This document shows, in pieces, positions 1 through 64,000 of a DNA stretch of 64,000 nucleotides; the stretch's first letter is position 1, and each line of letters starts with the position of its first letter. A program made the position numbers and the translations under genes. Origin of the DNA: an uncultured Candidatus Melainabacteria bacterium (GTDB taxonomy: Bacteria > Cyanobacteriota > Vampirovibrionia > Gastranaerophilales > Gastranaerophilaceae); assembly GCA_947570135.1 (NCBI GenBank), contig CANOTP010000001.1, positions 62,001-126,000 on the forward strand, written 5' to 3'. The notes below the pieces were generated by a model, which saw only the letters and a list, made by a program, of their open reading frames with translations, searched no databases and had not been told where the DNA came from.

Positions 1-2
1 TT

Positions 3-899
3 AAGGTTAAAACCTTAGAACGGGTGTTGGTAGATTATATCCGATCTTACGGTCGTTCTGTTAATGTGATATTTTCTGATAAGTCAGCTTATCCTCCTGA
101 GGTTAAATCTGCTTATGTAACTAAATTCCTTGCTAACATGCCTAAAGGTATAAGAAAAAATGTTTATACAACTTTAGAGAAAGATATGGATTTACAAACA
201 GATACATATATCAGGCATGCTCAAGGTTTATTTGGACGAAGGTTCAGGTTCCTGCCAAATGTCATTGTTGACAATTATTTTAAAGAGTTAGGTTCCAGAT
301 TGAAGTTTGATAACAGCCGTTTAGAAATAAGTAATTATTTAAGTAAAATTTGTAAAGTTCGTATTAAAGCAAGTGACGGTGCATCTATTGTTATTTTACC
401 TAAATTATCAATTAAAAATCCTTATATAAAATATCAAATGCTTGCAATGGAACAAGCTTTAGCTGATTCTTTATATGGTGCAACTGAAAGCGAAGATGTT
501 TATAAGGTTCCGTTTGAGGCTCTTTGCGATAAATTGGAATTGTTTTCTTTAATCAAAAAATATCCGGTAGAAGAAACAACGTCTTGTCCGACGGTTGACG
601 GTTCAACATCTCAACTTAGTATTAAAAGACGTGTTAATTTAAGTAGTATTCAACAAAAATACAAAGAATATATGAAAGAAATTGATGAATGGATTGAGGA
701 AACCGAAGAATTATCTCATCCTGATTATCAAGAATTACTTTATATCTTAAACCCTGAAGAAGGTAATACTACAAGAGATTTAAATGTCGCGGAAAGAATG
801 GCATGTTATTTCCCTGATTTAAGTGAATTGGATTTTACCTCAACTCTTGGCGGTCCAAGTGTTAAACTTACTATAAGACCAAAAGATTCTTCTAAGTAA
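3..899 (+). CDS. Hypothetical protein, truncated at the window's left edge
   Basis: The reading frame is open from the first bases, so the GTG at 24 is probably internal and the gene starts outside the window. About 299 residues are visible. No family was recognised. The protein has no signal peptide or membrane segment in the visible part. It is rich in charged residues, with an acidic helical stretch near the middle of the C-terminal third (KEIDEWIEETEEL). It ends 65 bases before an Lrp-type regulator on the same strand, with an AT-rich gap between them. The coding status is convincing from length and codon pattern, but no function can be given. Confidence 0.75.
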   Translation, partial: KVKTLERVLVDYIRSYGRSVNVIFSDKSAYPPEVKSAYVTKFLANMPKGIRKNVYTTLEKDMDLQTDTYIRHAQGLFGRRFRFLPNVIVDNYFKELGSRLKFDNSRLEISNYLSKICKVRIKASDGASIVILPKLSIKNPYIKYQMLAMEQALADSLYGATESEDVYKVPFEALCDKLELFSLIKKYPVEETTSCPTVDGSTSQLSIKRRVNLSSIQQKYKEYMKEIDEWIEETEELSHPDYQELLYILNPEEGNTTRDLNVAERMACYFPDLSELDFTSTLGGPSVKLTIRPKDSSK

Positions 900-964
900 A
901 TAATTATGAATTTTATATTATGATGCCTTATTTTTGATATAATCAAAACATAAGGGAGATTGGT

Positions 965-1447
965 ATGAAAGAAGAATTGTTATCTATATTAGAAAAAAAC
1001 AGCAGGATTGATTTTTCAGAACTTGCCGTATTATTGGGTAAATCTGAGGAAGAAGTCTTAACGCAACTATCCGAACTTGAAAAAGAAGGTGTTATTTGCG
1101 GCTATCATACGCTTATTAATTGGGAAAAAACATCAATTGAAAAAGTTATGGCACTTATTGAAGTAAAACTTACGCTGCAAAGAGGGCGCGGGTTTGACAG
1201 TATTGCCGAGCGTATTTATAATTACCCTGAAGTTAAGGCTGTTTATCTGATATCGGGCGGGTATGATTTGCTTGCAATTCTGGAAGAAAAAACATTAAAA
1301 GAAATTGCAAGTTTTGTATCGGGGAAATTATCGACAATTGACGGAGTTTTAAGTACAGCAACACATTTTATCCTCAAAAAATATAAAGACCACGGAACAA
1401 TTTTAAATAAAGAAGACAAAGATGAAAGAGAGGTTATTACCCCATGA
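965..1447 (+). CDS. Lrp/AsnC family transcriptional regulator
   Basis: This 160-residue protein has the Lrp/AsnC layout. An N-terminal winged helix-turn-helix (residues about 1-60, IDFSELAVLLGKSEEEVLTQ) is followed by a RAM ligand-binding domain with the KAVYLISGGYDLLAIL core typical of the family. Such proteins sense amino acids or related metabolites and bind DNA as oligomers. The start is supported by a GGGAGA ribosome site just upstream. Its stop overlaps the ATG of the aminotransferase by four bases (ATGA), so the two are translationally coupled and the regulator probably controls that gene. The ligand cannot be predicted. Confidence 0.9.
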   Translation: MKEELLSILEKNSRIDFSELAVLLGKSEEEVLTQLSELEKEGVICGYHTLINWEKTSIEKVMALIEVKLTLQRGRGFDSIAERIYNYPEVKAVYLISGGYDLLAILEEKTLKEIASFVSGKLSTIDGVLSTATHFILKKYKDHGTILNKEDKDEREVITP

Positions 1448-2613
1448 GGAAATTTCTTTCCGACAGTGTTATAAATATTAAACCCTCAGGTATAAGAAAA
1501 TTTTTTGATATCGTAAGCGAGATGAAAGATGCAATCTCCTTAGGAGTTGGGGAACCTGATTTTGATACTCCATGGCATATAAGAGAAGAAGGTATTTACG
1601 CGCTTGAACGCGGTAAGACTTTTTATACATCTAATTCGGGGTTAAAAGATTTACGCATAGAAATTTCAAATTATTTAAAAAGACGTTTTAATCTTAATTA
1701 TGATGCCGATAATGAGATACTTGTGACTGTCGGCGGATCGGAAGCTATTGATATCGGGCTTCGAGCTGTTATAAATCCGGGGGATGAAGTTATAATCCCT
1801 CAGCCTTCGTATGTTTCCTATGAACCTTGTGCTATTTTGACAGGAGCTAAGCCTGTTATTATTGATTTAAAAGCAGAAAACGAGTTTCGGTTAACTGCTG
1901 AGGAACTTTTGGCAGCAATTACCGATAAAACTAAAGTTCTTATTCTTCCTTATCCGAACAACCCTACAGGTGCAATTATGGAACGGGAAAATTTGGAAGA
2001 AATCGCTAAAATAGTAATCGAAAAAGATATCCTTGTAATGTCTGATGAGATATATTCAGAGTTAACCTATAACGGTAATCACGTGTCAATTGCAGAACTT
2101 GAAGGTATGAAAGAACGTACCATTCTGATTAACGGGTTTTCAAAGTCTTATGCGATGACCGGCTGGCGTTTAGGGTATGCTTGCGCACCAAATGAGATTA
2201 TAAAACAAATGACAAAAATTCATCAATTTGCAATAATGTGTGCGCCAACTACAAGCCAGTATGCGGCTGTTGAAGCTTTAAAAAACGGAGATGAAGATGT
2301 TACTCAAATGCGCCAAGCTTATAATCAGCGCAGAAGATTTTTAATTGATGCTTTTAAAAAAATGGGATTAAGCTGTTTTGAACCTTATGGCGCATTTTAC
2401 GTATTTCCTTGTATAAAAGAATTTGGAATGACAAGTGAAGAGTTTGCAACAAAATTCTTGCAGGAAGAAAAAGTAGCATTGGTCCCAGGGACTGCATTTG
2501 GCGATTGCGGAGAAGGTTTTTTGAGGATTTCTTACGCTTATTCGCTTGAAAATTTAAAGAATGCGATAGGAAGATTGGAAAACTTTATTGCCCGTTTGCG
2601 TAATGAAAAATAA
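1444..2613 (+). CDS. Class I/II PLP-dependent aminotransferase
   Basis: At 389 residues this matches the aspartate aminotransferase fold type I family. It shows the N-terminal LGVGEPDFDTP motif, the PYPNNPTGA substrate/cofactor motif, the SDEIYSELTY stretch, and the PLP-lysine motif NGFSKSYAMTGWRLGY. The C-terminal arginine motif is in EGFLRISYA. The protein is cytosolic. It transfers amino groups between an amino acid and a 2-oxo acid; aspartate, aromatic or alanine substrates are all possible. Coupling to an Lrp-type regulator is a common arrangement and suggests amino-acid-responsive expression. The exact substrate is not readable from sequence. Confidence 0.92.
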   Translation: MRKFLSDSVINIKPSGIRKFFDIVSEMKDAISLGVGEPDFDTPWHIREEGIYALERGKTFYTSNSGLKDLRIEISNYLKRRFNLNYDADNEILVTVGGSEAIDIGLRAVINPGDEVIIPQPSYVSYEPCAILTGAKPVIIDLKAENEFRLTAEELLAAITDKTKVLILPYPNNPTGAIMERENLEEIAKIVIEKDILVMSDEIYSELTYNGNHVSIAELEGMKERTILINGFSKSYAMTGWRLGYACAPNEIIKQMTKIHQFAIMCAPTTSQYAAVEALKNGDEDVTQMRQAYNQRRRFLIDAFKKMGLSCFEPYGAFYVFPCIKEFGMTSEEFATKFLQEEKVALVPGTAFGDCGEGFLRISYAYSLENLKNAIGRLENFIARLRNEK

Positions 2614-2699
2614 ACTACTCGGGGAGTAAGCCGACTCCGACTGACTGATTTTAACTTTATATGTTTAGGGTTAAATAGTGTTAATCGGAGAAGTTATAT

Positions 2700-3233
2700 A
2701 TGCGAAAATTTTTATTATTGGTAATGATTGTTTTATTAGGATGTAGAGTCTTGGCAGAAAGTATTCATTTTGGTGATTATATCTATAAGCCTAAAACAGA
2801 TAATCAATATTATAAGGATAATGAAACTCCTGAAAATTGGACAAGTAAAATAGATGTATTTTATTACCCTGAGATTTCTAATCCGTTAAAATATGCTGCA
2901 GATGAAGATAAACGAATTGAAGATGATGAAAAATGTGTACTGTTAAAGTTTATTCAAAATAAAAAACAAAGTATTGCAATAATAAGTTACTTGGAAAACG
3001 GTATAGAACGCGACGGAAATTACTTTGCCTATAATATTTACAAATACCAAAAGCACCCTAAAAAAGGTATAGTTGTGATGCGTTATGTGAAAAAATATAT
3101 GTTTAATTCAAACGAGGAAATTTCAAAAATCGGGCAGGAAATCCGTAAAATAAATAATGATTATATGGAACGAATGGTTATAACAGATATTCCGACAGGA
3201 GAATGGGATAAAGAAAAGGACCCCAAAAAATAG
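2700..3233 (+). CDS. Exported hypothetical protein, possible lipoprotein
   Basis: This 177-residue protein begins with a clear export signal (MRKFLLLVMIVLLGC, then RVLAES). Both a lipobox-like LLGC and a signal peptidase I-like VLA|E site are present, so either a lipoprotein or a soluble periplasmic protein is possible. The mature part is polar, rich in Tyr, Lys, Asp and Asn, and has no family that I recognise. An AGAAG sequence precedes the start. It is followed by a strong hairpin at 3275-3300, so it is probably a single-gene unit. Confidence 0.7.
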   Translation: MRKFLLLVMIVLLGCRVLAESIHFGDYIYKPKTDNQYYKDNETPENWTSKIDVFYYPEISNPLKYAADEDKRIEDDEKCVLLKFIQNKKQSIAIISYLENGIERDGNYFAYNIYKYQKHPKKGIVVMRYVKKYMFNSNEEISKIGQEIRKINNDYMERMVITDIPTGEWDKEKDPKK

Positions 3234-3274
3234 GGTGTCCTGCGATTAATTGATATAATATAAGTTTTTATAGC

Positions 3275-3300
3275 AGCGCGCGAGCAAAAGCTCGCGCGCT
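3275..3300. terminator. GC-rich perfect hairpin, bidirectional terminator
   Basis: An 11-bp perfect stem (AGCGCGCGAGC / GCTCGCGCGCT) closes on an AAAA loop. It lies between convergent genes (2700-3233 on plus, 3311-3451 on minus) and is followed by a T-rich stretch on the plus side. Its GC content stands out from the AT-rich surroundings. Confidence 0.7.
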
Positions 3301-3310
3301 TTGTTTATGT

Positions 3311-3451
3311 TTAAAAACCTTTAAAGTAAGCAATAACAACCATAATAATTGTTACAACGGCTGCAAAAATCAGTGTACTTAAAACTCCTGTTCCTTTGCT
3401 GTCGGTGTAACGATTCGTTTGTATAGGGTTATTTTCGTTATTATTTGTCAT
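3311..3451 (-). CDS. Small single-pass membrane protein (46 residues)
   Basis: The minus-strand frame starts at ATG 3451 behind a good TAAGGAG ribosome site and encodes a polar, Asn-rich N-terminus (MTNNNENNPIQTNRY). One hydrophobic helix follows (GVLSTLIFAAVVTIIMVVIAYF), and the protein ends in KGF. The layout is that of a small single-helix membrane protein. No homologue is recognised. It sits convergent with the exported protein at 2700 and shares the hairpin at 3275 as terminator. Confidence 0.65.
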   Translation of the reverse strand: MTNNNENNPIQTNRYTDSKGTGVLSTLIFAAVVTIIMVVIAYFKGF

Positions 3452-3542
3452 ATTTATTTCTCCTTAATTTTTGTTTTCTAAAAAACAGAAACGGACAAGC
3501 TGTTTCTGGGTTAAAGTCTGTAGTATGTGTAAAAATCTTTAA

Positions 3543-3896
3543 TTAAGGAGCACGGGTACAAATCTCATTTTTTAAATAGGAGGATATTTTATGAGATGTA
3601 CTGTAAAATAATTTGTTGTAATAAGCTGTGAAGATTTGTTGGATGAGTTTATTTTGAGCATTTGATTTGTCTATATTTCCAAAGCTTTGATTGTTTCTTC
3701 TGTCTTGAATTGCCGAAAGCTCAAGATTTCCGGTATTAACCGCAGCGATAGAAGTTTCGCTGTTAAGTTTTGAAACAGCGCTAACAACAGGAATTGAATT
3801 AACCTCAGAAGTAATTTGATTTATCCCTGAGGCTGATGCAAAGGTTGGAATAAATAAACAAAGTGCTGTAAAAAATATTTTAAGAAAATTCTTCAC
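3543..3896 (-). CDS. Exported small hypothetical protein
   Basis: The 117-residue product starts with a signal peptide (MKNFLKIFFTALCLFIPTFASAS, with ASA|S as likely cleavage site). The mature part is Ser/Asn/Thr-rich with no recognised domain and has a Tyr/Lys-rich C-terminal helix-like end. A GAGG-like ribosome site lies just upstream of the ATG. It lies beside the small membrane protein at 3311 on the same strand, so the two may be co-transcribed. Confidence 0.6.
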   Translation of the reverse strand: MKNFLKIFFTALCLFIPTFASASGINQITSEVNSIPVVSAVSKLNSETSIAAVNTGNLELSAIQDRRNNQSFGNIDKSNAQNKLIQQIFTAYYNKLFYSTSHKISSYLKNEICTRAP

Positions 3897-3980
3897 GAGG
3901 ATATTTTAACATAAAGAGGTTTATAATAAAAATAACGTTATGTATTAGTCGAATTAGTGAGAATATTTTTATGTTTATAT

Positions 3981-3986
3981 TATAAT
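3981..3986 (+). promoter_or_regulatory. -10 box of the tRNA-like array / tRNA-Leu promoter
   Basis: A perfect TATAAT at 3981-3986 places the expected transcription start at about 3993-3995, which is the first base of the first repeat unit. The -35 region is weak. No other promoter-like sequence is obvious between the units and tRNA-Leu, so all three RNAs could come from one transcript. Confidence 0.5.
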
Positions 3987-3994
3987 ATGTGTAT

Positions 3995-4079
3995 GTTGAA
4001 GTGGCACTTTGCCGTGGCAAAACGATTAAGTATCGTTTTGCGAGAGGGTTGACCTTGAGTCAACATTCGCCACAACGAC
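3995..4079 (+). ncRNA. tRNA-like structured RNA, copy 1
   Basis: This 85-nt unit can fold as a closed multi-branch structure. The ends pair (GTTG..GTGGC with GCCAC..CGAC), and the interior holds a short GGCA/TGCC hairpin, a 10-bp stem around a TAAGT loop, and a GTTGAC/GTCAAC stem around CTTGA. The order of stems is like a tRNA cloverleaf, but no normal anticodon or T-loop is visible. The first bases match the tRNA-Leu acceptor and D-arm start. Copy 2, exactly 106 bp downstream, carries a paired change that keeps the long stem (C-G here, T-A there), which supports a functional RNA. Confidence 0.6.
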
Positions 4080-4100
4080 ACAAATAAAGTTAAAAACCAT

Positions 4101-4185
4101 GTCGAAGTGGCACTCTGCCGCAGCAAAATGATTAAGTATCATTTTGCGAGAGGGTTGACCTTGAGTCAACATCCGCCACGACGAC
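4101..4185 (+). ncRNA. tRNA-like structured RNA, copy 2
   Basis: This is the second 85-nt unit, nearly identical to the one at 3995. The long central stem (GCAAAATGAT / ATCATTTTGC) differs from copy 1 by a compensating pair. The outer stem also changes a G-T wobble to a G-C pair. It starts GTCGAAGTGGC, identical to the first 11 bases of the tRNA-Leu 106 bp further on, and the 21-nt linker after it is shared too. I know no family that matches it. It may be a tRNA-derived RNA, a decoy, or a processing element. Confidence 0.6.
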
Positions 4186-4206
4186 ACAAATAAAGTCAAA
4201 AACCAT

Positions 4207-4288
4207 GTCGAAGTGGCGGAATTGGTAGACGCGCACGATTCAGGTTCGTGTGGTTAACGCCTTGAGGGTTCGAGTCCCTTCTTCGACA
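4207..4288 (+). tRNA. tRNA-Leu (anticodon CAG)
   Basis: The acceptor arms GTCGAAG and CTTCGAC pair perfectly with an A discriminator at 4288. The D-arm TGGCGGAATTGGTAGACGCG is typical of leucine tRNAs. The anticodon stem CACGA/TCGTG holds loop TTCAGGT, giving CAG. A variable arm and a T-loop (TTCGAGT) follow. CCA is not encoded. The tRNA is the third unit of a 106-bp periodic array, and its 3' half overlaps the end of the integrase gene on the other strand. Confidence 0.93.
4240..4288. other. Probable left attachment site (attL) in the 3' half of tRNA-Leu
   Basis: The large serine recombinase gene ends inside the tRNA at 4240, and accessory genes begin directly beyond the tRNA 3' end. tRNA 3' ends are common integration targets, and the tRNA remains intact here. 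I searched 18.9-26.8 kb by eye for a second copy of the tRNA 3' end and found none of useful length. That is compatible with a serine integrase, whose shared core may be only a few bases. The right end is therefore undefined. Confidence 0.5.
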
Positions 4289-5961
4289 TTAAACTTTTTA
4301 GAGCTCTCATTGTGGGGCTCTATTTCAGTATTTATAGTGCTTCTACGAGTTCCAATCATAGTTATTTTGGTTAAATCTAAAGTATTATTTTTGAGAGCCT
4401 GTTTTGCACTCTCAGAACGTGTTTCCAGAGTTCCAGTCAATGTTTTTAAGTCTGCTGAAAATTCTTGTTTTTTCTGCAATTTTATTTGTCTGAGATATTC
4501 AAATACAGGTCTTAATTTTATTCTGAGCCTATTTGTTTCTTCATCATAGATAATACTTTCTGTAATAGTGTTAAGAATAAGTCTTTTTTCTTCTAAGGTA
4601 GCTTTCAAGTATAGTTCAGGGATTCTGTTTGCGAAATCAATCAAAATGCTAATACGCTTAGTTGTATCTTTTGAATTTTCAGCTAGATTTGTTATTTTAC
4701 GAGCAATGGCGTCTTTTTTTGCTTCCAACTTTCTAAGCACTTCGCCTCTTGTAATTTCGCTAACCTCAACTTTATTAGTTAGATATAATGCAATATCATC
4801 TACAATGTTATCATATTGTTTTCTTAATTCATCAATGGACTTATGCTCATACTTCTTTAAGTCATCGATAGCATTATAAATTTCTTTTTTAATTACTTTT
4901 ATCTCTTTTTCAGTAATATCAAAACTCTCAATTACTTCCTGCATTGCTTCATCAATAAGGTTTTCATTGATATTCTTTTCTTTTTTGTGTGCTTTTGAAT
5001 AGTTTGAACAATGATAATATACATAAGTGCCGCTGTTATTTGCCCCATGTTTTGTAATAGCTACCAGGCTGTAACCGCATTTTGCACATTTGATAAAATT
5101 AGAATATGTATAAACTAATCCTTTTGGTCGTTTCACATCTTCCCCTTTTAACATGAGTTGCACTCTATAGAATAACTCATTAGAGATAATGGGTTCATGC
5201 ACACCGTCAAATATGTCATCACCATGAGTAACTTTTCCAACATATACAGGACTTTTTAAAATATCTTCAATGCGTTTTTTAGCATAAGGTTTGCCTTTAC
5301 TGTCAACAAAACCGTACTTAGCAAGCTCTTGCCCTACTCTTTCATAGGAAAATAAACCCGTTGCGTAGAGTTCATAACAACGTTTTATGTAATCTTTTTT
5401 ATCGGGGTCAGGAATTATAATGCCATGTTTGTATTCATCTCTTGAATTTAAGTAACCTACAGGAGCTTTACCGAGTTTGTAACCTTTTTCAGCTCTATTT
5501 CTAAGAACAGAACTTGTCCTATCCTTAATATTGTCAAGTTCATCTTCTGCTTGCCCGATATAAACACCTATAAGAACTTTTTTAACTTTAGATATATCAT
5601 CAAAATTTTCCATAATACTTGCAATAGTACAGCCGTATTTTTTTATAGGCTTTAGTATCTCTGCAAAGAAATCTTCTAAACAACGAGAGAGTCTGTCTAA
5701 CTTCCATACTACAACATAGGCAATTTCATTCTTATGTTCTCTTACATACTTTAACATAGTTCTTAGACCTTTGCGGTTGGTGTTGGAACCAGTTTTGCCT
5801 TTATCTTCAAAATATACAAACTGATAACCTTGTTTTTGGGCTTTCTTCTCACATTCTGAGCGTTGCATGTCTAAACTTAAACCACTGTTGGCTTGTTCTG
5901 CGGAGCTTACTCTGCCATAACCTACTACAATTCTTTTGTTACTTCCGATTTTCTTTGTCAT
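4240..5961 (-). CDS. Large serine recombinase (site-specific integrase)
   Basis: This 573-residue protein has a resolvase-type catalytic domain at the N-terminus (GYGRVSSAEQA, nucleophile Ser19; the conserved VWKLDRLSR arginines are near residues 100-110). A 'recombinase' domain follows, then a zinc-ribbon region (KCAKCGYSL with later C/H residues) and a long coiled coil, the standard layout of large serine integrases. It would integrate and excise the element without high-energy cofactors. The ribosome site AAGGAGA precedes the ATG at 5961. The start overlaps the end of the small gene upstream. The last 16 codons lie within tRNA-Leu, so the C-terminus is encoded by target DNA. Confidence 0.93.
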   Translation of the reverse strand: MTKKIGSNKRIVVGYGRVSSAEQANSGLSLDMQRSECEKKAQKQGYQFVYFEDKGKTGSNTNRKGLRTMLKYVREHKNEIAYVVVWKLDRLSRCLEDFFAEILKPIKKYGCTIASIMENFDDISKVKKVLIGVYIGQAEDELDNIKDRTSSVLRNRAEKGYKLGKAPVGYLNSRDEYKHGIIIPDPDKKDYIKRCYELYATGLFSYERVGQELAKYGFVDSKGKPYAKKRIEDILKSPVYVGKVTHGDDIFDGVHEPIISNELFYRVQLMLKGEDVKRPKGLVYTYSNFIKCAKCGYSLVAITKHGANNSGTYVYYHCSNYSKAHKKEKNINENLIDEAMQEVIESFDITEKEIKVIKKEIYNAIDDLKKYEHKSIDELRKQYDNIVDDIALYLTNKVEVSEITRGEVLRKLEAKKDAIARKITNLAENSKDTTKRISILIDFANRIPELYLKATLEEKRLILNTITESIIYDEETNRLRIKLRPVFEYLRQIKLQKKQEFSADLKTLTGTLETRSESAKQALKNNTLDLTKITMIGTRRSTINTEIEPHNESSKKFNVEEGTRTLKALTTRT

Positions 5962-6121
5962 GTTTTTTCTCCTTCTCTATTATAGCATCATTATTGAGGT
6001 TATCGACTCTAATGCCTATATGTGTAACTGTTATCATAAGTTGTGTTAATAACGCATTTGATACAACTGTATCAATCGTATTATTATCGGCAATAAATTC
6101 TACATTTAACTTCTTATTCAT
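5939..6121 (-). CDS. Small hypothetical protein coupled to the integrase
   Basis: I choose the ATG at 6121 because GGAGGG lies seven bases upstream. An upstream ATG at 6154 in the same frame has no such site. The 60-residue product has no recognised domain and a Lys/Glu-rich tail. The start overlaps the stop of the 513-residue gene by a few bases, and its end overlaps the integrase start, so three genes appear translationally coupled. A size and place like this would suit an integrase accessory factor, but that is only inference. Confidence 0.5.
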   Translation of the reverse strand: MNKKLNVEFIADNNTIDTVVSNALLTQLMITVTHIGIRVDNLNNDAIIEKEKKHDKENRK

Positions 6122-7655
6122 TACTGCCCTCCGCATTTCTGCTGTAAGTGGCATAAACCATATTAAGTAAGTTTAATACCGCTGTTATTGTTTTGGGTTT
6201 GCGAAAACACAGAAACTTATATAAGTTTGCCTTAATATATGGAATTAATTTATTAAATACCTTATTTTCAGGGCTGATATTATATTCAGTTATTATATGA
6301 GCCTTTGTTGTAGCATTATTAAAATCATTTTCTCTAACTAATTCTGAAATTCTTTCCGCTACTAATAATTCCTTAAATTCTTCTTCTGTTAAAGGTTCTT
6401 CTTTTTCATCTTTTCCCGCTATTGGTTCATACCAGGTTAAAAATTTTATTAGTATTTCTTCATCAATACCCAAGTCATATAAAATCTTAAGAATAGGTGT
6501 TGCAGTACTATCAAGAACATCCCTTAATGAAACCAATTCTCTTTCCCTTTTAGGAATGTCTAAAAAATCTCTCATTACTTCAAATTTTTTCATGTGAAGT
6601 TCAAGTCTTAAAGTTCTTCTTGCTATATCTTCCCCAATTATTCCAATTCTGTCAGTATATAAAGTAGTTCTATTTTGCTTTATAATACTATGCCGTAATT
6701 CTTCACCTTTGCAGTATATTGCTAAGGAATAACCTGCTTTTATTGCTCTTTTACTTATTAGTAAACCGTTTCTTTTATACTTTCTAGGGTAATACTCTTT
6801 GCTCATTATGGGTAGGAATGAACCGATTGCATCAATCATTCTTTTGGTTTGTAATTCACTATCAAATAATAAATCAATAGTGTTATCTACAATGTAGCAT
6901 CCTGCTACTTCAATGAATTCATCTATGTCAAAACTAAATAAGTGCAGATTAATTATTCTACTTAAGCAATCATGAATATTCTCTCGGGTAATTAGTCCTA
7001 AGTCCCCTTCACTAGCCATTATTTTGCCTGAAACCCAAATTACAAGAATATCACTTTTGATATAAATATTTATAATGCCAATAGTATTAATATAAACCTC
7101 ATAAGGAATTTTACTATCAGGATATAAATGACTGTTTATATTTGAAGTTGTAATTTCACTATCAAAATCATCTTCTGTAATGTCAAATTCAGAATCTTCT
7201 TCATTATCTTCATTATCCCAGTTATCAAATAGTTCATTCACAATATCTGTATCGCTAATTTTTATTTCTTGTTCGCCTTTTAGGACATTTAATGCTTCTG
7301 ATAATTTTTCGCTTGCTTTAAAATTAGCTAGTTCTTCTAAATTCGCTCTGTGTGGATTAGGCGGTAATGTTGGAAATATTGTTTCTTCCATATTTTGAAG
7401 TTGAAAGTTGATACGTTCACCATGTTCCGCCAAGTTGACCCACATCTTTAAGCTGTCAAAAGAATTTATAATTGAAAAGTTATTAAGTGCTTTTGCCTGT
7501 TCTAAAAGATTTTTACAATCTTTTATCTGTGTCAAAATTGTACTTAAAGCTACTTTTCTTTTGATACTACTACCTTTAACAGACTTAGAAATTTCGGGTT
7601 CTAAGTCAAAGTCATTTGTTTCGTTATTGTTTAATTTATTTTCAGTATCAGCCAT
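6114..7655 (-). CDS. Hypothetical protein, possible replication initiator
   Basis: The protein has 513 residues. The first ~170 are polar, with a strongly acidic stretch (DNWDNEDNEEDSEFD). The middle part (about 180-370) contains YSLAIYCKGEEL followed by RRTLRLELHMKKFEVMRDFL. This order recalls rolling-circle gene II/X-type phage or plasmid replication proteins, where an IYxKxxE block precedes an R-x-E-x-R-type segment. I do not see an unambiguous catalytic tyrosine motif. If right, the element could replicate when excised. A dyad sits just upstream at 7701-7729. No other family came to mind. Confidence 0.45.
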   Translation of the reverse strand: MADTENKLNNNETNDFDLEPEISKSVKGSSIKRKVALSTILTQIKDCKNLLEQAKALNNFSIINSFDSLKMWVNLAEHGERINFQLQNMEETIFPTLPPNPHRANLEELANFKASEKLSEALNVLKGEQEIKISDTDIVNELFDNWDNEDNEEDSEFDITEDDFDSEITTSNINSHLYPDSKIPYEVYINTIGIINIYIKSDILVIWVSGKIMASEGDLGLITRENIHDCLSRIINLHLFSFDIDEFIEVAGCYIVDNTIDLLFDSELQTKRMIDAIGSFLPIMSKEYYPRKYKRNGLLISKRAIKAGYSLAIYCKGEELRHSIIKQNRTTLYTDRIGIIGEDIARRTLRLELHMKKFEVMRDFLDIPKRERELVSLRDVLDSTATPILKILYDLGIDEEILIKFLTWYEPIAGKDEKEEPLTEEEFKELLVAERISELVRENDFNNATTKAHIITEYNISPENKVFNKLIPYIKANLYKFLCFRKPKTITAVLNLLNMVYATYSRNAEGSNE

Positions 7656-7700
7656 TTTTATTTTCCTTATGGCTAATATTGAATTACTGTTGAACTAACA

Positions 7701-7729
7701 ACCTTACAAATAATGAAAATTTGTAAGGT
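7701..7729. repeat. Perfect 11-bp inverted repeat upstream of the possible Rep gene
   Basis: ACCTTACAAAT and ATTTGTAAGGT flank a 7-base loop. A further half-copy (GTTGTAAGGTTG) lies about 75 bases on, close to the next gene. The group occupies the 167-bp gap between two minus-strand genes. It may be an operator, a terminator of the 285-residue gene, or part of a replication origin. Confidence 0.5.
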
Positions 7730-7822
7730 CAAAAAACTAGAATAAAAAACAAAATCTATTCTATACTAGCTTTTACCAAGATTATGTAAAGTTTTATATA
7801 GTTGTAAGGTTGAATATTTTTG

Positions 7823-8680
7823 TTAGTTTAAAATATCTCTTGATATAACATATTGTGCATCAGTTCTGCTGTATGATAATAATTTTATATCTTTTTCATA
7901 CATTTTATTGTATTTTTTATTGAGTCTATTTTTGATAACATCAAATGAACTCTTATTACAATAAGGTAATAACTCTGTTTTTGTTACAACAAATATTCCA
8001 CTATTTGCAGAATTTATAAGGAAGTTAAATAATCTTTTTTCATCTTTACTAAATTTCTTATCTTTTATAGTTTTTAGATTTTGAGTTTTCTTTGTTGTTG
8101 CTTCAGGTTTTATATAATCTTCAAGGTTAACGCATACTTCCCAATCAAAATAATTTTCATATTTATCGTAAAAATCCCCTGTAGGTTCACCATCTTCATA
8201 ATAATCGTAAATTTTAATCGGATAAGCAACGTTATCAGTGCTTTCGGTTTGTATATTAACTCTTGATATAAATGTTTCATTTTGAAAGTATTCTGATAAG
8301 ATACAAGGCATAAATCGTATATCATGAATTGGATAGTTACTAGGGGTCTTGTTTTTATTTCTTGTTGCAATAAGTTCTTCTTTTAATGCAGATATTGAAT
8401 CGATATCTGTATAAAATCCTCTGTTAAGTTCGTCAGCATAACCTCTAAGATATGTATTAAGCAATTCTCTATCTGCTATTGACAAAGTAATAGTGAAATT
8501 TTGAATATTTACATTCAAACAATTTCTTTGAGCATTAATGCAGGAGTTAATTGCATTAGCATAGTAAAATAGTTCATTTCTAGAATTCATAGACCTATCT
8601 TTAGCCACTAATTCCAATGGTTCATCATTAATCAGGAACCTTAAAAGTATTATTAAAACTAAATTGTCTAAATGTTTCAT
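7823..8680 (-). CDS. Hypothetical protein of the element
   Basis: This 285-residue protein has a short hydrophobic N-terminus (LVLIILLRFLI) that is too broken by charge to be a convincing signal. The body is polar, with a Tyr/Asp-rich segment in the middle and a Lys-rich C-terminal third that could bind nucleic acid (KEELLPYC.. and KNRLNKKYNKMY). I do not recognise a family. It is upstream of the possible replication gene on the same strand and divergent from the methyltransferase-like gene at 8763. Confidence 0.55.
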   Translation of the reverse strand: MKHLDNLVLIILLRFLINDEPLELVAKDRSMNSRNELFYYANAINSCINAQRNCLNVNIQNFTITLSIADRELLNTYLRGYADELNRGFYTDIDSISALKEELIATRNKNKTPSNYPIHDIRFMPCILSEYFQNETFISRVNIQTESTDNVAYPIKIYDYYEDGEPTGDFYDKYENYFDWEVCVNLEDYIKPEATTKKTQNLKTIKDKKFSKDEKRLFNFLINSANSGIFVVTKTELLPYCNKSSFDVIKNRLNKKYNKMYEKDIKLLSYSRTDAQYVISRDILN

Positions 8681-8762
8681 ACGACTAATCTATAATAAAT
8701 ACGACATATAAACAAGACTAAATGTCACCATTTAACTAAATTCTTTCATGACGGAGTAATTC

Positions 8763-9335
8763 ATGAAAGAAAGTATATTTATAAACATAGGAGCTAGTAA
8801 CCATTCAAAGAATGAACGACAATCAGAAGACTATTACGCAACCGAGCCGATTGCAGGGTATTTATTATTAGAGGTTGAGCCAGAATTAAACAATATCTGG
8901 GAGTGTGCTTGTGGTGAAGGACATTTAGCTCGTGTTTTTGATGAAGCAGGTAAGCTAGGTAAAGCCACCGACCTTATAGATAGAAGATATGGGGCTGTTG
9001 AGGATTTTTTACTTAATACTGAACCTTATCCCAATGGTGATATAGTAACAAATCCACCTTACTGTGTCGCTCAACAATTTGTAGAACACGCTTTAAGTAA
9101 GGTAGATGAAGGCAGGTATGTTTGTATGTTTTTAAAAGTCCTATTTCTTGAAACTCAAAAACGCCAAAAACTTTTTACACAATATCCGCCTAAAGTCATT
9201 TATATCTCAAGTAGTCGTATAAACTGTGCAAAAAATGGTGATTTTAAAACATACAATTCTAGTGCTATTGCTTACGCATGGTATGTATGGATAAAAGGTT
9301 ACAAAGGTGAAACGGTAGTAAGATGGATAAATTAA
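8763..9335 (+). CDS. DNA adenine methyltransferase-like protein (NPPY motif)
   Basis: The 190-residue product contains a SAM-binding-like segment (NIWECACGEGHLARVF, about residues 45-60) and the catalytic DIVTNPPY motif typical of N6-adenine and related methyltransferases (near 95-105). It begins with the phage-type lead KNERQSEDYYATEP. Similar small proteins are common in phages and plasmids. No target-recognition domain or restriction partner is next to it, so it is an orphan. It might protect element DNA or regulate replication. The ribosome site GACGGAG precedes the ATG by 5-9 bases. Confidence 0.75.
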   Translation: MKESIFINIGASNHSKNERQSEDYYATEPIAGYLLLEVEPELNNIWECACGEGHLARVFDEAGKLGKATDLIDRRYGAVEDFLLNTEPYPNGDIVTNPPYCVAQQFVEHALSKVDEGRYVCMFLKVLFLETQKRQKLFTQYPPKVIYISSSRINCAKNGDFKTYNSSAIAYAWYVWIKGYKGETVVRWIN

Positions 9336-9436
9336 TCATTAAACTATTCGTAGAATATGCACTAGAATGCTCATTATGGTGCATTAGTTTCATAATAGCC
9401 ATAGACATTGTCTGTTACTTATCTATAACAATTTAG
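9323..9436 (+). CDS. Possible 37-residue hydrophobic peptide
   Basis: An ATG at 9323 overlaps the end of the methyltransferase-like gene and opens a 37-residue frame. It has a hydrophobic core (YALECSLWCISFIIAIDIVCYLSI), which would be one membrane helix. It runs 14 bases into the convergent HTH gene. The overlap and short length leave real doubt whether it is translated; it could also be a random frame. Confidence 0.3.
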   Translation: MDKLIIKLFVEYALECSLWCISFIIAIDIVCYLSITI

Positions 9437-9716
9437 AACAGTTTTCATGACCCTCTATCGTGGTTTTTGGAATAAACTTAAGTTCATAGTCAAATAATTC
9501 TGCAATATCCATGAGTTCTGTTACTTTGAAAGATGACCTAGCAAGTTTATTTAATAAATTAGAGTCAGAAGCAGAGCGACCATAAGTTTCATTTAACATT
9601 CTAGCTAATCTATATACTGACGTATTCTGCTCTTGCAAAAAGTCTTTAACAAGCCTTCTGGCTTGTTCTTTACGTTCTTCTGTTGCTATGTATTTAGGTG
9701 TTTCTGGATTTGTCAT
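9423..9716 (-). CDS. Small helix-turn-helix regulator (DUF6471-like)
   Basis: This 97-residue protein has a helix-turn-helix-like core (SVYRLARMLNETYGRSASDSNLLNKLARSSFKVTELMDIAELFDYELKF). The lead helix, the long turn and the KVTELMDIAELF pattern recall the small DUF6471-type phage/plasmid regulators. It is divergent from the 97-residue gene at 9869, with an inverted repeat in the shared promoter region, so it probably represses that promoter and its own. TTATACT on its strand lies upstream as a possible -10 box. Confidence 0.65.
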   Translation of the reverse strand: MTNPETPKYIATEERKEQARRLVKDFLQEQNTSVYRLARMLNETYGRSASDSNLLNKLARSSFKVTELMDIAELFDYELKFIPKTTIEGHENCSKLL

Positions 9717-9759
9717 ATTTACCTCACCTTATTAGTATAACACTATTTTTATTTATATC

Positions 9760-9837
9760 ACGTTATCGTAAAGTTTTGTGTCGAGAATTTATGAGAAACA
9801 TTGACAAAAGCAAAATATCGATACATCATGATAACGT
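9760..9837. promoter_or_regulatory. Divergent promoter region with 8-bp inverted half-sites
   Basis: ACGTTATC (9760-9767) and its inverted copy GATAACGT (9830-9837) bracket the region between the HTH gene and the gene at 9869. TTGACA at 9801-9806 could be the -35 box of the plus-strand promoter, but the -10 box is weak. The half-sites are good candidates for binding by the HTH protein. Confidence 0.45.
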
Positions 9838-9868
9838 AAGGTATAAATAAAAGAAAGGACACAAAACT

Positions 9869-10162
9869 ATGACAGCACAAGTAATTACAACTAACATCGA
9901 TTTAGAAGATAACGCAAAAGTTATCAAATCCATCGACTTTAAAATTGCAGAACTAAAAGAACTTAGAGATGAAAAAGTAGCAGAGGTTAAAGAAATCATG
10001 AATAAAGCTAATGTTTTAGAACTTCAAGCAGGAGCATTCACTTTTAAACTTACTGAAATTACACGTAACAGTGTTGATACTAAAACTTTAAAAACAAAAT
10101 ATGCTGAATTATACAAAGAATTATTAAAAGTTTCAAGTTATATGAAATTTGATATAGTGTAG
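9869..10162 (+). CDS. Small phage-type hypothetical protein
   Basis: The 97-residue protein is a Lys/Glu-rich helix or coiled coil in its first half (SIDFKIAELKELRDEKVAEVKEIM). A C-terminal half of the form F-x-x-x-LTEITRNSVDTKTLKTKYAELYKELLKVSSYMKF follows. That second pattern occurs in small phage proteins encoded near recombination or nuclease genes, but I cannot name a family with confidence. GAAAGGA precedes the ATG at a proper distance. Its stop lies within a 26-bp perfect palindrome. Confidence 0.6.
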   Translation: MTAQVITTNIDLEDNAKVIKSIDFKIAELKELRDEKVAEVKEIMNKANVLELQAGAFTFKLTEITRNSVDTKTLKTKYAELYKELLKVSSYMKFDIV

Positions 10163-10180
10163 GGTTTAAACCCTACACTA
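10155..10180. repeat. 26-bp perfect palindrome next to a resolvase gene
   Basis: Bases 10155-10167 are exactly complementary to 10168-10180 with no loop (half-site TAGTGTAGGGTTT). The palindrome begins inside the stop region of the preceding gene and ends 55 bp before the small serine recombinase. It lacks a T-run, so it is a poor terminator. A recombinase crossover or binding site is an alternative. Confidence 0.6.
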
Positions 10181-10235
10181 TGTTGCAAAATTAAAATTAA
10201 GTTTAGAATTAAGAATCCTATCAAAGAGGTGTAAC

Positions 10236-10829
10236 ATGGGTAAAGTATTTGCATATATCAGGGTATCAAGCCGTGAGCAGAACGAAAATAGACAATTAGA
10301 TGCCATTCAAGGCTTAAAGATAGATGAAATAGTAATTGAAAAAGCTTCAGGCAAAAATTTTGTTGGTAGAGAAAAATATCAAGTTATGAAAACACAGTTA
10401 AGAACAGGTGACCTTGTTATTGTAAAAAGCATTGACCGCTTCGGCAGGAACTACACTCAAATTTGTAAGGAATGGGAATATTTAATAAATATGGGTGTGG
10501 ATATACAAGTGCTTGATATGCCAATCTTAAATACTAGAGATAATCAAAACGGACTTACTGGAAGGTTGATTACTGATATTGTTTTAAAATTGTTAGGTTA
10601 CGTTGCGGAACGTGAAAGAGATAATATTAAAACACGACAAGCAGAAGGCATAGCATCCGCTAAATCACGAGGGGTTAAGTTCGGAAGACCCACAAGTAAA
10701 ATTCCAAAAGATTTTATACGAGCCTATGAGCTTTATAAAAATGGATTTATTAAAGTTAAAGATGTTATGAGCATGTGCAATATCGCAAAAAGCACTTTTT
10801 ATAAGTATGCAGAGTCCATAAAATGTTAA
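10236..10829 (+). CDS. Small serine recombinase (resolvase/invertase family)
   Basis: The protein is 197 residues, normal length for Tn3-resolvase/Gin-type enzymes. The catalytic motif YIRVSSREQNENRQ has Ser11 as nucleophile. The conserved VKSIDRFGRN block, the long E-helix (LLGYVAERERDNIKTRQAEGI) and a C-terminal helix-turn-helix (VKDVMSMCNIAKSTFYKY) are all present. It would resolve dimers or invert DNA on the element and is separate from the large integrase. AGAGGTG precedes the ATG. Confidence 0.92.
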   Translation: MGKVFAYIRVSSREQNENRQLDAIQGLKIDEIVIEKASGKNFVGREKYQVMKTQLRTGDLVIVKSIDRFGRNYTQICKEWEYLINMGVDIQVLDMPILNTRDNQNGLTGRLITDIVLKLLGYVAERERDNIKTRQAEGIASAKSRGVKFGRPTSKIPKDFIRAYELYKNGFIKVKDVMSMCNIAKSTFYKYAESIKC

Positions 10830-10942
10830 GTGTTTTTCATGTACAAAAATTCTAAAAAATTCATCTCTAAAAAGGTTAGTTTTTCGGATACTGAATGAGT
10901 CCACAAAAAGTGTACTTTTTATGGACTAAAGGAAGGTTTAAA

Positions 10943-11221
10943 ATGATTACATTAAACAATAATAATTATGCAAAGTATTCAGGGAAGTTAAAACATAGTG
11001 CAAGTAAAAACATCAACGGATTTTATAAGAAAAACAGATTAAGTGTTTTTATTTATGATTTAGAAAATACTTTACGTTATGCGATAAGATTGAATGACGG
11101 TATGGTTTGCAATGCTTCAAAACTAGATAACGGGCGGAATTGGTTTCAGCATCATTTAACAAATAAAGATTTTAAGGGATTTATAACTAGTTCAGAATTG
11201 GATTTTTTGAAGACATTATAA
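10943..11221 (+). CDS. Hypothetical protein of the element
   Basis: I choose ATG 10943, giving 92 residues, because AAGGAAGG lies eight bases upstream; the GTG/ATG-like starts 48 bases earlier lack a site. The product is basic and polar with several aromatic residues (GFYKKNRLSVFIYDLENTLRYAIRL) and no recognised domain. It ends exactly where the convergent operon gene at 11222 ends, so the two meet tail to tail without a spacer. Confidence 0.5.
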   Translation: MITLNNNNYAKYSGKLKHSASKNINGFYKKNRLSVFIYDLENTLRYAIRLNDGMVCNASKLDNGRNWFQHHLTNKDFKGFITSSELDFLKTL

Positions 11222-12088
11222 TTATTTTTCTTCAATTATTCTAACAGGGTAAGAATTTTCTTTTAATTTGCTATACAATGCATCAGTACTTGTTTTGTCA
11301 TTACCAACAATAATTTTTCTTGCTAAGGCTGCTTGTTCCTTTGTTGTGTAAGTCCCAACAACCACTTTGTATTTAATATTATCTACTGGTATTTCAGTTT
11401 TAGGGCTAGTTTCTTTATTTAATGAATTGCTTTGTGGTTTTGATTGTGTTGATGGTTGTTTATAAGTTTGCTTTATAGGTGATAAACTTACTTGATATGA
11501 TGATTTTGCTTCGGCATTACCCCAGTATGAATCGGTATTCCCTTCAAAATATATCCTAAATGTTAAAGTTTCATTATTATAGCTATCTGGTAACGAGTCA
11601 TAAGGCATTCCGTCTTGTACTGTATATTTCATTATATCGGCGTTTGCATTGCTAAATCCGATTTTTTCAAATTCAGGGAATGTTACATTACCATTTTTAT
11701 CTATCTTTACTTGTAATGAATCATTATCAATTAAAAAACTTTCTTCATTCGGATGCCAATTTTGTTTTACTTTTGCAATAAATTTAGTTTTATATGACTT
11801 TATATCTGTTTGTATTTCAGTTTCTGTATAGGTTTTCTGTTCAGGTTCGGTTTGTGGTTCTATATTCTCAACAGGTTTTTCACCGACAATATCTTCTAAA
11901 GCACGTTTCTGTGTTGGTTGTTCATAATGAGTATTACTGTTAGAATTGATACTGATTAATGCCACAATTAACGCAAAACCTACAATTACAGCCACTAATA
12001 TATAAAAGGCTTTGTTATTAAATTCCTTTTTAGGTTGATTATTTCCGTAATATATCTGTTCTTTTAATTTTTTATCTAACATATTCAC
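11222..12088 (-). CDS. Membrane-anchored protein with TonB-C-like and SPOR-like segments
   Basis: The last gene of the eight-gene operon encodes 288 residues. One membrane helix lies near the N-terminus (AFYILVAVIVGFALIVALISI), followed by a low-complexity Gln/Thr/Glu linker. Next is a segment resembling the TonB/TolA C-terminal domain (YKTKFIAKVKQNWHP..., residues about 95-185). The last ~50 residues (IKYKVVVGTYTTKEQAALARKII..YPVRIIEEK) resemble a SPOR domain, which binds denuded peptidoglycan. This suggests a cytoplasmic N-tail and an envelope-facing body. It lacks the C-terminal GRKLDI-type tail seen in four operon partners. Confidence 0.65.
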   Translation of the reverse strand: MNMLDKKLKEQIYYGNNQPKKEFNNKAFYILVAVIVGFALIVALISINSNSNTHYEQPTQKRALEDIVGEKPVENIEPQTEPEQKTYTETEIQTDIKSYKTKFIAKVKQNWHPNEESFLIDNDSLQVKIDKNGNVTFPEFEKIGFSNANADIMKYTVQDGMPYDSLPDSYNNETLTFRIYFEGNTDSYWGNAEAKSSYQVSLSPIKQTYKQPSTQSKPQSNSLNKETSPKTEIPVDNIKYKVVVGTYTTKEQAALARKIIVGNDKTSTDALYSKLKENSYPVRIIEEK

Positions 12089-12826
12089 CTATATATCTAA
12101 TTTTTTGCCATAATTACCAGTTGAAACATAGTTATTTTGCGTTTGATTGACTTGCATACTCAATCTAATAATATCGTCAAGGTTTAGGACTTTAAAATTA
12201 GGTTTGTTACTTATAAAATCTGCTCCTGATTGTGTTATTCCTGATGATGCAACTAAGATTACTTCATTAGCTTGAAAATCCTCTCTACAACCCCATAAAG
12301 CTCTTATTGGTTCAGGCGGTACTGGATTTCTGTAATGTTTGCATTGAACTATTGCCCTGTAGCCTTCTTGTTCTAAGATGATATCTACTCCGCCATCACC
12401 TGAGCCTTTTGTTACTGTGGCTTTATATCCGTTTAGAATAAAGATTTTTGCTACCTCTTGTTCAAATTGCCATCCGTCAAGATTCCACCACCATGATTGT
12501 TCTGCCCAGTAGCTTGAATTACGTTTTAATTGATTTTGTGAAAACTGCCTATATGGACTGCCATTGAATAAATGACTCCAGTATACACAGAAGGCAATAA
12601 AACTAATTAAACAACTCCACCAGAAAACAGAAAACGGTAAAACCTTAGTATCACCTAAATAATAAAGGAAGTAATTAAATCCGCCGACAAAACCTACAGA
12701 CAAAATACATTCCTTCCATAAACCATGTTTATTGACTTCTATTAAGAATTTTGTCGTTCCAACAATAAGTGCTATGAATATTGTTATTAAGTTATAAAAA
12801 TCTCGATAATCTGGTTTCCGTGCCAT
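12089..12826 (-). CDS. Membrane-anchored Mrr-type restriction endonuclease domain protein
   Basis: Of 245 residues, the first ~100 hold about three hydrophobic segments. The rest is a restriction-endonuclease (Mrr/RecB-like) domain: FEQEVAKIFILNGY, then the catalytic GGVDIIL and the QxK motif AIVQCKHY, and later EVILVASSGITQSGADF. Mrr proteins cut modified or foreign DNA. Membrane anchoring is a known variation for this fold. The protein ends GNYGKKLDI, a tail shared with three other proteins of the operon. It abuts the neighbouring gene at 12088. Confidence 0.82.
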   Translation of the reverse strand: MARKPDYRDFYNLITIFIALIVGTTKFLIEVNKHGLWKECILSVGFVGGFNYFLYYLGDTKVLPFSVFWWSCLISFIAFCVYWSHLFNGSPYRQFSQNQLKRNSSYWAEQSWWWNLDGWQFEQEVAKIFILNGYKATVTKGSGDGGVDIILEQEGYRAIVQCKHYRNPVPPEPIRALWGCREDFQANEVILVASSGITQSGADFISNKPNFKVLNLDDIIRLSMQVNQTQNNYVSTGNYGKKLDI

Positions 12827-12837
12827 GTTTTACCACC

Positions 12838-14214
12838 TTATATATCTAATTTTCTGCCTATTTTAGTTTTTGGTTTTGGCGGGAAGATTAATAGGTCTTG
12901 TATTTCTACAATTTGATGTGGTTGCAATTCAAAATCCATTGCAAATGAATTAATGTCATACCACATTTTCCCGCTATTTCTAAGTTCTATAAACTTTTTC
13001 TCCATATTATTATCAAAACATTCTAAACTTTGTATTTCTTCTATTGTGCAATTTTCAATATTTATTTTTTGTAGAGGTATAGTATTGCTTGAATTTTGTA
13101 CATTATCTATAAAATCAGGTTGTTGTGGAACCTCTTGAGACAAAATTTCAATAACTTCATTATATGCCTGCTTTATATTTTCATCATTGGGTCTGCATAT
13201 TAGTGCTAGTTCAAGTACTTGTTTTGTACTTTCATACTGCTGTACATAATTATATATTTCAGCAGAAAATAAATAAGCATCTACTTCATGGGGGTTAATT
13301 TCTGTTATTTTCATATAATCACGTATTGCACTTCCCAAATTGCCAACTGCTGAATACGCACTTGCTCTTGCATAAAAATATTCTATTTTTTTAGGGTTTA
13401 GTTTTATAAGTTCTGAAAAATCAGAAATTGCTTGTTCCCATTCTTCCTGTTCTAAATGTCTTTGTGCTTGTTCTTCTAAATGAGTATCAGGTAATATTGA
13501 AAGAATGTGCTTATAAGCATTATTAATTTTTTCATTATCTGGTAAAACTTCAATAGCTTGTTTCAATATATCTTTTGTCGCTTGATAACTTCCTGTAGAA
13601 TTATATATACTTACTAATTGCATATACGCATCGGATTCTTTATTATTAATTGCTATAATTTTAAGATAATCATAAACTGCATTTTTAAAATCATTATTTT
13701 TTATATAACTATCTGCTCTTAAATACAGTAAATCTATATCTTGTGATTCTGTTTCCAGTATTGCAGTTAAAATTATCATTGCACTCTGATATTGCCGATT
13801 AGCAGAACTTTTCTTTGCCATTGCCTTTAATATTTCAATCTCATTAGGGTTAATTTTTAAAATTTTCTTATAATCATTTACAGAATTTTCATTCTGTCCA
13901 TCGTTGTTGTATAAATCTGCTCTTGTATATAGTAAATCCAAACTTTCAGGATAAGCTTTAATTAAAGCTGTGCATTCCCAAATTGCCTTTTTCCATTCTT
14001 TATTTTCAGCATATTCTTTTGCTAATTGAAAATGCTTTTGAACTTCGTTTTCATTTATTTTTTGCTTTTTATTATTTACAGGTTTCTTTTTTGCTGAATT
14101 TTGTATCATTGCAGAAATAAGAAGTAAAAGAACATATATGACACCGCAACAAACCGCAAATATTAATACTATAAATTTTATTTTATAAAACAATGACAAT
14201 TCTTCCCACCACAT
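12838..14214 (-). CDS. TPR-repeat membrane protein with helix-hairpin-helix-like C-terminus
   Basis: The 458-residue protein starts with one membrane helix (FIVLIFAVCCGVIYVLLLLISAMI). It continues with about ten tetratricopeptide-type repeats, for example HFQLAKEYAENKEWKKAIWE and RHLEQEEWEQAISDFSELI. The last ~80 residues resemble a ComEA-like helix-hairpin-helix (NIENCTIEEIQSL..., FIELRNSGK) followed by FPPKPKTKIGRKLDI. Domain and tail are clearly homologous to the end of the other TPR protein at 14969. TPR arrays are protein-binding scaffolds; the shared end could be the part read by another operon member. Confidence 0.8.
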   Translation of the reverse strand: MWWEELSLFYKIKFIVLIFAVCCGVIYVLLLLISAMIQNSAKKKPVNNKKQKINENEVQKHFQLAKEYAENKEWKKAIWECTALIKAYPESLDLLYTRADLYNNDGQNENSVNDYKKILKINPNEIEILKAMAKKSSANRQYQSAMIILTAILETESQDIDLLYLRADSYIKNNDFKNAVYDYLKIIAINNKESDAYMQLVSIYNSTGSYQATKDILKQAIEVLPDNEKINNAYKHILSILPDTHLEEQAQRHLEQEEWEQAISDFSELIKLNPKKIEYFYARASAYSAVGNLGSAIRDYMKITEINPHEVDAYLFSAEIYNYVQQYESTKQVLELALICRPNDENIKQAYNEVIEILSQEVPQQPDFIDNVQNSSNTIPLQKINIENCTIEEIQSLECFDNNMEKKFIELRNSGKMWYDINSFAMDFELQPHQIVEIQDLLIFPPKPKTKIGRKLDI

Positions 14215-14223
14215 AATTACCTC

Positions 14224-14955
14224 TTATACACTTATAGTAAGCAATACCGAGTTATCCTCTAATAGTTCTTCCTGTTCCAATTTCATAGAAGAATTTTTAG
14301 CAATTTTTGATTTAATCTTATTGCAAATGTTAGTTTGCATAACATATTCATATTCTTTTTCTATCTTTGCAAAATATTTATGAATTTCTTTTAAATCAGC
14401 ATAACCAGTAGCTTTAAATTCGTATGCTCCATTTTTACTCGATTTTAATTCAATTAAGCAGTTTGGGATTTCAAAACTTAACTTTCCTCTTTCTTCTTTC
14501 GCAAATATTTTGAGATTATTTAAAGTTTGTTTTAATACTTCCTTATCTGTATAAATTGTAGGGAAATTATATACTGGCGTCTTTGTTTCAGAAATACTGT
14601 CAAAGAAACAAGGTCTGCCTACCACGTGTTCAACGGCATTAATAAAATTAGTCAATAATCTCTTATCTATATCAGTGGAAATAGAAGCTACTAATTTATT
14701 TTTTTCATATATCCAATAAATAGGATATTCTTTTGTGATATGCGTTTTTACATATCTGTATAGCATTGTATCTGTTTCACTAAAATCATATCCTGCTTTT
14801 TTAATATATTTTTTTAATTCTGCTTCATCTTCAAAATTAGTATATTTCCTAATTTCTTGAGACCTCATCCATTCATCAAATTTTTTAGCTCCCATTTTTC
14901 TGCGTTGCTGAGCCATCCATAATTCACCGTCTACTAAATCCTGTTTTATTGACAT
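14224..14955 (-). CDS. Ycf35/DUF1257-like protein with N-terminal extension
   Basis: The protein has 243 residues. The second half (about 125-243) follows the DUF1257/Ycf35 pattern. It has a short strand, a GAYEFKATGYADL segment, and the closing order Q-x-N/Y..(helix)..E-E-x-x-x-D-x-S-V-x-L-x-I-x-V (VMQTNICNKIKSKIAKNSS...LLEDNSVLLTISV). The first half is not recognised and has a basic start. I recall DUF1257 proteins being encoded with DUF2997 and Ycf46-like AAA proteins, which fits here, but the domain match is by eye only. No GRKLDI-type tail is present. Confidence 0.5.
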   Translation of the reverse strand: MSIKQDLVDGELWMAQQRRKMGAKKFDEWMRSQEIRKYTNFEDEAELKKYIKKAGYDFSETDTMLYRYVKTHITKEYPIYWIYEKNKLVASISTDIDKRLLTNFINAVEHVVGRPCFFDSISETKTPVYNFPTIYTDKEVLKQTLNNLKIFAKEERGKLSFEIPNCLIELKSSKNGAYEFKATGYADLKEIHKYFAKIEKEYEYVMQTNICNKIKSKIAKNSSMKLEQEELLEDNSVLLTISV

Positions 14956-14968
14956 TATCTATACTCCT

Positions 14969-16360
14969 TTACCAATCAATTTTTCTACCAATTTTATTTT
15001 TAGGCTTAGGTGGAAATTCTAACCTATCTTGAATATCAATCATTTGATGTGGCATTAAAGCGTAATCTGCCACAAAAGATTCTATGTCGTAATAAATTTT
15101 ACCGTTATTACGTTCTTTTATGAATCTTTCTGTTTTTTCTTCATCAAATCCGTCTATAGTAAGCAGATCATTTTTATTACAGGTCTCAAGTTTTACTTTT
15201 CTTGCTGAATATTGTTTACTGTCATTACTTATAGTGTATTCTGGTTCGTTATTTTTTATAATAGAATCATCATTGTGTAAAATTTTATAATCAATATCTT
15301 TAAGCAAATTTCTATATATTTGATTATCTGCAAGGTTTATTGCATTTTCTACTGATTTTTTAGCTTTTTCGTATTGATGTTCTTTATATTCTTTTAATGC
15401 TCTGTTATATATGCTTTCAGCTCTCTTTATGTCAAATTCTTTCTTTCGTTTTATTTCTTCTTCTTTTTGTTTTTTTAGTAATTTTTCTCTCTCTTGCTTT
15501 AATTTACTACATTCTTGTATTTTTTCACGTGCTTCTATTGCATATTCATTACGAAGTGTTGAAAAACTTTTATTACCGCAAGAACAATAATTCATCTTAA
15601 ATTTATAAATTTTTCCACATGAATTACATTTAAAAGAGTTCTTTTTTGAAACTTGATTGTAATAGTTTATTGCTTTATCATACTCTTTTAAATTCTGATA
15701 TATTTCACCTATTTTGAAATTGTACTTATCAACTTTACCTTCAAGGAAAGTTTCAACTTCCATGTAACTCAATGAATCAGAAATATCTTTAGTTTTAGTA
15801 ATTGCTATTTTTAAGTCCTCAATAGCTTTATCTTTGTATGATACTTGATTAAGCCCCTGATATGCTATAGCTCGATTATAATAAATATCAGGAATTTCTT
15901 TGTTATCCTTTACTTTGTTATAAAGCAATATGTAAGTATAATAGAATACAGCATCGTGAAAATTTTTCTCATCTATACTCTTTTTTGCTAAAAAATATAT
16001 ATCTTGATAACTTAAACGAGATAGGATATTTTTTATTTTATTAAAATATTCATTAGATTTTTCTGTTTCAACCCTGATATTATAAAGTTTTGCAATAGCA
16101 AAGTTTAATTCTAAAAATTCTATATCAGAACCGTTCGTTTTAATATTTTGCTCAACAAGATTTTTTAATTTTTCAATATCATCTAAAGAACCGTCTTGCT
16201 TGCACTTTTGCAAAATATTATTAATTTCGTTCTCTATTTCTACATTTTTATTATTTTCTTTTTGTTTACTTTTGCTTGATTTGAAATACTCATATATATT
16301 ATTAAACATAATAAGTATTCCCATAAATAATAAAGTAAATATTGCTTGAAATACTCGCAT
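14969..16360 (-). CDS. Second TPR-repeat protein with zinc-ribbon insert and helix-hairpin-helix-like C-terminus
   Basis: At 463 residues this has a hydrophobic N-terminus (VFQAIFTLLFMGILIMF). Several TPR-type helices follow, then a four-cysteine zinc-ribbon-like insert (FKCNSCGKIYKFKMNYCSCG, around residue 245). A highly charged helix (KQEREKLLKKQKEEEIKRKK) and a further TPR pair come next. The last ~80 residues match the end of the TPR protein at 12838 (KLETCNKNDLLTI..., FIKERNNGK, FPPKPKNKIGRKIDW). The two TPR proteins thus share both membrane anchoring and the tail, but differ in the middle. Confidence 0.8.
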   Translation of the reverse strand: MRVFQAIFTLLFMGILIMFNNIYEYFKSSKSKQKENNKNVEIENEINNILQKCKQDGSLDDIEKLKNLVEQNIKTNGSDIEFLELNFAIAKLYNIRVETEKSNEYFNKIKNILSRLSYQDIYFLAKKSIDEKNFHDAVFYYTYILLYNKVKDNKEIPDIYYNRAIAYQGLNQVSYKDKAIEDLKIAITKTKDISDSLSYMEVETFLEGKVDKYNFKIGEIYQNLKEYDKAINYYNQVSKKNSFKCNSCGKIYKFKMNYCSCGNKSFSTLRNEYAIEAREKIQECSKLKQEREKLLKKQKEEEIKRKKEFDIKRAESIYNRALKEYKEHQYEKAKKSVENAINLADNQIYRNLLKDIDYKILHNDDSIIKNNEPEYTISNDSKQYSARKVKLETCNKNDLLTIDGFDEEKTERFIKERNNGKIYYDIESFVADYALMPHQMIDIQDRLEFPPKPKNKIGRKIDW

Positions 16361-16378
16361 TAGTATTATTGTTGCTCC

Positions 16379-18085
16379 TTAAAAATCAATAGTCCTACCA
16401 CCTCTGGTGCGTTTAATGGTTTCGGTTGTTTTCTTAGCTTTTTCTTTCTTTTTAGCGGTTTCTTCGTTTTCCTCAGGTACATAATTGTAATTTTCATCAT
16501 GTGCGGTAGCAGCTACTGCCCTTTCGTTTGCCCATTCTCTAATTGCTAAAATCTGCTCAGATTGTGTAGTAGATAGTGGTACAGTGTTTTCTATTACTTT
16601 GAACAAATCTTTTTCCTGTAAAGTTCTGTTTTCTGAAAATGCTTCAAATAATGCGGAAACTACAGCCTGTTCGATTTCAGAACCGCCAAAACCTTCTGTA
16701 GCTTGTGCCAGTCTATTTAATAAATCATCCGTAATCGCAAAATCTTTTGACTTACTGCCGTATAATCTTTTTTCAAGGTGCAACTTGAAAATAATCTTAC
16801 GTTCATTTATTGTCGGTAAATCTACAAAAAATATCTCGTCAAATCTACCCTTACGTAACATTTCAGCAGGTAAACGACTAATATTATTTGCTGTTGCGAT
16901 AACAAATACAGGTTTAGTTTTTTCATTCATCCAAGTAAGGAATGTTCCAAATACTCTTGAAGTTGTACCGCCATCCATTTCACCGCCTGAACTTCCGCCA
17001 AAACCTTTTTCAATTTCATCAATCCAAAGAATAGAAGGTGCAACGGCTTCAGCTGTTTGAATTGCTTTTCGCATATTTTCTTCTGAACTTCCAATAAGTC
17101 CTGAAAATATTTTACCAATATCTAGCCTTAATAAGGGTAATTGCCACATTGCACTCATAGCCTTTGCTGTCATTGACTTTCCGCAACCTGCAATCCCTGT
17201 AATTAAAACTCCTTTCGGGGCAGGTAAATTATAATCTTTTTGTGCAGAACCAAGCCATGAATTGTTACGTTTTGACAACCATTTTTTCATATTCTCTAAA
17301 CCGCCTACATCATCAATATTTACGGTGGTATTGATAAATTCAAGTATTCCAGTCTTTTTAATAACCTGACATTTTTCTTCTAGGATAATATCTAATTCTT
17401 TAACTGTTAGTTGTCCTTTTGTAACCATCGCCCTTGCGAACGCATTTTCAGCTTCCTGTAAAGTTAAACCTTGTGCAGCTTTACATAATTGTTCCTTATC
17501 CGTTTCAGATAACTTAATTTTGATGCCAGAGCCTTCATTTTGTTCAATCATTTCATTTAAAAGACCTTTTAGTTCTTCTAACGTAGGTAAGTCAAAATCA
17601 ACTACTGTAATATCTTTTTGCAAATCATTAGGTAATACAAGTGTAGGTGCAAGAATAACAACATTCTTTGAATATTCAGCATTTTTTAAAGAACCTGCTA
17701 TATCTCTGATTTTTCTAATAAATCCGTAATCAGCGTTTCTGCCTTGTATTCCTAAAAGCGGATGGACATCTTTCAATATCATAATTGCAGGTTTATTATA
17801 GCTATCAATGTAATTTAAGGCTTCAGTAGGATTTTCAGCATTGTTAATATTTACTTTTTCCTGACCTTCTTCAATATTCTTCTTTAAACCCTCTGTAGCA
17901 CTCCAGATAAAAACATCACGCTTACTTTTAATAACTTTTGTATTGTTAGCAATTTTAGTTATAAGTTCTATAACTCTTATTTCTTCCCATGTAGGAATAT
18001 ATACAAAACTGAACCTCGCCTTAAAAAGGTTGGTTAAGTACTGTTCTGTTTTCCTAATGCCTTCCAATGCCACAGTTTTTGCCAT
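16379..18085 (-). CDS. Ycf46-type AAA+ ATPase
   Basis: This protein of 568 residues has a degenerate N-terminal AAA-like half and an active C-terminal AAA domain. Walker A is ITGIAGCGKSMTAKAM, Walker B is ILWIDEIEKGFGG, and the arginine-finger region is MLRKGRFDEIFFVDLP. That layout is the one in Ycf46 proteins of cyanobacteria and plastids. It would act as a cytosolic remodelling ATPase. Its C-terminus reads RGGRTIDF, matching the tail of three neighbours. It is the only clear energy-coupled protein of the operon, and its start lies four bases from the radical SAM gene. Confidence 0.9.
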   Translation of the reverse strand: MAKTVALEGIRKTEQYLTNLFKARFSFVYIPTWEEIRVIELITKIANNTKVIKSKRDVFIWSATEGLKKNIEEGQEKVNINNAENPTEALNYIDSYNKPAIMILKDVHPLLGIQGRNADYGFIRKIRDIAGSLKNAEYSKNVVILAPTLVLPNDLQKDITVVDFDLPTLEELKGLLNEMIEQNEGSGIKIKLSETDKEQLCKAAQGLTLQEAENAFARAMVTKGQLTVKELDIILEEKCQVIKKTGILEFINTTVNIDDVGGLENMKKWLSKRNNSWLGSAQKDYNLPAPKGVLITGIAGCGKSMTAKAMSAMWQLPLLRLDIGKIFSGLIGSSEENMRKAIQTAEAVAPSILWIDEIEKGFGGSSGGEMDGGTTSRVFGTFLTWMNEKTKPVFVIATANNISRLPAEMLRKGRFDEIFFVDLPTINERKIIFKLHLEKRLYGSKSKDFAITDDLLNRLAQATEGFGGSEIEQAVVSALFEAFSENRTLQEKDLFKVIENTVPLSTTQSEQILAIREWANERAVAATAHDENYNYVPEENEETAKKKEKAKKTTETIKRTRGGRTIDF

Positions 18086-18088
18086 TAT

Positions 18089-18685
18089 TTACCTCACTAA
18101 TTCCGCCAACGCTTTAAAATCACCCATACCTGTCATAATAATTTTGTTATCAGGTGATATTCTTACTTCAATTTTGTTCTTGCACTCTGTTATTACTGAT
18201 TCATCATATCTATCAGTTAAAAAATAGTAATTCTGATTGCTCGAACCAACCCAAGCCCGTGAATAATCGGTTTTATCCTGCTCATACTTGCCGTCAATCA
18301 GAATATCCACGTACATTTTGAGTTCTTGAAAATCTTTATTGTCTTTGAGGGTGGAATATTCATACCCTGTAAAAACAATTACAGACAGTCCAAGTTCTTG
18401 AACTATCTTTGAAATTTTTGTTACAGCTTGTATTTGTTCTAATGGTTCTCCACCTAACCAAGTAATACCTTCAATTTTATCTTTATAGGATTTAATTAAT
18501 TCAACAAAATTATTCACGTCATAAGATGTACCGCCGTTAAAATCCCACATATGAGAGTTTGCACAGCCTTTGCAATGGATAGAACAGCCTTGAACCCAAA
18601 TAGCAAAACGAGTTCCAACTCCTTCAACATTGGTTATAGGGATATATGAATTTATCCTAATGTCCATTCTGTTGATACTCCTCAT
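18089..18685 (-). CDS. Radical SAM protein, NrdG/activating-enzyme-like
   Basis: The protein is 198 residues. The CxxxCxxC cluster motif is seen in WVQGCSIHCKGCANSHMW (about residues 30-47). It is followed by GITWLGGEPLEQ, which matches the GGE motif for SAM binding. The size and order match the short activating-enzyme type (NrdG/PflA-like) that generates radicals or modifies a protein partner. No ribonucleotide reductase or formate lyase lies nearby, so the target is probably an operon partner. ATG 18667 is an alternative start. The gene overlaps the DUF2997 gene by about 28 bases. Confidence 0.88.
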   Translation of the reverse strand: MRSINRMDIRINSYIPITNVEGVGTRFAIWVQGCSIHCKGCANSHMWDFNGGTSYDVNNFVELIKSYKDKIEGITWLGGEPLEQIQAVTKISKIVQELGLSVIVFTGYEYSTLKDNKDFQELKMYVDILIDGKYEQDKTDYSRAWVGSSNQNYYFLTDRYDESVITECKNKIEVRISPDNKIIMTGMGDFKALAELVR

Positions 18686-18869
18686 TTGAAGTATAAAGAT
18701 GTTGTTCTGTTTCGTTGTATTCGTGCGTAAATTCTGATTTTACAGTTTTTGCCCCTGTTAAATTCTCAACTTCTTTAATGTAGTTTAAGCAGGATTTACC
18801 TTTAATGCCTACTGTTTCGGATTCAATTCTGCCGTCTGGATATACTCTGATTTTAATTTGCTTTGCCAT
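18657..18869 (-). CDS. DUF2997 protein
   Basis: This first gene of the operon encodes 70 residues. The start MAKQIKIRVYPDGRIESETVGIKGKSCLNYIKEVE matches the DUF2997 pattern (I-x-I-x-I-x-x-DG-x-I, then GxKGxxC). The conserved cysteine near residue 28 is present. Such small proteins are often linked to Ycf46/DUF1257/radical SAM genes, from memory. A possible role is substrate or carrier for the radical SAM protein, which starts inside its 3' end. No other gene precedes it within the same transcription unit. Confidence 0.75.
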   Translation of the reverse strand: MAKQIKIRVYPDGRIESETVGIKGKSCLNYIKEVENLTGAKTVKSEFTHEYNETEQHLYTSNEEYQQNGH

Positions 18870-18922
18870 TTTGATGTTCCCTATTTTTACACCATATTAT
18901 CTATTTTGATGTATATAACTGA

Positions 18923-18959
18923 AAAGCCGTATTAAGTCTAGGTTTAGACTTATACGGCT
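18923..18959 (-). terminator. Long hairpin between the xer gene and the eight-gene operon
   Basis: A nine-bp and an eight-bp stem (AAAGCCGTA and TAAGTCTA with their complements) are separated by one bulged base, over a short loop. It lies after the minus-strand xer gene and before the operon, so it may insulate the operon from read-through. A short T-run follows on the minus strand. Confidence 0.55.
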
Positions 18960-18978
18960 TTACTGTTAAACTTTATTT

Positions 18979-19073
18979 ATGCACCATATCTCTAAAAAAA
19001 TATTTGTGGTATGATTTTCTTGTAGAACTTATGCACCTGTATAGATAGACTGTTGTAAACTTCTACGGTGCAT
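18979..19073. repeat. ATGCACC/GGTGCAT repeats beside the tyrosine recombinase gene
   Basis: ATGCACC occurs at 18979 and 19031 on the plus strand, and the inverted form is at 19067. A second inverted copy lies upstream of the gene at 19662. TACGGTGCAT at 19064-19073 is repeated exactly at 19659-19668. Short repeated arms around a recombinase gene are what one expects for its own binding sites. Confidence 0.45.
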
Positions 19074-19636
19074 TAAAGTTCAAAATTATTGTAAGAATAG
19101 TCGATTTCTTCCTGAGCTATGCCAATATATCTAAGTGTTATTGCTGGGCTTGAATGATTTAAAATCTTTTGCAACAATGCCACATCGTTATTCTGTTTGT
19201 AAAAGAAGTATCCGAATGTCTTTCTCATAGTGTGTGTTCCAACGTTGGCAGTGATTCCAAGATGTTCACACGCTTCATTTATAAATCTGTATACCTGAGA
19301 GCGGTCAAGTCTGCAATGCTTTTTACCCACAAACAAAGGTTCATCATCCCCGATTGCGTAAGTTCTTGCTCTTTCAACGAGGTATAACTTAATAAGTGCT
19401 TTTAGCTTTTTATTAAGTGGAAATCGTTTGTATTTACCTGTTTTTTGCTCATAAATTTCAACATAGTTCTTATTCTCAACCGATTCAATGTTTAAGTTTA
19501 GAATATCACTAACACGTAACCCAGTATTTGTGCCAAATGCCCATATAAGCTGATTCCTACGACTGTGCCTCGCTAAAAATTTTTCAATCGCTTCTACATC
19601 TTTCTTTTTCTTTATTGGCTCTACTAAATTCTTCAT
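19073..19636 (-). CDS. Tyrosine recombinase (XerC/D-like), catalytic domain only
   Basis: I choose ATG 19636 because GGAAGG lies ten bases upstream; it gives 187 residues. The catalytic set is complete: Arg41 (NTGLRVSD), the HTMR motif at 135-138, His161 (LNHSS) and Tyr170 (TLRYIG). The usual N-terminal core-binding domain is reduced to about 20 residues, so it is much shorter than XerC/D (about 300). Short forms are known in mobile elements. A role in resolution, inversion or insertion of the neighbouring defence cassette is possible. Repeats on both sides could be its sites. Confidence 0.85.
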   Translation of the reverse strand: MKNLVEPIKKKKDVEAIEKFLARHSRRNQLIWAFGTNTGLRVSDILNLNIESVENKNYVEIYEQKTGKYKRFPLNKKLKALIKLYLVERARTYAIGDDEPLFVGKKHCRLDRSQVYRFINEACEHLGITANVGTHTMRKTFGYFFYKQNNDVALLQKILNHSSPAITLRYIGIAQEEIDYSYNNFEL

Positions 19637-19749
19637 AATATTCATTCCTTCCCGCACTTACGGTGCATGTAAGAATGTAATAAGGTTCTTTACAAAATTC
19701 CAATAAATACTATGTTGTGGTAAAATTATAATAATTTAAGAGTAGTGAG

Positions 19750-20775
19750 ATGAGTAATTTAGAAAATGAAATTGATATTTTAAATAAATATATTCCTAAT
19801 CTATTGAAACGATCAGATTATGAAAACTCCTTGCATAATTGTATCGATAATGCTTTTAAAATATATGAATCAAAAGATTGTAAAACTATAGAAAATACAA
19901 AAACGGTAACTCATTGTTATTTTTTACTACCTAATCAACAAAATTCTGATTGTGGTTATGAAGATTTAGCAAAAAGAATGCTTTATTCATTGGTTAACTA
20001 CGTTATTCCAAGAAGTAAAATACAAGCAGCTAATGGGCAGCCCGAAGAACATGTTAAACTGCATGAAGAAGCCAAAAAGAAATTTATAGACTATTGGACT
20101 TACAAAAAATCCTTGCGTGATAAAGGTGAAATAACACCAGAAGATTACCGTAGAAGTGGTGAAGAAGGTGAAATTTTATTGTTTTTGTTAGCCGAACAAA
20201 TATTAAAATTACCGCAAGCAATATGTAAAATGAGTCTTAAAACAAGTAATAATATGCCAATACATGGGAGCGATGGCGTTCATATCGGTTTAACAGAAGA
20301 TTTACAGAAATTGGCTTTGCATTATGGTGAGGCAAAGATATATGCCAATATATCAGATGCTATTAAAAATTGTATTGAAAGTATTGAGCCTTACTTAACA
20401 AGAAGTGATGACGGCACAGACTTAAATCTATTAAATACCTACTGTGATTTTGGAAATAGTGATTATGAAATTGCTTTAAAAGAAAAATTAAAAAATTATT
20501 TTGACCCAGAACATAGAAAAAACAAATTATTTACAGAAGTTAGAGGAATTTGCTTAATAGGTTTCAATGATAACAATATTTATGATTATAACAACATACA
20601 AGAAACTGCAAGAAAAGCTACAGAAGCAGCTTCTCAATGGATGCAAAAATTTTCAGAGAAGGTTAATGAACATAAACTGGAAAACATTGTCATAAATGTA
20701 TTTTTCATTCCAATGTCTAGCGTAGATAAATTTCGAACAACTTTCGCTAAGATAGTGGGAGGTGAAAATTTATGA
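19750..20775 (+). CDS. hamA: HamA, Hachiman effector nuclease (DUF1837)
   Basis: The protein is 341 residues, usual for the family. The DUF1837 core is recognised by the GEEGEILLFLLAEQ segment, GSDGVHIG with Asp175, and the HYGEAKIY motif with Glu194 and Lys196; together these form the nuclease centre. HamA with HamB forms the Hachiman anti-phage system, in which HamB senses aberrant DNA and HamA degrades nucleic acid. A TATAAT at 19727-19732 is its likely -10 box. It overlaps HamB by four bases (ATGA), so the pair is coupled. Confidence 0.92.
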   Translation: MSNLENEIDILNKYIPNLLKRSDYENSLHNCIDNAFKIYESKDCKTIENTKTVTHCYFLLPNQQNSDCGYEDLAKRMLYSLVNYVIPRSKIQAANGQPEEHVKLHEEAKKKFIDYWTYKKSLRDKGEITPEDYRRSGEEGEILLFLLAEQILKLPQAICKMSLKTSNNMPIHGSDGVHIGLTEDLQKLALHYGEAKIYANISDAIKNCIESIEPYLTRSDDGTDLNLLNTYCDFGNSDYEIALKEKLKNYFDPEHRKNKLFTEVRGICLIGFNDNNIYDYNNIQETARKATEAASQWMQKFSEKVNEHKLENIVINVFFIPMSSVDKFRTTFAKIVGGENL

Positions 20776-23375
20776 CCACTTTCTTTGATGAATTAAGTTC
20801 TGAAATTGCTAATAAAGATTATTTTAAAAAACATTTCAATCGTTTATTTATAATTTCTGCTTGTAAGCAATTAGAAAGAATACCCAATATAAGATTTTTG
20901 CACAATGAAATTCCAGATTTGAAATACCTGTTAGAAGTAGCACAAATTTTTGCACAATGCTCAAACGAAAATATGCAAAATATATCTCAACGGATAGCTC
21001 AGTACGTTATAGAATTTGTGGATAATGATATATTTAAACAGGTAGCATATATGATATTGGAACTGCTTGTAAATAAACAATCAATTAATCTAGCACAAAA
21101 ATTACATAAATTGCCAGAGAATGTATATTATTTGCAACCATTTAAGTTTACTTTAGAAAATATCAATAGAGATATCGAGTATTCTTTCTATGCAACGGAT
21201 AATGACATTGTTCATTGTAATAAGTTTCAAAAAGATTTTTGGCAAGGTGTAGAGAATTCTAGTAATATAGTGTCAATATCCGCTCCAACTTCTGCTGGGA
21301 AATCTTTTATCGTTCAAAAATGGTTAAAGTATCATCTTGAATTGGATAATTCTAATAATATTAATGTAGGTATAGTTGTACCAACAAGAGCATTAATAAA
21401 TCAGTTTGAGCAAGATTTAAAAGAAGAATTTCAAAATTATAAATCCAAAGTAAATATTATATCAATGCCATTTGCTAAATCTCCCTTAGTACATAAAAGT
21501 AAAAATATATATGTTTTTACGCAAGAGAGAATGTCTATATTTCTATCACGAAATAAATTTCAAAGTTTTAAAGCGGTTTTTGTAGATGAAGCTCATAAAG
21601 TTGGAGATAACGAACGTGGTGTTTTATTACAACAAGTTGTTGATGAAGTAATAAGACGAAATAGCAATACTAAAGTTGTTTTTGCTGGACCATTTGTAAA
21701 AAATCCTGAAGATGTGTATATAAATGCTACTAAAATAAAAAGTACGCTACAGACAGTCGACAGAAACTATTTTCACATATGCAGAAGGATTTCTGACCAA
21801 AGAGTTTGCCCTAAAAAATTAGCTATAGAATTAGAAATTAATAATACGAAACAGAGAGTTGCTAAAGTTAATTTAACTAATGCTATGCCTAATTCCAAAG
21901 CTAAAATTTTAGGCTGTTGGGCTTATAATATTGGTAAAAATGATTATGGAAATCTTATTTATGCAGATGGTGGAGCTCAAGCGGAATCAATAGCTGATTA
22001 CATTTATGAGCTTGAAACTGATACCTATGCAAATGATGTTGAAATTAATGCTCTTATAGATTTGTGTAAAACAATAGTGCATGAAAAATTTTTACTTATT
22101 AAATTATTAAAAAAACGAATTGCATTTCATTATGGAAGCATGCCACAAATTATTAGACAACAAATTGAAGACTTATTTAATAAAAAAATTTTAAAGTATG
22201 TAATTTGTACATCTACACTTCTTGAAGGCGTAAATCTCTCTTGCAAAAATATTTTTGTAAAAGAACCTAAAAAAGGACAAAACAAACCTATGTCTGGTGC
22301 AGATTTATTTAATCTTCTTGGTAGAGCAGGACGTCTAGGAAAAGAATTTAGTGGAAATATTTATTATGTAGATTGGAATTCCGCACCTACAGAAACAGTT
22401 GAACAGAATGTAGAGCGTACAACTCATAAAATAATTTCAAATAACCTTCCTGACATTATAGAGTCCTTTAAAGTAGGACTTCCTAAAAACAATCTAAATA
22501 AAGATGGCATAGAAGCAACGGTCGGTTATATTTTTCAAGAATACTTGAAAACAAATGATATAAAACTATGTAATGAGGTTGCATCGATTTGTTCAAATGA
22601 ACAAATAAACGAACTAAATCAAGTATTAAAAGAATATTCTAGTAAAATAAGTATTCCTAAAGAAATTCTTGAAAATCATCCTACGACCTATCATTATTCT
22701 ATGCAAAAACTATTAGATAGATTTTATGAAAAATACAATGAAAATCCAAATGAAATAAATAATATAATACCTGATTTGTCAGAAGAAGGAATGTATCAAA
22801 ATCTTATATCAATATTAAGTCGTATGATTAAATGTGATTTTAATACAGGATTATATGAGGCAATTTATCCTGCATTAATAACAACAAGTTGGATAAGATT
22901 TAAAAATTTACCTACCATTATTCAAAAACGAAGAAAATACCTTGAAGATAAAAATATATCTGAAACCTTTAATACTACAATAAGAAAGATTTTTAATGAT
23001 GTAGATTTATATGCAAGATATAAAGTTCCTAAATTACTATCTTGTTATGTTGATGTAATGAACTATTTTTTTGAGCAGATAGATAAGGATATTCCAAAAG
23101 AACAAATTAAAGATATAGCAATGTTCTTAGAATACGGAATTAACAAGAAAACTCAAGCCTCAATGATTATTTTGGGATTATCTCGTTCTACTATATTTGA
23201 ATTAGAAAGTCTTGAAGATGAGGAAGGTAATCTAATTTTAAATAATGAAAATATGACAGAAGCTGAAGCACTACAATGGCTTAATGATAATATTCAAAGA
23301 ATAGAAGAAAATAACTTAATTCCCAAACTTTTAATTGATGAAATAAATGATGTTATAAATGCTTATGTTATATAG
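20772..23375 (+). CDS. hamB: HamB, Hachiman helicase
   Basis: This 867-residue superfamily 2 helicase has Walker A at residues 171-178 (APTSAGKS), motif Ia-like VVPTRALIN, and DEAH at 272-275 (FVDEAHKVGDNERG). The C-terminal helicase motifs are TSTLLEGVNLS and NLLGRAGRLGKE, of the Ski2-like type. The long C-terminal region of about 300 residues is helical and unassigned. It is the sensor/motor subunit paired with HamA. All helicase motifs look intact, so the system is probably active. Confidence 0.93.
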   Translation: MTTFFDELSSEIANKDYFKKHFNRLFIISACKQLERIPNIRFLHNEIPDLKYLLEVAQIFAQCSNENMQNISQRIAQYVIEFVDNDIFKQVAYMILELLVNKQSINLAQKLHKLPENVYYLQPFKFTLENINRDIEYSFYATDNDIVHCNKFQKDFWQGVENSSNIVSISAPTSAGKSFIVQKWLKYHLELDNSNNINVGIVVPTRALINQFEQDLKEEFQNYKSKVNIISMPFAKSPLVHKSKNIYVFTQERMSIFLSRNKFQSFKAVFVDEAHKVGDNERGVLLQQVVDEVIRRNSNTKVVFAGPFVKNPEDVYINATKIKSTLQTVDRNYFHICRRISDQRVCPKKLAIELEINNTKQRVAKVNLTNAMPNSKAKILGCWAYNIGKNDYGNLIYADGGAQAESIADYIYELETDTYANDVEINALIDLCKTIVHEKFLLIKLLKKRIAFHYGSMPQIIRQQIEDLFNKKILKYVICTSTLLEGVNLSCKNIFVKEPKKGQNKPMSGADLFNLLGRAGRLGKEFSGNIYYVDWNSAPTETVEQNVERTTHKIISNNLPDIIESFKVGLPKNNLNKDGIEATVGYIFQEYLKTNDIKLCNEVASICSNEQINELNQVLKEYSSKISIPKEILENHPTTYHYSMQKLLDRFYEKYNENPNEINNIIPDLSEEGMYQNLISILSRMIKCDFNTGLYEAIYPALITTSWIRFKNLPTIIQKRRKYLEDKNISETFNTTIRKIFNDVDLYARYKVPKLLSCYVDVMNYFFEQIDKDIPKEQIKDIAMFLEYGINKKTQASMIILGLSRSTIFELESLEDEEGNLILNNENMTEAEALQWLNDNIQRIEENNLIPKLLIDEINDVINAYVI

Positions 23376-23418
23376 TAAAATAGCATAACATGCCTAATAT
23401 TTGTGTTATAATTCTTTT

Positions 23419-24093
23419 ATGCTAAAGCCTTTAGAAAATAATCTGATAAATTTATTCAGTTCTAATCGTTTAAGTTCTTATAAATATGACATTAACGACA
23501 CTGATTCTATTGCTCTTGAAAGATATTTATTTAATATTGAAGTGTCAAAGTCTTTATACCCATTATTGTCTATACTTGAAATATCTTTACGTAATAGAAT
23601 AAATCAAGCCATTGAAACCATCATTAAACAGGATTGGTTATTACAAGAACTTAATCAACAAAGTATCTTATTACCTAATGAACATAAAAAGTTACTTGAT
23701 GCAAAACAGAAACTTACTAATAAGGGTCATAAAAATATTTCTAAAGACGATTTAATTGCGGAACTATCTTTAGGGTTTTGGATACATTTATGTACAAAAA
23801 GATATAAAACTGCATTGTGGCATAAACAAGGCTTTTTCAGAATTGTATTTGCGGATTATCCTAACTTTTCTGAATTTGATAAACTTAGCAAAGTATTTCC
23901 TATCTTACAACTAATGTTGAAATTGAGAAACAGAGTATTTCATCACGAAATAATTATTAATCATCCTTATGGAATAAATAACTGTTATACAGATTTAAGA
24001 AGGCTTTTGAGCTATATATCAAAGGATAGTTTACTTTACCTTGATAAAATCTGTGATTTTAATAAAGTTATTACAAAGCAAAAACCCCAGTAA
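23419..24093 (+). CDS. Abi-like HEPN protein
   Basis: I prefer ATG 23419, giving 224 residues; the TTG start 18 bases upstream is unlikely. The protein has the Abi-like pattern: LFNIEVSKSLYPLLSILEISLRNRIN near residue 40-60 and a HEPN-type RNase motif R-N-x-x-x-H at 170-175 (LRNRVFHHE). Such proteins cause abortive infection by RNA cleavage. No ribosome site is visible. A perfect TATAAT ends six bases before the ATG, so the transcript may be leaderless. It follows Hachiman by 43 bases, on the same strand. Confidence 0.8.
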   Translation: MLKPLENNLINLFSSNRLSSYKYDINDTDSIALERYLFNIEVSKSLYPLLSILEISLRNRINQAIETIIKQDWLLQELNQQSILLPNEHKKLLDAKQKLTNKGHKNISKDDLIAELSLGFWIHLCTKRYKTALWHKQGFFRIVFADYPNFSEFDKLSKVFPILQLMLKLRNRVFHHEIIINHPYGINNCYTDLRRLLSYISKDSLLYLDKICDFNKVITKQKPQ

Positions 24094-24417
24094 CTCAACT
24101 TAATGGAAGTCATCTGAGGTTATACATTATTATTATGTACTATATTTCAGTATTTGTCAAGTGTTTAGCCGATTTTTGTTACTTGTTATTAAGATATTTA
24201 TTCTATTCATTAGGTATAATTTATTAAATAGAAATATGATAAAAATTTTTATACAAATATTTAAAAATATTTTTATTTTAAATACTTAATGATATGGCTC
24301 AATCTATTACTATACTTAATATAGAAGTAAATTATAAAAAGAATAAAAAATAGAAAAGATATAACAATAGATATTAAGCATATGCTAGCGATATTCTTAT
24401 ATTGCACCTTATAATAA
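24094..24417. other. AT-rich gap after the defence genes, no gene seen
   Basis: No frame longer than a few tens of codons with a ribosome site is visible here. The sequence is extremely AT-rich, with runs of TTTAAAAATATTTTTATTTT type. The start has a weak inverted match (GTAACTCA against TGAGGTTA) that could end the Abi transcript. The gap separates convergent genes and is one place where the element's right end could lie. Confidence 0.4.
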
Positions 24418-25407
24418 TTATACTATTACTGCATTTATTCTGTTAATTAGCCTTGTTTTGAAATCTTCAAGTTTATCTTCTTCCCATATAATAATATTTT
24501 TATGGTTGATATCAAAATGCACTTTTTCAATATTTTTATCAGAAACACCCTCTAACCATTTTTTATGACAAGTGTAAATTACAGGTAAACCTAACCCCTC
24601 AGCAAATCCAGCTTCATAATACACTCCACCTCTATATCCAGTTAAATCTGCAACCATAAATTTACTTTTTCTTATTTGAGCTATCATCTCATCATTTATA
24701 TCATTACAGTATTCAACGCAATCAATTTTAATTGAGTTAAACCGATTTTCATTTTCAATAGCAGGTTTAATAGCTTTTGCATATACATTACTCATATCTG
24801 GCTTATGGTTTTCAAGGTCAACTTCATCATTAAACCACATTGCTACAAATCCTTGATTATTTCTTTGCTTTTGGCGTAAGTTTTCCTCATAATATCTCAA
24901 CCCATCCATTTCAACCCAAACTTGAAAGGTATTACCAGAGTGAGGCAAACCATTAAAGGATATATATCCCTTAAGTGTTTCAAAAATACTAGATAATTCT
25001 TGCTTATCAACACAAAATAATTCTCTGTATAGAGTTTCCCCATTGATGTTAAGTCTCTGTCCAAAGTGTTGTGTTTTATCTACAAAATAAGCAAGAGTAT
25101 TATCTATTTTATCGAGTAAGGTTTTTGGAGAATTTGCTTGTGATAATAATTCTTGCAAATTCTCTTCGTAAATAGGAGTTTGTCTATGATTAGAATTTTC
25201 AGGCAAAATATATAAAATGTTTCTCAATAAAGCCAAATCTATTTGAGACATATCTTTAAGGTAATAGTTTTCAAAATCATCTTCAAGTTGAAATCTTTTA
25301 CAATAAGGGCAATTATAAAATGTTGCAAAGTAATTAGTGCTTCTAGCTTTATGTTTCAGTGTTTTTCCACATATAGGGCAAAGTTCTTCTGTTTGTGTAT
25401 CAGTCAT
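24418..25407 (-). CDS. Zinc-ribbon protein with nucleoside 2-deoxyribosyltransferase/TIR-like domain
   Basis: I choose ATG 25407 with GAGGA upstream, giving 329 residues. The N-terminus is a four-cysteine ribbon (CPICGKTL and CPYCKR, residues about 10-36). The middle is unassigned. The last ~140 residues run GFVAMWFNDEV..., KSKFMVADLTGYRGGVYYEAGFAEGLGLPVIYTC, a pattern shared by nucleoside deoxyribosyltransferase-like and TIR-like proteins with a catalytic glutamate in YEAG. Members of this fold act as nucleotide-degrading effectors in several defence systems. Position next to Hachiman and Abi genes supports a defence role, but substrate and mode are unknown. Confidence 0.65.
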   Translation of the reverse strand: MTDTQTEELCPICGKTLKHKARSTNYFATFYNCPYCKRFQLEDDFENYYLKDMSQIDLALLRNILYILPENSNHRQTPIYEENLQELLSQANSPKTLLDKIDNTLAYFVDKTQHFGQRLNINGETLYRELFCVDKQELSSIFETLKGYISFNGLPHSGNTFQVWVEMDGLRYYEENLRQKQRNNQGFVAMWFNDEVDLENHKPDMSNVYAKAIKPAIENENRFNSIKIDCVEYCNDINDEMIAQIRKSKFMVADLTGYRGGVYYEAGFAEGLGLPVIYTCHKKWLEGVSDKNIEKVHFDINHKNIIIWEEDKLEDFKTRLINRINAVIV

Positions 25408-25600
25408 CAATTCCTCATTGTTGTATTAGTTCAACCTTTGTATATTTGTAATTGTACTATAAAAATTCTTGTCTGAATACTAACTAAGCACACTCTAACC
25501 TTAACGCTATTCTCATATTGTAATAAACTTGCGTTGACTCTGTCATTGTGCTAATAATAGTTCTGTAGAGTTCCAAAGATGGGAACTTAACGACACCATA

Positions 25601-25629
25601 AAAAAAGAGGTCATTATGACCTCTTTTTA
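25601..25629. terminator. Bidirectional terminator
   Basis: A near-perfect hairpin (AAAAAAGAGGTCA, loop TTA, TGACCTCTTTTT) has A- and T-runs on both sides. It ends the minus-strand gene at 25653. A second small dyad (AGTTCC / GGAACT) sits at about 25568-25587. Confidence 0.75.
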
Positions 25630-25652
25630 TTTCTATTATTATATTAAACTAC

Positions 25653-26030
25653 TTAATTTTGAGACAATGTGTCATAAACTTTTGCTACAATTTTCCATTC
25701 GCCTCGTATTTTATTCATAACAAGAAGGTCTGTAAATTTGTATCCATGCCAGTTGTCTTCAATAACTCGAACTGTCGCAATAGTTTTTTCGATATTTAAA
25801 ACATCAACACGAGCGATATAATCATCACTGACTGCACCCATTTTGTCAATTGTGTCATAAAACAGTTGAATTGAGCCTGATTGATATTCATCTTCATTTA
25901 GTTGTCCAAAGAAAGATGCTTTTTCGTAAAAATAAGGTTTTACAATTTCGCTGTTGCCATCGTGGACTGCTTCAATAAATTTTCTTGCAATATTCTCAAC
26001 TTTGCTAAACTCTTCTATTTGTTCTCTCAT
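25653..26030 (-). CDS. Nuclear transport factor 2-fold protein (lumazine-binding-like)
   Basis: The 125-residue protein has the NTF2/'putative lumazine-binding' pattern: a start helix (IARKFIEAVHDGN), FYEKASFFGQL, a central FYDTIDKMG, and a terminal LLVMNKIRGEWKIVAKVYDT. This fold binds small hydrophobic molecules or acts as an enzyme; the ligand is unknown here. The gene is divergent from a HxlR-type regulator, the usual sign of a regulator with its target. GGAGTT precedes the ATG. Confidence 0.78.
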   Translation of the reverse strand: MREQIEEFSKVENIARKFIEAVHDGNSEIVKPYFYEKASFFGQLNEDEYQSGSIQLFYDTIDKMGAVSDDYIARVDVLNIEKTIATVRVIEDNWHGYKFTDLLVMNKIRGEWKIVAKVYDTLSQN

Positions 26031-26113
26031 TTTTAACTCCTTTCTTTTTTATATAAATCATGCTAATCTATCGGTATAAAATTTGTAAGTACGGTAATAA
26101 AGGTAACTGTAAA

Positions 26114-26461
26114 ATGAAAGAAAAAAATTGTTTAAAAAATATTGAAAGCTTTGAAAAAACAGGTTTTAATTACACATTATCACTTGTTAGCGGAAAATAT
26201 AAGCTGACAATTCTGTATGCGATTTATAGACACAAGATTATCAGATTTAATGAACTGCAAAGGTACTTAAAACTTGTTTCCCATAAAACATTAAGTAATA
26301 CTTTAAAAGAACTAGAAAAAGATGATTTGGTCATAAGAAAAGAATATCCTCAAATCCCGCCAAAAGTTGAATATAGTTTAACAGAGAAAGGTGAAACTTT
26401 TATTCCTATATTATATAAAATGTGCGAATGGGGCGAATTGCACCAACAAAATCATAGTTAA
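26114..26461 (+). CDS. HxlR-family transcriptional regulator
   Basis: I choose ATG 26114, giving 115 residues that begin MKEKNCLKNIESF; the upstream start adds 18 residues unlike the family. The winged helix is characteristic: cysteine near the N-terminus (NCLKN), VSGKYKLTILYAIY, IRFNELQRYL, HKTLSNTLKELEKDDLV and the PPKVEYSLTEKGE wing. HxlR proteins sense redox-active or electrophilic compounds through the cysteine. It likely controls the divergent NTF2-fold gene. Its stop overlaps the end of a decayed minus-strand frame. Confidence 0.88.
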   Translation: MKEKNCLKNIESFEKTGFNYTLSLVSGKYKLTILYAIYRHKIIRFNELQRYLKLVSHKTLSNTLKELEKDDLVIRKEYPQIPPKVEYSLTEKGETFIPILYKMCEWGELHQQNHS

Positions 26462-26577
26462 GATTTAATTATTGTTGTTATCAGATTACCGTCGGGGTAT
26501 AAATCTTGTTGATACCTTTGGACTATACCTTCTCGGTCATATCGATTAAATGTTACTCTTTCAATTTTTTTCGTGAA
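26458..26577 (-). pseudogene. C-terminal remnant of a decayed gene
   Basis: A minus-strand frame ending at 26458 reads about 38 residues with natural composition (KIERVTFNRYDREGIVQRYQ, DLYPDGNLITTIIKS). An in-frame stop lies just upstream, and only a short 15-residue frame precedes it. It looks like the last exonic part of a lost protein. The rest of the gap up to 26810 is AT-rich and contains no other gene. Confidence 0.35.
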
Positions 26578-26810
26578 CTTTTAATAGATTAGTTTTTCTA
26601 CTTGAGTAAGCAGTACAAGATACATCATAAATATGCATAATTTTCACCTTTCACGTATTACTACTCTAAAAAATAACACAAAACTGTGCTAAGTATAAAC
26701 CTTAGTGACTAAATCGTCCGAATTGTTTTATGTGATAGTGCATGATGTATTTTTCTTTTATTATTACAATAGTAGTATGAATATTTTATTCTTTCAATAA
26801 TAAATATAAA

Positions 26811-27500
26811 TTATTTCTTTTTTATAATTTTTTTAAAATAGTCATTTTCCGTAGCCGCTTTTTGAGCGCAAGACATTCCGTTCAGTCCATTATTATCTTT
26901 AGATGTATTGCAAGCATAGTTTTTCATTTGAGTGCTGAACAGTGTTCCTGCAAATCCTTCGGGTAAGTAATTCCCATCTACATATCGAAAGAAAAATAAG
27001 TCATATCCTGTTCTGTTCGGAGGATTTGCGAAGCCGTTCAAATCTACTGCAACGGTATGTTTTCTGTTAAATAAAAGATTAGTGCCGTCAGGTAAAATAA
27101 GTTCACCGCTGCTTATCATATCAGGGTTAAGTTTATATTTCCCAAACAGTGTTTTGTATTCTTTGTTTGTATCTGTTGATTTTCTTGAACAATATTTGTG
27201 CGTTTTTTCTGTTGGTGAGGTTTCGCAGTCGATACTGTATTTTACATATTGTTTAAAAATTTTATATGTACCATGCCAGTAGTAACCGTCGCCGTACATT
27301 GCTTGTAAACTGTCATAATCAATTTCATCATTTTTCATTTGTTGAGCAACTTGTGTAATTATTGAATAGGATTTTAAAAACTGTGAGCGAAGTTGATGTG
27401 CTTTGTATGAGTTTATAAGACTTGGTATTGTTATCGCAGCAACAACTCCGATTACTCCAAGTGTTATCAAAACTTCAGCAAGTGTAAATCCGTTTTTCAT
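26811..27500 (-). CDS. Type IV pilin-like (pseudopilin) protein, module 1
   Basis: The 229-residue protein starts MKNGFTLAEVLITLGVIGVVAAITIPSLI, a class III prepilin signal. Cleavage is expected after Gly, with Phe at +1 and Glu at +5. A globular, Cys-containing domain with DLNGFANPPNRTGYDLFFF follows, a pattern repeated in the other pilins here. Such proteins are assembled by a type IV pilus or type II secretion-like machine, which is not in this window. It is divergent from an XRE-type HTH gene at 27619, with two copies of a 13-bp palindrome between them. Confidence 0.88.
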   Translation of the reverse strand: MKNGFTLAEVLITLGVIGVVAAITIPSLINSYKAHQLRSQFLKSYSIITQVAQQMKNDEIDYDSLQAMYGDGYYWHGTYKIFKQYVKYSIDCETSPTEKTHKYCSRKSTDTNKEYKTLFGKYKLNPDMISSGELILPDGTNLLFNRKHTVAVDLNGFANPPNRTGYDLFFFRYVDGNYLPEGFAGTLFSTQMKNYACNTSKDNNGLNGMSCAQKAATENDYFKKIIKKK

Positions 27501-27525
27501 ATTGCTATCCTTTTGTTTTTTATCC

Positions 27526-27582
27526 CGATTGTCAATCGTATCAGTATTATATTATAATCCACGTTTCCCCGATTGTCAATCG
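27526..27582. promoter_or_regulatory. Two copies of a palindromic operator, CGATTGTCAATCG
   Basis: The exact 13-bp palindrome CGATTGTCAATCG occurs at 27526-27538 and 27570-27582, 44 bp apart, which is about four helical turns. A TATATTATAAT box lies between them. The copies sit between the divergent pilin and XRE genes, so they are probably bound by the XRE protein. Confidence 0.7.
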
Positions 27583-27618
27583 TGGAAATTGTATTAAAGT
27601 TAGTACCACAATAGGATA

Positions 27619-27831
27619 ATGATTAATAATAACGTTAAAAAGAAGCTTGGAAAAAATATTAAAAATTTAAGACATAAAAGAGCTATTTCTCAGGAAGAAT
27701 TATCTCTGGCGCTTGAATTGGATAATTCATATATTGGAAAAGTCGAGAATGCTAAGCTGAATATTACTGTAGATAAATTGATTTTAATTGCTGATTATTT
27801 TAATGTGCAAGTGAAAAATTTGTTTGAATAA
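27619..27831 (+). CDS. XRE-family HTH regulator, module 1
   Basis: The 70-residue protein is almost only a Cro/CI-type helix-turn-helix: LGKNIKNLRHKRAISQEELSLALELDNSYIGKVENAKLNITVDKLILIADYFNV. Normal length for the stand-alone type is 65-80. It is divergent from the pilin gene at 26811. The paired palindromes at 27526 and 27570 are good candidates for its binding sites, so it probably regulates the pilin and itself. Confidence 0.88.
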   Translation: MINNNVKKKLGKNIKNLRHKRAISQEELSLALELDNSYIGKVENAKLNITVDKLILIADYFNVQVKNLFE

Positions 27832-27897
27832 TTTTTTTGAACTTTTGTATTTGTATTATCGTTATAATTTTGTGTAAGTTTATATAGGAGAAAAGGT

Positions 27898-28335
27898 ATG
27901 AAGATCAAATTTATAATGTTAGGATTAGCGATGATATTTGTATGTACACCTGTTTTTGCGTCTCCTGGGGGGCATAATGGCGGGCATGCTCCTGCTGTGC
28001 GTGCTGCAAATTATTATGGCGGAGTAAGTTATCACAGACCGCATGTTGGTACTATGCACAGACCTTCTCTTCACCATATCGGGGTAAGACCGTTACCTCC
28101 TCCGCCACAGTTGTATCGTCCGTACCGACCTGTGTATAGACCGTATTACCCGACAACTTATTATTCATGTACTTATTATCCTTCTTATAATTACGGTTAT
28201 GAAGTTGTACAACCTGTGCCTGCCGCGGTTAATACAGTTGTTGTAAGGGATAATTATGCAGGGGTTAATACTGCTGCTAACATTATAAATACTGCTGCAA
28301 ATGTGGCTTCGACTATCAGATATTTAACATGGTAA
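27898..28335 (+). CDS. Exported Tyr/Pro/His-rich protein
   Basis: The 145-residue protein has a signal peptide (MKIKFIMLGLAMIFVCTPVFAS, cleavage after FAS). The mature part is rich in Gly, His, Pro, Tyr and Arg (YRPYRPVYRPYYPTTYY), followed by a Val/Asn/Ala-rich end (NTAANIINTAANVAST). It has no recognised fold and is likely surface-exposed or wall-associated. AGGAGAAAAGGT precedes the ATG at a good distance. It is only five bases from the convergent acyltransferase gene, with no clear terminator between them. Confidence 0.75.
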   Translation: MKIKFIMLGLAMIFVCTPVFASPGGHNGGHAPAVRAANYYGGVSYHRPHVGTMHRPSLHHIGVRPLPPPPQLYRPYRPVYRPYYPTTYYSCTYYPSYNYGYEVVQPVPAAVNTVVVRDNYAGVNTAANIINTAANVASTIRYLTW

Positions 28336-28339
28336 ATTA

Positions 28340-29374
28340 TTATTTTATAGCTGCAATGGCTTCTTCTTTACAGATTCGCAAGTTTTCGCAAAGGATTCCG
28401 CCGATGTAGTTCGGAAGTTCTCTACCTTCTATCGGAACTGATTTTTCTGTTAAAACTGCACTTAAGCGACCTGCAAAAAAGTCTTTGTATTCTGTTCTTG
28501 CAAAAGGTGATGTTATGTTTCCGGAGGAAGCTTCAATATGAGGTCCATGCTTTTTCAGCGTAACAGTTTCACCTATATATATGCTGTCAGCGCCTGATTT
28601 TTTGCCGTATGCGAAACCCAGCGGTGTAACATTAACTTCAGGAGTTTTGTCTGTTATTTTTGCAACCAGCTCGGCTATTCCGAGTTGAAATTTTTCGGCT
28701 AAAGGAGCTTTTTTTCTAATTGCATTTTTACCTTCGGGAAAGATGAAAATATTAACTTGGTTATTCAAAAACTCTCTTATAAGTTTGAAAAATGTTCGGG
28801 CATTAGCTTGTGAATCAGAGCCGTAAAGGCTTGCGTCAATTCCGACTGCGCCGAGTTTTTCAAAGATTGTTCGGTTTAGTTTACTCATTGACAGTAAAAT
28901 GTCTTCGTTTAAAATGATTCTCGGGCGCGGACATGTTTGTTCAAGTCCGTCGCGAAGGTATATGTGGTTAAGCAGGGTATTAAAAAACGCGAGCATTTTC
29001 GGGTCTTTTGACTGGTTATCATGATTCATGATAAATATATGCGGACTTTTTGTGTGAGCGATTTGCTCAAGTCGGTTGCTTTCCAGATTAATTTCAACGG
29101 TTTTTTGGTTCGAAAACATTTGACTTATTCTTGTAAGTATGTGGATATACTCAGTGGATTTAGGGTCAGTATTTAAAAACTTTTCGTAAAGTTCGGGATG
29201 TTTATTTTTATTAAAAAAGTCAAAAAATCTGTTAATAATTGTGCGTCCTGCAAATTCTACATTGCGCAGCGTTTTTTCAACAGGTGCAGCAAAAGGCACA
29301 GGATTATAACCCTGAAAATTCGGTTTACAAGGTTTGTAATTATTGTAAGATATTTGGTTAATTGGGGTAAGCAT
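28340..29374 (-). CDS. Glycerolipid acyltransferase (PlsC-like)
   Basis: The protein is 344 residues. Acyltransferase motif I is NHDNQSKD (NHx4D) near residue 117. Motif III is IFPEGKNAIRKK near 213. Both are typical of PlsC/1-acylglycerol-phosphate acyltransferases. The N-terminus (about 30 residues) contains KPNFQGYNP, one of several NFxG-type leads seen in this window. The longer size than PlsC (about 240) and the absence of membrane helices mean the acceptor is uncertain. It may acylate lysophosphatidate or another polar lipid. Confidence 0.78.
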   Translation of the reverse strand: MLTPINQISYNNYKPCKPNFQGYNPVPFAAPVEKTLRNVEFAGRTIINRFFDFFNKNKHPELYEKFLNTDPKSTEYIHILTRISQMFSNQKTVEINLESNRLEQIAHTKSPHIFIMNHDNQSKDPKMLAFFNTLLNHIYLRDGLEQTCPRPRIILNEDILLSMSKLNRTIFEKLGAVGIDASLYGSDSQANARTFFKLIREFLNNQVNIFIFPEGKNAIRKKAPLAEKFQLGIAELVAKITDKTPEVNVTPLGFAYGKKSGADSIYIGETVTLKKHGPHIEASSGNITSPFARTEYKDFFAGRLSAVLTEKSVPIEGRELPNYIGGILCENLRICKEEAIAAIK

Positions 29375-29388
29375 ATTATTTTATATAG

Positions 29389-29790
29389 TTAAGAAGGGTC
29401 TTTGACTTTTTTTGTTACTGTTACAGATTTTCCAAGGTCGTGTAAAAAACTTCCTATAGTACTGAATAAGCTTCCCATTGTGCTTGGGTTATTATTAGCT
29501 GATATAATGGTTTTAGGAGTTACATAAGGTGCCACAGCATCAAGTGATGACGGTACAATTCCAAATGAATCAATGCCTGATGCTTTTGCAGAAAATGCTG
29601 TTCCCAAAACATCAGAGGCTGAGCCTGCTACATTTGAAGCTGTTGTACCCAATGTCCCTGCTGAAGTTGAGCCGACTGCGCAGCTTCCTGTTGTTGAAAA
29701 CGGACTGAGTTGAACTGCTTCTTTTGAAAGTTGTTTTAATTCTGATATTTTTATTTTTGCTGTGAATGCAATGTTTGGTTGAATATTCAT
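29389..29790 (-). CDS. Hypothetical low-complexity protein with NxAFTAKI lead
   Basis: This 133-residue protein starts MNIQPNIAFTAKIKISELKQ. It then has a long Ser/Thr/Gly/Ala-rich middle (STTGSCAVGSTSAGTLGTTA) and a modest C-terminal part. No signal or membrane segment is seen. Its lead resembles other short proteins here (NFTGF at 49259). Function is unknown. The ATG is behind AGGAAA. Confidence 0.55.
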   Translation of the reverse strand: MNIQPNIAFTAKIKISELKQLSKEAVQLSPFSTTGSCAVGSTSAGTLGTTASNVAGSASDVLGTAFSAKASGIDSFGIVPSSLDAVAPYVTPKTIISANNNPSTMGSLFSTIGSFLHDLGKSVTVTKKVKDPS

Positions 29791-29864
29791 GATTTTTCCT
29801 TATATGTCTACATACATAATAATACCTGTAAAAAAATAATTTGCTATATAAAACAATAAAAAAA

Positions 29865-29886
29865 AGCCGTTTCAAAAAGAACGGCT
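29865..29886 (-). terminator. Hairpin terminator with T-run on the minus strand
   Basis: AGCCGTT pairs with AACGGCT. An eight-A run follows on the plus strand, which is a U-run for minus-strand transcripts. It lies upstream of the gene at 29389 and downstream of prs, so it can stop read-through from prs. Between it and the next hairpin is a short GGGGAGGAGG-ATG frame of 16 codons that I do not call. Confidence 0.6.
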
Positions 29887-29978
29887 ACCAGACTTGGGGA
29901 GGAGGTATGAAAAACTTTCGTTTCTCATATCTATATTATGTAATACGACGGGAATAAAAAATTCTTTAGCAAAAAGAA

Positions 29979-30008
29979 GAAAATCTCCTCTAAACGGAGG
30001 AGATTTTC
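29979..30008 (-). terminator. Terminator after prs
   Basis: GAAAATCTCCT pairs with AGGAGATTTTC around an eight-base loop, 38 bases after the prs stop on the minus strand. A T-rich stretch follows on that strand. Confidence 0.7.
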
Positions 30009-30046
30009 TATATAAATATTTACCACTTCGCCTTATGCAAAATTTG

Positions 30047-31066
30047 CTAGCCGACTTGCATTTCTTTTTCGAATCCGAACAGTGAACTTACTGATTCATC
30101 GTCATGGATTCTTGAGATTGCTTGGGCAAGTAACGGTGCTACCGATACCTGTTTAATATTTGAAGGCATTTTATCCATATCTAAAGGAATCGTGTTTGTT
30201 ACGATACATTCCGTGATAGGAGCGGAACCCAGGCGTTCGATTGCAGGACCTGAGAATACAGGGTGTGTTGCACCTACATAAATTTCTTTAGCGCCTTTTG
30301 ATTTTAAAAGTTTAGAAGCCTCACAAATTGTTCCTGCCGTATCAATGATATCATCAAACATTAAGCAAACTTTGCCTTCAACTTCGCCGATAACGTTTGT
30401 TGCTATTGCTTCGTTATGTTTGTCTCGGCGTTTATCTATAATTGCAATTGGGCATCCGAGTTTTTTAGCAAAATGTCTTGTTCTGTTAGCTCCGCCCATA
30501 TCAGGTGATACTGCGACCATGTCATCAGGGTTAATATTAAGGCTTTTGATATAGTTAACAATAACATTTGTTGCGAAAATGTGGTCAACAAGTATGTTAA
30601 AGAAACCTTGAATTTGACCTGTGTGTAAGTCCATTGCAAGAACTCTGTCAGCGCCTGCCGTTGTTAATAAGTCTGCAACAAGTTTTGCTGTAATAGCTTC
30701 TCTGCCTGAGGTCTTTCTGTCTTGTCTTGCATATCCGTAATAAGGAATTACTGCTGTAATTGTTTTAGCGCTTGCACGTTTGAATGCATCTATAATAATC
30801 AATAATTCCATTAAGTTTTCGTTAACAGGGTTGCAAACAGGCTGGATGATAAATACATCATCCCCTCTGACGCTTTCTTTTACCTGTACGTAAATTTCTC
30901 CGTCAGCAAAGTTTTTAACAACCATCGGACCTACCGTTGTTCCTAAATAATCAGCAATTTCTTGAGCTAATTTAGGATTTGAACGACCTGCAAATAATTT
31001 AATGTCATGGGTCGGGTTAATTGCGCGTTCAAGTTGGGTATAAGTCATTTCTTCGATTGCAGCCAT
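30047..31066 (-). CDS. prs: Ribose-phosphate pyrophosphokinase
   Basis: The 339-residue enzyme makes PRPP from ribose 5-phosphate and ATP, needed for purine, pyrimidine, His, Trp and NAD synthesis. It has the ATP-binding FADGEIYVQVKESVRGDDVFIIQP, the flexible loop YYGYARQDRKTSGREAI, the metal-binding DLHTGQIQGFF, and the PRPP signature VCLMFDDIIDTAGTICEA. It has normal class I length plus about 15 N-terminal residues. It is monocistronic between clear terminators. Confidence 0.97.
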   Translation of the reverse strand: MAAIEEMTYTQLERAINPTHDIKLFAGRSNPKLAQEIADYLGTTVGPMVVKNFADGEIYVQVKESVRGDDVFIIQPVCNPVNENLMELLIIIDAFKRASAKTITAVIPYYGYARQDRKTSGREAITAKLVADLLTTAGADRVLAMDLHTGQIQGFFNILVDHIFATNVIVNYIKSLNINPDDMVAVSPDMGGANRTRHFAKKLGCPIAIIDKRRDKHNEAIATNVIGEVEGKVCLMFDDIIDTAGTICEASKLLKSKGAKEIYVGATHPVFSGPAIERLGSAPITECIVTNTIPLDMDKMPSNIKQVSVAPLLAQAISRIHDDESVSSLFGFEKEMQVG

Positions 31067-31214
31067 ATTTTATCCTTTCTTTATCCGGCACTATAGAGTA
31101 TAACTATTATAAATCTGAAAGTTATTAACCTCAAGATTTTTTTAAGTTTTGTAATAATATAAAATCCGTAAATATATTTTTTTGCGATAAAATATGGCTG
31201 TTTGTTACCAAAGT

Positions 31215-31862
31215 TTATAATAACAAATCATCGCGGTCTACAAGTTTGAAGACCCACGCTGCAACAGCGGCGGCAACAAGGTTTACGCCGATTGTAATCA
31301 ATGCAAGTTTCAGACATGCGATGTTTAGTGTAAATAATCCTAATGCAACGGCGGGGTTAAAAGCACCAAAGCAAAGCACTCCTCCTGTTACAAAAGCTCC
31401 GACGGTTACTGTTGAACCTATTGCAAGCCCGTAATATGAATTGCCTGCGGCTTTAGATGCCGTTGCGGTTGTTAATACTACATAGCATAGTGCAAATGTA
31501 AATAAAAATTCGCCGATAATAAGCTGGGTTACTGTAAATGGACATTCAGCCGCGCCTTCAACCATTCCGCCAAGAAACATTATAAGCCCGCTTGCTGCAA
31601 GTGAACCAAGAAATTGAAAAAGCATATAAAAAATACAATGTTTAAGGCTTAAAGCTCCTCTTATTGTGGCTGCAAGTGATACTGCAGGATTATAGTGTCC
31701 TCCTGAAATGTATCCGCCTGCGTAAACCATTACCATTAAAATAAAACCTATTGCAATTGCAGCGATTACGCCGTTACCCGGTAATACTAAGCACAAACCT
31801 ACCGTAAATACCAGAAAAAATGTTCCTATAAACTCGACAATGTATCTTCTAATGTCATCCAT
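31215..31862 (-). CDS. MIP-family channel (aquaporin / glycerol facilitator-like)
   Basis: The protein is 215 residues with six membrane helices and two half-helices. Both NPA motifs are intact: HYNPAVSLA near residue 70 and GAFNPAVALG near 170. No extended glycerol-facilitator loop is present, so a water channel is somewhat more likely; small neutral solutes cannot be excluded. AGGAGTAAAA precedes the ATG. Confidence 0.9.
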   Translation of the reverse strand: MDDIRRYIVEFIGTFFLVFTVGLCLVLPGNGVIAAIAIGFILMVMVYAGGYISGGHYNPAVSLAATIRGALSLKHCIFYMLFQFLGSLAASGLIMFLGGMVEGAAECPFTVTQLIIGEFLFTFALCYVVLTTATASKAAGNSYYGLAIGSTVTVGAFVTGGVLCFGAFNPAVALGLFTLNIACLKLALITIGVNLVAAAVAAWVFKLVDRDDLLL

Positions 31863-31938
31863 GTTTTTACTCCTTTATAAAAATTTTGACATAAGAAGTT
31901 TAAGTTAAATTATTGTTTTTAGACATTGTACGTATCGG

Positions 31939-32433
31939 CTAAATTAAAGAGTATTCCATAATATAATCATCCATTACAAAACCTTCACCGATATCTGTTA
32001 CAACAGAATCTATAGTCTTAAATCCCCATTTTTCGTAAGCTGCAATAGTGTTTTTATTATATTTGTTAACTGTAAGCTGTATTGATTTATATGATTTTTC
32101 TTTAGCGATTTGCTTAATTTTTTCAAAAGCTTTCGCGCCGATTCCCCTACGACGGTGAGTGCTTTTTATATATAGTTTAGACAAAAACATATAATCTTTT
32201 TTTTCGGATATCCCGAAATATCCGATATTTTCTTCGTTTTCCTGTATAAAATAATAAGTGTAATTTTCGTTATCGTATTGATTTTTTATTGCACTTTCTG
32301 ATTGAAAGTTTTCAATCATATAATCAATTTGCTCAGGGGTTAAAATTACTGTCCAGTACTCGTGCCAAATTTCTGATGCTAATTGTGTCAGGGATTTTAT
32401 ATCTTGAATTTCGACTTTTTTAAAATTTATCAT
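31939..32433 (-). CDS. GNAT-family N-acetyltransferase
   Basis: I choose ATG 32433 (MINFKKVEI...), giving 164 residues; the upstream frame adds a hydrophobic lead that does not fit the family. The GNAT core is visible: YYFIQENEENIGYFGI, then LYIKSTHRRRGIGAKAFEKI (the acetyl-CoA R/Q-x-x-G-x-G/A loop), and LTVNKYNKNTIAAYEKWGFK. The substrate is unknown. The gene is next to, and divergent from, the small gene at 32499, on either side of an AT-rich promoter gap. Confidence 0.88.
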   Translation of the reverse strand: MINFKKVEIQDIKSLTQLASEIWHEYWTVILTPEQIDYMIENFQSESAIKNQYDNENYTYYFIQENEENIGYFGISEKKDYMFLSKLYIKSTHRRRGIGAKAFEKIKQIAKEKSYKSIQLTVNKYNKNTIAAYEKWGFKTIDSVVTDIGEGFVMDDYIMEYSLI

Positions 32434-32498
32434 AAATTTACCCGCAAAATAAAATTTTTTCGGGTTTATTATAACATAAAAAGCAAAAAGGAGAAAAT

Positions 32499-32735
32499 AT
32501 GAAATTAGTAATAAGTGAAGTTTCACCCCGTGTTAAAACATTGTCAAAAAAAGCTTTTAAACAAAGGCGTATTAATATGGAACAACAGGTTCAAAAAGTC
32601 GTAAATGTTAACCATATTCACGAAACGTTAGAACGTCAGGCGGAATTGATTTCTCCCGAAGAATATATCAAGGCAAGAGCTTATCTGTCTGATTTGGAGC
32701 AAATGAGATTAATGCAGGAATATTTAGTATTTTAA
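32499..32735 (+). CDS. Small hypothetical protein
   Basis: The 78-residue product is behind a strong AAAAGGAG site seven bases before the ATG. It is basic at the start (SPRVKTLSKKAFKQRRINMEQQ) and helical throughout. It is followed by a long bidirectional terminator. I recognise no family. Confidence 0.6.
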   Translation: MKLVISEVSPRVKTLSKKAFKQRRINMEQQVQKVVNVNHIHETLERQAELISPEEYIKARAYLSDLEQMRLMQEYLVF

Positions 32736-32772
32736 ACTAAAAAAGGAAGATTTTAAATCTTCCTTTTTTAGT
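32736..32772. terminator. Long bidirectional terminator
   Basis: ACTAAAAAAGGAAGAT pairs with ATCTTCCTTTTTTAGT almost without mismatch, with A- and T-runs on either side. It lies between convergent genes at 32499 and 32779. Confidence 0.8.
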
Positions 32773-32778
32773 AATTAT

Positions 32779-33075
32779 TTAACCAAGTCCAAAATATGGT
32801 GGGGTTTCTTTTGTTTCTTTTAAGTCTTCAAGTTCAAATTCGTACATTTCAAGTAATGTTTCCATTTGCAGTTTTTGAATTTCTTGGTCTTCATTTGTAG
32901 GTTTAAAGTTTTTGAGTTGTTCTTTTAATTCTTTAATCTGGTTTTCTAATTTTTCCATTTTTTTGAATTTAAGAATAAAATGCGGTTGATCTTTTTTTTG
33001 TTCGACCGAATCTTTCTTTACTGCCGCTGTGTTTTGAAATGCACTTGTTGTTTGGGTTTTATCAATGCCTGCCAT
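32779..33075 (-). CDS. Small coiled-coil protein
   Basis: This 98-residue protein has a polar N-terminus and a central coiled coil (KMEKLENQIKELKEQLKNFK, then LQMETLLEMYEFELEDLKE). No domain is recognised. It ends PPYFGLG. The style (MAGIDKTQTTSAF... with Gln/Thr-rich lead) is like other small proteins in this window. It precedes hppA on the same strand only downstream of that gene's terminator. Confidence 0.6.
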   Translation of the reverse strand: MAGIDKTQTTSAFQNTAAVKKDSVEQKKDQPHFILKFKKMEKLENQIKELKEQLKNFKPTNEDQEIQKLQMETLLEMYEFELEDLKETKETPPYFGLG

Positions 33076-33161
33076 TAAATTACTCCTTATATATCTTTCA
33101 CTTTTTTATTAACGGCAAGATTAGTTAAAAACTTTAATGCTTGTTACAAAATATTAATAAA

Positions 33162-33195
33162 AAGAGGCGGCGGGTTATTTAACCCGCCGCCTCTT
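33162..33195 (-). terminator. GC-rich terminator of hppA
   Basis: A 15-bp stem (AAGAGGCGGCGGGTT and its complement) with ATTT loop and a T-run on the minus strand ends the hppA transcript, 14 bases after the stop codon. Confidence 0.85.
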
Positions 33196-33208
33196 AATTT
33201 ATATTGTC

Positions 33209-35620
33209 CTATTTCTTAGTCGGTATTCTCATTCCGTAGAAAGAGCGTACAACAAAAAATAATGCAATTACTAAAAATACAACGCCGACAATTGGTGCAA
33301 CTTGTCTAAAGTTTTCGTTGATTGCGATTTCCATTGCAAGTAAACCAAATAGAGTTGTAAATTTAATAATCGGGTTCATTGCAACAGATGATGTATCCTT
33401 AAACGGATCACCTACAGTATCGCCGACAACTGTTGCTTCGTGAAGTACTGTTCCTTTTTCTTTAAGGTCGACTTCAACGATTTTCTTAGCGTTATCCCAG
33501 CATCCGCCTGCATTTGCCATAAATACAGCTTGGAAAAGCCCAAATACTGCAATTGCAATCAGATAACTTACGAAGAATGATACTGCAAGCTGAGTTTTAG
33601 CTCCCGGTGCTGATAAACAAGCTAGAGCTAAAGCAAATGTAAATAACGCGATGAAGATATTTACCATACCTTTTTGCGCGTATTGTGTACAAATTTTTAC
33701 AACTTCTTTTGAATTTGCAACATTTGCACATTTTTCATCACATTCACCTAACTTGATATTGTCTTTAATGTATTCAACCGCACGGTAAGCACCTGTTGTA
33801 ACGGCTTGCATTGATGCACCCGAGAACCAGTAAATTACCGCACCGCCTGTTAAGAAACCTAATAAGGTATAAGGGTTTAACAGGTTCAAAATCATTTCAG
33901 GCTGAATGCCTAAAGTGTTTTTGATAACAAGAATCAATGAGAAAATCATTGTAGTAGCACCGACAACTGCTGTACCGATAAGAACGGGTTTTGATGTTGC
34001 TTTAAATGTGTTACCCGCACCGTCATTTTCTTCTAAGTATTGTTTTGCGTTATCAAAATCCGGCTCAAATCCGTATTCGTTTTGAATTTCTTCTTTAATA
34101 TTCGGAATTTCTTCGATTAAAGATAATTCATAAACAGATTGAGCGTTATCTGTTACTGGACCGTATGAATCAACAGCGATTGTAACAGGTCCCATACCTA
34201 AGAATCCGAAAGCTACAAGCCCGAAAGCAAATACTGACGGATAGCTCATAAGATTTGCAGGAATGAATGTGCTTGCAAAGTAAGCAAGTCCCATTAGTAA
34301 TACGATAATCATACCGATCCAGAAACCTGAGAAGTTTCCTGAAACGATACCTGAAAGAATTGTTAAAGACGCTCCGCCTTCGCGAGATGCCGTTACGACT
34401 TCTTCAGTGTGTTTTGCTTTAGGGGATGTAAATATTTTGGTAAATTCAGGAATTAATGCTGCACCCAATGTACCGCAAGAAATGATAATTGAAAGAATAT
34501 ACCAAACATTTCCCATCCAGCCGAGTAAATATTTGCTGACAACAAATGTCATAGCTATTGAAAGAATTGAAGTTAACCAAACAAGTCTTGTTAAAGGTAC
34601 TTCAAAGTCAAATTTATTTGTTTTAGCTGCGTATACTTTGTCATATAAATTGTTAAACCAGTATGCGATAACTGATGTAACAATCATTAAGAATCTCATA
34701 GCAAAAATCCAAACAAGGAGTTTTACCTGATACATTTCACCTACAACGGCAAGTAAAATAAAGCTTACCAAAGCAACACCCGTTACACCGTAAGTTTCAA
34801 ACCCGTCAGCAGTCGGTCCGATAGAGTCACCCGCATTATCACCCGTACAGTCTGCGATAACACCCGGGTTTCTCGGGTCATCTTCTTTAATACCGAATTG
34901 GATTTTCATCAAATCTGATCCGATATCGGCGATTTTTGTAAAAATACCGCCTGCAACACGAAGTGCTGATGCACCTAAAGATTCACCGATAGCAAATCCG
35001 ATAAAGCAAGCCCCTGCGATTTCTCCCGGTACGAATAATAAAATGATAAGCATCATAATAAGTTCAACTGATACCAGTAAAACACCGATACTCATACCTG
35101 CTTTTAAAGGAATATTCATAATGTTTAAAGGATTTCCTTTTAAAGCCGCAAACGCTGTGCGAGAGTTAGCTAAAGTGTTCATTCTTATACCAAACCATGC
35201 AACAGCATATGAACCTAATATCCCGATTACTGACCATGCAAGGATTGTTAACACTCCGCCTATGCCCATTTTTTGAAGGTACCCGAAGTAAAATGCGATA
35301 CATAAACCGATTAAAACTTCTAATACAAGCAGAAATTTACCTTGCTGAATCAAGTAAGTCTTACAGGTTTCAAAAATAGTATTACCGACTTCGTCCATAG
35401 CTTTATGAACATCTAATTTTTTGATTTTCAAAAACTCAACAAGTCCGAAAATCAACCCGATTACAGAAATTCCAAGTCCGATTAAAAGCAGGTCGTGACC
35501 AAAACCACAAGCCTGTTTAATATTTGGAACAACTAAATCGGCTTCACTTGCCAAAGCAGGTGAAACACTAACGGCAAACATCGTTAAAAGAGCCATCAGT
35601 GAAGTAAACTTTTTAATCAT
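33209..35620 (-). CDS. hppA: Membrane-bound H+/Na+-translocating pyrophosphatase
   Basis: The 803-residue protein has about 16 membrane helices. The pyrophosphate site motifs are intact: KIADIGSDLMKIQFGIKEDDPRNPGVIADCTGDNAGDS (split here for length: DDPRNPGVIAD, then CTGDNAGDS), GPVTDNAQSVYEL and GDTVGDPFKDTSS. It hydrolyses PPi and pumps H+ or Na+ across the membrane. It begins with a signal-like segment (MIKKFTSLMALLTMFAVSVSPALAS), which could be a genuine first helix. The residues that decide ion type cannot be called by eye. Confidence 0.95.
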   Translation of the reverse strand: MIKKFTSLMALLTMFAVSVSPALASEADLVVPNIKQACGFGHDLLLIGLGISVIGLIFGLVEFLKIKKLDVHKAMDEVGNTIFETCKTYLIQQGKFLLVLEVLIGLCIAFYFGYLQKMGIGGVLTILAWSVIGILGSYAVAWFGIRMNTLANSRTAFAALKGNPLNIMNIPLKAGMSIGVLLVSVELIMMLIILLFVPGEIAGACFIGFAIGESLGASALRVAGGIFTKIADIGSDLMKIQFGIKEDDPRNPGVIADCTGDNAGDSIGPTADGFETYGVTGVALVSFILLAVVGEMYQVKLLVWIFAMRFLMIVTSVIAYWFNNLYDKVYAAKTNKFDFEVPLTRLVWLTSILSIAMTFVVSKYLLGWMGNVWYILSIIISCGTLGAALIPEFTKIFTSPKAKHTEEVVTASREGGASLTILSGIVSGNFSGFWIGMIIVLLMGLAYFASTFIPANLMSYPSVFAFGLVAFGFLGMGPVTIAVDSYGPVTDNAQSVYELSLIEEIPNIKEEIQNEYGFEPDFDNAKQYLEENDGAGNTFKATSKPVLIGTAVVGATTMIFSLILVIKNTLGIQPEMILNLLNPYTLLGFLTGGAVIYWFSGASMQAVTTGAYRAVEYIKDNIKLGECDEKCANVANSKEVVKICTQYAQKGMVNIFIALFTFALALACLSAPGAKTQLAVSFFVSYLIAIAVFGLFQAVFMANAGGCWDNAKKIVEVDLKEKGTVLHEATVVGDTVGDPFKDTSSVAMNPIIKFTTLFGLLAMEIAINENFRQVAPIVGVVFLVIALFFVVRSFYGMRIPTKK

Positions 35621-35748
35621 AGTTCTCTCCTTTTCCCAAAAGTTTGTTCACTTTTTTATTATAATAGATAAAAGAATTTTAAACAATTTTTTTACATTTA
35701 ATACTATATATGGTTTACTTCCCGCGGATAATTTGCTATTGTGTTTAT

Positions 35749-36099
35749 ATGTATGATACTTTAAAATACGTTTATATTTGGTTTTCTGTATTTTCGGTTT
35801 GGGCGCTGATTGCGTTTTTACCGTTTGACAGGTGGCAAAAATCTTATATTGATGAATTTCACAGGCTTAAATACGAACCGCAAAGACGTATTGAAGCGAC
35901 TTACAAGTATCTTGAAGATGTGGAAGACGGTAAGATAAGTATTGATGATGGGGTAAATTTTGAATCGTATTTGGAAAAGATTACCCCGAAAAGAACTGCT
36001 GTGGCTAAACCTGACCGCCCTGTAAAGCCTTACCAAAAACCTCTGTATGTAAGAGATAAGTATAATCCGCGAATTTTACATCCTTACCACGGTAAATAA
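35749..36099 (+). CDS. Small single-pass membrane protein
   Basis: I choose ATG 35749, giving 116 residues; ATG 35710 in the same frame would add 13. Neither has a good ribosome site. One membrane helix (YVYIWFSVFSVWALIAFLPF) is followed by a helical and then proline-rich tail (KPDRPVKPYQKPLYVRDKYNPRIL). The tail may be a linker or a cytoplasmic binding segment. The gene meets the minus-strand gene at 36100 tail to tail. Function unknown. Confidence 0.55.
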   Translation: MYDTLKYVYIWFSVFSVWALIAFLPFDRWQKSYIDEFHRLKYEPQRRIEATYKYLEDVEDGKISIDDGVNFESYLEKITPKRTAVAKPDRPVKPYQKPLYVRDKYNPRILHPYHGK

Positions 36100-36912
36100 T
36101 TAATAAATATAAGCGCTGTCAAGCAGTTTTATTTCAAACGAAGAACCCGCAGGGATAGAAATATTACCGCCTTTGTTTGTAAGTCCTGTTATCGGAGATA
36201 AGACCGTGCAGCCTGCGTAACCGACATAACCGACAAGTGTTGGAACAGGTGAAAGAATTATTAATATCGGGTTATCAGCCATTTTTGCGGCTGTTCTTCG
36301 AGATTTTACAAAGAATGCTTCACCTTTATCTATTTGTTTTGCAACGCCCTTCCAGTATTGGTGCTTGCCTTTTATATTGTTAAAAAAGATTTTTTTAGAG
36401 TTAGCTTTTGTTATTTTAGCATTTACTCCAAATGTTTGACCGTTATAAGTCATACTGTTTATTCTAAGTACAAGAAGTCCGCCGTTTCCTAAAGTTTGGG
36501 GCCTGTGAACATCTGTTATTGTTGCATAAAACTTGGTACCTGCGGGGATTGTTATTCCGTTTTTGAAAACGGGTGATATTGTTGTAAAACTGACGGTTGA
36601 ACCTTCTTTTGACTGGTCAGAAATCGTCCCGTTAGATTTTACCTGAAATTTTGTACCTGACGGGATTTGTTTAGCGTCTTTTTTATCAACGACTGTAATT
36701 TGCGGTTTAACCTCGGTGTAAACAGGAGTTGAACTTGGAACTTTACCTGGTGTACTTGTTTTTGGTAGGTTTGGTAAAACGTCATACTCAAGTTTTGAAG
36801 AATTATATTTCTTTTTTATCTCTTCATCTACAGAGGTATCAAATTCAAGTGACACGGCAGGATTTGTCGTAATAAACATTGCAAAAAATATTATAAAAAT
36901 ATTCTTTAGCAT
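36100..36912 (-). CDS. Exported protein with IPAGT-type repeats
   Basis: The 270-residue protein has a signal peptide (MLKNIFIIFFAMFITTNPAVS). The mature part has several short turns of the form IPSGTKF, IPAGTKFYATI and IPAGSSFEIKL, like the beta-barrel parts of TrbI/VirB10-like proteins. The protein at 57281 has the same kind of IPKGTVAHGKL element, so these are probably paralogues or share a fold. The gene overlaps its upstream neighbour by seven bases and is probably co-transcribed with it. Confidence 0.65.
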   Translation of the reverse strand: MLKNIFIIFFAMFITTNPAVSLEFDTSVDEEIKKKYNSSKLEYDVLPNLPKTSTPGKVPSSTPVYTEVKPQITVVDKKDAKQIPSGTKFQVKSNGTISDQSKEGSTVSFTTISPVFKNGITIPAGTKFYATITDVHRPQTLGNGGLLVLRINSMTYNGQTFGVNAKITKANSKKIFFNNIKGKHQYWKGVAKQIDKGEAFFVKSRRTAAKMADNPILIILSPVPTLVGYVGYAGCTVLSPITGLTNKGGNISIPAGSSFEIKLLDSAYIY

Positions 36913-37322
36913 AATTTAGATTTACCCGGAAGAGCTACCAGTGCAATAAGAGATGCAAATTGAATGAGATTACCCAGAATTTTGGCTAATGTCATAGGTG
37001 TCAGAGCTAAAGCCGTAATCCCGATATATAGAGCAACTATATAAAACACGGCTTTACGTTTGTCCGCAATAATATGGTAAAGTCTTTTTATATATGTGAC
37101 AGCCATTATATATGTAAGAACCAATGAGAATACAAGAGCGCAAGGCAAAATTCTAGTTCTTAAAAAAAGTTCTGAAACTTCTTGTGCGTATAATGCACCT
37201 GCCATAAAAATGCCGAATGCAATAGTAAAAATAATTAAAATTGTAACCAGCATTGTTATTCTACCGATTCCTCCGTCAAAAATAAACGGATTTTTTCCTT
37301 TTTTTATTTCCACAGCTACCAT
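36906..37322 (-). CDS. Small membrane protein with four helices
   Basis: The 138-residue protein has four hydrophobic segments of about 20 residues (ITMLVTILIIFTIAFGIFMAG, ILPCALVFSLVLTYIMAVTY, AVFYIVALYIGITALAL, and a final IQFASLIALVAL). No family is recognised. The gene lies between the GltD-like gene and the exported protein at 36100 and overlaps the latter, so all three may form a unit. Confidence 0.6.
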   Translation of the reverse strand: MVAVEIKKGKNPFIFDGGIGRITMLVTILIIFTIAFGIFMAGALYAQEVSELFLRTRILPCALVFSLVLTYIMAVTYIKRLYHIIADKRKAVFYIVALYIGITALALTPMTLAKILGNLIQFASLIALVALPGKSKLC

Positions 37323-37339
37323 AATCTTATCCTTTTTTA

Positions 37340-38710
37340 TTATTTTAGTAACTCATTTATTGCTTTTGCGGCTTTTTTGCCTGCGCCCATGGCATTGATC
37401 GCATTAGATGCCCCCACAGGTGCAACATCTCCGCCTGCGAACACGCAAGGAATATTTGTAGAATGGCTTTCAGGATCAACTTCAATATAGCCTTTTGAGT
37501 CGGTAATGATTTCCAAGCCTTCGCTTTGCGCAGATTTTTGTATAATTGGGTTAGGACCCGTGCCAAGTGCTACGATTACGGTATCAACATCTTCAATCAC
37601 GTATTCACCTGTTCCGATAGGACGACATCTGCCTGAAGCGTCAGGTTCGCCGAGTTTCATTATTTCAAATTTCATACCGTCTACGTATCCGTCTTTTTCT
37701 AAGATTTCGACAGGCGCGTGAAGGAATTTGAATTGAACACCTTCTTCTTTAGCATGTCTAATTTCTTCTAAACGTGCAGGAAGTTCTTTCTCCGTACGGC
37801 GATAGAGAATTGAAACCTCTTCAAATCCTACGCGTACTGCGGTTCTTGCAGCATCCATTGCAACATTTCCGCCGCCGATTACGGCAACTTTTTTACCTAC
37901 TTTAAGCGGTGTTGCGCAAGTTTTTGAACCCGCACCCATAAGATTAACTCTTGTTAAAAATTCGTTGGCAGAGAATACTCCGTTAAGGTTTTCGCCTTTT
38001 ATATTCATCATTTTTGGCAACCCTGCACCAGAGCAGATAAATATTGCATCAAATCCGTCTTCTTTAAGTTGTTTTAGGGTAATTGATTTTCCGACTATTA
38101 CGTTTTTATGAAACTCCACGCCCATTGTTTTAAGGTTTGTAATTTCTTTATCTAAAATGGTTCGCGGAAGTCTGAACGGAGGGATTCCGTAGCGAAGAAC
38201 ACCGCCTAATTTGTGAAGTGCCTCAAATACGACTACTTCATGACCTGCTTTTCTTAAGTCGGCTGCGGCAGTTATCCCCGCACATCCTGAGCCGATTACG
38301 GCAACTTTTTTCCCTGAGGGTTTAATTTCAGGTAAATCGGCGTTTGTGTTATCTCCGACATATCTTTCCAATGCTCCGATTGCAACGGCTTCACCTTTTA
38401 TGCCTAAAATACAGTTTCCTTCACATTGTCTTTCCTGCGGGCAGACTCTTCCGCAAACTGACGGGAGCATACTTGTTTCGCGGATAATTCTTCCCGCTTC
38501 TTCAAGGTTATCTTCTTTTAATGCTTTTATAAATTGCGGTATCTGAATGTTTACGGGACACCCTTGAACGCATCTCGGGTTTTTACAATTTAAACAGCGT
38601 GAGGCTTCAAGTTTAACCTGCTCGGGTGTTAAGTTACTTTCTACCGTGTCAAAATTTGAACGTCTTGCGATTTTGTCCTGTTCTTGAACTCTTTGTCTTT
38701 CTGTTGCCAT
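37340..38710 (-). CDS. GltD/NfnB-like NADPH oxidoreductase
   Basis: This 456-residue protein has an N-terminal Fe-S domain (CLNCKNPRCVQGCPVNI and CGRVCPQERQCEGNC). Two nucleotide-binding folds follow: VAVIGSGCAGITAAADL for FAD and VAVIGGGNVAMDAARTA for NADPH. The closing motif is IPCVFAGGDV. It may be a glutamate synthase small subunit, a homotetrameric GltA-type enzyme, or the B subunit of ferredoxin:NADP oxidoreductase. No glutamate synthase large subunit or NfnA is adjacent, which leaves the reaction open. Confidence 0.85.
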   Translation of the reverse strand: MATERQRVQEQDKIARRSNFDTVESNLTPEQVKLEASRCLNCKNPRCVQGCPVNIQIPQFIKALKEDNLEEAGRIIRETSMLPSVCGRVCPQERQCEGNCILGIKGEAVAIGALERYVGDNTNADLPEIKPSGKKVAVIGSGCAGITAAADLRKAGHEVVVFEALHKLGGVLRYGIPPFRLPRTILDKEITNLKTMGVEFHKNVIVGKSITLKQLKEDGFDAIFICSGAGLPKMMNIKGENLNGVFSANEFLTRVNLMGAGSKTCATPLKVGKKVAVIGGGNVAMDAARTAVRVGFEEVSILYRRTEKELPARLEEIRHAKEEGVQFKFLHAPVEILEKDGYVDGMKFEIMKLGEPDASGRCRPIGTGEYVIEDVDTVIVALGTGPNPIIQKSAQSEGLEIITDSKGYIEVDPESHSTNIPCVFAGGDVAPVGASNAINAMGAGKKAAKAINELLK

Positions 38711-38778
38711 ATTTTATCTCTTCTTTTGTATAAATGTATATTATTATTGTAGTTTAAAAACAGGCGTTGTGCAAGGTA

Positions 38779-39456
38779 TTATTTGACATTTTTAATGGCT
38801 TTTTTAAAATAGTTGGGGTCGTTTATTGCTTTAATAGTACAACTGATACCGTTTTCACGTTCGGTTCCTGTCGGGTTGCAATATTTGTCCGAGTCAGGGA
38901 ATTTTGTTTTTAAATCTCCTACAGCTCGGAGTTCTCCATTTACCAGTTGGAATGTAAATAAATCTACTCCCCAACGATTTGGCGGATTTACAAAACCGTT
39001 TATATCGACGCTTATAAAGCTTTCGTATAAGTTTTCTATATATATATTTGTGCCGTCAGGTAGTGCAATTTGACCGTCGTCAAGCCAGTCAGTTCTCATG
39101 TTCTTTTTTGAGTAGGATACATAATCGTTTGAGTTTCTCCAATACCAACAATTATGTATTTTTTTAGAAATCATATCTGCAGTGTCTGAATTTCCACAAT
39201 CGACGGCTCCTTTAAAATAATTTTTAAATGTAATGTAAAATTTATTAGGTTTGTAATCTTTAAAATCAAGAGATAAGTCATCGTTTGACATAAGTCTTAA
39301 AGCTTGTTGAATTGTTGAATATGATTTTAAAAATTGGCTGCGGTAACGAGCTGCCTTGTGTGCATTTATAAGGTTTGGGATTGTCATAGCGGCAACTACC
39401 CCGATAATGCCAAGTGTTATTAATACCTCCGCTAGTGTAAAACCTTTCTTTTTCAT
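38779..39456 (-). CDS. Type IV pilin-like (pseudopilin) protein, module 2
   Basis: The 225-residue protein begins MKKKGFTLAEVLITLGIIGVVAAMTIPNLI with the processing G|F site and Glu at +5. The globular part holds the same block as module 1 (DINGFVNPPNRWGVDLFTF) and a C-terminal Cys pair region (CNPTGTERENGISC). GGAGAAG precedes the ATG. The gene is divergent from an XRE-type gene with a 16-bp palindrome between them. The assembly machinery is not in the window. Confidence 0.88.
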   Translation of the reverse strand: MKKKGFTLAEVLITLGIIGVVAAMTIPNLINAHKAARYRSQFLKSYSTIQQALRLMSNDDLSLDFKDYKPNKFYITFKNYFKGAVDCGNSDTADMISKKIHNCWYWRNSNDYVSYSKKNMRTDWLDDGQIALPDGTNIYIENLYESFISVDINGFVNPPNRWGVDLFTFQLVNGELRAVGDLKTKFPDSDKYCNPTGTERENGISCTIKAINDPNYFKKAIKNVK

Positions 39457-39487
39457 AAACTTCTCCTGTGATATAATATGATTTTTT

Positions 39488-39503
39488 GAACATTATAATG
39501 TTC
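39488..39503. promoter_or_regulatory. 16-bp perfect palindrome between pilin and XRE genes, module 2
   Basis: GAACATTATAATGTTC is self-complementary throughout and also contains a TATAAT-like core, so a bound protein would block the promoter. It is a different sequence from the module 1 operator. Confidence 0.7.
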
Positions 39504-39557
39504 GCATAGTCATTATTCATTATTTAATTATTTTTGTCAATCATTTAGGATTAATCT

Positions 39558-39776
39558 ATGAAAGACGACAGATTATTGCAGTTGGGACAGAAAATCAGGT
39601 ATGAACGGATGAAACGAGCATTGAGCCAGGAGGCGTTGGAGGAATTGTCTTCCGTTTCAAGGCGAACTATCAGTGAAATCGAGCGCGGGAATGCAGATAT
39701 TCGTTATACAAACCTTTATCAGATTGCGGGAGCTTTGGGGATACAAATCTCAGAGTTGTTGAATTTTAAGTTATAA
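39558..39776 (+). CDS. XRE-family HTH regulator, module 2
   Basis: The 72-residue protein is a stand-alone Cro/CI-type helix-turn-helix (LGQKIRYERMKRALSQEALEELSSVSRRTISEIERGNADIRYTNLYQIAGALGI). It is divergent from the pilin at 38779. The site at 39488 is probably its operator. Its stop overlaps or abuts the long frame of the rmuC gene, so they could be co-transcribed. Confidence 0.88.
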   Translation: MKDDRLLQLGQKIRYERMKRALSQEALEELSSVSRRTISEIERGNADIRYTNLYQIAGALGIQISELLNFKL

Positions 39777-39822
39777 CATGATATTATTTGTGGTGTTATA
39801 TGACTTAAGGAGCAGGGGATAT

Positions 39823-41013
39823 ATGGCTTTAGAAATTGTTATTTTATTGTTATCAATTGTTATAACAGGTTTGCTTGTTTGGTTTTTTGCATCAAAACAT
39901 TACAACTGCGAACTTATCAGTTTGAAGGAAGAAAACCTGAGGCTAAAAAGTCAGGCAGGTTTAAATGAAAATATTGTTAATGAGGTTAAGGTTGCTTTTT
40001 CCCAAATTGCGCAGGATTCGCTGAAATCCCAGCAGGAAGCTTTGCTTGCAGAACACGCTAAAGATTTAACAAGTCGTATGGATTTATTTAAAGCCGAAGA
40101 AATTACTCCTGTAAGCCGCTTGTTAAAAGAGTTTAAAGAAAGTATCGATAACTATCAAAACGCTCATAAAAACGAGTCAATGGAGATTAAAAACGCAATT
40201 CTGACAGCCGAAAAGTACGCTAAAGCGCTTACTATGAATCAAAATTCAAAAGGGGAATTCGGGGAAGATTGGCTTGAGCAGATTTTCAGGTTCGCAAATC
40301 TGGAGGAGAATGTTCATTATACAAAACAGTTTGTGTCAGATGGAGCTAAACCTGACTTTGTTGTGAATCTGCCGAATGATAAAAATATAATCGTTGATTC
40401 TAAAGTTATTTTGAAAAATTATCTTGAGTACAGACAAAATGAAGATAATGAAATCCTTAAAAAGGCTTTTATAACCGATATGACAAACTGTGTTACAAGT
40501 CTTGCCAAGAAAAATTATGAGGAAATCGAAGAGCTTTATCAACCGGGTTTTATTTTAATGTATATTCCCGTTGAAACTTGCGTGAATATGATTTACACGG
40601 ACTATGATTTCAGAAAAGTTGTTGAGCTTGCGGCATCAAGAAACATTATAATCGTTGGAACTGCATCATTGCTTGTGACTTTGCGTCTTGTGAACCAGCT
40701 TTGGGCATCTCAAACCCAGTATGATAATGTTCAAAATATTATTACTGTCGGTGAAAACCTTTACAATAACATTGCCTCTCACGCTCAGAATTTACTTAAT
40801 ATTCAGTCAATTATTGATAAGGCAGCTTCAGGCATAAAAACCGAAGTGAATCGTTTCACGCAGCGCAAAAACGGCAGTATATTTAAGGAAGCCGAAAAGT
40901 TAAGACAGTTCGGAATCTCATCAAAAGAGGTTAAATCAGGTAAAAAGCTAGTTGAAAATGCTATTCCTGTTGTTTTTTTAGAAGAAAATATTGCAGAAGA
41001 AGTTGAAGTTTAG
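39823..41013 (+). CDS. rmuC: RmuC-family DNA recombination protein
   Basis: I choose ATG 39823 (MALEIVILLLSIVITG...) with AAGGAGCAGGGG upstream; a start 45 bases earlier directly after the XRE stop is also open. The product has 396 residues: one N-terminal membrane helix, a coiled coil (LISLKEENLRLKSQAG), then the RmuC domain with NSKGEFGEDWLEQIFRFANL, KPDFVVNLPNDKNIIVDSKV and GIKTEVNRFTQR. RmuC limits recombination between short inverted repeats, and its core is related to restriction-endonuclease folds. Length and order are normal. Confidence 0.9.
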   Translation: MALEIVILLLSIVITGLLVWFFASKHYNCELISLKEENLRLKSQAGLNENIVNEVKVAFSQIAQDSLKSQQEALLAEHAKDLTSRMDLFKAEEITPVSRLLKEFKESIDNYQNAHKNESMEIKNAILTAEKYAKALTMNQNSKGEFGEDWLEQIFRFANLEENVHYTKQFVSDGAKPDFVVNLPNDKNIIVDSKVILKNYLEYRQNEDNEILKKAFITDMTNCVTSLAKKNYEEIEELYQPGFILMYIPVETCVNMIYTDYDFRKVVELAASRNIIIVGTASLLVTLRLVNQLWASQTQYDNVQNIITVGENLYNNIASHAQNLLNIQSIIDKAASGIKTEVNRFTQRKNGSIFKEAEKLRQFGISSKEVKSGKKLVENAIPVVFLEENIAEEVEV

Positions 41014-41026
41014 GAGTTAATAAAAA

Positions 41027-42175
41027 ATGAGTTATTTTGAAGAAAACAGAAAGTTTTTAGGTTTTAACGGAGTCTTAGGCAGACGCGATTTTATCGTAAA
41101 CTGCATGATTATTGAAATAATTGAGTCATTAATTTGCTCAACTCCCGTTGTTTACTTGTTTTTTATTTATCCTGATTTATTGAAAAGTTTTTCATCAGGA
41201 ACGTTTCCTGCCTGGTACTTGCAGTGGGTTGCAGTTGTCGGATTAATCTCATCTGTTTTGTATTTTTCAAGTATTTTGCGCAGAACCCGTGATATTTTGG
41301 GCGTTGAGGATGATAATAAAATAAATGTTATAGCAGGGGTTCTTACCGTTTTGAACTTCTGCGGATATCTTCCGTTTGGGACATTTGGAAGGTTTTTATC
41401 ACTGTTTGTACTGATTTATTTAGCGATGCAAAAAGGCGCGATTACGGGCGTAAAACCTCCAAGTAATGTTATAAAATTTAACTGGGGCGCGTTTTTCGGG
41501 ACTTGGATGTGGGGGTTATTTAATAAAACTCCAATAACCTTACTTATGATTCCGTTATTTTTTACTTTTGGCGGGTTTCCGTTTATGATTTTGTGCGGGT
41601 TGAAAGGTAATGAGTGGGCTTATAAAAACAAAAAATGTGATGATGTTGAAAAATTCCATAATTCACAAAAAAATCAATCAATTTTATGGCTGATTTTGGT
41701 GCCTGTTTTGAGTTTTGTTTTTTCTGTTGCGGTGCTTGGGGTTTCTGGAGTTGCGCTTTATAAATACTCCAAAACTCATCCTGAATTTAAAGCAAAAGTT
41801 ACAAAAATGTTGTCTGATTATCAGGTGTCTGCGGTTGAATCTTCGTTTGACAAAATTGAGGTTAAAGACGGTGTTTACAGGTTTTATGTTGATCCCGCAG
41901 ATTGGAAAGATATGCCTGAAACCTTTATGAAAGTTGAGTTTAGAAACGCTGTATCGTATGCTCTTATTAAAGAAGGTAAAGCGTTTGAGAAAAAATCCGG
42001 TTTTCTTTATGTGATGAATAATGTTAAAATATGTAGTTCGTTTAATAACGAAGTTCTTGCAGAGTTTTACATAAACCCAGAAGACGCAAAAGACCTGAGT
42101 AAAAAGACTTCAGTTGAAATTAAGCAGTTGATTGAAAAAGGATATAAGTTTAATAATCATCCGTCGCTGCCTTAG
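41027..42175 (+). CDS. DUF805/DUF2628-like membrane protein
   Basis: The 382-residue protein begins with a DUF805-like part: LGFNGVLGRRDFIVN, two membrane helices and the basic ILRRTRDILGVED segment. A DUF2628-like part follows, with FNWGAFFGTWMWGLFNKTPITL and NEWAYKNKK. A further helix leads to an extracytoplasmic C-terminal domain of about 140 residues without assignment. It follows rmuC by 13 bases and is probably co-transcribed. Function unknown; proteins with these domains are membrane and often envelope-related. Confidence 0.65.
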   Translation: MSYFEENRKFLGFNGVLGRRDFIVNCMIIEIIESLICSTPVVYLFFIYPDLLKSFSSGTFPAWYLQWVAVVGLISSVLYFSSILRRTRDILGVEDDNKINVIAGVLTVLNFCGYLPFGTFGRFLSLFVLIYLAMQKGAITGVKPPSNVIKFNWGAFFGTWMWGLFNKTPITLLMIPLFFTFGGFPFMILCGLKGNEWAYKNKKCDDVEKFHNSQKNQSILWLILVPVLSFVFSVAVLGVSGVALYKYSKTHPEFKAKVTKMLSDYQVSAVESSFDKIEVKDGVYRFYVDPADWKDMPETFMKVEFRNAVSYALIKEGKAFEKKSGFLYVMNNVKICSSFNNEVLAEFYINPEDAKDLSKKTSVEIKQLIEKGYKFNNHPSLP

Positions 42176-42176
42176 G

Positions 42177-42614
42177 TTACAACATCTTGTCAATAATCCT
42201 GCACGCAGAGGCGATAAATTCTTCACACGGTCGTTCGGCATAGTATTTTACTGTTCTTTTGCTTGGGACGGGGTTATCCGCACCGTCAAGCCCTAAAAGT
42301 TCTCGGCAGATGATTGACCCGTTTTCTTTCTCAAATTCTTTACCGAGTTTTTGGATAAGTTCGTAATGCTGTGCTTTCACTTCATCATTATTGTTTTCTG
42401 TATAACCTTTTTTTAATCCTGCAATCATAAACATAGCGCTTACCGCTCCGCAAACTTCGCGTAGTCTTCCCATTCCGCCACCAAAAGAGGATGATAATTT
42501 TAGTGCTGTAATTTCATCAAACCCAAGTTCATTAGCGTAAGCTAAAAACACCGATTGGGCGCAATTGTAACCCTTTAGAAAGTTTTCCCGAGCTTGTTGT
42601 TCATGATTTTGCAT
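42177..42614 (-). CDS. C_GCAxxG_C_C family protein
   Basis: The 145-residue product has the namesake pattern: GYNCAQSVFLAYANELG, then SSFGGGMGRLREVCGAVSAMF, and a terminal cysteine near ASACRIID. It is a cytosolic, probably redox-active cysteine protein of unknown substrate. The gene is the last of a four-gene minus-strand run (45194 to 42177) with a methyltransferase, aminopeptidase P and parvulin upstream. Confidence 0.85.
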   Translation of the reverse strand: MQNHEQQARENFLKGYNCAQSVFLAYANELGFDEITALKLSSSFGGGMGRLREVCGAVSAMFMIAGLKKGYTENNNDEVKAQHYELIQKLGKEFEKENGSIICRELLGLDGADNPVPSKRTVKYYAERPCEEFIASACRIIDKML

Positions 42615-42620
42615 TGATTT

Positions 42621-43370
42621 TTAACCTTCTATATATAATTTGTATAATACGACAGCAGCGGATGTTGCAAGGTTTAGTGATTCAACGGTTTGCGCCATTT
42701 CGATTTTAACTGAATCAGTTGCAAATTTAATCAAATCTTCAGATAGTCCGTCGGCTTCGGAGCCAAACATTACAAGGTTTGGCGGTGTCATTTTAAAATC
42801 TTTTAGCATATTGTTACTTCTTGGCAGCGTTGCAATACGTTCAAAATCCTTAAAAATTTCTGAAAGTTCATTAAAATCTTTAATCTCGACAATCGGAAGT
42901 TTCCACAATTGTCCAACGGATGCTCTGACACATTTCGGGTTATAAATGTCAACGCAATCTTTGCCGTATAAAACTATTGCATCAGATCCGAACGCTACAG
43001 CAGTTCTTATTATCGTGCCTAAGTTTCCTAAATCTTTTATGTTTTCAAGTAAAACGACTTTTTTTGCGGATTTTAAGATATTTTTATCGTATTTTTTTTG
43101 AACTCCGACAGCAACAGCGTTTGGCGCAGATTCTGTTGTAGAAAGTTTTTTCAGTACAGGCTCTGTGGTTTCGATGATTAAATTTTTTACAAAATCATAA
43201 TCTTTAACATGTTTTTTTTCAACAAAAACCCGTTCAATTTCAATATCGAAATCAAAGGCTTCTTTTATTGCTTTGAATCCTTCAAGCAAAAATTTGTCTT
43301 GTCTGTATTTTTTTTGTTGAAGTTTGGCGCATTCTTTTACCAGCTCGTTATTAACGCTTGTGATTTCCAT
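42621..43370 (-). CDS. SPOUT (TrmH-like) RNA 2'-O-methyltransferase
   Basis: The 249-residue enzyme has the TrmH-family knot motifs: GNLGTIIRTAVAFGSDAIVLYG (about 115-136), PNLVMFGSEADGLSEDL (motif 2), and VESLNLATSAAVVLYKLY (motif 3). The first ~80 residues form the usual L30e-like substrate-binding domain. It methylates rRNA or tRNA ribose with SAM; the site is not inferable. It overlaps the aminopeptidase P gene by one base. Confidence 0.9.
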   Translation of the reverse strand: MEITSVNNELVKECAKLQQKKYRQDKFLLEGFKAIKEAFDFDIEIERVFVEKKHVKDYDFVKNLIIETTEPVLKKLSTTESAPNAVAVGVQKKYDKNILKSAKKVVLLENIKDLGNLGTIIRTAVAFGSDAIVLYGKDCVDIYNPKCVRASVGQLWKLPIVEIKDFNELSEIFKDFERIATLPRSNNMLKDFKMTPPNLVMFGSEADGLSEDLIKFATDSVKIEMAQTVESLNLATSAAVVLYKLYIEG

Positions 43371-44908
43371 TATTTAACCTCAAATTCTTTCAACCAATCT
43401 TTCTCTTGCTCAGATAACATATCAAAATCAATGAGTTTTTTCTCGTAATTCATTTTGACAAAAGAGTGGATTTTGCCGTTTTCAAAATAGCAGGAATTTT
43501 CTAATCTTACACCGAAAAATCCTTCTTTATAAAGTCCCGGTTCTATTGAAAAACACATACCGTCATTTAGTTCGGTCTTTGCGATTTCAGAAGGACTCAG
43601 ATTTGGCGGATATTCGTGAACGTTTATACCTATTCCGTGACCTAAACCGTGGTTAAAGACAAATCCGTCAAGCTCTTGTATTGTGAAAAACTCTCTGACT
43701 TGTTTGTCGATTTCAAAACCGTTTGTCGGGTTTTTAAAATTATAAGCAAGTAAAAATGCTTTTAAAACCTTTGTATAAATATTTTTGTGAAGTTTTGAGG
43801 GTTCGCCTTTTACAAAAACTCTTGTAATATCTGTTGCAAGTCCGCCCTCAAAATATGCGCCGCAATCAATTAAAACAAGGCTGCCGTCTGTAATTATTTC
43901 ATCTTTTGAAGATTTTGAATAATGAGCAAGCGCGGAGTTTTTGTCTTTTGCAACAATTGAATTAAAACTTAACCCCAATGCCCCTTGCTTTTTAAACTCT
44001 TTTTCAAGCTGCACGCTGATATCGTATTCTGAAATATTATTCTGATTTTCGATATAATTTCGAATTGCGCTCACCGCTTTATCAGTACGCGCAAAAGCAT
44101 CTTTTAAGTGTTCCAGCTCAGCCTTTGTTTTTTGAGCTTTCATAAGTTTTACTGGATTTTCTTTTAATTCTTTTGCGCGGGATTTCAAAAGATTATAATC
44201 GTAAGCATTTATTGAACTTTTATCAACAAAGATTTCTTTATTAGGGATTTTATCAAGTTTATCAATAAGCTCAACACCTTCTTTTGTGATAAAACATTTT
44301 CCCCTTCCCTTAATTTTTGCGGAAAAGTTTTGAGAAAAATTACGCATGTTAAAAAGGTATGAAACCTCGTCAAGGTCTGTAATATAGATAGCTTGATTAT
44401 CACTTAAATTTTGTGAAATTTTTGATATTTTTTCTTCACTTGTTAAGCCTGTAAATTTGACGTCAAGTTCAATATTTCCTTCTTCGCTTGTCGAAGTTTC
44501 TGAATCCAGCGGGTCAGAATCAAGAAGCTTAAGCGTTAAAAATTTTTCAAGCTGTTCAATTTTGTTTTGAGAATTTTTCTTTGAAAAAACTCCTAAAATT
44601 TCTCCGCTTGGAATTCTTTTAATCAGTTCATCAAGATATTTTTGCCCTGTTTGGAGTTTTACTACGGTAACTTTTTCATGGCAGACTTCGTTATCCGCTT
44701 GAATATGGTATCTTCCGTCCACAAACAAAAAAATCGTATCGGGTGTAACAAGCGCTTCGCCTGTTGAGCCTGAAAAGTTTGTCAGTTTGTAGCGTGAATT
44801 TTCGCTCAGTGTATTATATTCAACCAGAAATTCATTTGTAGCGTTAACAAGCAGGTAGTTTAACCCCTCGTCTGCCATGAAATTTCGTATTACCGTAATA
44901 TTATCCAT
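43370..44908 (-). CDS. pepP: Xaa-Pro aminopeptidase (M24B)
   Basis: The 512-residue protein has two creatinase-like N-terminal domains and a C-terminal M24 'pita-bread' metalloprotease domain. The metal ligands are visible in LIDCGAYFEGGLATDITRVF (two Asp), GHGIGINVHEYPPN (His), MCFSIEPGLY (Glu) and GVRLENSCYF (Glu). It removes an N-terminal residue preceding proline. The gene forms a run with parvulin, a proline isomerase, directly upstream at one base distance, a functionally suggestive pair. Confidence 0.9.
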   Translation of the reverse strand: MDNITVIRNFMADEGLNYLLVNATNEFLVEYNTLSENSRYKLTNFSGSTGEALVTPDTIFLFVDGRYHIQADNEVCHEKVTVVKLQTGQKYLDELIKRIPSGEILGVFSKKNSQNKIEQLEKFLTLKLLDSDPLDSETSTSEEGNIELDVKFTGLTSEEKISKISQNLSDNQAIYITDLDEVSYLFNMRNFSQNFSAKIKGRGKCFITKEGVELIDKLDKIPNKEIFVDKSSINAYDYNLLKSRAKELKENPVKLMKAQKTKAELEHLKDAFARTDKAVSAIRNYIENQNNISEYDISVQLEKEFKKQGALGLSFNSIVAKDKNSALAHYSKSSKDEIITDGSLVLIDCGAYFEGGLATDITRVFVKGEPSKLHKNIYTKVLKAFLLAYNFKNPTNGFEIDKQVREFFTIQELDGFVFNHGLGHGIGINVHEYPPNLSPSEIAKTELNDGMCFSIEPGLYKEGFFGVRLENSCYFENGKIHSFVKMNYEKKLIDFDMLSEQEKDWLKEFEVK

Positions 44909-44909
44909 A

Positions 44910-45194
44910 CTAGTTTTTGCCTGTTAATTCAATTAAGTGCCAACCGAATTGTGTTTCAACAGGTTGGGAAATTTCACCGACTTCAAGTGCGAATGCTGCA
45001 TCTTCAAACGGTTTAACCATCATTCCTCGTCCGAAAAATCCTAAATCGCCGCCGTTTTGACCTGAAGGGCAAAGTGATTTTTCCTTTGCAATTTCAGCAA
45101 AAGATTTGCCGTTTTTGATTTCATTGTATAATTCTTGAGCTTCTGTTTCAGTCTTTACCAAAATGTGGCTTGCTCTAACTTCAGTAGTTGTCAT
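44910..45194 (-). CDS. Parvulin-type peptidyl-prolyl isomerase
   Basis: I choose ATG 45194 (MTTTEVRASHILVKTE...) with AAAGGAGT upstream, giving 94 residues. The upstream frame of 42 residues does not fit. The rotamase core is complete: ASHILVKTETEAQELYNEI, FAEIAKEKSLCPSGQNGGDLGFFGRGMMVKPFEDAAF and QFGWHLIELTGK. It has no signal peptide and is a single-domain cytosolic form. First gene of the four-gene run to 42177. Confidence 0.93.
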   Translation of the reverse strand: MTTTEVRASHILVKTETEAQELYNEIKNGKSFAEIAKEKSLCPSGQNGGDLGFFGRGMMVKPFEDAAFALEVGEISQPVETQFGWHLIELTGKN

Positions 45195-45310
45195 ATTTTT
45201 ACTCCTTTTATTTATTACAGGAGGATTATAAAATAAAAAGGTTTGTCTTGCAACTTTGTACAATCCAAACCGGAAGTTATAAAACATGAAAAATTTTCTG
45301 AAATAAAAGC

Positions 45311-45396
45311 GTAAGTTCAAAGTGTTTTATACCAAACCCGCTAAAGAAAAAATCTTATCGCAACCCCGAAAAAGTGCTTGGACAATTTGAACTTAC
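45311..45396. repeat. 86-bp element with 11-bp perfect inverted ends
   Basis: GTAAGTTCAAA at 45311-45321 is matched by its exact complement at 45386-45396. The 64-bp interior has no gene. The element lies in the 350-bp gap between the parvulin and the damaged hydrolase gene. It may be a miniature inverted-repeat element or a structured RNA; no target duplication is evident. Confidence 0.45.
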
Positions 45397-45477
45397 ATTA
45401 TTATAATAAACTGTCATGCCACCTGTTTTCACCATTCGTCAGAATAAATTTTTTTAACACAAAATGGCTAATTTTTA

Positions 45478-45504
45478 CTAATCCTTAAGGATTAGGGTTT
45501 GACA
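45478..45504. promoter_or_regulatory. 18-bp perfect palindrome adjoining a -35 box
   Basis: CTAATCCTTAAGGATTAG (45478-45495) is fully self-complementary. Three bases further is TTGACA (45499-45504), and a weak TATTTT follows at 17 bp spacing. This is a likely operator and promoter for the gene that is now broken at 45548. No matching regulator lies beside it. Confidence 0.6.
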
Positions 45505-45547
45505 TAATTATGTTTTTTATTTATTTTCTTTTTAAAAAAGGTGTTTT

Positions 45548-46340
45548 ATGGAAATAATAAAAGTCAGAACTAAACGCGGTTTAGAATTAAAGGGTGCAAT
45601 GTTTGGTGATAGCAGTGCGGATACTGTTGTTGTTGTGCTGACGGGAATTTGTTCAAATATTTTCCAAAACGAACTTTTGTATTCAACGGGTAAATTTTAG
45701 TGCGGCAGTAGATTTTTTGAGTGTTCAATCCGATGTTAATCCTGATAAAATCGGTATAATTGGGATTTGCGGTTTTGGCGGTATGGGTTTAAACGCTGCT
45801 GCAACAGATACACGTATTAAAGCAACAGTTACGTCTACAATGTATGATATGAGCAGAGTTAATGCTAACGGTTATTTTGATTCGATGGATAAAGAGCCGC
45901 GTTATGAGTTAAGAAAAACGCTTAATGCTCAACGTATCGAAGATTTTAAAAATGGAACCTATGCAAAAGCCTCAGGGCTTCCCGATAAATTAACAGGTGA
46001 TGAACCTCAGTTTGTAAAAGATTACTACGGGTATTATAAAACAAAAAGAGGTTTTCACAACCGTTCAATCAATTCAAACGGAAATTGGAATATGACATCT
46101 TCTTTGTCATTTATTAATATGCCGATTTTAACCTACAGTGATGAAATTAAATCCGCAGTTTTGATGCTTCACGGAGAAAAAGCTCATAGCAGATACTTTA
46201 GTGAAGATGCATTTAAAAAACTTCAAGGTGATAATAAAGAACTGTGGATTATAAAAGATGCTAACCACGTCGATTTATATGATAATTTGGATAAAATCCC
46301 GTTTGATAAAATTACGGAATTTTTTCAAAAGAATTTATAG
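45548..46340 (+). pseudogene. Broken alpha/beta hydrolase gene (two pieces)
   Basis: A 50-residue frame (45548-45700, MEIIKVRTKRGLELKGAMFG...) gives the start of one hydrolase type. The second frame (in phase from about 45680, TTG 45717, to 46340) gives the body of a dienelactone hydrolase-like protein. It contains the nucleophile elbow GICGFGG with cysteine and the final HVDLYD histidine region. The frames are out of phase, and the piece normally between them is missing (perhaps 70-100 residues). The cause is an internal deletion with a frame change, or a fusion of two neighbouring genes. AAAAGGTG precedes the first ATG. Confidence 0.7.
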
Positions 46341-46346
46341 AATGAA

Positions 46347-46379
46347 TAAAAAAGGACTTCTTAATGAAGTCCTTTTTTT
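46347..46379. terminator. Bidirectional terminator
   Basis: AAAAAAGGACTTC pairs with GAAGTCCTTTTTT over a TTAAT loop. It sits between the convergent hydrolase remnant and carbonic anhydrase genes. Confidence 0.85.
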
Positions 46380-46386
46380 ATGTTGT

Positions 46387-47052
46387 TTATTTGTTTAAGA
46401 ACTCAACTTTTCCTGTATCCAAATGGTAATAAGCCGGAATTAATTGAACATTGTTTTCTTTCATATATTTAACAAGGTCTGTGTCTTGTGTCATAAGTTC
46501 TTCAATATCCTGAATAACATGAGCTTTTACTACGTTATCGGAATTAACTTCGTGACCGTGTTTCTTACATTCTTCAACGGCAGGCTGTATTGAATCTTCA
46601 AGAGATTTAATATATTTTGTTTCGGATTTGCCGGATAAAGTAGCTGCAATAGCTCCGCAATCCTGATGTCCCATAATTACAATAAGTTTTACTCCGCAGT
46701 GCATAACAGCATACTCAATACTTCCGATAACGTGTTCATCAAGTACATTTCCCGCATTACGGATTTCAAAAATATCGCCTAAGCCCTGGTCAAAAATAAG
46801 TTCAGGCGGAACTCTTGAATCCGAGCAAGATAAAATTACAACAAACGGATGCTGACCTTTCAGCATTTCTTTTCTACGCTGTTTGGTATCATCAGGGTGT
46901 GTTTCTTTTAGGGTTACAAATCTTTCATTCCCTGCAATAAGCTTATTCAAAGCTTCTTGAGCCGATAAATTATCACTGTTGTTTGCAAAACAAATATTTG
47001 CATTAATCGCTAATGATAACATTAAAGCAAGTGAAAATATTGTTTTTTTCAT
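46387..47052 (-). CDS. Beta-class carbonic anhydrase, exported
   Basis: The 221-residue enzyme begins with a signal peptide (MKKTIFSLALMLSLAINANICFAN). The catalytic zinc motifs are present: ILSCSDSRVPPELIFDQGLGDIFEIRNAGN (Cys, Asp, Arg) and MGHQDCGAIAA (His and Cys). It hydrates CO2 to bicarbonate, here in the periplasm or outside. Periplasmic beta forms are less common than cytosolic ones. GGA-rich sequence precedes the ATG, and mnmA lies upstream on the same strand. Confidence 0.92.
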   Translation of the reverse strand: MKKTIFSLALMLSLAINANICFANNSDNLSAQEALNKLIAGNERFVTLKETHPDDTKQRRKEMLKGQHPFVVILSCSDSRVPPELIFDQGLGDIFEIRNAGNVLDEHVIGSIEYAVMHCGVKLIVIMGHQDCGAIAATLSGKSETKYIKSLEDSIQPAVEECKKHGHEVNSDNVVKAHVIQDIEELMTQDTDLVKYMKENNVQLIPAYYHLDTGKVEFLNK

Positions 47053-47078
47053 ATTATAAATCCTTTCTTTTTTATTTG

Positions 47079-48173
47079 TTATTCTACGGTATCTATAATT
47101 CCGCCGCCAAGAACAATATCATTATCATAAAAGACAATAGATTGTCCCGGGGCAATTGATTTTTGCATGTTCTCAAATTTTACTTCAACATCTTCGTCTA
47201 CAGGGGTAATGATTACTTCCTGCTTGCTTTGTGAAGACCTTATTTTTGCACTGCACTTTATTGTTTTATCTAATTTATCAAAAGCAATCCAGTTTAATTT
47301 TACTGCAGTTAGTTTCTCTTTAAATGTTTTATCTTGAAATCCGACAACAACTTCATTTGTATCTTTTCTGAGTTCGGTTACATAAAGAGCTTCTGTTGAG
47401 CTTATACCGATTCCTTTTCGTTGTCCTATAGTGTAATTCCAGATTCCGTTATGAGTGCCCAACACTTTGCCGTTTGAGTCTACGATGTTACCGATTTTTG
47501 GAGCTATTTGTAAAAGTTCATTATAATCACCTTCATAAAAATCCTGACTGTCAGGCTTTTGCGCAACTTCTAACCCATGCGATTTTGCAATTTCTCGGAT
47601 TTCTTCTTTTTTATAATCTCCTAACGGAAGTAAGATGTTTTTTAACTGTTCTTGTTTTAATCTGTATAAAAAGTAAGATTGATCTTTTTTAGGATTCACT
47701 CCGCTTTTTAATAAATATCTTCCGTTAACATTCTCTATACGTGCATAATGTCCTGTTGCAAATTTATCAAATTCAATTCCGTTTTGTTTTGCAAGATATG
47801 GTAAAACTTCAAATTTTATAAGTGAATTACACCAAATACAAGGGTTTGGCGTTCTGCCCGATAAGTATTCCCGTTTAAAATTGTTCAGAACAATTTCTTC
47901 ATATTGTTGTGCACAATCAAATACATGAAATTCAATTCCGATTTGTTTGCAAACTTTTCTTGCCTCTTCTATGTCTTCTTTTTCATCAGGTCCAAAACAG
48001 GCTCCATGGGTTTTATGGGGTAATTTATTAAGTTTCTCTTGAATTTCTTTATAAACTCCGCCTTTTCCCCAAATTGCCATTGTGGCGCCGATTACTTCAT
48101 GTCCTTGGTCTTTTAATAATAATGCAGTAGTTGAGGAGTCAACTCCGCCTGACATTCCGACTAATATTTTCAT
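47079..48173 (-). CDS. mnmA: tRNA-specific 2-thiouridylase
   Basis: The 364-residue enzyme thiolates U34 of Lys, Glu and Gln tRNAs. The ATP-binding PP-loop is GMSGGVDSSTTALLL at the N-terminus. The catalytic cysteines are in NPCIWCNSLIKF (about residue 113) and the DQSYFLYRL region, although the second catalytic Cys of many MnmA proteins (about residue 200) is not obvious. The closing barrel domain is present. Length is normal. MnmE, which modifies the same base, is at 61364. Confidence 0.95.
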   Translation of the reverse strand: MKILVGMSGGVDSSTTALLLKDQGHEVIGATMAIWGKGGVYKEIQEKLNKLPHKTHGACFGPDEKEDIEEARKVCKQIGIEFHVFDCAQQYEEIVLNNFKREYLSGRTPNPCIWCNSLIKFEVLPYLAKQNGIEFDKFATGHYARIENVNGRYLLKSGVNPKKDQSYFLYRLKQEQLKNILLPLGDYKKEEIREIAKSHGLEVAQKPDSQDFYEGDYNELLQIAPKIGNIVDSNGKVLGTHNGIWNYTIGQRKGIGISSTEALYVTELRKDTNEVVVGFQDKTFKEKLTAVKLNWIAFDKLDKTIKCSAKIRSSQSKQEVIITPVDEDVEVKFENMQKSIAPGQSIVFYDNDIVLGGGIIDTVE

Positions 48174-48226
48174 GCTTATGTCCTCTTACAGTTCTTAACA
48201 TAGTATAAATATCAAGGTTTTGCAAA

Positions 48227-48423
48227 TCATATTATTTCAAATAATTCATCAAGTTTACAGTCTAAAGCCTTGCAAAGTTTTTCTAAAGTATTAAAACTCA
48301 CAGTGTTGGTTTGATCGTAGTATAAGCGAGTAATAGTACTCCTGCTTATTCCGGATATCTGTGCAAGTTCGTATATTTTATTCGTTTAGCTCCCATTATG
48401 GCGGATAAATTGTTTTTAAGCAT
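48227..48423 (-). pseudogene. Frameshifted XRE-type HTH regulator, module 3
   Basis: On the minus strand, ATG 48423 starts MLKNNLSAIMGAKRIK and soon stops. In the next frame the sequence continues as YELAQISGISRSTITRLYYD, then TLEKLCKALDCKLDELF, a clear Cro/CI-type HTH. One missing base in the short A-run (AATAAAATAT) accounts for the break. It is either a real mutation or a homopolymer error. It is divergent from the pilin at 48499, which is also frameshifted. Confidence 0.7.
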
Positions 48424-48498
48424 ATATAAATTTTACCAGTATAGCGAAAATTTGACAGAATTAGTCATTAATGATATATAAAGTATCAATAGTGATAT

Positions 48499-49216
48499 AT
48501 GAAGCTTAGTAAAACTTATTATGAGGCGGTTATGTATAGAAAAGGGTTTACATTAGCAGAGGTTTTAATTACTTTGGGTATTATTGGAGTTGTTGCAGCG
48601 ATAACAATACCTTCATTAATTACTAATTATCAGAAAACAGTTACCTCTTTTAAATCAAGCGCTTCGTCACTCAATAGCCGATGAACTCGGGGACCCTACC
48701 TGGCAAGAGCCGAACACAAAAGGTTACGGTACAGGGGATCCGGGGTTAAAGTATCTTATTCCTTACCTTGAAGTTGCATATAAATTTAGAAAAGGAGAAT
48801 ATGTTTATCCTATATATAAAGCTAACGGAACATCAGGGTATTCGCAATTTTTATATGCATGCTCTGATACATCTCCTTATGCTTATGTATTAAAAAACGG
48901 AACTATAATTTATTTTGTAAATTTTTTAAACTATTTTCCAATGGGAAATGCCCTTTTTATACTTGTCGACTTAAACGGTAAAAAAGGTCCAAACAGGCTT
49001 GGGCGGGATGTGTTTGTATTTACATTGACGAAAAAGAAACCTGATATTATTGGTACTTACGGAGATAACTTAACAGTAGAGCAACTGCTGGCAAGCGGTG
49101 AAGCATGTCCCGCGAAGGGTGTAGTTTCAGGTTATCAGGGATACAACGGCTGGGGATGCAGTACTTTAATTATCAAAGACGGTTGGAAAATCAAAAAACA
49201 TTATCCGTGGTGGTAA
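48499..49216 (+). pseudogene. Frameshifted type IV pilin-like gene, module 3
   Basis: The first frame (48499 or ATG 48532) reads MYRKGFTLAEVLITLGIIGVVAAITIPSLI, then stops at 48684. The second frame continues without a break from about 48650 (LNQALRHSIADELGDPTWQE...) to 49216, including the family block DLNGKKGPNRLGRDVFVF. One base lost near the TTTT run at about 48647-48650 explains the break. Everything else looks intact, so inactivation is recent or apparent. It sits divergently next to the broken HTH gene at 48227. Confidence 0.75.
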
Positions 49217-49258
49217 TATAATGTTGTTTATGCTACCTTTTTTTAGAAAGGTTAACTA

Positions 49259-49501
49259 ATGAAAATACAGATGATACAAAACTGTTCTTCAATTAATTTT
49301 ACAGGATTTTTAAAAAAGCCCAAAAATTTTCCTGTAAATATTATGGAGAATCCAACAGAAGAAGTTTTGAAAGAATCCGAAGCAAGGTGGCAAAAGCAGA
49401 TAGAAGATTTGGGGTTGGTTGTTATTAAAAAAGTTAAACTTTTTGTTTCGCAAAAATTTGAAGCTCCTGTTAAAGGAGTTAAAAAAGAAAACGACTTTTA
49501 A
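49259..49501 (+). CDS. Small hypothetical protein with SINFTGF lead
   Basis: The 80-residue product starts MKIQMIQNCSSINFTGFLKKPKNF, then a helical, Glu/Lys-rich body. No domain or signal is recognised. The NFTGF lead resembles those in the acyltransferase at 28340 and the protein at 29389. A GAAAGG site lies upstream. Real translation is likely but unproven. Confidence 0.5.
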   Translation: MKIQMIQNCSSINFTGFLKKPKNFPVNIMENPTEEVLKESEARWQKQIEDLGLVVIKKVKLFVSQKFEAPVKGVKKENDF

Positions 49502-49513
49502 AGAAACTTTTTT

Positions 49514-49534
49514 ATTAGCGGAAGATGAGACTCG
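49514..49534. repeat. Partial duplicate of the tRNA-Gly 3' end
   Basis: Twenty of 21 bases here match the 3' end of tRNA-Gly and its flank (49704-49724). The copy lies 190 bp from the tRNA in the same orientation. A duplicated tRNA end with odd sequence between could be a scar of a small integrated element. Confidence 0.55.
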
Positions 49535-49566
49535 TGTTTTGCTCGCTCGCGAGTAACGGCAATTCC

Positions 49567-49608
49567 GCATTTTGTTTTCATCGGCGTTGCCGAATGTAAA
49601 CAAAATGC
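49567..49608. other. Long imperfect hairpin between the tRNA-Gly fragment and tRNA-Gly
   Basis: GCATTTTGTTT and its exact complement enclose CATCGGC...GCCGAATG, giving a stem of about 18 bp with one bulge. The repeated GCTCGCTCG lies on either side (near 49540 and 49619). This stretch is more GC-rich than its neighbours and has no gene. Confidence 0.5.
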
Positions 49609-49672
49609 TCAAGTCTCAGCTCGCTCGTGCAACTTGCCAAAAGGCTCATTCGATTCATCTTCTTAACAAATT

Positions 49673-49702
49673 AAAACAGATGAACAAATGTCCATCTGTT
49701 TT
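49673..49702 (-). terminator. Terminator of tRNA-Gly
   Basis: AAAACAGATG pairs with CATCTGTTTT around a ten-base loop, directly after the tRNA on the minus strand, with a T-run. Confidence 0.75.
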
Positions 49703-49706
49703 AATT

Positions 49707-49779
49707 AGCGGAAGACGAGACTCGAACTCGCGACAGTCTGCTTGGAAGGCAGATACTCTACCAACTGAGCTACTTCCGC
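49707..49779 (-). tRNA. tRNA-Gly (anticodon TCC)
   Basis: The minus-strand sequence folds as a 73-nt tRNA. The acceptor is GCGGAAG/CTTCCGC with a T discriminator, the D-arm is GCTC..GAGT, and the anticodon stem TCTGC/GCAGA holds loop CTTCCAA (anticodon TCC). The T-arm has TTCGAGT. CCA is not encoded. Confidence 0.95.
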
Positions 49780-49921
49780 TTAAAAAGTATTCATTGGTAC
49801 AACAAAATGTTACAATAAACATTTTTGAAAATCAAGTCCTTCACAGCTTAATTAAACAGTTAAATTACAAACATATTAACTGACATAAATTGTATTATTA
49901 CCTTCAAAAATAAAAATCTAA

Positions 49922-50188
49922 CTACTTAATGAACTTTTCTACTATATTATCGAACCAGGAATTTTTATAACCGTATTTCTTTTCTTCATCTGTCGGAAGT
50001 TTTGATTTTAAATCTAGAAAATCAATATCTGTCCCTTTGTCAAAAATGTTTTTGTTTTCATCATCCTTTTTTTGCCGCCGACCTTGCATCATGTAACCTG
50101 TGTTTCCGCTGCTTCCGCCGTCATTATTCATACTTGTCGCGGGTTTAATCATAGGTTGGGTTCGGCCAATGTTTGCATCAAAACTCAT
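49922..50188 (-). CDS. Small hypothetical protein
   Basis: The 88-residue protein is polar, with a Gly/Ser/Asn-rich part (MNNDGGSSGNTGYMMQGRRQKKDDENK) and a helical C-terminus (NSWFDNIVEKFIK). It has no membrane segment or recognised fold. A GGAAT sequence precedes the ATG. It is divergent from the gene at 50383. Confidence 0.5.
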   Translation of the reverse strand: MSFDANIGRTQPMIKPATSMNNDGGSSGNTGYMMQGRRQKKDDENKNIFDKGTDIDFLDLKSKLPTDEEKKYGYKNSWFDNIVEKFIK

Positions 50189-50382
50189 TGTTCCAATTCC
50201 TTATATTATTTCCCTATATATATAAAGTATTTATTCTTTAATTTTTGTTACAATAGTAGTAAAATATTTACAAAAATTTACCAAAACACGCTACTTTATT
50301 ACTTTTTGTAAATATATTTTTTACTGTTGAAAATCTCTTAAATAATATACGTTAATATATAAAAGAGAGATTTTGAGGTTTT

Positions 50383-51291
50383 TTGATGTCAATTTCGATT
50401 AACACAGATTTAGAATATTTACGTTCACGGCTATCGATACCTGATTCAAGGATGAATCAGTACCGTGATATGTCTGTAACTGATATTTTGAAAGCTGAAG
50501 CGGCTGCAGGTAACCTGGAGGCGATACAGCTTGCTGCCGATATGTTTACTGATGTTAATCAACTTATAGAATTATTTCAGCTTGCGGATCCTGAAAATAA
50601 ATTGGTTATTATGCAGGCTATGTCATTTGAACAATTGGAAAAACTTGTTCCTATGCTAGAATCAAAAGATTTGGTTGAAGGATTGCAGTTTTTTTCACAA
50701 GATGCGCTTTTGAATTTGTTAAAAGATATTCCGAAAGAAGAGCTTTTGAAAACAGTTTTTGAAATGTTTTCGGAAGTTGAAGTTATTCAATATATGCCAG
50801 AAAAGGAGCTGGATAAGCTTTTGATCGGAACTGATATGGAAAAAGGTTTTTTACTAAATCAATTACAATTTATTCCCGAAGTTTATTTGCAACAAATTCT
50901 GGAAAGTGTAACCGGACAAGAGGCAAAAGGTAGTTCTGCGGATTTGGTTGTTCAGATAGGTCAGCTTGGAAATATGGCTTATAAGAAGGCGATTACTAAT
51001 CTTGAACCTGAGCAAAAAAGGCAGCTTACTTTTCTTTTGACAAATTCTGATAACAAATTATATGAAAAATTTGATACAGATGCTTACTTATATATGATGA
51101 ACCGTGAGCGTGATAAAAACGACATGGTTAAATCTATGGGTTTTATAAAACCTGAGCATTTGCAAAAAATGATTACAAAACTTCCGCAGGATTTGATGTC
51201 TGTTGTTATTACACAAATTGATACGGAAAAATTTGCTGATGCTTTGATAAATAAATTTCCGGAACTTTTGGCACAATTTGTTGCAGGATAA
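50383..51291 (+). CDS. Helical-repeat protein, MgtE N-domain/FliG-like
   Basis: The 302-residue protein is made of repeated short helices of the kind found in the MgtE N-terminal and FliG middle domains. Examples are EAIQLAADMFTDVNQLIELFQLADPENKLVIMQAM, LEKLVPML, and PQDLMSVVITQIDTEKFADALINKFPELL. It has no CBS or membrane part, so it is not a transporter. It probably is a soluble scaffold. A weak start context (GAGGTTTTTTG) is seen. Two pilin genes follow. Confidence 0.6.
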   Translation: MMSISINTDLEYLRSRLSIPDSRMNQYRDMSVTDILKAEAAAGNLEAIQLAADMFTDVNQLIELFQLADPENKLVIMQAMSFEQLEKLVPMLESKDLVEGLQFFSQDALLNLLKDIPKEELLKTVFEMFSEVEVIQYMPEKELDKLLIGTDMEKGFLLNQLQFIPEVYLQQILESVTGQEAKGSSADLVVQIGQLGNMAYKKAITNLEPEQKRQLTFLLTNSDNKLYEKFDTDAYLYMMNRERDKNDMVKSMGFIKPEHLQKMITKLPQDLMSVVITQIDTEKFADALINKFPELLAQFVAG

Positions 51292-51293
51292 GT

Positions 51294-51322
51294 TTGACAA
51301 AACAGATAGAGATAAATATAAT
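51294..51322 (+). promoter_or_regulatory. Consensus promoter of pilin A
   Basis: TTGACA at 51294-51299 and TATAAT at 51317-51322 are separated by exactly 17 bp. Both boxes are perfect. The expected start of transcription is about 51329, 34 bases ahead of the ATG. Confidence 0.8.
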
Positions 51323-51362
51323 AAAGTTGTTTATAAAAATGAAATTAAAAAGGAGAGAAAGT

Positions 51363-52141
51363 ATGAAAAAGCAGAGTATAATTAGGATTTCGGGGGGGGT
51401 AACTTTTGTAGCTTAGCACGGAGTGCTTTTACTCTCGCAGAGGTTTTAATTACTCTTGGTATAATCGGTGTTGTTGCGGCGATGACAATTCCAACACTTA
51501 TAGCAAATACTAACGGTGCAAAGTACCGTTCTCAGTTTAAGAAAACTCTCTCAACACTATCTCAGGCGGCAAGAATGTCGCAGGCTCAGTATGGTTATGA
51601 TTATGCTGGTATTACTCAAACTTGCGGAACAAATGCCGCGACTGAGCATCCTGACTCTACACAGTCAATCTGCGCAATTATTAATGGTACCTTAACAGGA
51701 ACAACTTATTTTGATAAAGCCTCTGAAATTCCCGCAAAAGGTGGTGGAAAATATACAATCAATGCAAATACGATGTCTGTATGGGGTGGTATATCGTTGA
51801 GCAGTATGCATGCTTATGTTTTAGCTGACGGTTCTATTTTTATGTTTAGCAGTACTTTAGGACAGTATCCTTGTACTTTACCTGTTGGTGTACCTTTAAA
51901 GAATGTTTATTCGGGTAATGTCGGCATGAATCATTGTGCAGGTTTTATTGATGTAAACGGTACATCATTACCTAATAAGGAAGTTTCGTGCTCGTCAGGT
52001 GATAATAATGTTGAAAAAAATACATGTGTTGTAAAAAACGATGCAAAACACATGTCAGACATTTATCCTGTGAGGATTCATGACGGGATTGTAGAGCCCG
52101 GGAGTGCCGCTGCCAGATATGTTTTAAAAACCGCTAAATGA
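51363..52141 (+). CDS. Pilin-like protein A, out of frame at an eight-G tract (phase-variable?)
   Basis: ATG 51363 (site AAGGAGAG) starts MKKQSIIRISGG. An eight-G run at 51392-51399 leads to a stop at once. With nine G the frame reads through ...GGGNFCSLARS and joins FTLAEVLITLGIIGVVAAMTIPTLI, the pilin signal, then continues to 52141 without a break (about 259 residues). The domain after it (DVNGTSLPNKEVSC..., VPGSAAARYVLK type end) is shared with pilin B. The strong promoter and ribosome site argue that the gene is used. The current state is 'off', or the base count is wrong. Confidence 0.75.
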
Positions 52142-52627
52142 TTAAATCCTGTCTTTTGTTAAAATATCCAGAGCAAATTTAAGAGCTTGGTTTGCAAACT
52201 CTTCTTTCATTTGTTTACGAGGAAGTGTCGGCGGAAGTTTAACTTCTTTTACTGTAACTATATTATTGTATTTTAAACCGATATAAATCAGTCCTACGGG
52301 TTTTAGTTCCGAGCCGCCTGTTGGACCTGCTATTCCTGTTGTGCAAAGTGCAATATCGCATCCTGTTGCTTTTTGTAATCCTTCTGCCATTGCAAAAGCA
52401 CATTCTTCGCTAACTGCACCGAAGTTATCTAAAATATCCCAACTTACATCTAAAATTTTGTGCTTAGCTTCGTTTGCATAAGTTACAAAATTCAGTTTTA
52501 TATACTCCGAACAGCCTGAAACATCCGTAAGTTTAGAGCTTAAAAGTCCTCCCGTACAGGATTCTGCCGTTGCAATCGTAAGTTTATTTTCTATTAAAAA
52601 TTTACCTAATAATTCTTCTTGTTTCAT
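52142..52627 (-). CDS. CinA C-terminal domain protein, nicotinamide-nucleotide amidase (PncC)
   Basis: The 161-residue protein is a stand-alone CinA C-domain: IATAESCTGGLLSSKLTDVSG, YANEAKHKIL, FGAVSEECAFAMAEGL, ALCTTGIAGPTGG and PVGLIYIGL. The enzyme deamidates nicotinamide mononucleotide to nicotinate mononucleotide in NAD recycling. The domain is often fused to a molybdopterin-like N-domain, which is absent here. It lies between the two pilin genes on the opposite strand. Confidence 0.93.
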   Translation of the reverse strand: MKQEELLGKFLIENKLTIATAESCTGGLLSSKLTDVSGCSEYIKLNFVTYANEAKHKILDVSWDILDNFGAVSEECAFAMAEGLQKATGCDIALCTTGIAGPTGGSELKPVGLIYIGLKYNNIVTVKEVKLPPTLPRKQMKEEFANQALKFALDILTKDRI

Positions 52628-52686
52628 AAAATTTTCCTTATGTATTTATTATATGATATTTTTAAAATTTTTAAATATCAAGTTGT

Positions 52687-52715
52687 TTGACAATGTGGTT
52701 AAAATTTTATATTAT
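52687..52715 (+). promoter_or_regulatory. Consensus-like promoter of pilin B
   Basis: TTGACA at 52687-52692 and TATTAT at 52710-52715 are 17 bp apart, matching the promoter layout of pilin A. The leader is short (about 16-23 bases), with AGAGGAGAG as ribosome site. Confidence 0.75.
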
Positions 52716-52737
52716 ATATAAAAAGAGGAGAGAAAAT

Positions 52738-53516
52738 ATGAAAAATCAAGCTATAATTAGGGTTTCGGGGGGGGTAACTTTTTAAGCTCCTTAGGATTTA
52801 CGTTAGCGGAGGTATTAATTACCCTCGGCATAATCGGTGTTGTTGCGGCGATGACAATACCGACCTTAATAGCAAATACTAATGCTCAAAAATATCGCAG
52901 CCAATTTAAGAAAACTATTTCAACTTTATCACAAGCTGCTCGAATGTCACAAGCTCAATATGATTTTGATTATGCAGGTATAACTCAACCTTGCGGAGCG
53001 AATCCTGCTTCTGAAAATCCTGAAAATGTTATGACTGTTTGTGCTTTATTAAACGGGACCTTGACAGGTGCTACATTTAAAAAACTGACGGATTTAAAAA
53101 TGAGTAAAAACGGGAAGGCTGTTCCATATACTGTTACAAAAGGTGATTTTTTAAACAGAGCTTCTTATATGTTAAATAACGGACTTGTTTATATGTTACC
53201 AGACGGGAGTATGGTTGTAATAAATGCTAAAATGGGTAATTATCCGTGTGATTTATTGACAGCAACCGAGGTTCTTGATATTAATCCTACGGGTGTAAGC
53301 TTATCAGAATGTTTCGGGTTTATTGATGTGAACGGAGTATCTTTGCCTAATAAAGAAGTTAGCTGCTATTCAGGTTCTAATTTGTTAAAAGATAATAATT
53401 GTATTGTAAAAAATGATGCAAAACATTTAACCGATATTTATCCTGTCAGGTTTCATAACGGTTCTGTTGTTCCGGGGAGTGCTGCTGCAAGATATGTGCT
53501 AAAAATTGCTAAATAG
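52738..53516 (+). CDS. Pilin-like protein B, out of frame at an eight-G tract (phase-variable?)
   Basis: ATG 52738 starts MKNQAIIRVSGG and meets an eight-G run at 52767-52774, then a stop. Nine G would give GGGNFLSSLGFTLAEVLITLGIIGVVAAMTIPTLI and an open frame to 53516 (about 259 residues). The G-tract flanks (TTTC and TAACTTTT) are identical to those of pilin A. The mature domain is close to pilin A (NTNAQKYRSQFKKTISTLSQAARMSQAQY..), so they are recent paralogues. Both are off by the same single base in this sequence. Confidence 0.75.
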
Positions 53517-54891
53517 TCGTCTTTTCAGGTGTGACGCAAGCTGTAATTGCGTCAATCAGACGTTTTACGGGTACAATTTGGATTTTTTCATTTTGTGCCG
53601 AGCGGTTAGCGTACGGGATTATGGCTTTTTTAAATCCTGATGTTACGGCTTCGTTTAAGCGTTTTTCGATGTTATTAACGGGGTGAATTTCGCCTGATAA
53701 ACCGATTTCACCTATTATTACCGTTTGTGAATCAACTACAACATCACGAGCGCATGTTGCGATTGCAAGTGCGATACCAAGATCGGCACTCGGTTCATCT
53801 ATTTCGATTCCACCCATTACGTTTATGTAAACATCTTGTTTTGACAAATTTAATCCTACACGTTTTTCCAGAACCGCTAATATTTGTAATAACCTGCTGT
53901 TATCAACGCCGTTTGTAACCCTTCTTGGTGTCGGGTAAGGTGTTGTTCCTACAAGTGCTTGAATTTCAACCAAAAGCGGTCTTGTTCCTTCGTTTGTTAC
54001 TATTATGGCGCTTCCCGGGATGGCATCTTGAGAGCGTTCATTTAAGAAAAGTTCATTCGGATTTTTAACTTCTACAAGTCCTTTTGCCTGCATCTCAAAA
54101 ATTCCTACCTCAGAGGTGTTACCAAAACGGTTTTTCATAGAGCGAAGCATTCTGTAAGACTTATATTTATCACCTTCGAACGAGATAACCGTGTCTACCA
54201 TGTGTTCTAAAATTTTTGGCCCTGCAATATTTCCGTCTTTTGTCACATGTCCTATTACAATTGTTGTGATATTACGGGTTTTGGCTATTTGCATTAAAAT
54301 GTTGCAGCATTCTCGAATTTGAGAAACGCTTCCCGCAGAACTTGTAATTGTTTGAGAATAAATCGCCTGGATACTGTCTATAACAATCATATCAGGGTTT
54401 AATTCTTCAATTTGTTTTCTGATACTTTCAAGGTTTGTTTGTGGGTAAACATAGAGATTATCAGAATTTACCCCTAAGCGGTTAGCTCGAAGTTTAAGTT
54501 GACTTGCGGATTCTTCTGCTGATACATAAAGGATTTTTTGTCCGCTTTTTGCAAGTTCTCCGCTTGTTTGGAGTAATATTGTTGATTTACCGATTCCCGG
54601 GTCGCCCGCGATAAGTATCAAAGAACCTTTTACCAAGCCGCCGCCTAAGATTCTGTCAAATTCCGAGATATTTGTGCTTATGCGAACTTCTTCGCCGATA
54701 TGAATATCATTAATCAATGACGGTTTTGTGTCATTAACAATCCCTTGCGGAGATATGTTTTGAGGTTTTAGACTGCTTTGAACTTCTTCAACAAAACTGC
54801 TCCAAGAACCGCATTCGGGACATTTACCCAAATATCCCGCAGATTCGTAACCGCATTGTTGACATATCCATTTTGATTTTACTTTTGCCAT
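53509..54891 (-). CDS. radA: DNA repair protein RadA
   Basis: The 460-residue protein has a zinc ribbon (CQQCGYESAGYLGKCPECGSW), a RecA-like core with Walker A GDPGIGKST, the RadA-specific KNRFGNTSEVG motif, and a Lon-like C-terminal domain (VNVMGGIEIDEPSADLGIALAIA). It drives branch migration in recombination. The length is standard. The gene converges with pilin B and overlaps its end by eight bases. Confidence 0.96.
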   Translation of the reverse strand: MAKVKSKWICQQCGYESAGYLGKCPECGSWSSFVEEVQSSLKPQNISPQGIVNDTKPSLINDIHIGEEVRISTNISEFDRILGGGLVKGSLILIAGDPGIGKSTILLQTSGELAKSGQKILYVSAEESASQLKLRANRLGVNSDNLYVYPQTNLESIRKQIEELNPDMIVIDSIQAIYSQTITSSAGSVSQIRECCNILMQIAKTRNITTIVIGHVTKDGNIAGPKILEHMVDTVISFEGDKYKSYRMLRSMKNRFGNTSEVGIFEMQAKGLVEVKNPNELFLNERSQDAIPGSAIIVTNEGTRPLLVEIQALVGTTPYPTPRRVTNGVDNSRLLQILAVLEKRVGLNLSKQDVYINVMGGIEIDEPSADLGIALAIATCARDVVVDSQTVIIGEIGLSGEIHPVNNIEKRLNEAVTSGFKKAIIPYANRSAQNEKIQIVPVKRLIDAITACVTPEKTTI

Positions 54892-54897
54892 AGTTTT

Positions 54898-55227
54898 TTA
54901 CCAATGAATTTCTCTTGCCGAAATTGAGTAAGTTGCACCTGATGAATCCAAGATAAATGTTATCGGAACAAATACTTTATTTCCGCAAGCATTAATTACC
55001 CATTCTTCTTTCCAACTGCCGTTCGCAGGTTGTCTGAGTACTTTTGTATCTGTAACAGAATAATTACTGCAAGCAGGAACAAAAGTTCCTGCTGCGGCAT
55101 AAGCTGTCATAATTGTATCAGCTTGTAATTTTTCGTTAGCCAATGACTGCCCCGGAAGTGGTAAAGTATTTGCAGCCAAAGTCGAAAGGCCAATTAAAAG
55201 TATTGAAATTATGAAATATTTTTTCAT
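54898..55227 (-). CDS. Small exported protein
   Basis: The 109-residue product starts with a signal peptide (MKKYFIISILLIGLSTLAANT). The mature part has two cysteines (FVPACSNY and VINACGNK) that could form a disulfide, and a WKEEWVINACGNKVFVPITFIL core. The ATG is one base from the stop of the upstream gene. It is the last gene of a likely operon starting with the BlaI-type regulator at 56999. Confidence 0.7.
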   Translation of the reverse strand: MKKYFIISILLIGLSTLAANTLPLPGQSLANEKLQADTIMTAYAAAGTFVPACSNYSVTDTKVLRQPANGSWKEEWVINACGNKVFVPITFILDSSGATYSISAREIHW

Positions 55228-56270
55228 TAATTACGTCCTGTTTTATTCAGGCTTTCGACATCTGTTACTCTCATTGCGTAATAAGGTGTTTTTTGACCTT
55301 TTTCAACCAGGAATAAGACAAAGTTATCTGTGAATGTGAAGTTTCTGCCTCTTTCAATTGGCATTGCCATACATTTCATCATTATTGCCGCTTCGCTTTT
55401 TAGTTTTACACCTTCATTATTCATTCTAAAATCAACAGTTTCGATTGTTTTATCAATTTTAAAGTTTGTACCTTTAATTTGGTGTCCTTCAACGTCTTTG
55501 AAGCTTGTTTCCTGGTATAAATTAATGTCAGGAACTCTTAATTTATCATCTTTGTTGAATTTTTTATCACCTTTATAAGCCTTTGTTTTTTTGTTTAAAT
55601 CCGCATAAAATGCGTCAAAAGTTTTGTCATCGTTTGTTCTGTATAGAACGACTTCATCATTTCCTTTAGTGATAAGTTTTACCCCGAAGTCTTCGTAAGA
55701 ATTATAAAATAATACATTAACGTTTTTAGCTAACTTTTTATCACTGTCTTCGTTTATACCAAAGTATTTAACAGGAGTGAAGTTTTTCGCAAACGGTCCA
55801 TCACTTAATTTATCAAACGGGTTTAAAAATTTGAAATCTTTTTTCAGCATTGCATAAATAAAGATTTTATCGGGTTGATATGAAAAATCAAACATATCTA
55901 AGATATCGCTTGTTTCATTAAATTTATCTTTTATACCTTTTTCAATAGTTGCTTTTAACTCGGGAGATACAATTCCTGTTTTGGTGTAATAAGAATTTTC
56001 ACTGATATTTGATTTTTTAAATGCTTTTTTATTTAACTCCTTTGCTACGATTGAATCGTATCCGATAAATTTAATCGGTTTTTTTACAATATTATCAATG
56101 GCTTCGTTCCAAACAATCTGGAAAGTTCCGACCCAAATGCGGTTTGACGCGCTGCTTTGTGATGACATTGTCGGTAATACTTCAATTGAAGTTGCAGGTT
56201 CTGCTGCGAATCCTGAGTTTCCGATAAGTGAAGTAATTAAAAGTGTTAAACATATTAATAACTTTTTCAT
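55227..56270 (-). CDS. Exported protein, possible serpin fold
   Basis: The 347-residue product has a signal peptide (MKKLLICLTLLITSLIGNSGFAA). The C-terminal 50 residues (EAAIMMKCMAMP, then FTFTDNFVLFLVEKGQKTPYYAMRV) recall the end of serpins: a reactive-loop-like segment followed by FxxDxPFLFxI..... The N-terminal part and the exact hinge are not convincing by eye, so the idea is tentative. It overlaps the small exported protein's start and follows the gene at 56271. Confidence 0.55.
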   Translation of the reverse strand: MKKLLICLTLLITSLIGNSGFAAEPATSIEVLPTMSSQSSASNRIWVGTFQIVWNEAIDNIVKKPIKFIGYDSIVAKELNKKAFKKSNISENSYYTKTGIVSPELKATIEKGIKDKFNETSDILDMFDFSYQPDKIFIYAMLKKDFKFLNPFDKLSDGPFAKNFTPVKYFGINEDSDKKLAKNVNVLFYNSYEDFGVKLITKGNDEVVLYRTNDDKTFDAFYADLNKKTKAYKGDKKFNKDDKLRVPDINLYQETSFKDVEGHQIKGTNFKIDKTIETVDFRMNNEGVKLKSEAAIMMKCMAMPIERGRNFTFTDNFVLFLVEKGQKTPYYAMRVTDVESLNKTGRN

Positions 56271-56645
56271 TTATTTCCTCCTTGTAAATCCTGTATTCAG
56301 AGATTTCCAAAATCCTTTGAAAAAACCTGAGATTGTATTTTTGTGAAGAATAGGCGCAGAGTCATAGTATTTTTTATAATTATTTATGATATTTTGCGGA
56401 ACATCTTCACCTCTACTTAAAATATACGACAAAAATTCTATATAGTCATCCTGTTCTTCTTTATAAAGTTCATCACGTCGTCTTAAATCTTCGTCAGCTT
56501 CATAATGAATAAGCGCGTGATAAGCAGCAACAAGACTATCGTCTGTTGTATCTTTCGGGTATAACATTAAAGCTTCTCTGACGGATTTATTTCCGATACG
56601 AACTTCTCGCAGCAAGTTACCGACTAAAATTCTATCGTTGTTCAT
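56271..56645 (-). CDS. Hypothetical protein of the BlaI-linked operon
   Basis: The 124-residue product is helical and acidic-basic mixed (YHALIHYEADEDLRRRDELYKEEQDDYIEFLSYIL), with no signal or membrane segment. It lies nine bases after the BlaI-type gene and directly before the exported protein gene (contact at 56270/56271). An unassigned cytosolic partner is the best description. Confidence 0.6.
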   Translation of the reverse strand: MNNDRILVGNLLREVRIGNKSVREALMLYPKDTTDDSLVAAYHALIHYEADEDLRRRDELYKEEQDDYIEFLSYILSRGEDVPQNIINNYKKYYDSAPILHKNTISGFFKGFWKSLNTGFTRRK

Positions 56646-56654
56646 AATGAATAA

Positions 56655-56999
56655 TTATTTAACTAAAATTTCAACCATTTCACGTTCAACAAAACGCATC
56701 ATTTCAGCATAATCACTGTTAAAGAAATTATCGGTAAATTCTTTTAACATGTCTAAAGCCATTTCACGTCTGTCCATAGTTGTTTTATAAAAGAATTTTT
56801 TACCGACCTTATATCTGACAAGAATACTTTTTGATACTAATCTGTCCATAACGGTTTTGATAGTTGTATAAGCTCTTTGAGTCCCATTTTCACTTAAGTT
56901 GTCTACGATATCTTGGATAGAGATATCAAGGTCTTCATTTTCTGCAGTCATGTTCCAAAATGTGTTTAAAATTTCAATTTCTAAAGAACCGCAAGCCAT
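56655..56999 (-). CDS. BlaI/MecI/CopY-family transcriptional repressor
   Basis: The 114-residue protein has the family winged helix: LEIEILNTFWNMT, DIVDNL, RAYTTIKTVMDRLVSKSILVRYKVGKKFFYKTTMDR, and a helical dimerisation end. BlaI-type repressors are relieved by a membrane sensor protease, but no BlaR-type gene is visible. It is the first gene of a likely four-gene operon with two exported products. A weak dyad (ATTAC/GTAAT at 57021-57037) precedes it. Confidence 0.85.
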   Translation of the reverse strand: MACGSLEIEILNTFWNMTAENEDLDISIQDIVDNLSENGTQRAYTTIKTVMDRLVSKSILVRYKVGKKFFYKTTMDRREMALDMLKEFTDNFFNSDYAEMMRFVEREMVEILVK

Positions 57000-57020
57000 A
57001 TTTTCCTCCTATAACTACTA

Positions 57021-57037
57021 ATTACTATAATTGTAAT
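57021..57037 (-). promoter_or_regulatory. Possible BlaI operator/-10 region
   Basis: ATTAC and GTAAT flank TATAATT between the ribosome site (AGGAGG) and the upstream gap. On the minus strand a TATAGT-like -10 box lies in the same place. The dyad is short, so this is only a candidate. Confidence 0.35.
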
Positions 57038-57039
57038 AT

Positions 57040-57280
57040 AAAATAGATTTTTTACAAGGGTAGTAATAAAAAAAGTTACAAAAATATATAATGTTTTGTT
57101 GTGGTGCGGAGACTTGAATAGATTGCCCAGTGGGGCTGATTTTGCCCCCGCCGAAGCTCGTGAATCTTACAAGGAGTAAGGTAGTTGGTAGCATAATGCC
57201 CCGTCCGGCCGAGCATCCTACGGAGCGCGTTGACCCTACAAAGTACACAGCAATTGGTAGCAAAGTACGGTACGAAGTAC
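57040..57280. other. GC-rich gap without a recognisable gene
   Basis: From about 57105 the composition shifts to much higher GC, with a small hairpin (GCCC AGT GGGGC) and the phrase TTGGTAGCA repeated twice (about 57188 and 57252). No long open frame with a ribosome site fits. It may be a remnant of an inserted sequence or an untranslated RNA. Confidence 0.4.
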
Positions 57281-58453
57281 TTAAAAGTCCATGTCCATAA
57301 AGTCTTCCTGCTTTTGGAAATTTTTACGGCTTGTTCTTATTTTTTCGTTTTTCTTTTTTGTTTTTTCGGGGATATTTTTGTAGGCGTTATCTACAGAAAT
57401 TTTTGTTATAACTTTGCTGTTTTTTCGGTCATAGAATGTCAGCCAGAATTTACGGTTAATGTTATCCACTGCAAATGATACATTTTCGACCAATTTATCC
57501 CCGGGCTTAATTTGACGAAACATAAGTTTTGTATTCCCGAAGATTGACGGGCTGAATTTTACGTTGTAATCGTTTACAAGTGCCATATCAAACCCTGACA
57601 ATGTTTTATCAGACATATTTGAGATAAGTACGGTAAGAGTAATTGTATTGGCTTCACCGAACGGATCTTTTTCATGTTTAATATCGTTTATGCTGATTTT
57701 AAGTCCGTCATAGAGAATTTCTTCTTGTTTTAATGCTTCTTCTTTATAAACGGGAAGATCAATTGATGTATTGATTCTTACCTTAATTTCATCACCCGGG
57801 GCGATTAAAACGTGGTTTCCTTTTCTGATAAGCGCCACTCCAAGCCCTGCTACTCCGCCTAAAGCTGCCCCGCCTGCGATTGTATAACCTTGAGATGCGA
57901 TTGCGGCTTCCAGTCCGAGCCAGTTTAGTGCCATAAGTCCGCCGACAGCACCGCCTGCCACAGTATAACCTAAGTCCTGAGCAACTATTTTAGCACCTTG
58001 GGTTACAGGATGAAGTTTTGTTGTCATTTTACCTTCAATAGGGATTTCTCTACCGTCAGGTGTGATAAGGTAATCAAATCCTAATTCCATTGTGGCTTCT
58101 TTTCCAAAACGACCGGGGGCTGTTGTGTTACAAAGTTTCCCGTGGGCAACAGTGCCTTTAGGGATAATAATTCCTTTATCTCCGTATACATCATCGGTTA
58201 CTTCCGCGAAAAACTCATCACCTTCTATAGAAAAAGATGAATCTAATACTTGAGATACCGTCATATTAATGATTTCTTTTCTGTTTAGGGTTTCGATTTT
58301 TCCTGTGAAAAGTTCCTCCTGCATACGTTGAAATTCACCTGTTTCCGTAACAGAACCCTTTAGAGGTTCCAGTGCAGAAACAGGTGTACTTATTCCAAGC
58401 AGTGATGCTGATAATATAAAGCTCAATATCTTTTTCATAGTTACATTATACAT
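57281..58453 (-). CDS. Exported protein with IPKGT-type barrel and glycine-rich helix
   Basis: The 390-residue product has a signal peptide (start MYNVTMKKILSFILSASLLGISTPVSAL). It then has a TrbI/VirB10-like part (GIIIPKGTVAHGKLC, DYLITPDGREIPIEGKM) and a glycine-rich hydrophobic stretch (YTVAGGAVGGLMALNW..., GYTIAGGAALGGVAGLGVALI) that may insert in a membrane. A C-terminal beta-rich domain follows (TITLTVLISNMSDKTLSGFDMAL). It shares the IPxGT feature with the protein at 36100. Its start is one base from the glycosyltransferase gene's end. Confidence 0.65.
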   Translation of the reverse strand: MYNVTMKKILSFILSASLLGISTPVSALEPLKGSVTETGEFQRMQEELFTGKIETLNRKEIINMTVSQVLDSSFSIEGDEFFAEVTDDVYGDKGIIIPKGTVAHGKLCNTTAPGRFGKEATMELGFDYLITPDGREIPIEGKMTTKLHPVTQGAKIVAQDLGYTVAGGAVGGLMALNWLGLEAAIASQGYTIAGGAALGGVAGLGVALIRKGNHVLIAPGDEIKVRINTSIDLPVYKEEALKQEEILYDGLKISINDIKHEKDPFGEANTITLTVLISNMSDKTLSGFDMALVNDYNVKFSPSIFGNTKLMFRQIKPGDKLVENVSFAVDNINRKFWLTFYDRKNSKVITKISVDNAYKNIPEKTKKKNEKIRTSRKNFQKQEDFMDMDF

Positions 58454-60018
58454 TAGTTTTGTTGGTTTTCCACTTCTTGTGCCATTTCTTCTATGATGTT
58501 GTTAATTTGAGCTGCTTCAAAGCTTGAACAAGAGTTCCAAATTAAAGTTGCTCTCGGCTCACTTAGAAGCGGGCTTGGAAATTCATTAGTACACTGTCCT
58601 TTCAGCATATTTTTAGAACCGTCGGGACATGATGTGAAATGTGTACAGCAGCTGCAAATTTTTAATGTTAAACCGTAGTCTTCCATTTTTGATTTTAATT
58701 GTTGAAGTGCGTCAATCATCCTTATATGCGGGGATGTAGTGTACTTTTTATTTTTATAAATGAATCTGATTTTTGAAAGTTCGCTTTCTGTTGATATAAA
58801 TTCAAGTTTACAGCCTCTGTCACCGTGTTTTGTTTGAACCAAAACATCTATAGCCAGTTTATCTACTTCTTTATCAGAACCTGCGCCAATTTTTTTCAGT
58901 AAATATCTTACAGGCGGGAAGTTTTTGATTATGTGGCAGATTGAATAAATCGGATAACATAACAGTATTAAAATTTCGTTTAAGTTTAACTTTGCGTTAA
59001 CAAGGCTTATACCAAATGCTGCAAGTAAAATTGCTGCCGTAAAGATTACAACGTTACACTTTACAATGAACGGGTAATGATATGAATACAAAATCAAAAC
59101 AGCGTAAGCTGCCGTTAAAAACCAACAATTAGGGTTAATCAAAGAACAAATATGTTCAATAAACGGGAAGTTTATTGTTTTTAAGTTTTTGAAATTAGTT
59201 TTTAACAAATTAAATCTTTTAGATAATTTTGTTTTTTTGAACAAATAATCCTGACCTAAGATGTATGATTGAATATTCGGGTTATAAACACATTTGTGAC
59301 CGCTTCGTGACAATAATAAGCTGAATTCAAGTTCAGAATTAATGTCCTTAAAATTAACTCCGTTGATATCATCAAGTGCTGATTTTTTTATGATAAATAA
59401 ACCTGAGTCTACCTGTGTTGCAAGTCCTAATAAGGTTCTTGCCTGTTTAAAAAAGTTTGCCTGATATTTTTTATAAACGGCTTTAATTTTATCAACTATA
59501 TCAAGGTTATCTCTGTTGATGTTAAGTTCACCTGTTACAGCGTCCGCTTTTTGTAAAGTTGCGTTTGCAAGGGTTAAAAAGTCTGAGTCAATTTTGCGGA
59601 TTCCGTCAATGAAAATATAAGCGTCAATTGTGCTATCTTTGCTCAATTCTTCCAGAAGCATTGAAACAGCTTTATTTTTGCCTAATGTCCCGACATCTTG
59701 AATATTCAACACGTGAACAAAATTATCGTGTTCAAAAAGTTTTTCGGAACCGTCGTTACAATCGTCCAAAATGGCATAAACTTTGAAGTTTGCAAGAGGA
59801 TAATCCTGCATTTTGATTTGTTCAACAAGCTCTTGAAGGCAATCTTTATGGTTGTGGTTGTATATTATAACCGCAAAATTATTTTTGGTATCGTCATATT
59901 TTGAATACTTTCTTTCGATAGAAAACGGTCTGTCTTTGAGATTCCTGAGTGATAGTACTAGGAAGTAAGTTGTATAAATAATTACATATAAGTAAACTAT
60001 GTATAAAATAATTTCCAT
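58453..60018 (-). CDS. Membrane glycosyltransferase, family 2-like
   Basis: The 521-residue protein has an N-terminal membrane helix, a GT-A domain with FAVIIYNHNHKDCLQELVEQI, YAILDDCNDGSE and DSGLFIIKKSALDDI, and two to four membrane helices near 290-345. A C-terminal cysteine-rich segment (KICSCCTHFTSCPDGSKNM) is unusual. It probably uses an activated sugar for a surface polymer or lipid. The usual DxD is replaced by DDCND. The cysteine-rich tail has no parallel that I know. Confidence 0.75.
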   Translation of the reverse strand: MEIILYIVYLYVIIYTTYFLVLSLRNLKDRPFSIERKYSKYDDTKNNFAVIIYNHNHKDCLQELVEQIKMQDYPLANFKVYAILDDCNDGSEKLFEHDNFVHVLNIQDVGTLGKNKAVSMLLEELSKDSTIDAYIFIDGIRKIDSDFLTLANATLQKADAVTGELNINRDNLDIVDKIKAVYKKYQANFFKQARTLLGLATQVDSGLFIIKKSALDDINGVNFKDINSELEFSLLLSRSGHKCVYNPNIQSYILGQDYLFKKTKLSKRFNLLKTNFKNLKTINFPFIEHICSLINPNCWFLTAAYAVLILYSYHYPFIVKCNVVIFTAAILLAAFGISLVNAKLNLNEILILLCYPIYSICHIIKNFPPVRYLLKKIGAGSDKEVDKLAIDVLVQTKHGDRGCKLEFISTESELSKIRFIYKNKKYTTSPHIRMIDALQQLKSKMEDYGLTLKICSCCTHFTSCPDGSKNMLKGQCTNEFPSPLLSEPRATLIWNSCSSFEAAQINNIIEEMAQEVENQQN

Positions 60019-60075
60019 AAAAATTCCCCTTGTTTTTATTTATTTTATAAAAAAACAAAAATAATTTCAAATTTA

Positions 60076-60660
60076 TTACAAATCTATGTTTATTGCGCCT
60101 TGTCTGAATACTCTTATTTCATCTCCAAAGACACCTGCAACTGTGGATTCTAAGCCTTTTGCACAGTGCCCGTAATCGTTAATAATTAAATCAGCAAGTC
60201 CTGTCATATTTTCAAGTGCCTGCTCGTAAGTTTTTGCAGAAGGTTGATGAGAAAGGTTTGCGCTTGTGGTTGCAAGAACGTGTCCTGGGACAATTTTGCA
60301 AATTTGTCTGAAAACTTCGTTATCTGGAACCCTTATCCCGACGGTTACCATACCTGAAGTGATATAATCAGGGGTGTTTTCGTTTTTTTCGGTAACAATA
60401 GTAAGTGCTCCCGGGAAGTGTTTTTTGATAAGCTGCTGTCCGATTTTAGGTATGGGGTTAACGTAATTCAAAAGATGATAAACCTCATCAGACATTAAAA
60501 TTAAAGGTTTTTGAGCTTCGCGTTTTTTTATTTCGTAGATTTTTTTTACGGCTTTTTCGTTATTTGGCAGACATCCCAGACCCCAGACAGTATCAGTAAC
60601 GTACGCTATAACTCCGCCGTTATTTAAAACTTTAATTATTTCATCTTTTTCTTTTAACAT
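60076..60660 (-). CDS. L-threonylcarbamoyladenylate synthase (TsaC/Sua5)
   Basis: The 194-residue enzyme makes threonylcarbamoyl-AMP for t6A37 of tRNAs. YrdC-domain motifs are clear: VIAYVTDTVWGLGCL, KIYEIKKREAQKPLILM (KR.xKP), PGALTIVTE, VGIRVPDN and LATTSANLSHQPS. It lacks the extra Sua5 domain, so it is the short TsaC-type form. GGAGGGAAG lies before the ATG. Confidence 0.93.
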   Translation of the reverse strand: MLKEKDEIIKVLNNGGVIAYVTDTVWGLGCLPNNEKAVKKIYEIKKREAQKPLILMSDEVYHLLNYVNPIPKIGQQLIKKHFPGALTIVTEKNENTPDYITSGMVTVGIRVPDNEVFRQICKIVPGHVLATTSANLSHQPSAKTYEQALENMTGLADLIINDYGHCAKGLESTVAGVFGDEIRVFRQGAINIDL

Positions 60661-60809
60661 AGCTTCCCTCCGATTATATTATATCAGAGAAAGGAGTAAA
60701 TGGTATGTTTGGGTGAAACTTATTGGAGCAGCCCGTGCTGCGAGGACTTGACTTTTCCCTAAAAATTATTATTATAAGGATAAGGTAGAAATTAGAAAGG
60801 TTTTATATT

Positions 60810-61361
60810 ATGGCTTCAGGTTCATCAATCATCAATAACATCGCATCAAATTTGACGAATACTTATGCATATTTAGCTTCACTTTATCCTGAAGACGGTG
60901 TGACTTATAAAAATATTACTAAAGCTCGTACAGATAATACTAATTATCTGACATTGAATCAGTCTTTTGCGTCGTATTTACAAAATAATTTTTCAGTGCT
61001 CGATAAAGATGGGGACGGTGTAATAAGTGCTGATGAGATGAACAATATGACAAATACTATTGCAACTTCGGGAGTTTCTCGCAACGAGTTATCACAGCTT
61101 GCTTCAAGCGGAGCTTATTCATCAGAAATGCTTAGTAAAATCTTAGAAAACTTTGACGAAATTGATACAAACCATGACGGAAGAGTTACAAGTGCTGAAA
61201 TTGCAGCTTTTACTCATTCTTGCAACAAACAGGAAAAGCTCGACGAGGAAAATTACAGAAAAGCTACTCAAACTTCTGTATTTTACGGCGAAGATAATTC
61301 CGCTGATGTTTCAAGCTACAGTATTTTGAGCTATAAATACAAAAACTTTAATTCAAAATAA
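60810..61361 (+). CDS. EF-hand calcium-binding protein
   Basis: The 183-residue protein has two canonical EF-hands. The first loop is DKDGDGVISADE (about residue 72), the second is DTNHDGRVTSAE (about 132). No signal peptide is visible. The N-terminus is Ser/Ala/Asn-rich. It likely binds calcium and may be a sensor or scaffold; EF-hand proteins are uncommon as stand-alone bacterial proteins. AGAAAGG precedes the ATG. Confidence 0.88.
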   Translation: MASGSSIINNIASNLTNTYAYLASLYPEDGVTYKNITKARTDNTNYLTLNQSFASYLQNNFSVLDKDGDGVISADEMNNMTNTIATSGVSRNELSQLASSGAYSSEMLSKILENFDEIDTNHDGRVTSAEIAAFTHSCNKQEKLDEENYRKATQTSVFYGEDNSADVSSYSILSYKYKNFNSK

Positions 61362-61363
61362 TC

Positions 61364-62710
61364 TTATTTTCCGATACAAAAATGGTCAAAGATATTGTTT
61401 AAAATGTCGTCGGTAATAACTTCCCCCGTGATTTCATCAAGGGATAGCAGAGCTGACTTTAAATCAATATAAATCATGTCTTGAAGTTCTTCGGTTTGTG
61501 CAGCTTGTAGTGCGCGTTCCAAAGACTCTTTACATCTTAACAGGCATGTTTGCTGACGTTGGTTTGTAACAAATTCTGTTTCCTCAGGTGTAAATTTAAA
61601 TATAGTTTGTTTTAATGTGTTTTTAAAAGTTTCCAATCCGTTTTTAGAATATACTGAAATCGTTTGTGTGTCGGGAAGTTCAGGTTTGAAACTTTCTTTT
61701 GCCAAATCGATTTTATTTGCAACATTGATATGCGGTTTGTCTTTTATTATTTCGTAAATTTCTTTGTCTTCTTGTGTTAAACCTGCTTGAGCGTCGTATA
61801 AAAATATAACCAAATCTGCTTCCTGTGCGGATTGTTTTGAGTATTCAATCCCGATTTCTTCAACCTTATCAATGTTTTCATTCTCTCTTATGCCTGCAGT
61901 GTCAATCAAAGTAACCGAAACTCCCAAATCAAGTGTTTCTTTAATAACATCGCGGGTTGTGCCTGCAATATCTGTTACTATTGCTCTGTCAAGGTTTAAA
62001 AGTGCATTGAATAAAGATGATTTCCCAACATTCGGACGTCCGACTATTGCAACTTTAACACCCTGACGAAGAATGTCAGAAGATTTTGCACAATCTAAAA
62101 TTTTATTGATTTGTACTAGGGAATTGCTGAATTTTTCGACAAGCCAAGAATATTCAGGTTCTGCTACATCTTCTGGGAAATCAATTCCTGCAACGATTCT
62201 TGATGCGGTTTCAAAGATGTCTCCCTTTATCTCATTAATTTTTGAGGCAAGAACTCCCGATAAATTTTTTGCTGATTGGATTGCAAAATTTGAGGTTTTG
62301 GCGTGGATTAAATCATCAACGGCTTCGGCTTGAGATAAGTCAAGTTTTTTGTTTAAAAACGCGCGTTTTGTGAACTCGCCGCGTTCTGCCATTCTGGCTC
62401 CGTTTTTTAATACAACATCAAGAATGTTTCTTACAACATTAACCCCGCCGTGACATTGAATTTCTACAACATCTTCGCCTGTGTAGCTGTTAGGATTTTT
62501 GAAAGGAAGAATTACAACTTCGTCAATTTTTATCTCTTTGTCTAAAATCCAGCCGTGACAAATTTTTCCTGCGGGAAGAGTTTTTCTGTCAGAGACTTTA
62601 AGTGCGATTTCAAAGCTTTTGTCGCCCGAAATTCTTATAACCCCGACACCACCCGTGCCGATAGGTGTAGATATTGCTGCTATTGTTTCAAATTCTTGGT
62701 TAATGTTCAT
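61364..62710 (-). CDS. mnmE: tRNA modification GTPase MnmE
   Basis: The 448-residue protein has the N-terminal formyl-THF-binding domain (IAAISTPIGTGGVGVIRISG), the central G domain (GRPNVGKSSLFNAL, DTAGIREN, NKID) and the C-terminal CxGK motif (CIGK) at the very end. With MnmG it makes carboxymethylaminomethyluridine at U34. Length matches the family. The gene converges with the EF-hand gene. Confidence 0.96.
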   Translation of the reverse strand: MNINQEFETIAAISTPIGTGGVGVIRISGDKSFEIALKVSDRKTLPAGKICHGWILDKEIKIDEVVILPFKNPNSYTGEDVVEIQCHGGVNVVRNILDVVLKNGARMAERGEFTKRAFLNKKLDLSQAEAVDDLIHAKTSNFAIQSAKNLSGVLASKINEIKGDIFETASRIVAGIDFPEDVAEPEYSWLVEKFSNSLVQINKILDCAKSSDILRQGVKVAIVGRPNVGKSSLFNALLNLDRAIVTDIAGTTRDVIKETLDLGVSVTLIDTAGIRENENIDKVEEIGIEYSKQSAQEADLVIFLYDAQAGLTQEDKEIYEIIKDKPHINVANKIDLAKESFKPELPDTQTISVYSKNGLETFKNTLKQTIFKFTPEETEFVTNQRQQTCLLRCKESLERALQAAQTEELQDMIYIDLKSALLSLDEITGEVITDDILNNIFDHFCIGK

Positions 62711-62733
62711 AAAATGATTATACTATAAACCAT

Positions 62734-63178
62734 TCATAATTTGACAGGATAATCGTCGGGAATTTTAAAATTGTTTTGGAATATTAATGTTGTACAAAAG
62801 GCAGAAGGATATATTGATGCTGCCGGGCGTGCAGATTTAGATGCACAATATTCTTTGTATTTTTCTTCATCGTAAGTCCCGAGAGTTTGATAAGAGAAGT
62901 TTCCGAATCCGTCAGTTGCGTATTTCATAAAAAATGTATCTCGTCCGCTTATAAGTTTTTTACGGTTAGGGTTCAAGATTACATCAATATAAAATTCTTC
63001 ATCATTACCTGCTTTTACAAAGCCTAAAACTGTTCCGTCTACCAGTGTTACAAGAAAAGAACATCCGTCAACCTATCCAACTTGTGTTGATAACTAAGTT
63101 AGGTATCGTCATCGCAGCTACTATTCCGATGATGCCGAGAGTAATCAGTACTTCTGCCAATGTAAAACCATTTTGTAT
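62734..63178 (-). pseudogene. Decayed type IV pilin-like gene, module 4
   Basis: On the minus strand, the lead QNGFTLAEVLITLGIIGIVAAM is present, but its expected start codon is ATA (63176-63178). The frame ends in a stop shortly after INTSWIG. A second frame, shifted, continues as CSFLVTLVDGTVLGFVK..., then NPNRKKLISGRDTFF to the end at 62734. The gene has thus lost its start and most of the middle. It is divergent from the XRE-type gene at 63242, as in modules 1-3. Confidence 0.7.
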
Positions 63179-63241
63179 AATTTAAGCCTCCATGTAGGCA
63201 ATTCCGAACAGTATAATTGTAATAAACGATAACATAAAATT

Positions 63242-63514
63242 ATGCAAGCAGAGAATAAGAAAAAGAGAGCAGTGATTTTGAAAGCCGTAGCCGAAACGAT
63301 AAAAGAGTTACGCTTAAAATCAGGGAAATCAATCAGTTTGATTTCAAATGAGTTAAATGTTTCAAAATCGATTTGGTCTGATGTTGAACTTGGTAAATCT
63401 GATTTGCAGTTTACGACATTTGGGAGAATTTCCGAGGCTTTGGATATAATACCTGAGAATTTAATAAAAAAGATTCGGGAGAATTTATCCGAGGAGATAA
63501 ATTTTATAGAATAA
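63242..63514 (+). CDS. XRE-family HTH regulator, module 4
   Basis: The 90-residue protein contains a Cro/CI-type HTH: IKELRLKSGKSISLISNELNVSKSIWSDVELGKSDLQFTTFGRISEALDI. The start has no strong ribosome site. A TATAAT lies about 30 bases upstream. The regulator is intact although the divergent pilin has decayed, so it may have other targets. Confidence 0.82.
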   Translation: MQAENKKKRAVILKAVAETIKELRLKSGKSISLISNELNVSKSIWSDVELGKSDLQFTTFGRISEALDIIPENLIKKIRENLSEEINFIE

Positions 63515-63553
63515 ATTCAAATCTCATCAATTTGTATGATTTCAAAAAAAATA

Positions 63554-63643
63554 GAGGTGCTAATATTAAAATATACTCCTTAGAAACTAAGATACACATA
63601 TCCCTAATCAACAGCTATGCACCTCAGTACATAGCTTTTTTTT
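63554..63643 (+). ncRNA. Possible small structured RNA with intrinsic terminator
   Basis: GAGGTGC at 63554-63560 is complementary to GCACCTC at 63619-63625. A second stem, AGCTATG/CATAGCT (63613-63636), runs into eight T, giving a good terminator. The two pairings overlap, so they could be alternative folds, as in regulatory leaders or antisense RNAs. No open frame is convincing. The -10-like TATGAT at 63535 is only a weak promoter candidate. Confidence 0.4.
63613..63643 (+). terminator. Intrinsic terminator
   Basis: A seven-bp stem (AGCTATG with CATAGCT) is followed by a run of seven T. It ends the XRE gene's transcript or the possible small RNA at 63554. Confidence 0.6.
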
Positions 63644-63757
63644 ATGTCCAGCGCAGAGGCATGAGCGAAGCGAAAGTCGAACCTGCATTAATATAAGCGA
63701 GGATGTATTTACTAAAACGAGATTTCTGTTATAATAATATCAAAGGGGGAAGAGGGA

Positions 63758-64000
63758 ATGAAAAAGTGTTTACTTATATTGACAGTTTTAACTGTAGTTG
63801 GCGGGCTTTGTGCTTATGCCGCCGAGTTTTCAAAGTTTTCACCTAAATTTATTAAAAAATTTAAGGATTGTGAACGCTATGAAGAAACGGTTACTTCTGA
63901 ATTTGACGGTCAACAATTTACTACACACCGAAATATTATCGGCTGGAGAAACGGAATGTGCAGATATCAGGAAACTATTACATCTCCTGTTGATAAATAC
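63758..64000 (+). CDS. Exported hypothetical protein, truncated at the right edge
   Basis: ATG 63758 follows a very purine-rich site (GGGGGAAGAGGGA). The visible 81 residues start with a signal peptide (MKKCLLILTVLTVVGGLCAYAAE) and continue as a polar domain (FKDCERYEETVTSEFDGQQF, GWRNGMCRYQETI). A Cys pair in this region may form a disulfide. The protein runs out of the window. TATAAT at about 63731 is a likely -10 box. Confidence 0.7.
   Translation, partial: MKKCLLILTVLTVVGGLCAYAAEFSKFSPKFIKKFKDCERYEETVTSEFDGQQFTTHRNIIGWRNGMCRYQETITSPVDKY

Follow-up and report, generated by a model that had tools for sequence, protein, structure and literature searches.

The HbYX and GQYL tails of PAN, Rpt, Mpa and PafE are short C-terminal sequences that let an AAA ring, as well as regulators unrelated to it, dock into the same protease. 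They offer the nearest working analogy for the terminal sequence described here, which likewise stands at the end of several unrelated proteins, an AAA ring among them, and may likewise be a docking tail. The tail of the present cassette differs, however, in having an acidic residue (D/E) at position -2 instead of Tyr, and an Arg at -5.

Individual proteins of the cassette can also be compared with described systems. The AAA protein resembles Cdc48/p97 in that its predicted fold matches both p97 AAA modules and its second module, in which Walker A and B are intact in 98/98 homologues, is predicted to be active. It differs in being bacterial and mobile, in bearing a tail of its own, and in its first module, from which the P-loop is missing in nearly all homologues (a second P-loop pattern occurs in 2/98); the two active ATPase sites of Cdc48/p97 are not found in it. 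Its AAA module also resembles IetA of the IetAS anti-phage system (E=1.7e-23), but neither the IetS protease nor any other peptidase was recognised among the cassette proteins and the partners differ. For the radical SAM protein the closest match is NrdG, a glycyl-radical activase; no NrdD-like partner is encoded in the cassette, however, and the tail glycine is not conserved. Finally, the DUF2997–ycf35(DUF1257)–fed7 cluster of cyanobacteria (PMC4284462), which was also found in cyanobacterial genomes in the present analysis, has a DUF2997 and a DUF1257 protein in common with the cassette; it differs in that a ferredoxin replaces the radical SAM protein, no AAA or HHH gene adjoins it, and its proteins lack tails. 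Our literature search, which covered sources other than subscription journals, found no paper combining these families or describing the cassette or its tail.

The operon and its four C-terminal tails

The window (the whole stretch of 64,000 nucleotides that was analysed) carries a minus-strand operon running from position 18869 down to 12089 in the order DUF2997, NrdG-like radical SAM, AAA, TPR, DUF1257-like, TPR and membrane Mrr (Table 1). Alignment of 25 DUF2997 homologues revealed that Cys27 and Gly13 are invariant. The radical SAM protein scored 125.1 bits against the NrdG model, just below the cut-off of 126.1, and the iron–sulphur motif CxxxCxxC was present in 64/65 of its homologues. 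The DUF1257-like protein itself matched no Pfam family above cut-off; its model (pLDDT 90) was used in a fold search, by which two TBP-like domains are predicted. The AF2 model of the AAA protein (pLDDT 84) is p97-like across both modules, with about 570 columns aligned to p97 at a TM of up to 0.64, which points to tandem AAA modules. The two TPR proteins had been said in the earlier note to share a domain preceding the tail, and they do: by profile comparison, their C-terminal domain is homologous to the HHH_3 domain (PF12836) of orthologues (98% probability). They thus constitute one family, and the AAA, HHH and Mrr proteins are mutually unrelated.

Table 1. Coordinates of the operon, its tails and the adjoining integrase in the window.
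Feature	Position	Strand	Basis
DUF2997 small protein, 70 aa, without tail	18657..18869	-	Pfam PF11211 E=7e-15
NrdG-like radical SAM protein, without tail	18089..18685	-	Pfam Fer4_12/Radical_SAM
Cdc48-like AAA ATPase with tail	16379..18085	-	PF00004 E=6e-29; p97-like, both modules
TPR protein with C-terminal HHH_3-like domain and tail	14969..16360	-	weak TPR matches; HHH via profile comparison
DUF1257-like protein, two predicted TBP-like domains, without tail	14224..14955	-	alignment with cassette homologues
TPR protein with N-terminal transmembrane-like segment, C-terminal HHH_3-like domain and tail	12838..14214	-	TPR families; alignment and profile comparison with HHH_3 orthologues
Mrr-type nuclease with N-terminal transmembrane-like segments and tail	12089..12826	-	Mrr_cat PF04471 E=5e-21
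Tyrosine integrase of mobile element	19073..19657	-	PF00589 E=5e-26
Tail GRTIDF and stop codon, AAA protein	16379..16399	-	
Tail GRKIDW and stop codon, TPR protein	14969..14989	-	
Tail GRKLDI and stop codon, TPR protein	12838..12858	-	
Tail GKKLDI and stop codon, Mrr	12089..12109	-	

The four tails read in the earlier note are all present at the stop codons it gave, which lie on the minus strand; that of the Mrr protein has K where its relatives show R. With the motif loosened to G..[LIVM]D[IWFLVYM]-stop, 4 of the 8,085 stop-to-stop segments read from the window in six frames matched, and these were exactly the four tails. Genome-wide counts (1.9 Mb) were obtained from two degenerate-pattern DNA scans, which gave 11 and 14 matches. 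Outside the window's operon, just two of the matches checked end frames of real length. One is an AAA protein with the tail GRALDV, the other an HHH protein with the tail GRIVDF; both are encoded on contig C4 in a further, chromosomal operon that has the same composition, HHH–radical SAM–AAA–DUF1257–DUF2997 (L108). All other matches that were checked end very short frames (≤67 codons). Tail codons vary among copies (GGC/GGT, AGA/AGG, TTA/ATT); the tail is therefore conserved at the protein level. An RNA or DNA element at the gene ends was rejected on the same grounds, conservation being confined to protein positions.

Distribution and specificity of the tail

The AAA alignment, used as a query, identified 46 loci. 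Tail-bearing cassettes were present in Candidatus Gastranaerophilales and other Vampirovibrionia, in Clostridium, Aeribacillus, Anaerostipes, Oscillospiraceae, Coriobacteriaceae and Sumerlaeota, and on plasmids of Actinobacteria, Rhodococcus and Arthrobacter among them. Culturable carriers are Anaerostipes butyraticus, Aeribacillus composti and, with its plasmid, Rhodococcus aetherivorans. Within the window's family, cassettes of the chromosomal type are common, and those of the mobile type occur sporadically. Tail-bearing AAA proteins for which no HHH partner was detected occurred in Accumulibacter, Nitrosomonadales and a Treponema plasmid, and in a Phycisphaerales bacterium, whose AAA tail is one residue longer. 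IMG/VR viral contigs yielded no relatives of the AAA alignment, and annotated phages solely distant AAA relatives (about 30–35% identity); one mycobacteriophage AAA ends VRVLDL and has no tail-bearing neighbours within the 9.6 kb examined.

The general consensus is R-x-[LIV]-[DE]-hydrophobic-stop, with AAA tails being mostly RGGRx[LI][DE][FVI], HHH tails [GE]Rx[ILV][DE][FILW] and Mrr tails GR[KR][LI]D[IV]. The Arg is invariant among 41 aligned AAA proteins, and all other tail positions vary; among 70 HHH tails, for example, position -6 is occupied by G in 34 and by E in 25. Entropy per column in the AAA alignment is 0–0.66 bits at R561–R564 and D567, compared with mostly 2–3.5 bits in the preceding linker.

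Carriers were counted with one profile per family, and a tail was scored as strict if the protein ended in R.[LIVMF][DE][LIVMFWY]. Strict tails were found on 87/94 HHH, 80/114 AAA and 22/26 Mrr proteins, counts that include some loci fetched twice; the distinct strict-tail proteins number 70 HHH, 67 AAA and 13 Mrr. The same pattern occurred on none of 78 radical SAM and none of 81 DUF1257-like proteins, and on 5 of 2,028 other ORFs of at least 100 aa, all five of which proved to be cassette neighbours overlooked by the profiles. Carriers differ in architecture (AAA, HHH_3, TPR without HHH, and Mrr), and one locus, L200, encodes seven tandem HHH proteins, every one with the tail. The earlier note had named two observations that would speak against its reading, homologues without the tail and an equal frequency of the tail in unrelated proteins. 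Neither was made: homologous operons of Vampirovibrionia, Clostridia, Bacilli, Coriobacteria and Actinobacteria keep the tail, and unrelated proteins are without it. The shared C-terminal motif is real, cassette-specific and widely conserved.

Hints of operon-wide tails of other sequence were seen with related AAA proteins of other systems. In Paenibacillus an AAA protein ending YRRISH is accompanied by tails SRVIHF and KRVIRL; the tails are RRQVLG and RRNILI in Comamonas, and TRKVLV and NRKIKI in a Streptococcus satellite phage. These sequences, from few examples, suggest that each system may have an address code of its own.

Tails in operons with and without the radical SAM gene

In a set made non-redundant at 90%, the AAA protein bears the tail in 49/55 cases where a radical SAM gene lies no more than 6 kb away and in 7/25 cases without one; the corresponding figures for an HHH gene are 45/46 and 11/34. 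These correlations do not identify the reader of the tail, because phylogeny is uncorrected and the genes of the cassette move together.

A reduced operon consisting of integrase, AAA, TPR and Mrr genes only was found in three genomes (L069/L184, L093 and L186), with a completeness of 99% quoted for one of the assemblies (G033). All three genomes lack the cognate radical SAM gene and the DUF1257-like gene, and the two tested for DUF2997 lack that gene as well. The TPR proteins of the reduced operons, in which no HHH domain is recognisable, keep the tail, as do both intact Mrr proteins, while the AAA protein's own tail is kept in one and lost in two. The tail therefore does not depend on radical SAM modification, and an obligatory form of the modification that the earlier note had offered as one explanation was rejected. 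A glycyl radical on the tail glycine was also rejected as a general reading, given that HHH tails often have E at this position. Since the reduced operons keep the tail without radical SAM, DUF1257 or HHH, the AAA protein is its sole other constant partner. It may also be that some tails of the reduced operons are recent arrivals, brought by Mrr modules exchanged between cassettes; the Mrr proteins of L069 and the window share 92% identity.

Docking, its alternatives and the role of the cassette

We give about even chances to the tail being a short linear docking motif of one AAA-centred complex, read most likely by the AAA ring. The motif, [GE]-[RK]-x-[LIV]-[DE]-hydrophobic-COO- on a flexible linker, would mark the members of one complex around the Cdc48-like ATPase, its carriers being HHH_3/TPR scaffolds (mostly membrane-anchored), the membrane Mrr nuclease and the AAA subunit itself, and the radical SAM, DUF2997 and DUF1257-like proteins being tail-less modules. 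The AAA ring would most likely bind the tails of its partners via the degenerate first module or the pore, and its own tail could compete in cis or bridge to a neighbouring subunit. In the AAA model the linker is disordered (pLDDT 37), with pLDDT rising to 65 at the tail and R564 in a beta bridge; this modest signal, which comes from one chain, gives a hint that the tail docks on the AAA protein. Almost no core positions outside the tail separate tail-bearing from tail-less AAA homologues, so no specialised tail pocket is visible. Transmembrane-like segments, usually near the N-terminus, were present in 53/76 HHH and 17/17 Mrr proteins and in neither the AAA nor the radical SAM protein; the tail may connect an AAA ring in the soluble phase with partners that are anchored in the membrane and have domains for binding and cutting DNA. 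From the motif, its carriers, its restriction to the cassette and its persistence without the radical SAM gene we infer docking, with the AAA complex probably the reader.

We consider it somewhat unlikely that the tail docks instead into a hub other than the AAA protein, be it a protein of the host or, in full cassettes, one of the DUF1257-like, DUF2997 and radical SAM proteins. The absence of tails from all radical SAM and DUF1257-like proteins counted is as expected of receptors, and AAA proteins from operons without these proteins are mostly tail-less. The reduced operons, however, keep the tail though these candidates are gone (DUF2997 in the two tested), and a host reader would need to be kept across several phyla. 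A proteasome or HslV hub was rejected: PF00227 is absent from 15/16 cassette genomes, with E. coli, B. subtilis and other controls positive. That the tail is a substrate of the NrdG-like enzyme and is modified in every carrier appears quite improbable. The association between AAA tail and radical SAM gene, the intact iron–sulphur motif, and the fact that no glycyl-radical enzyme is seen in the cassette to explain an NrdG-like protein are all consistent with such a role, but the association is confounded by the shared inheritance of the cassette, and both the persistence of the tail in three genomes without the cognate gene and its variability, including E in place of glycine in about a third of HHH tails, argue against it. 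In a version of comparably low probability, the enzyme, with DUF2997 as carrier or adaptor, would modify the tails of several full-size proteins and thereby switch complex assembly, with the reduced operons running unmodified; if true, this would be a new kind of multi-target protein modification.

Quite improbable, too, is that the tail serves as a degron or as a handle for unfolding, with the AAA protein or a host protease extracting or destroying cassette proteins through it and so keeping them off until needed. Its C-terminal position after a flexible linker and the company of an unfoldase-type AAA protein would suit this function, but the AAA protein itself bears the tail, no protease gene is recognised among the operon proteins, and proteasome-family proteases are missing from 15/16 cassette genomes, as described above. 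Hence, of the three proposals made together in the earlier note, docking is the best supported, modification fails as a requirement and no evidence favours a degron. Chance resemblance, or mere common descent of gene ends, retains next to no probability. The homologous C-terminal domain of the two TPR proteins could have produced some likeness by descent; against this stand the conservation across several phyla, the variable linkers and the codon variation between copies. Chance itself, which the earlier note had thought unlikely, was rejected on the counts in the window, the genome and the neighbouring ORFs, no unrelated match occurring in about 2,000 of the latter.

Mobile copies of the cassette adjoin closely related integrases, and relatives of the window's integrase with 75–96% identity adjoin other related cassettes. 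The window cassette also adjoins a Hachiman pair (HamA, HamB), and neighbours of the cassette at L047 match candidate defence genes; the other eight cassette neighbours tested gave no defence match. Because of its mobility, the Hachiman neighbour and the nuclease, a role of the cassette in defence against foreign DNA is plausible.

If the tail is a docking motif, a six-residue terminal address code would define membership of an apparently undescribed mobile complex of AAA, HHH_3, DUF1257-like, DUF2997 and radical SAM proteins, which spans several phyla and conjugative plasmids. DUF1257 and DUF2997, common in cyanobacteria and without assigned function in the papers found, would gain a testable set of partners, and the tail provides a simple sequence handle for finding further effectors, as proteins ending in it in cassette-bearing genomes.

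Tails in a second cassette and a tandem array

The genome from which the window derives carries a second, chromosomal cassette (L108), in which the HHH protein ends in GRIVDF and the AAA protein in GRALDV; a chromosomal cassette of this type is also present in most related species of the genus. At another homologous locus, L200, one AAA gene lies next to seven HHH_3 genes in tandem, each of whose products keeps an ERxxD[LIF] tail. The Hachiman pair directly adjoins the window cassette on the other strand.

Coordinates of the features discussed
Feature	Locus	Position	Strand
Hachiman pair HamA/HamB	window	19750-23375	+
DUF1257-like protein	window	14224-14955	-
Second cassette	L108, contig C4	176479-181221	
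AAA with HHH_3 array	L200	4951-11933	-
Extended Mrr	L071	13792-14943	
Extended Mrr	L210	8312-9256	
Distant-type AAA locus	L234	5408-7521	
Distant-type AAA locus	L247	1598-5578	
Mycobacteriophage AAA relative	L246	3836-5614	

Cassette proteins with other C-termini

The DUF1257-like proteins conserve a C-terminal stretch, roughly LExEExLEDNS[IV]xLTI, that differs from the shared tail. A C-terminally extended sub-type of Mrr (L071, L210) lacks the tail.

Ends of distant AAA relatives

The mycobacteriophage relative ends in VRVLDL, which fits the strict tail (R.[LIVMF][DE][LIVMFWY] at the stop); no tail-bearing neighbour was found in the stretch read. In L234, L247, L217, L218 and L229 the AAA protein belongs to a more distant type, whose C-terminus reads R[KQ][VL]L[IVG]. 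In two cases, Comamonas and a Streptococcus satellite phage, the product of a nearby gene has a similar end, RRNILI and NRKIKI respectively. These paired ends are possibly a divergent form of the shared tail.
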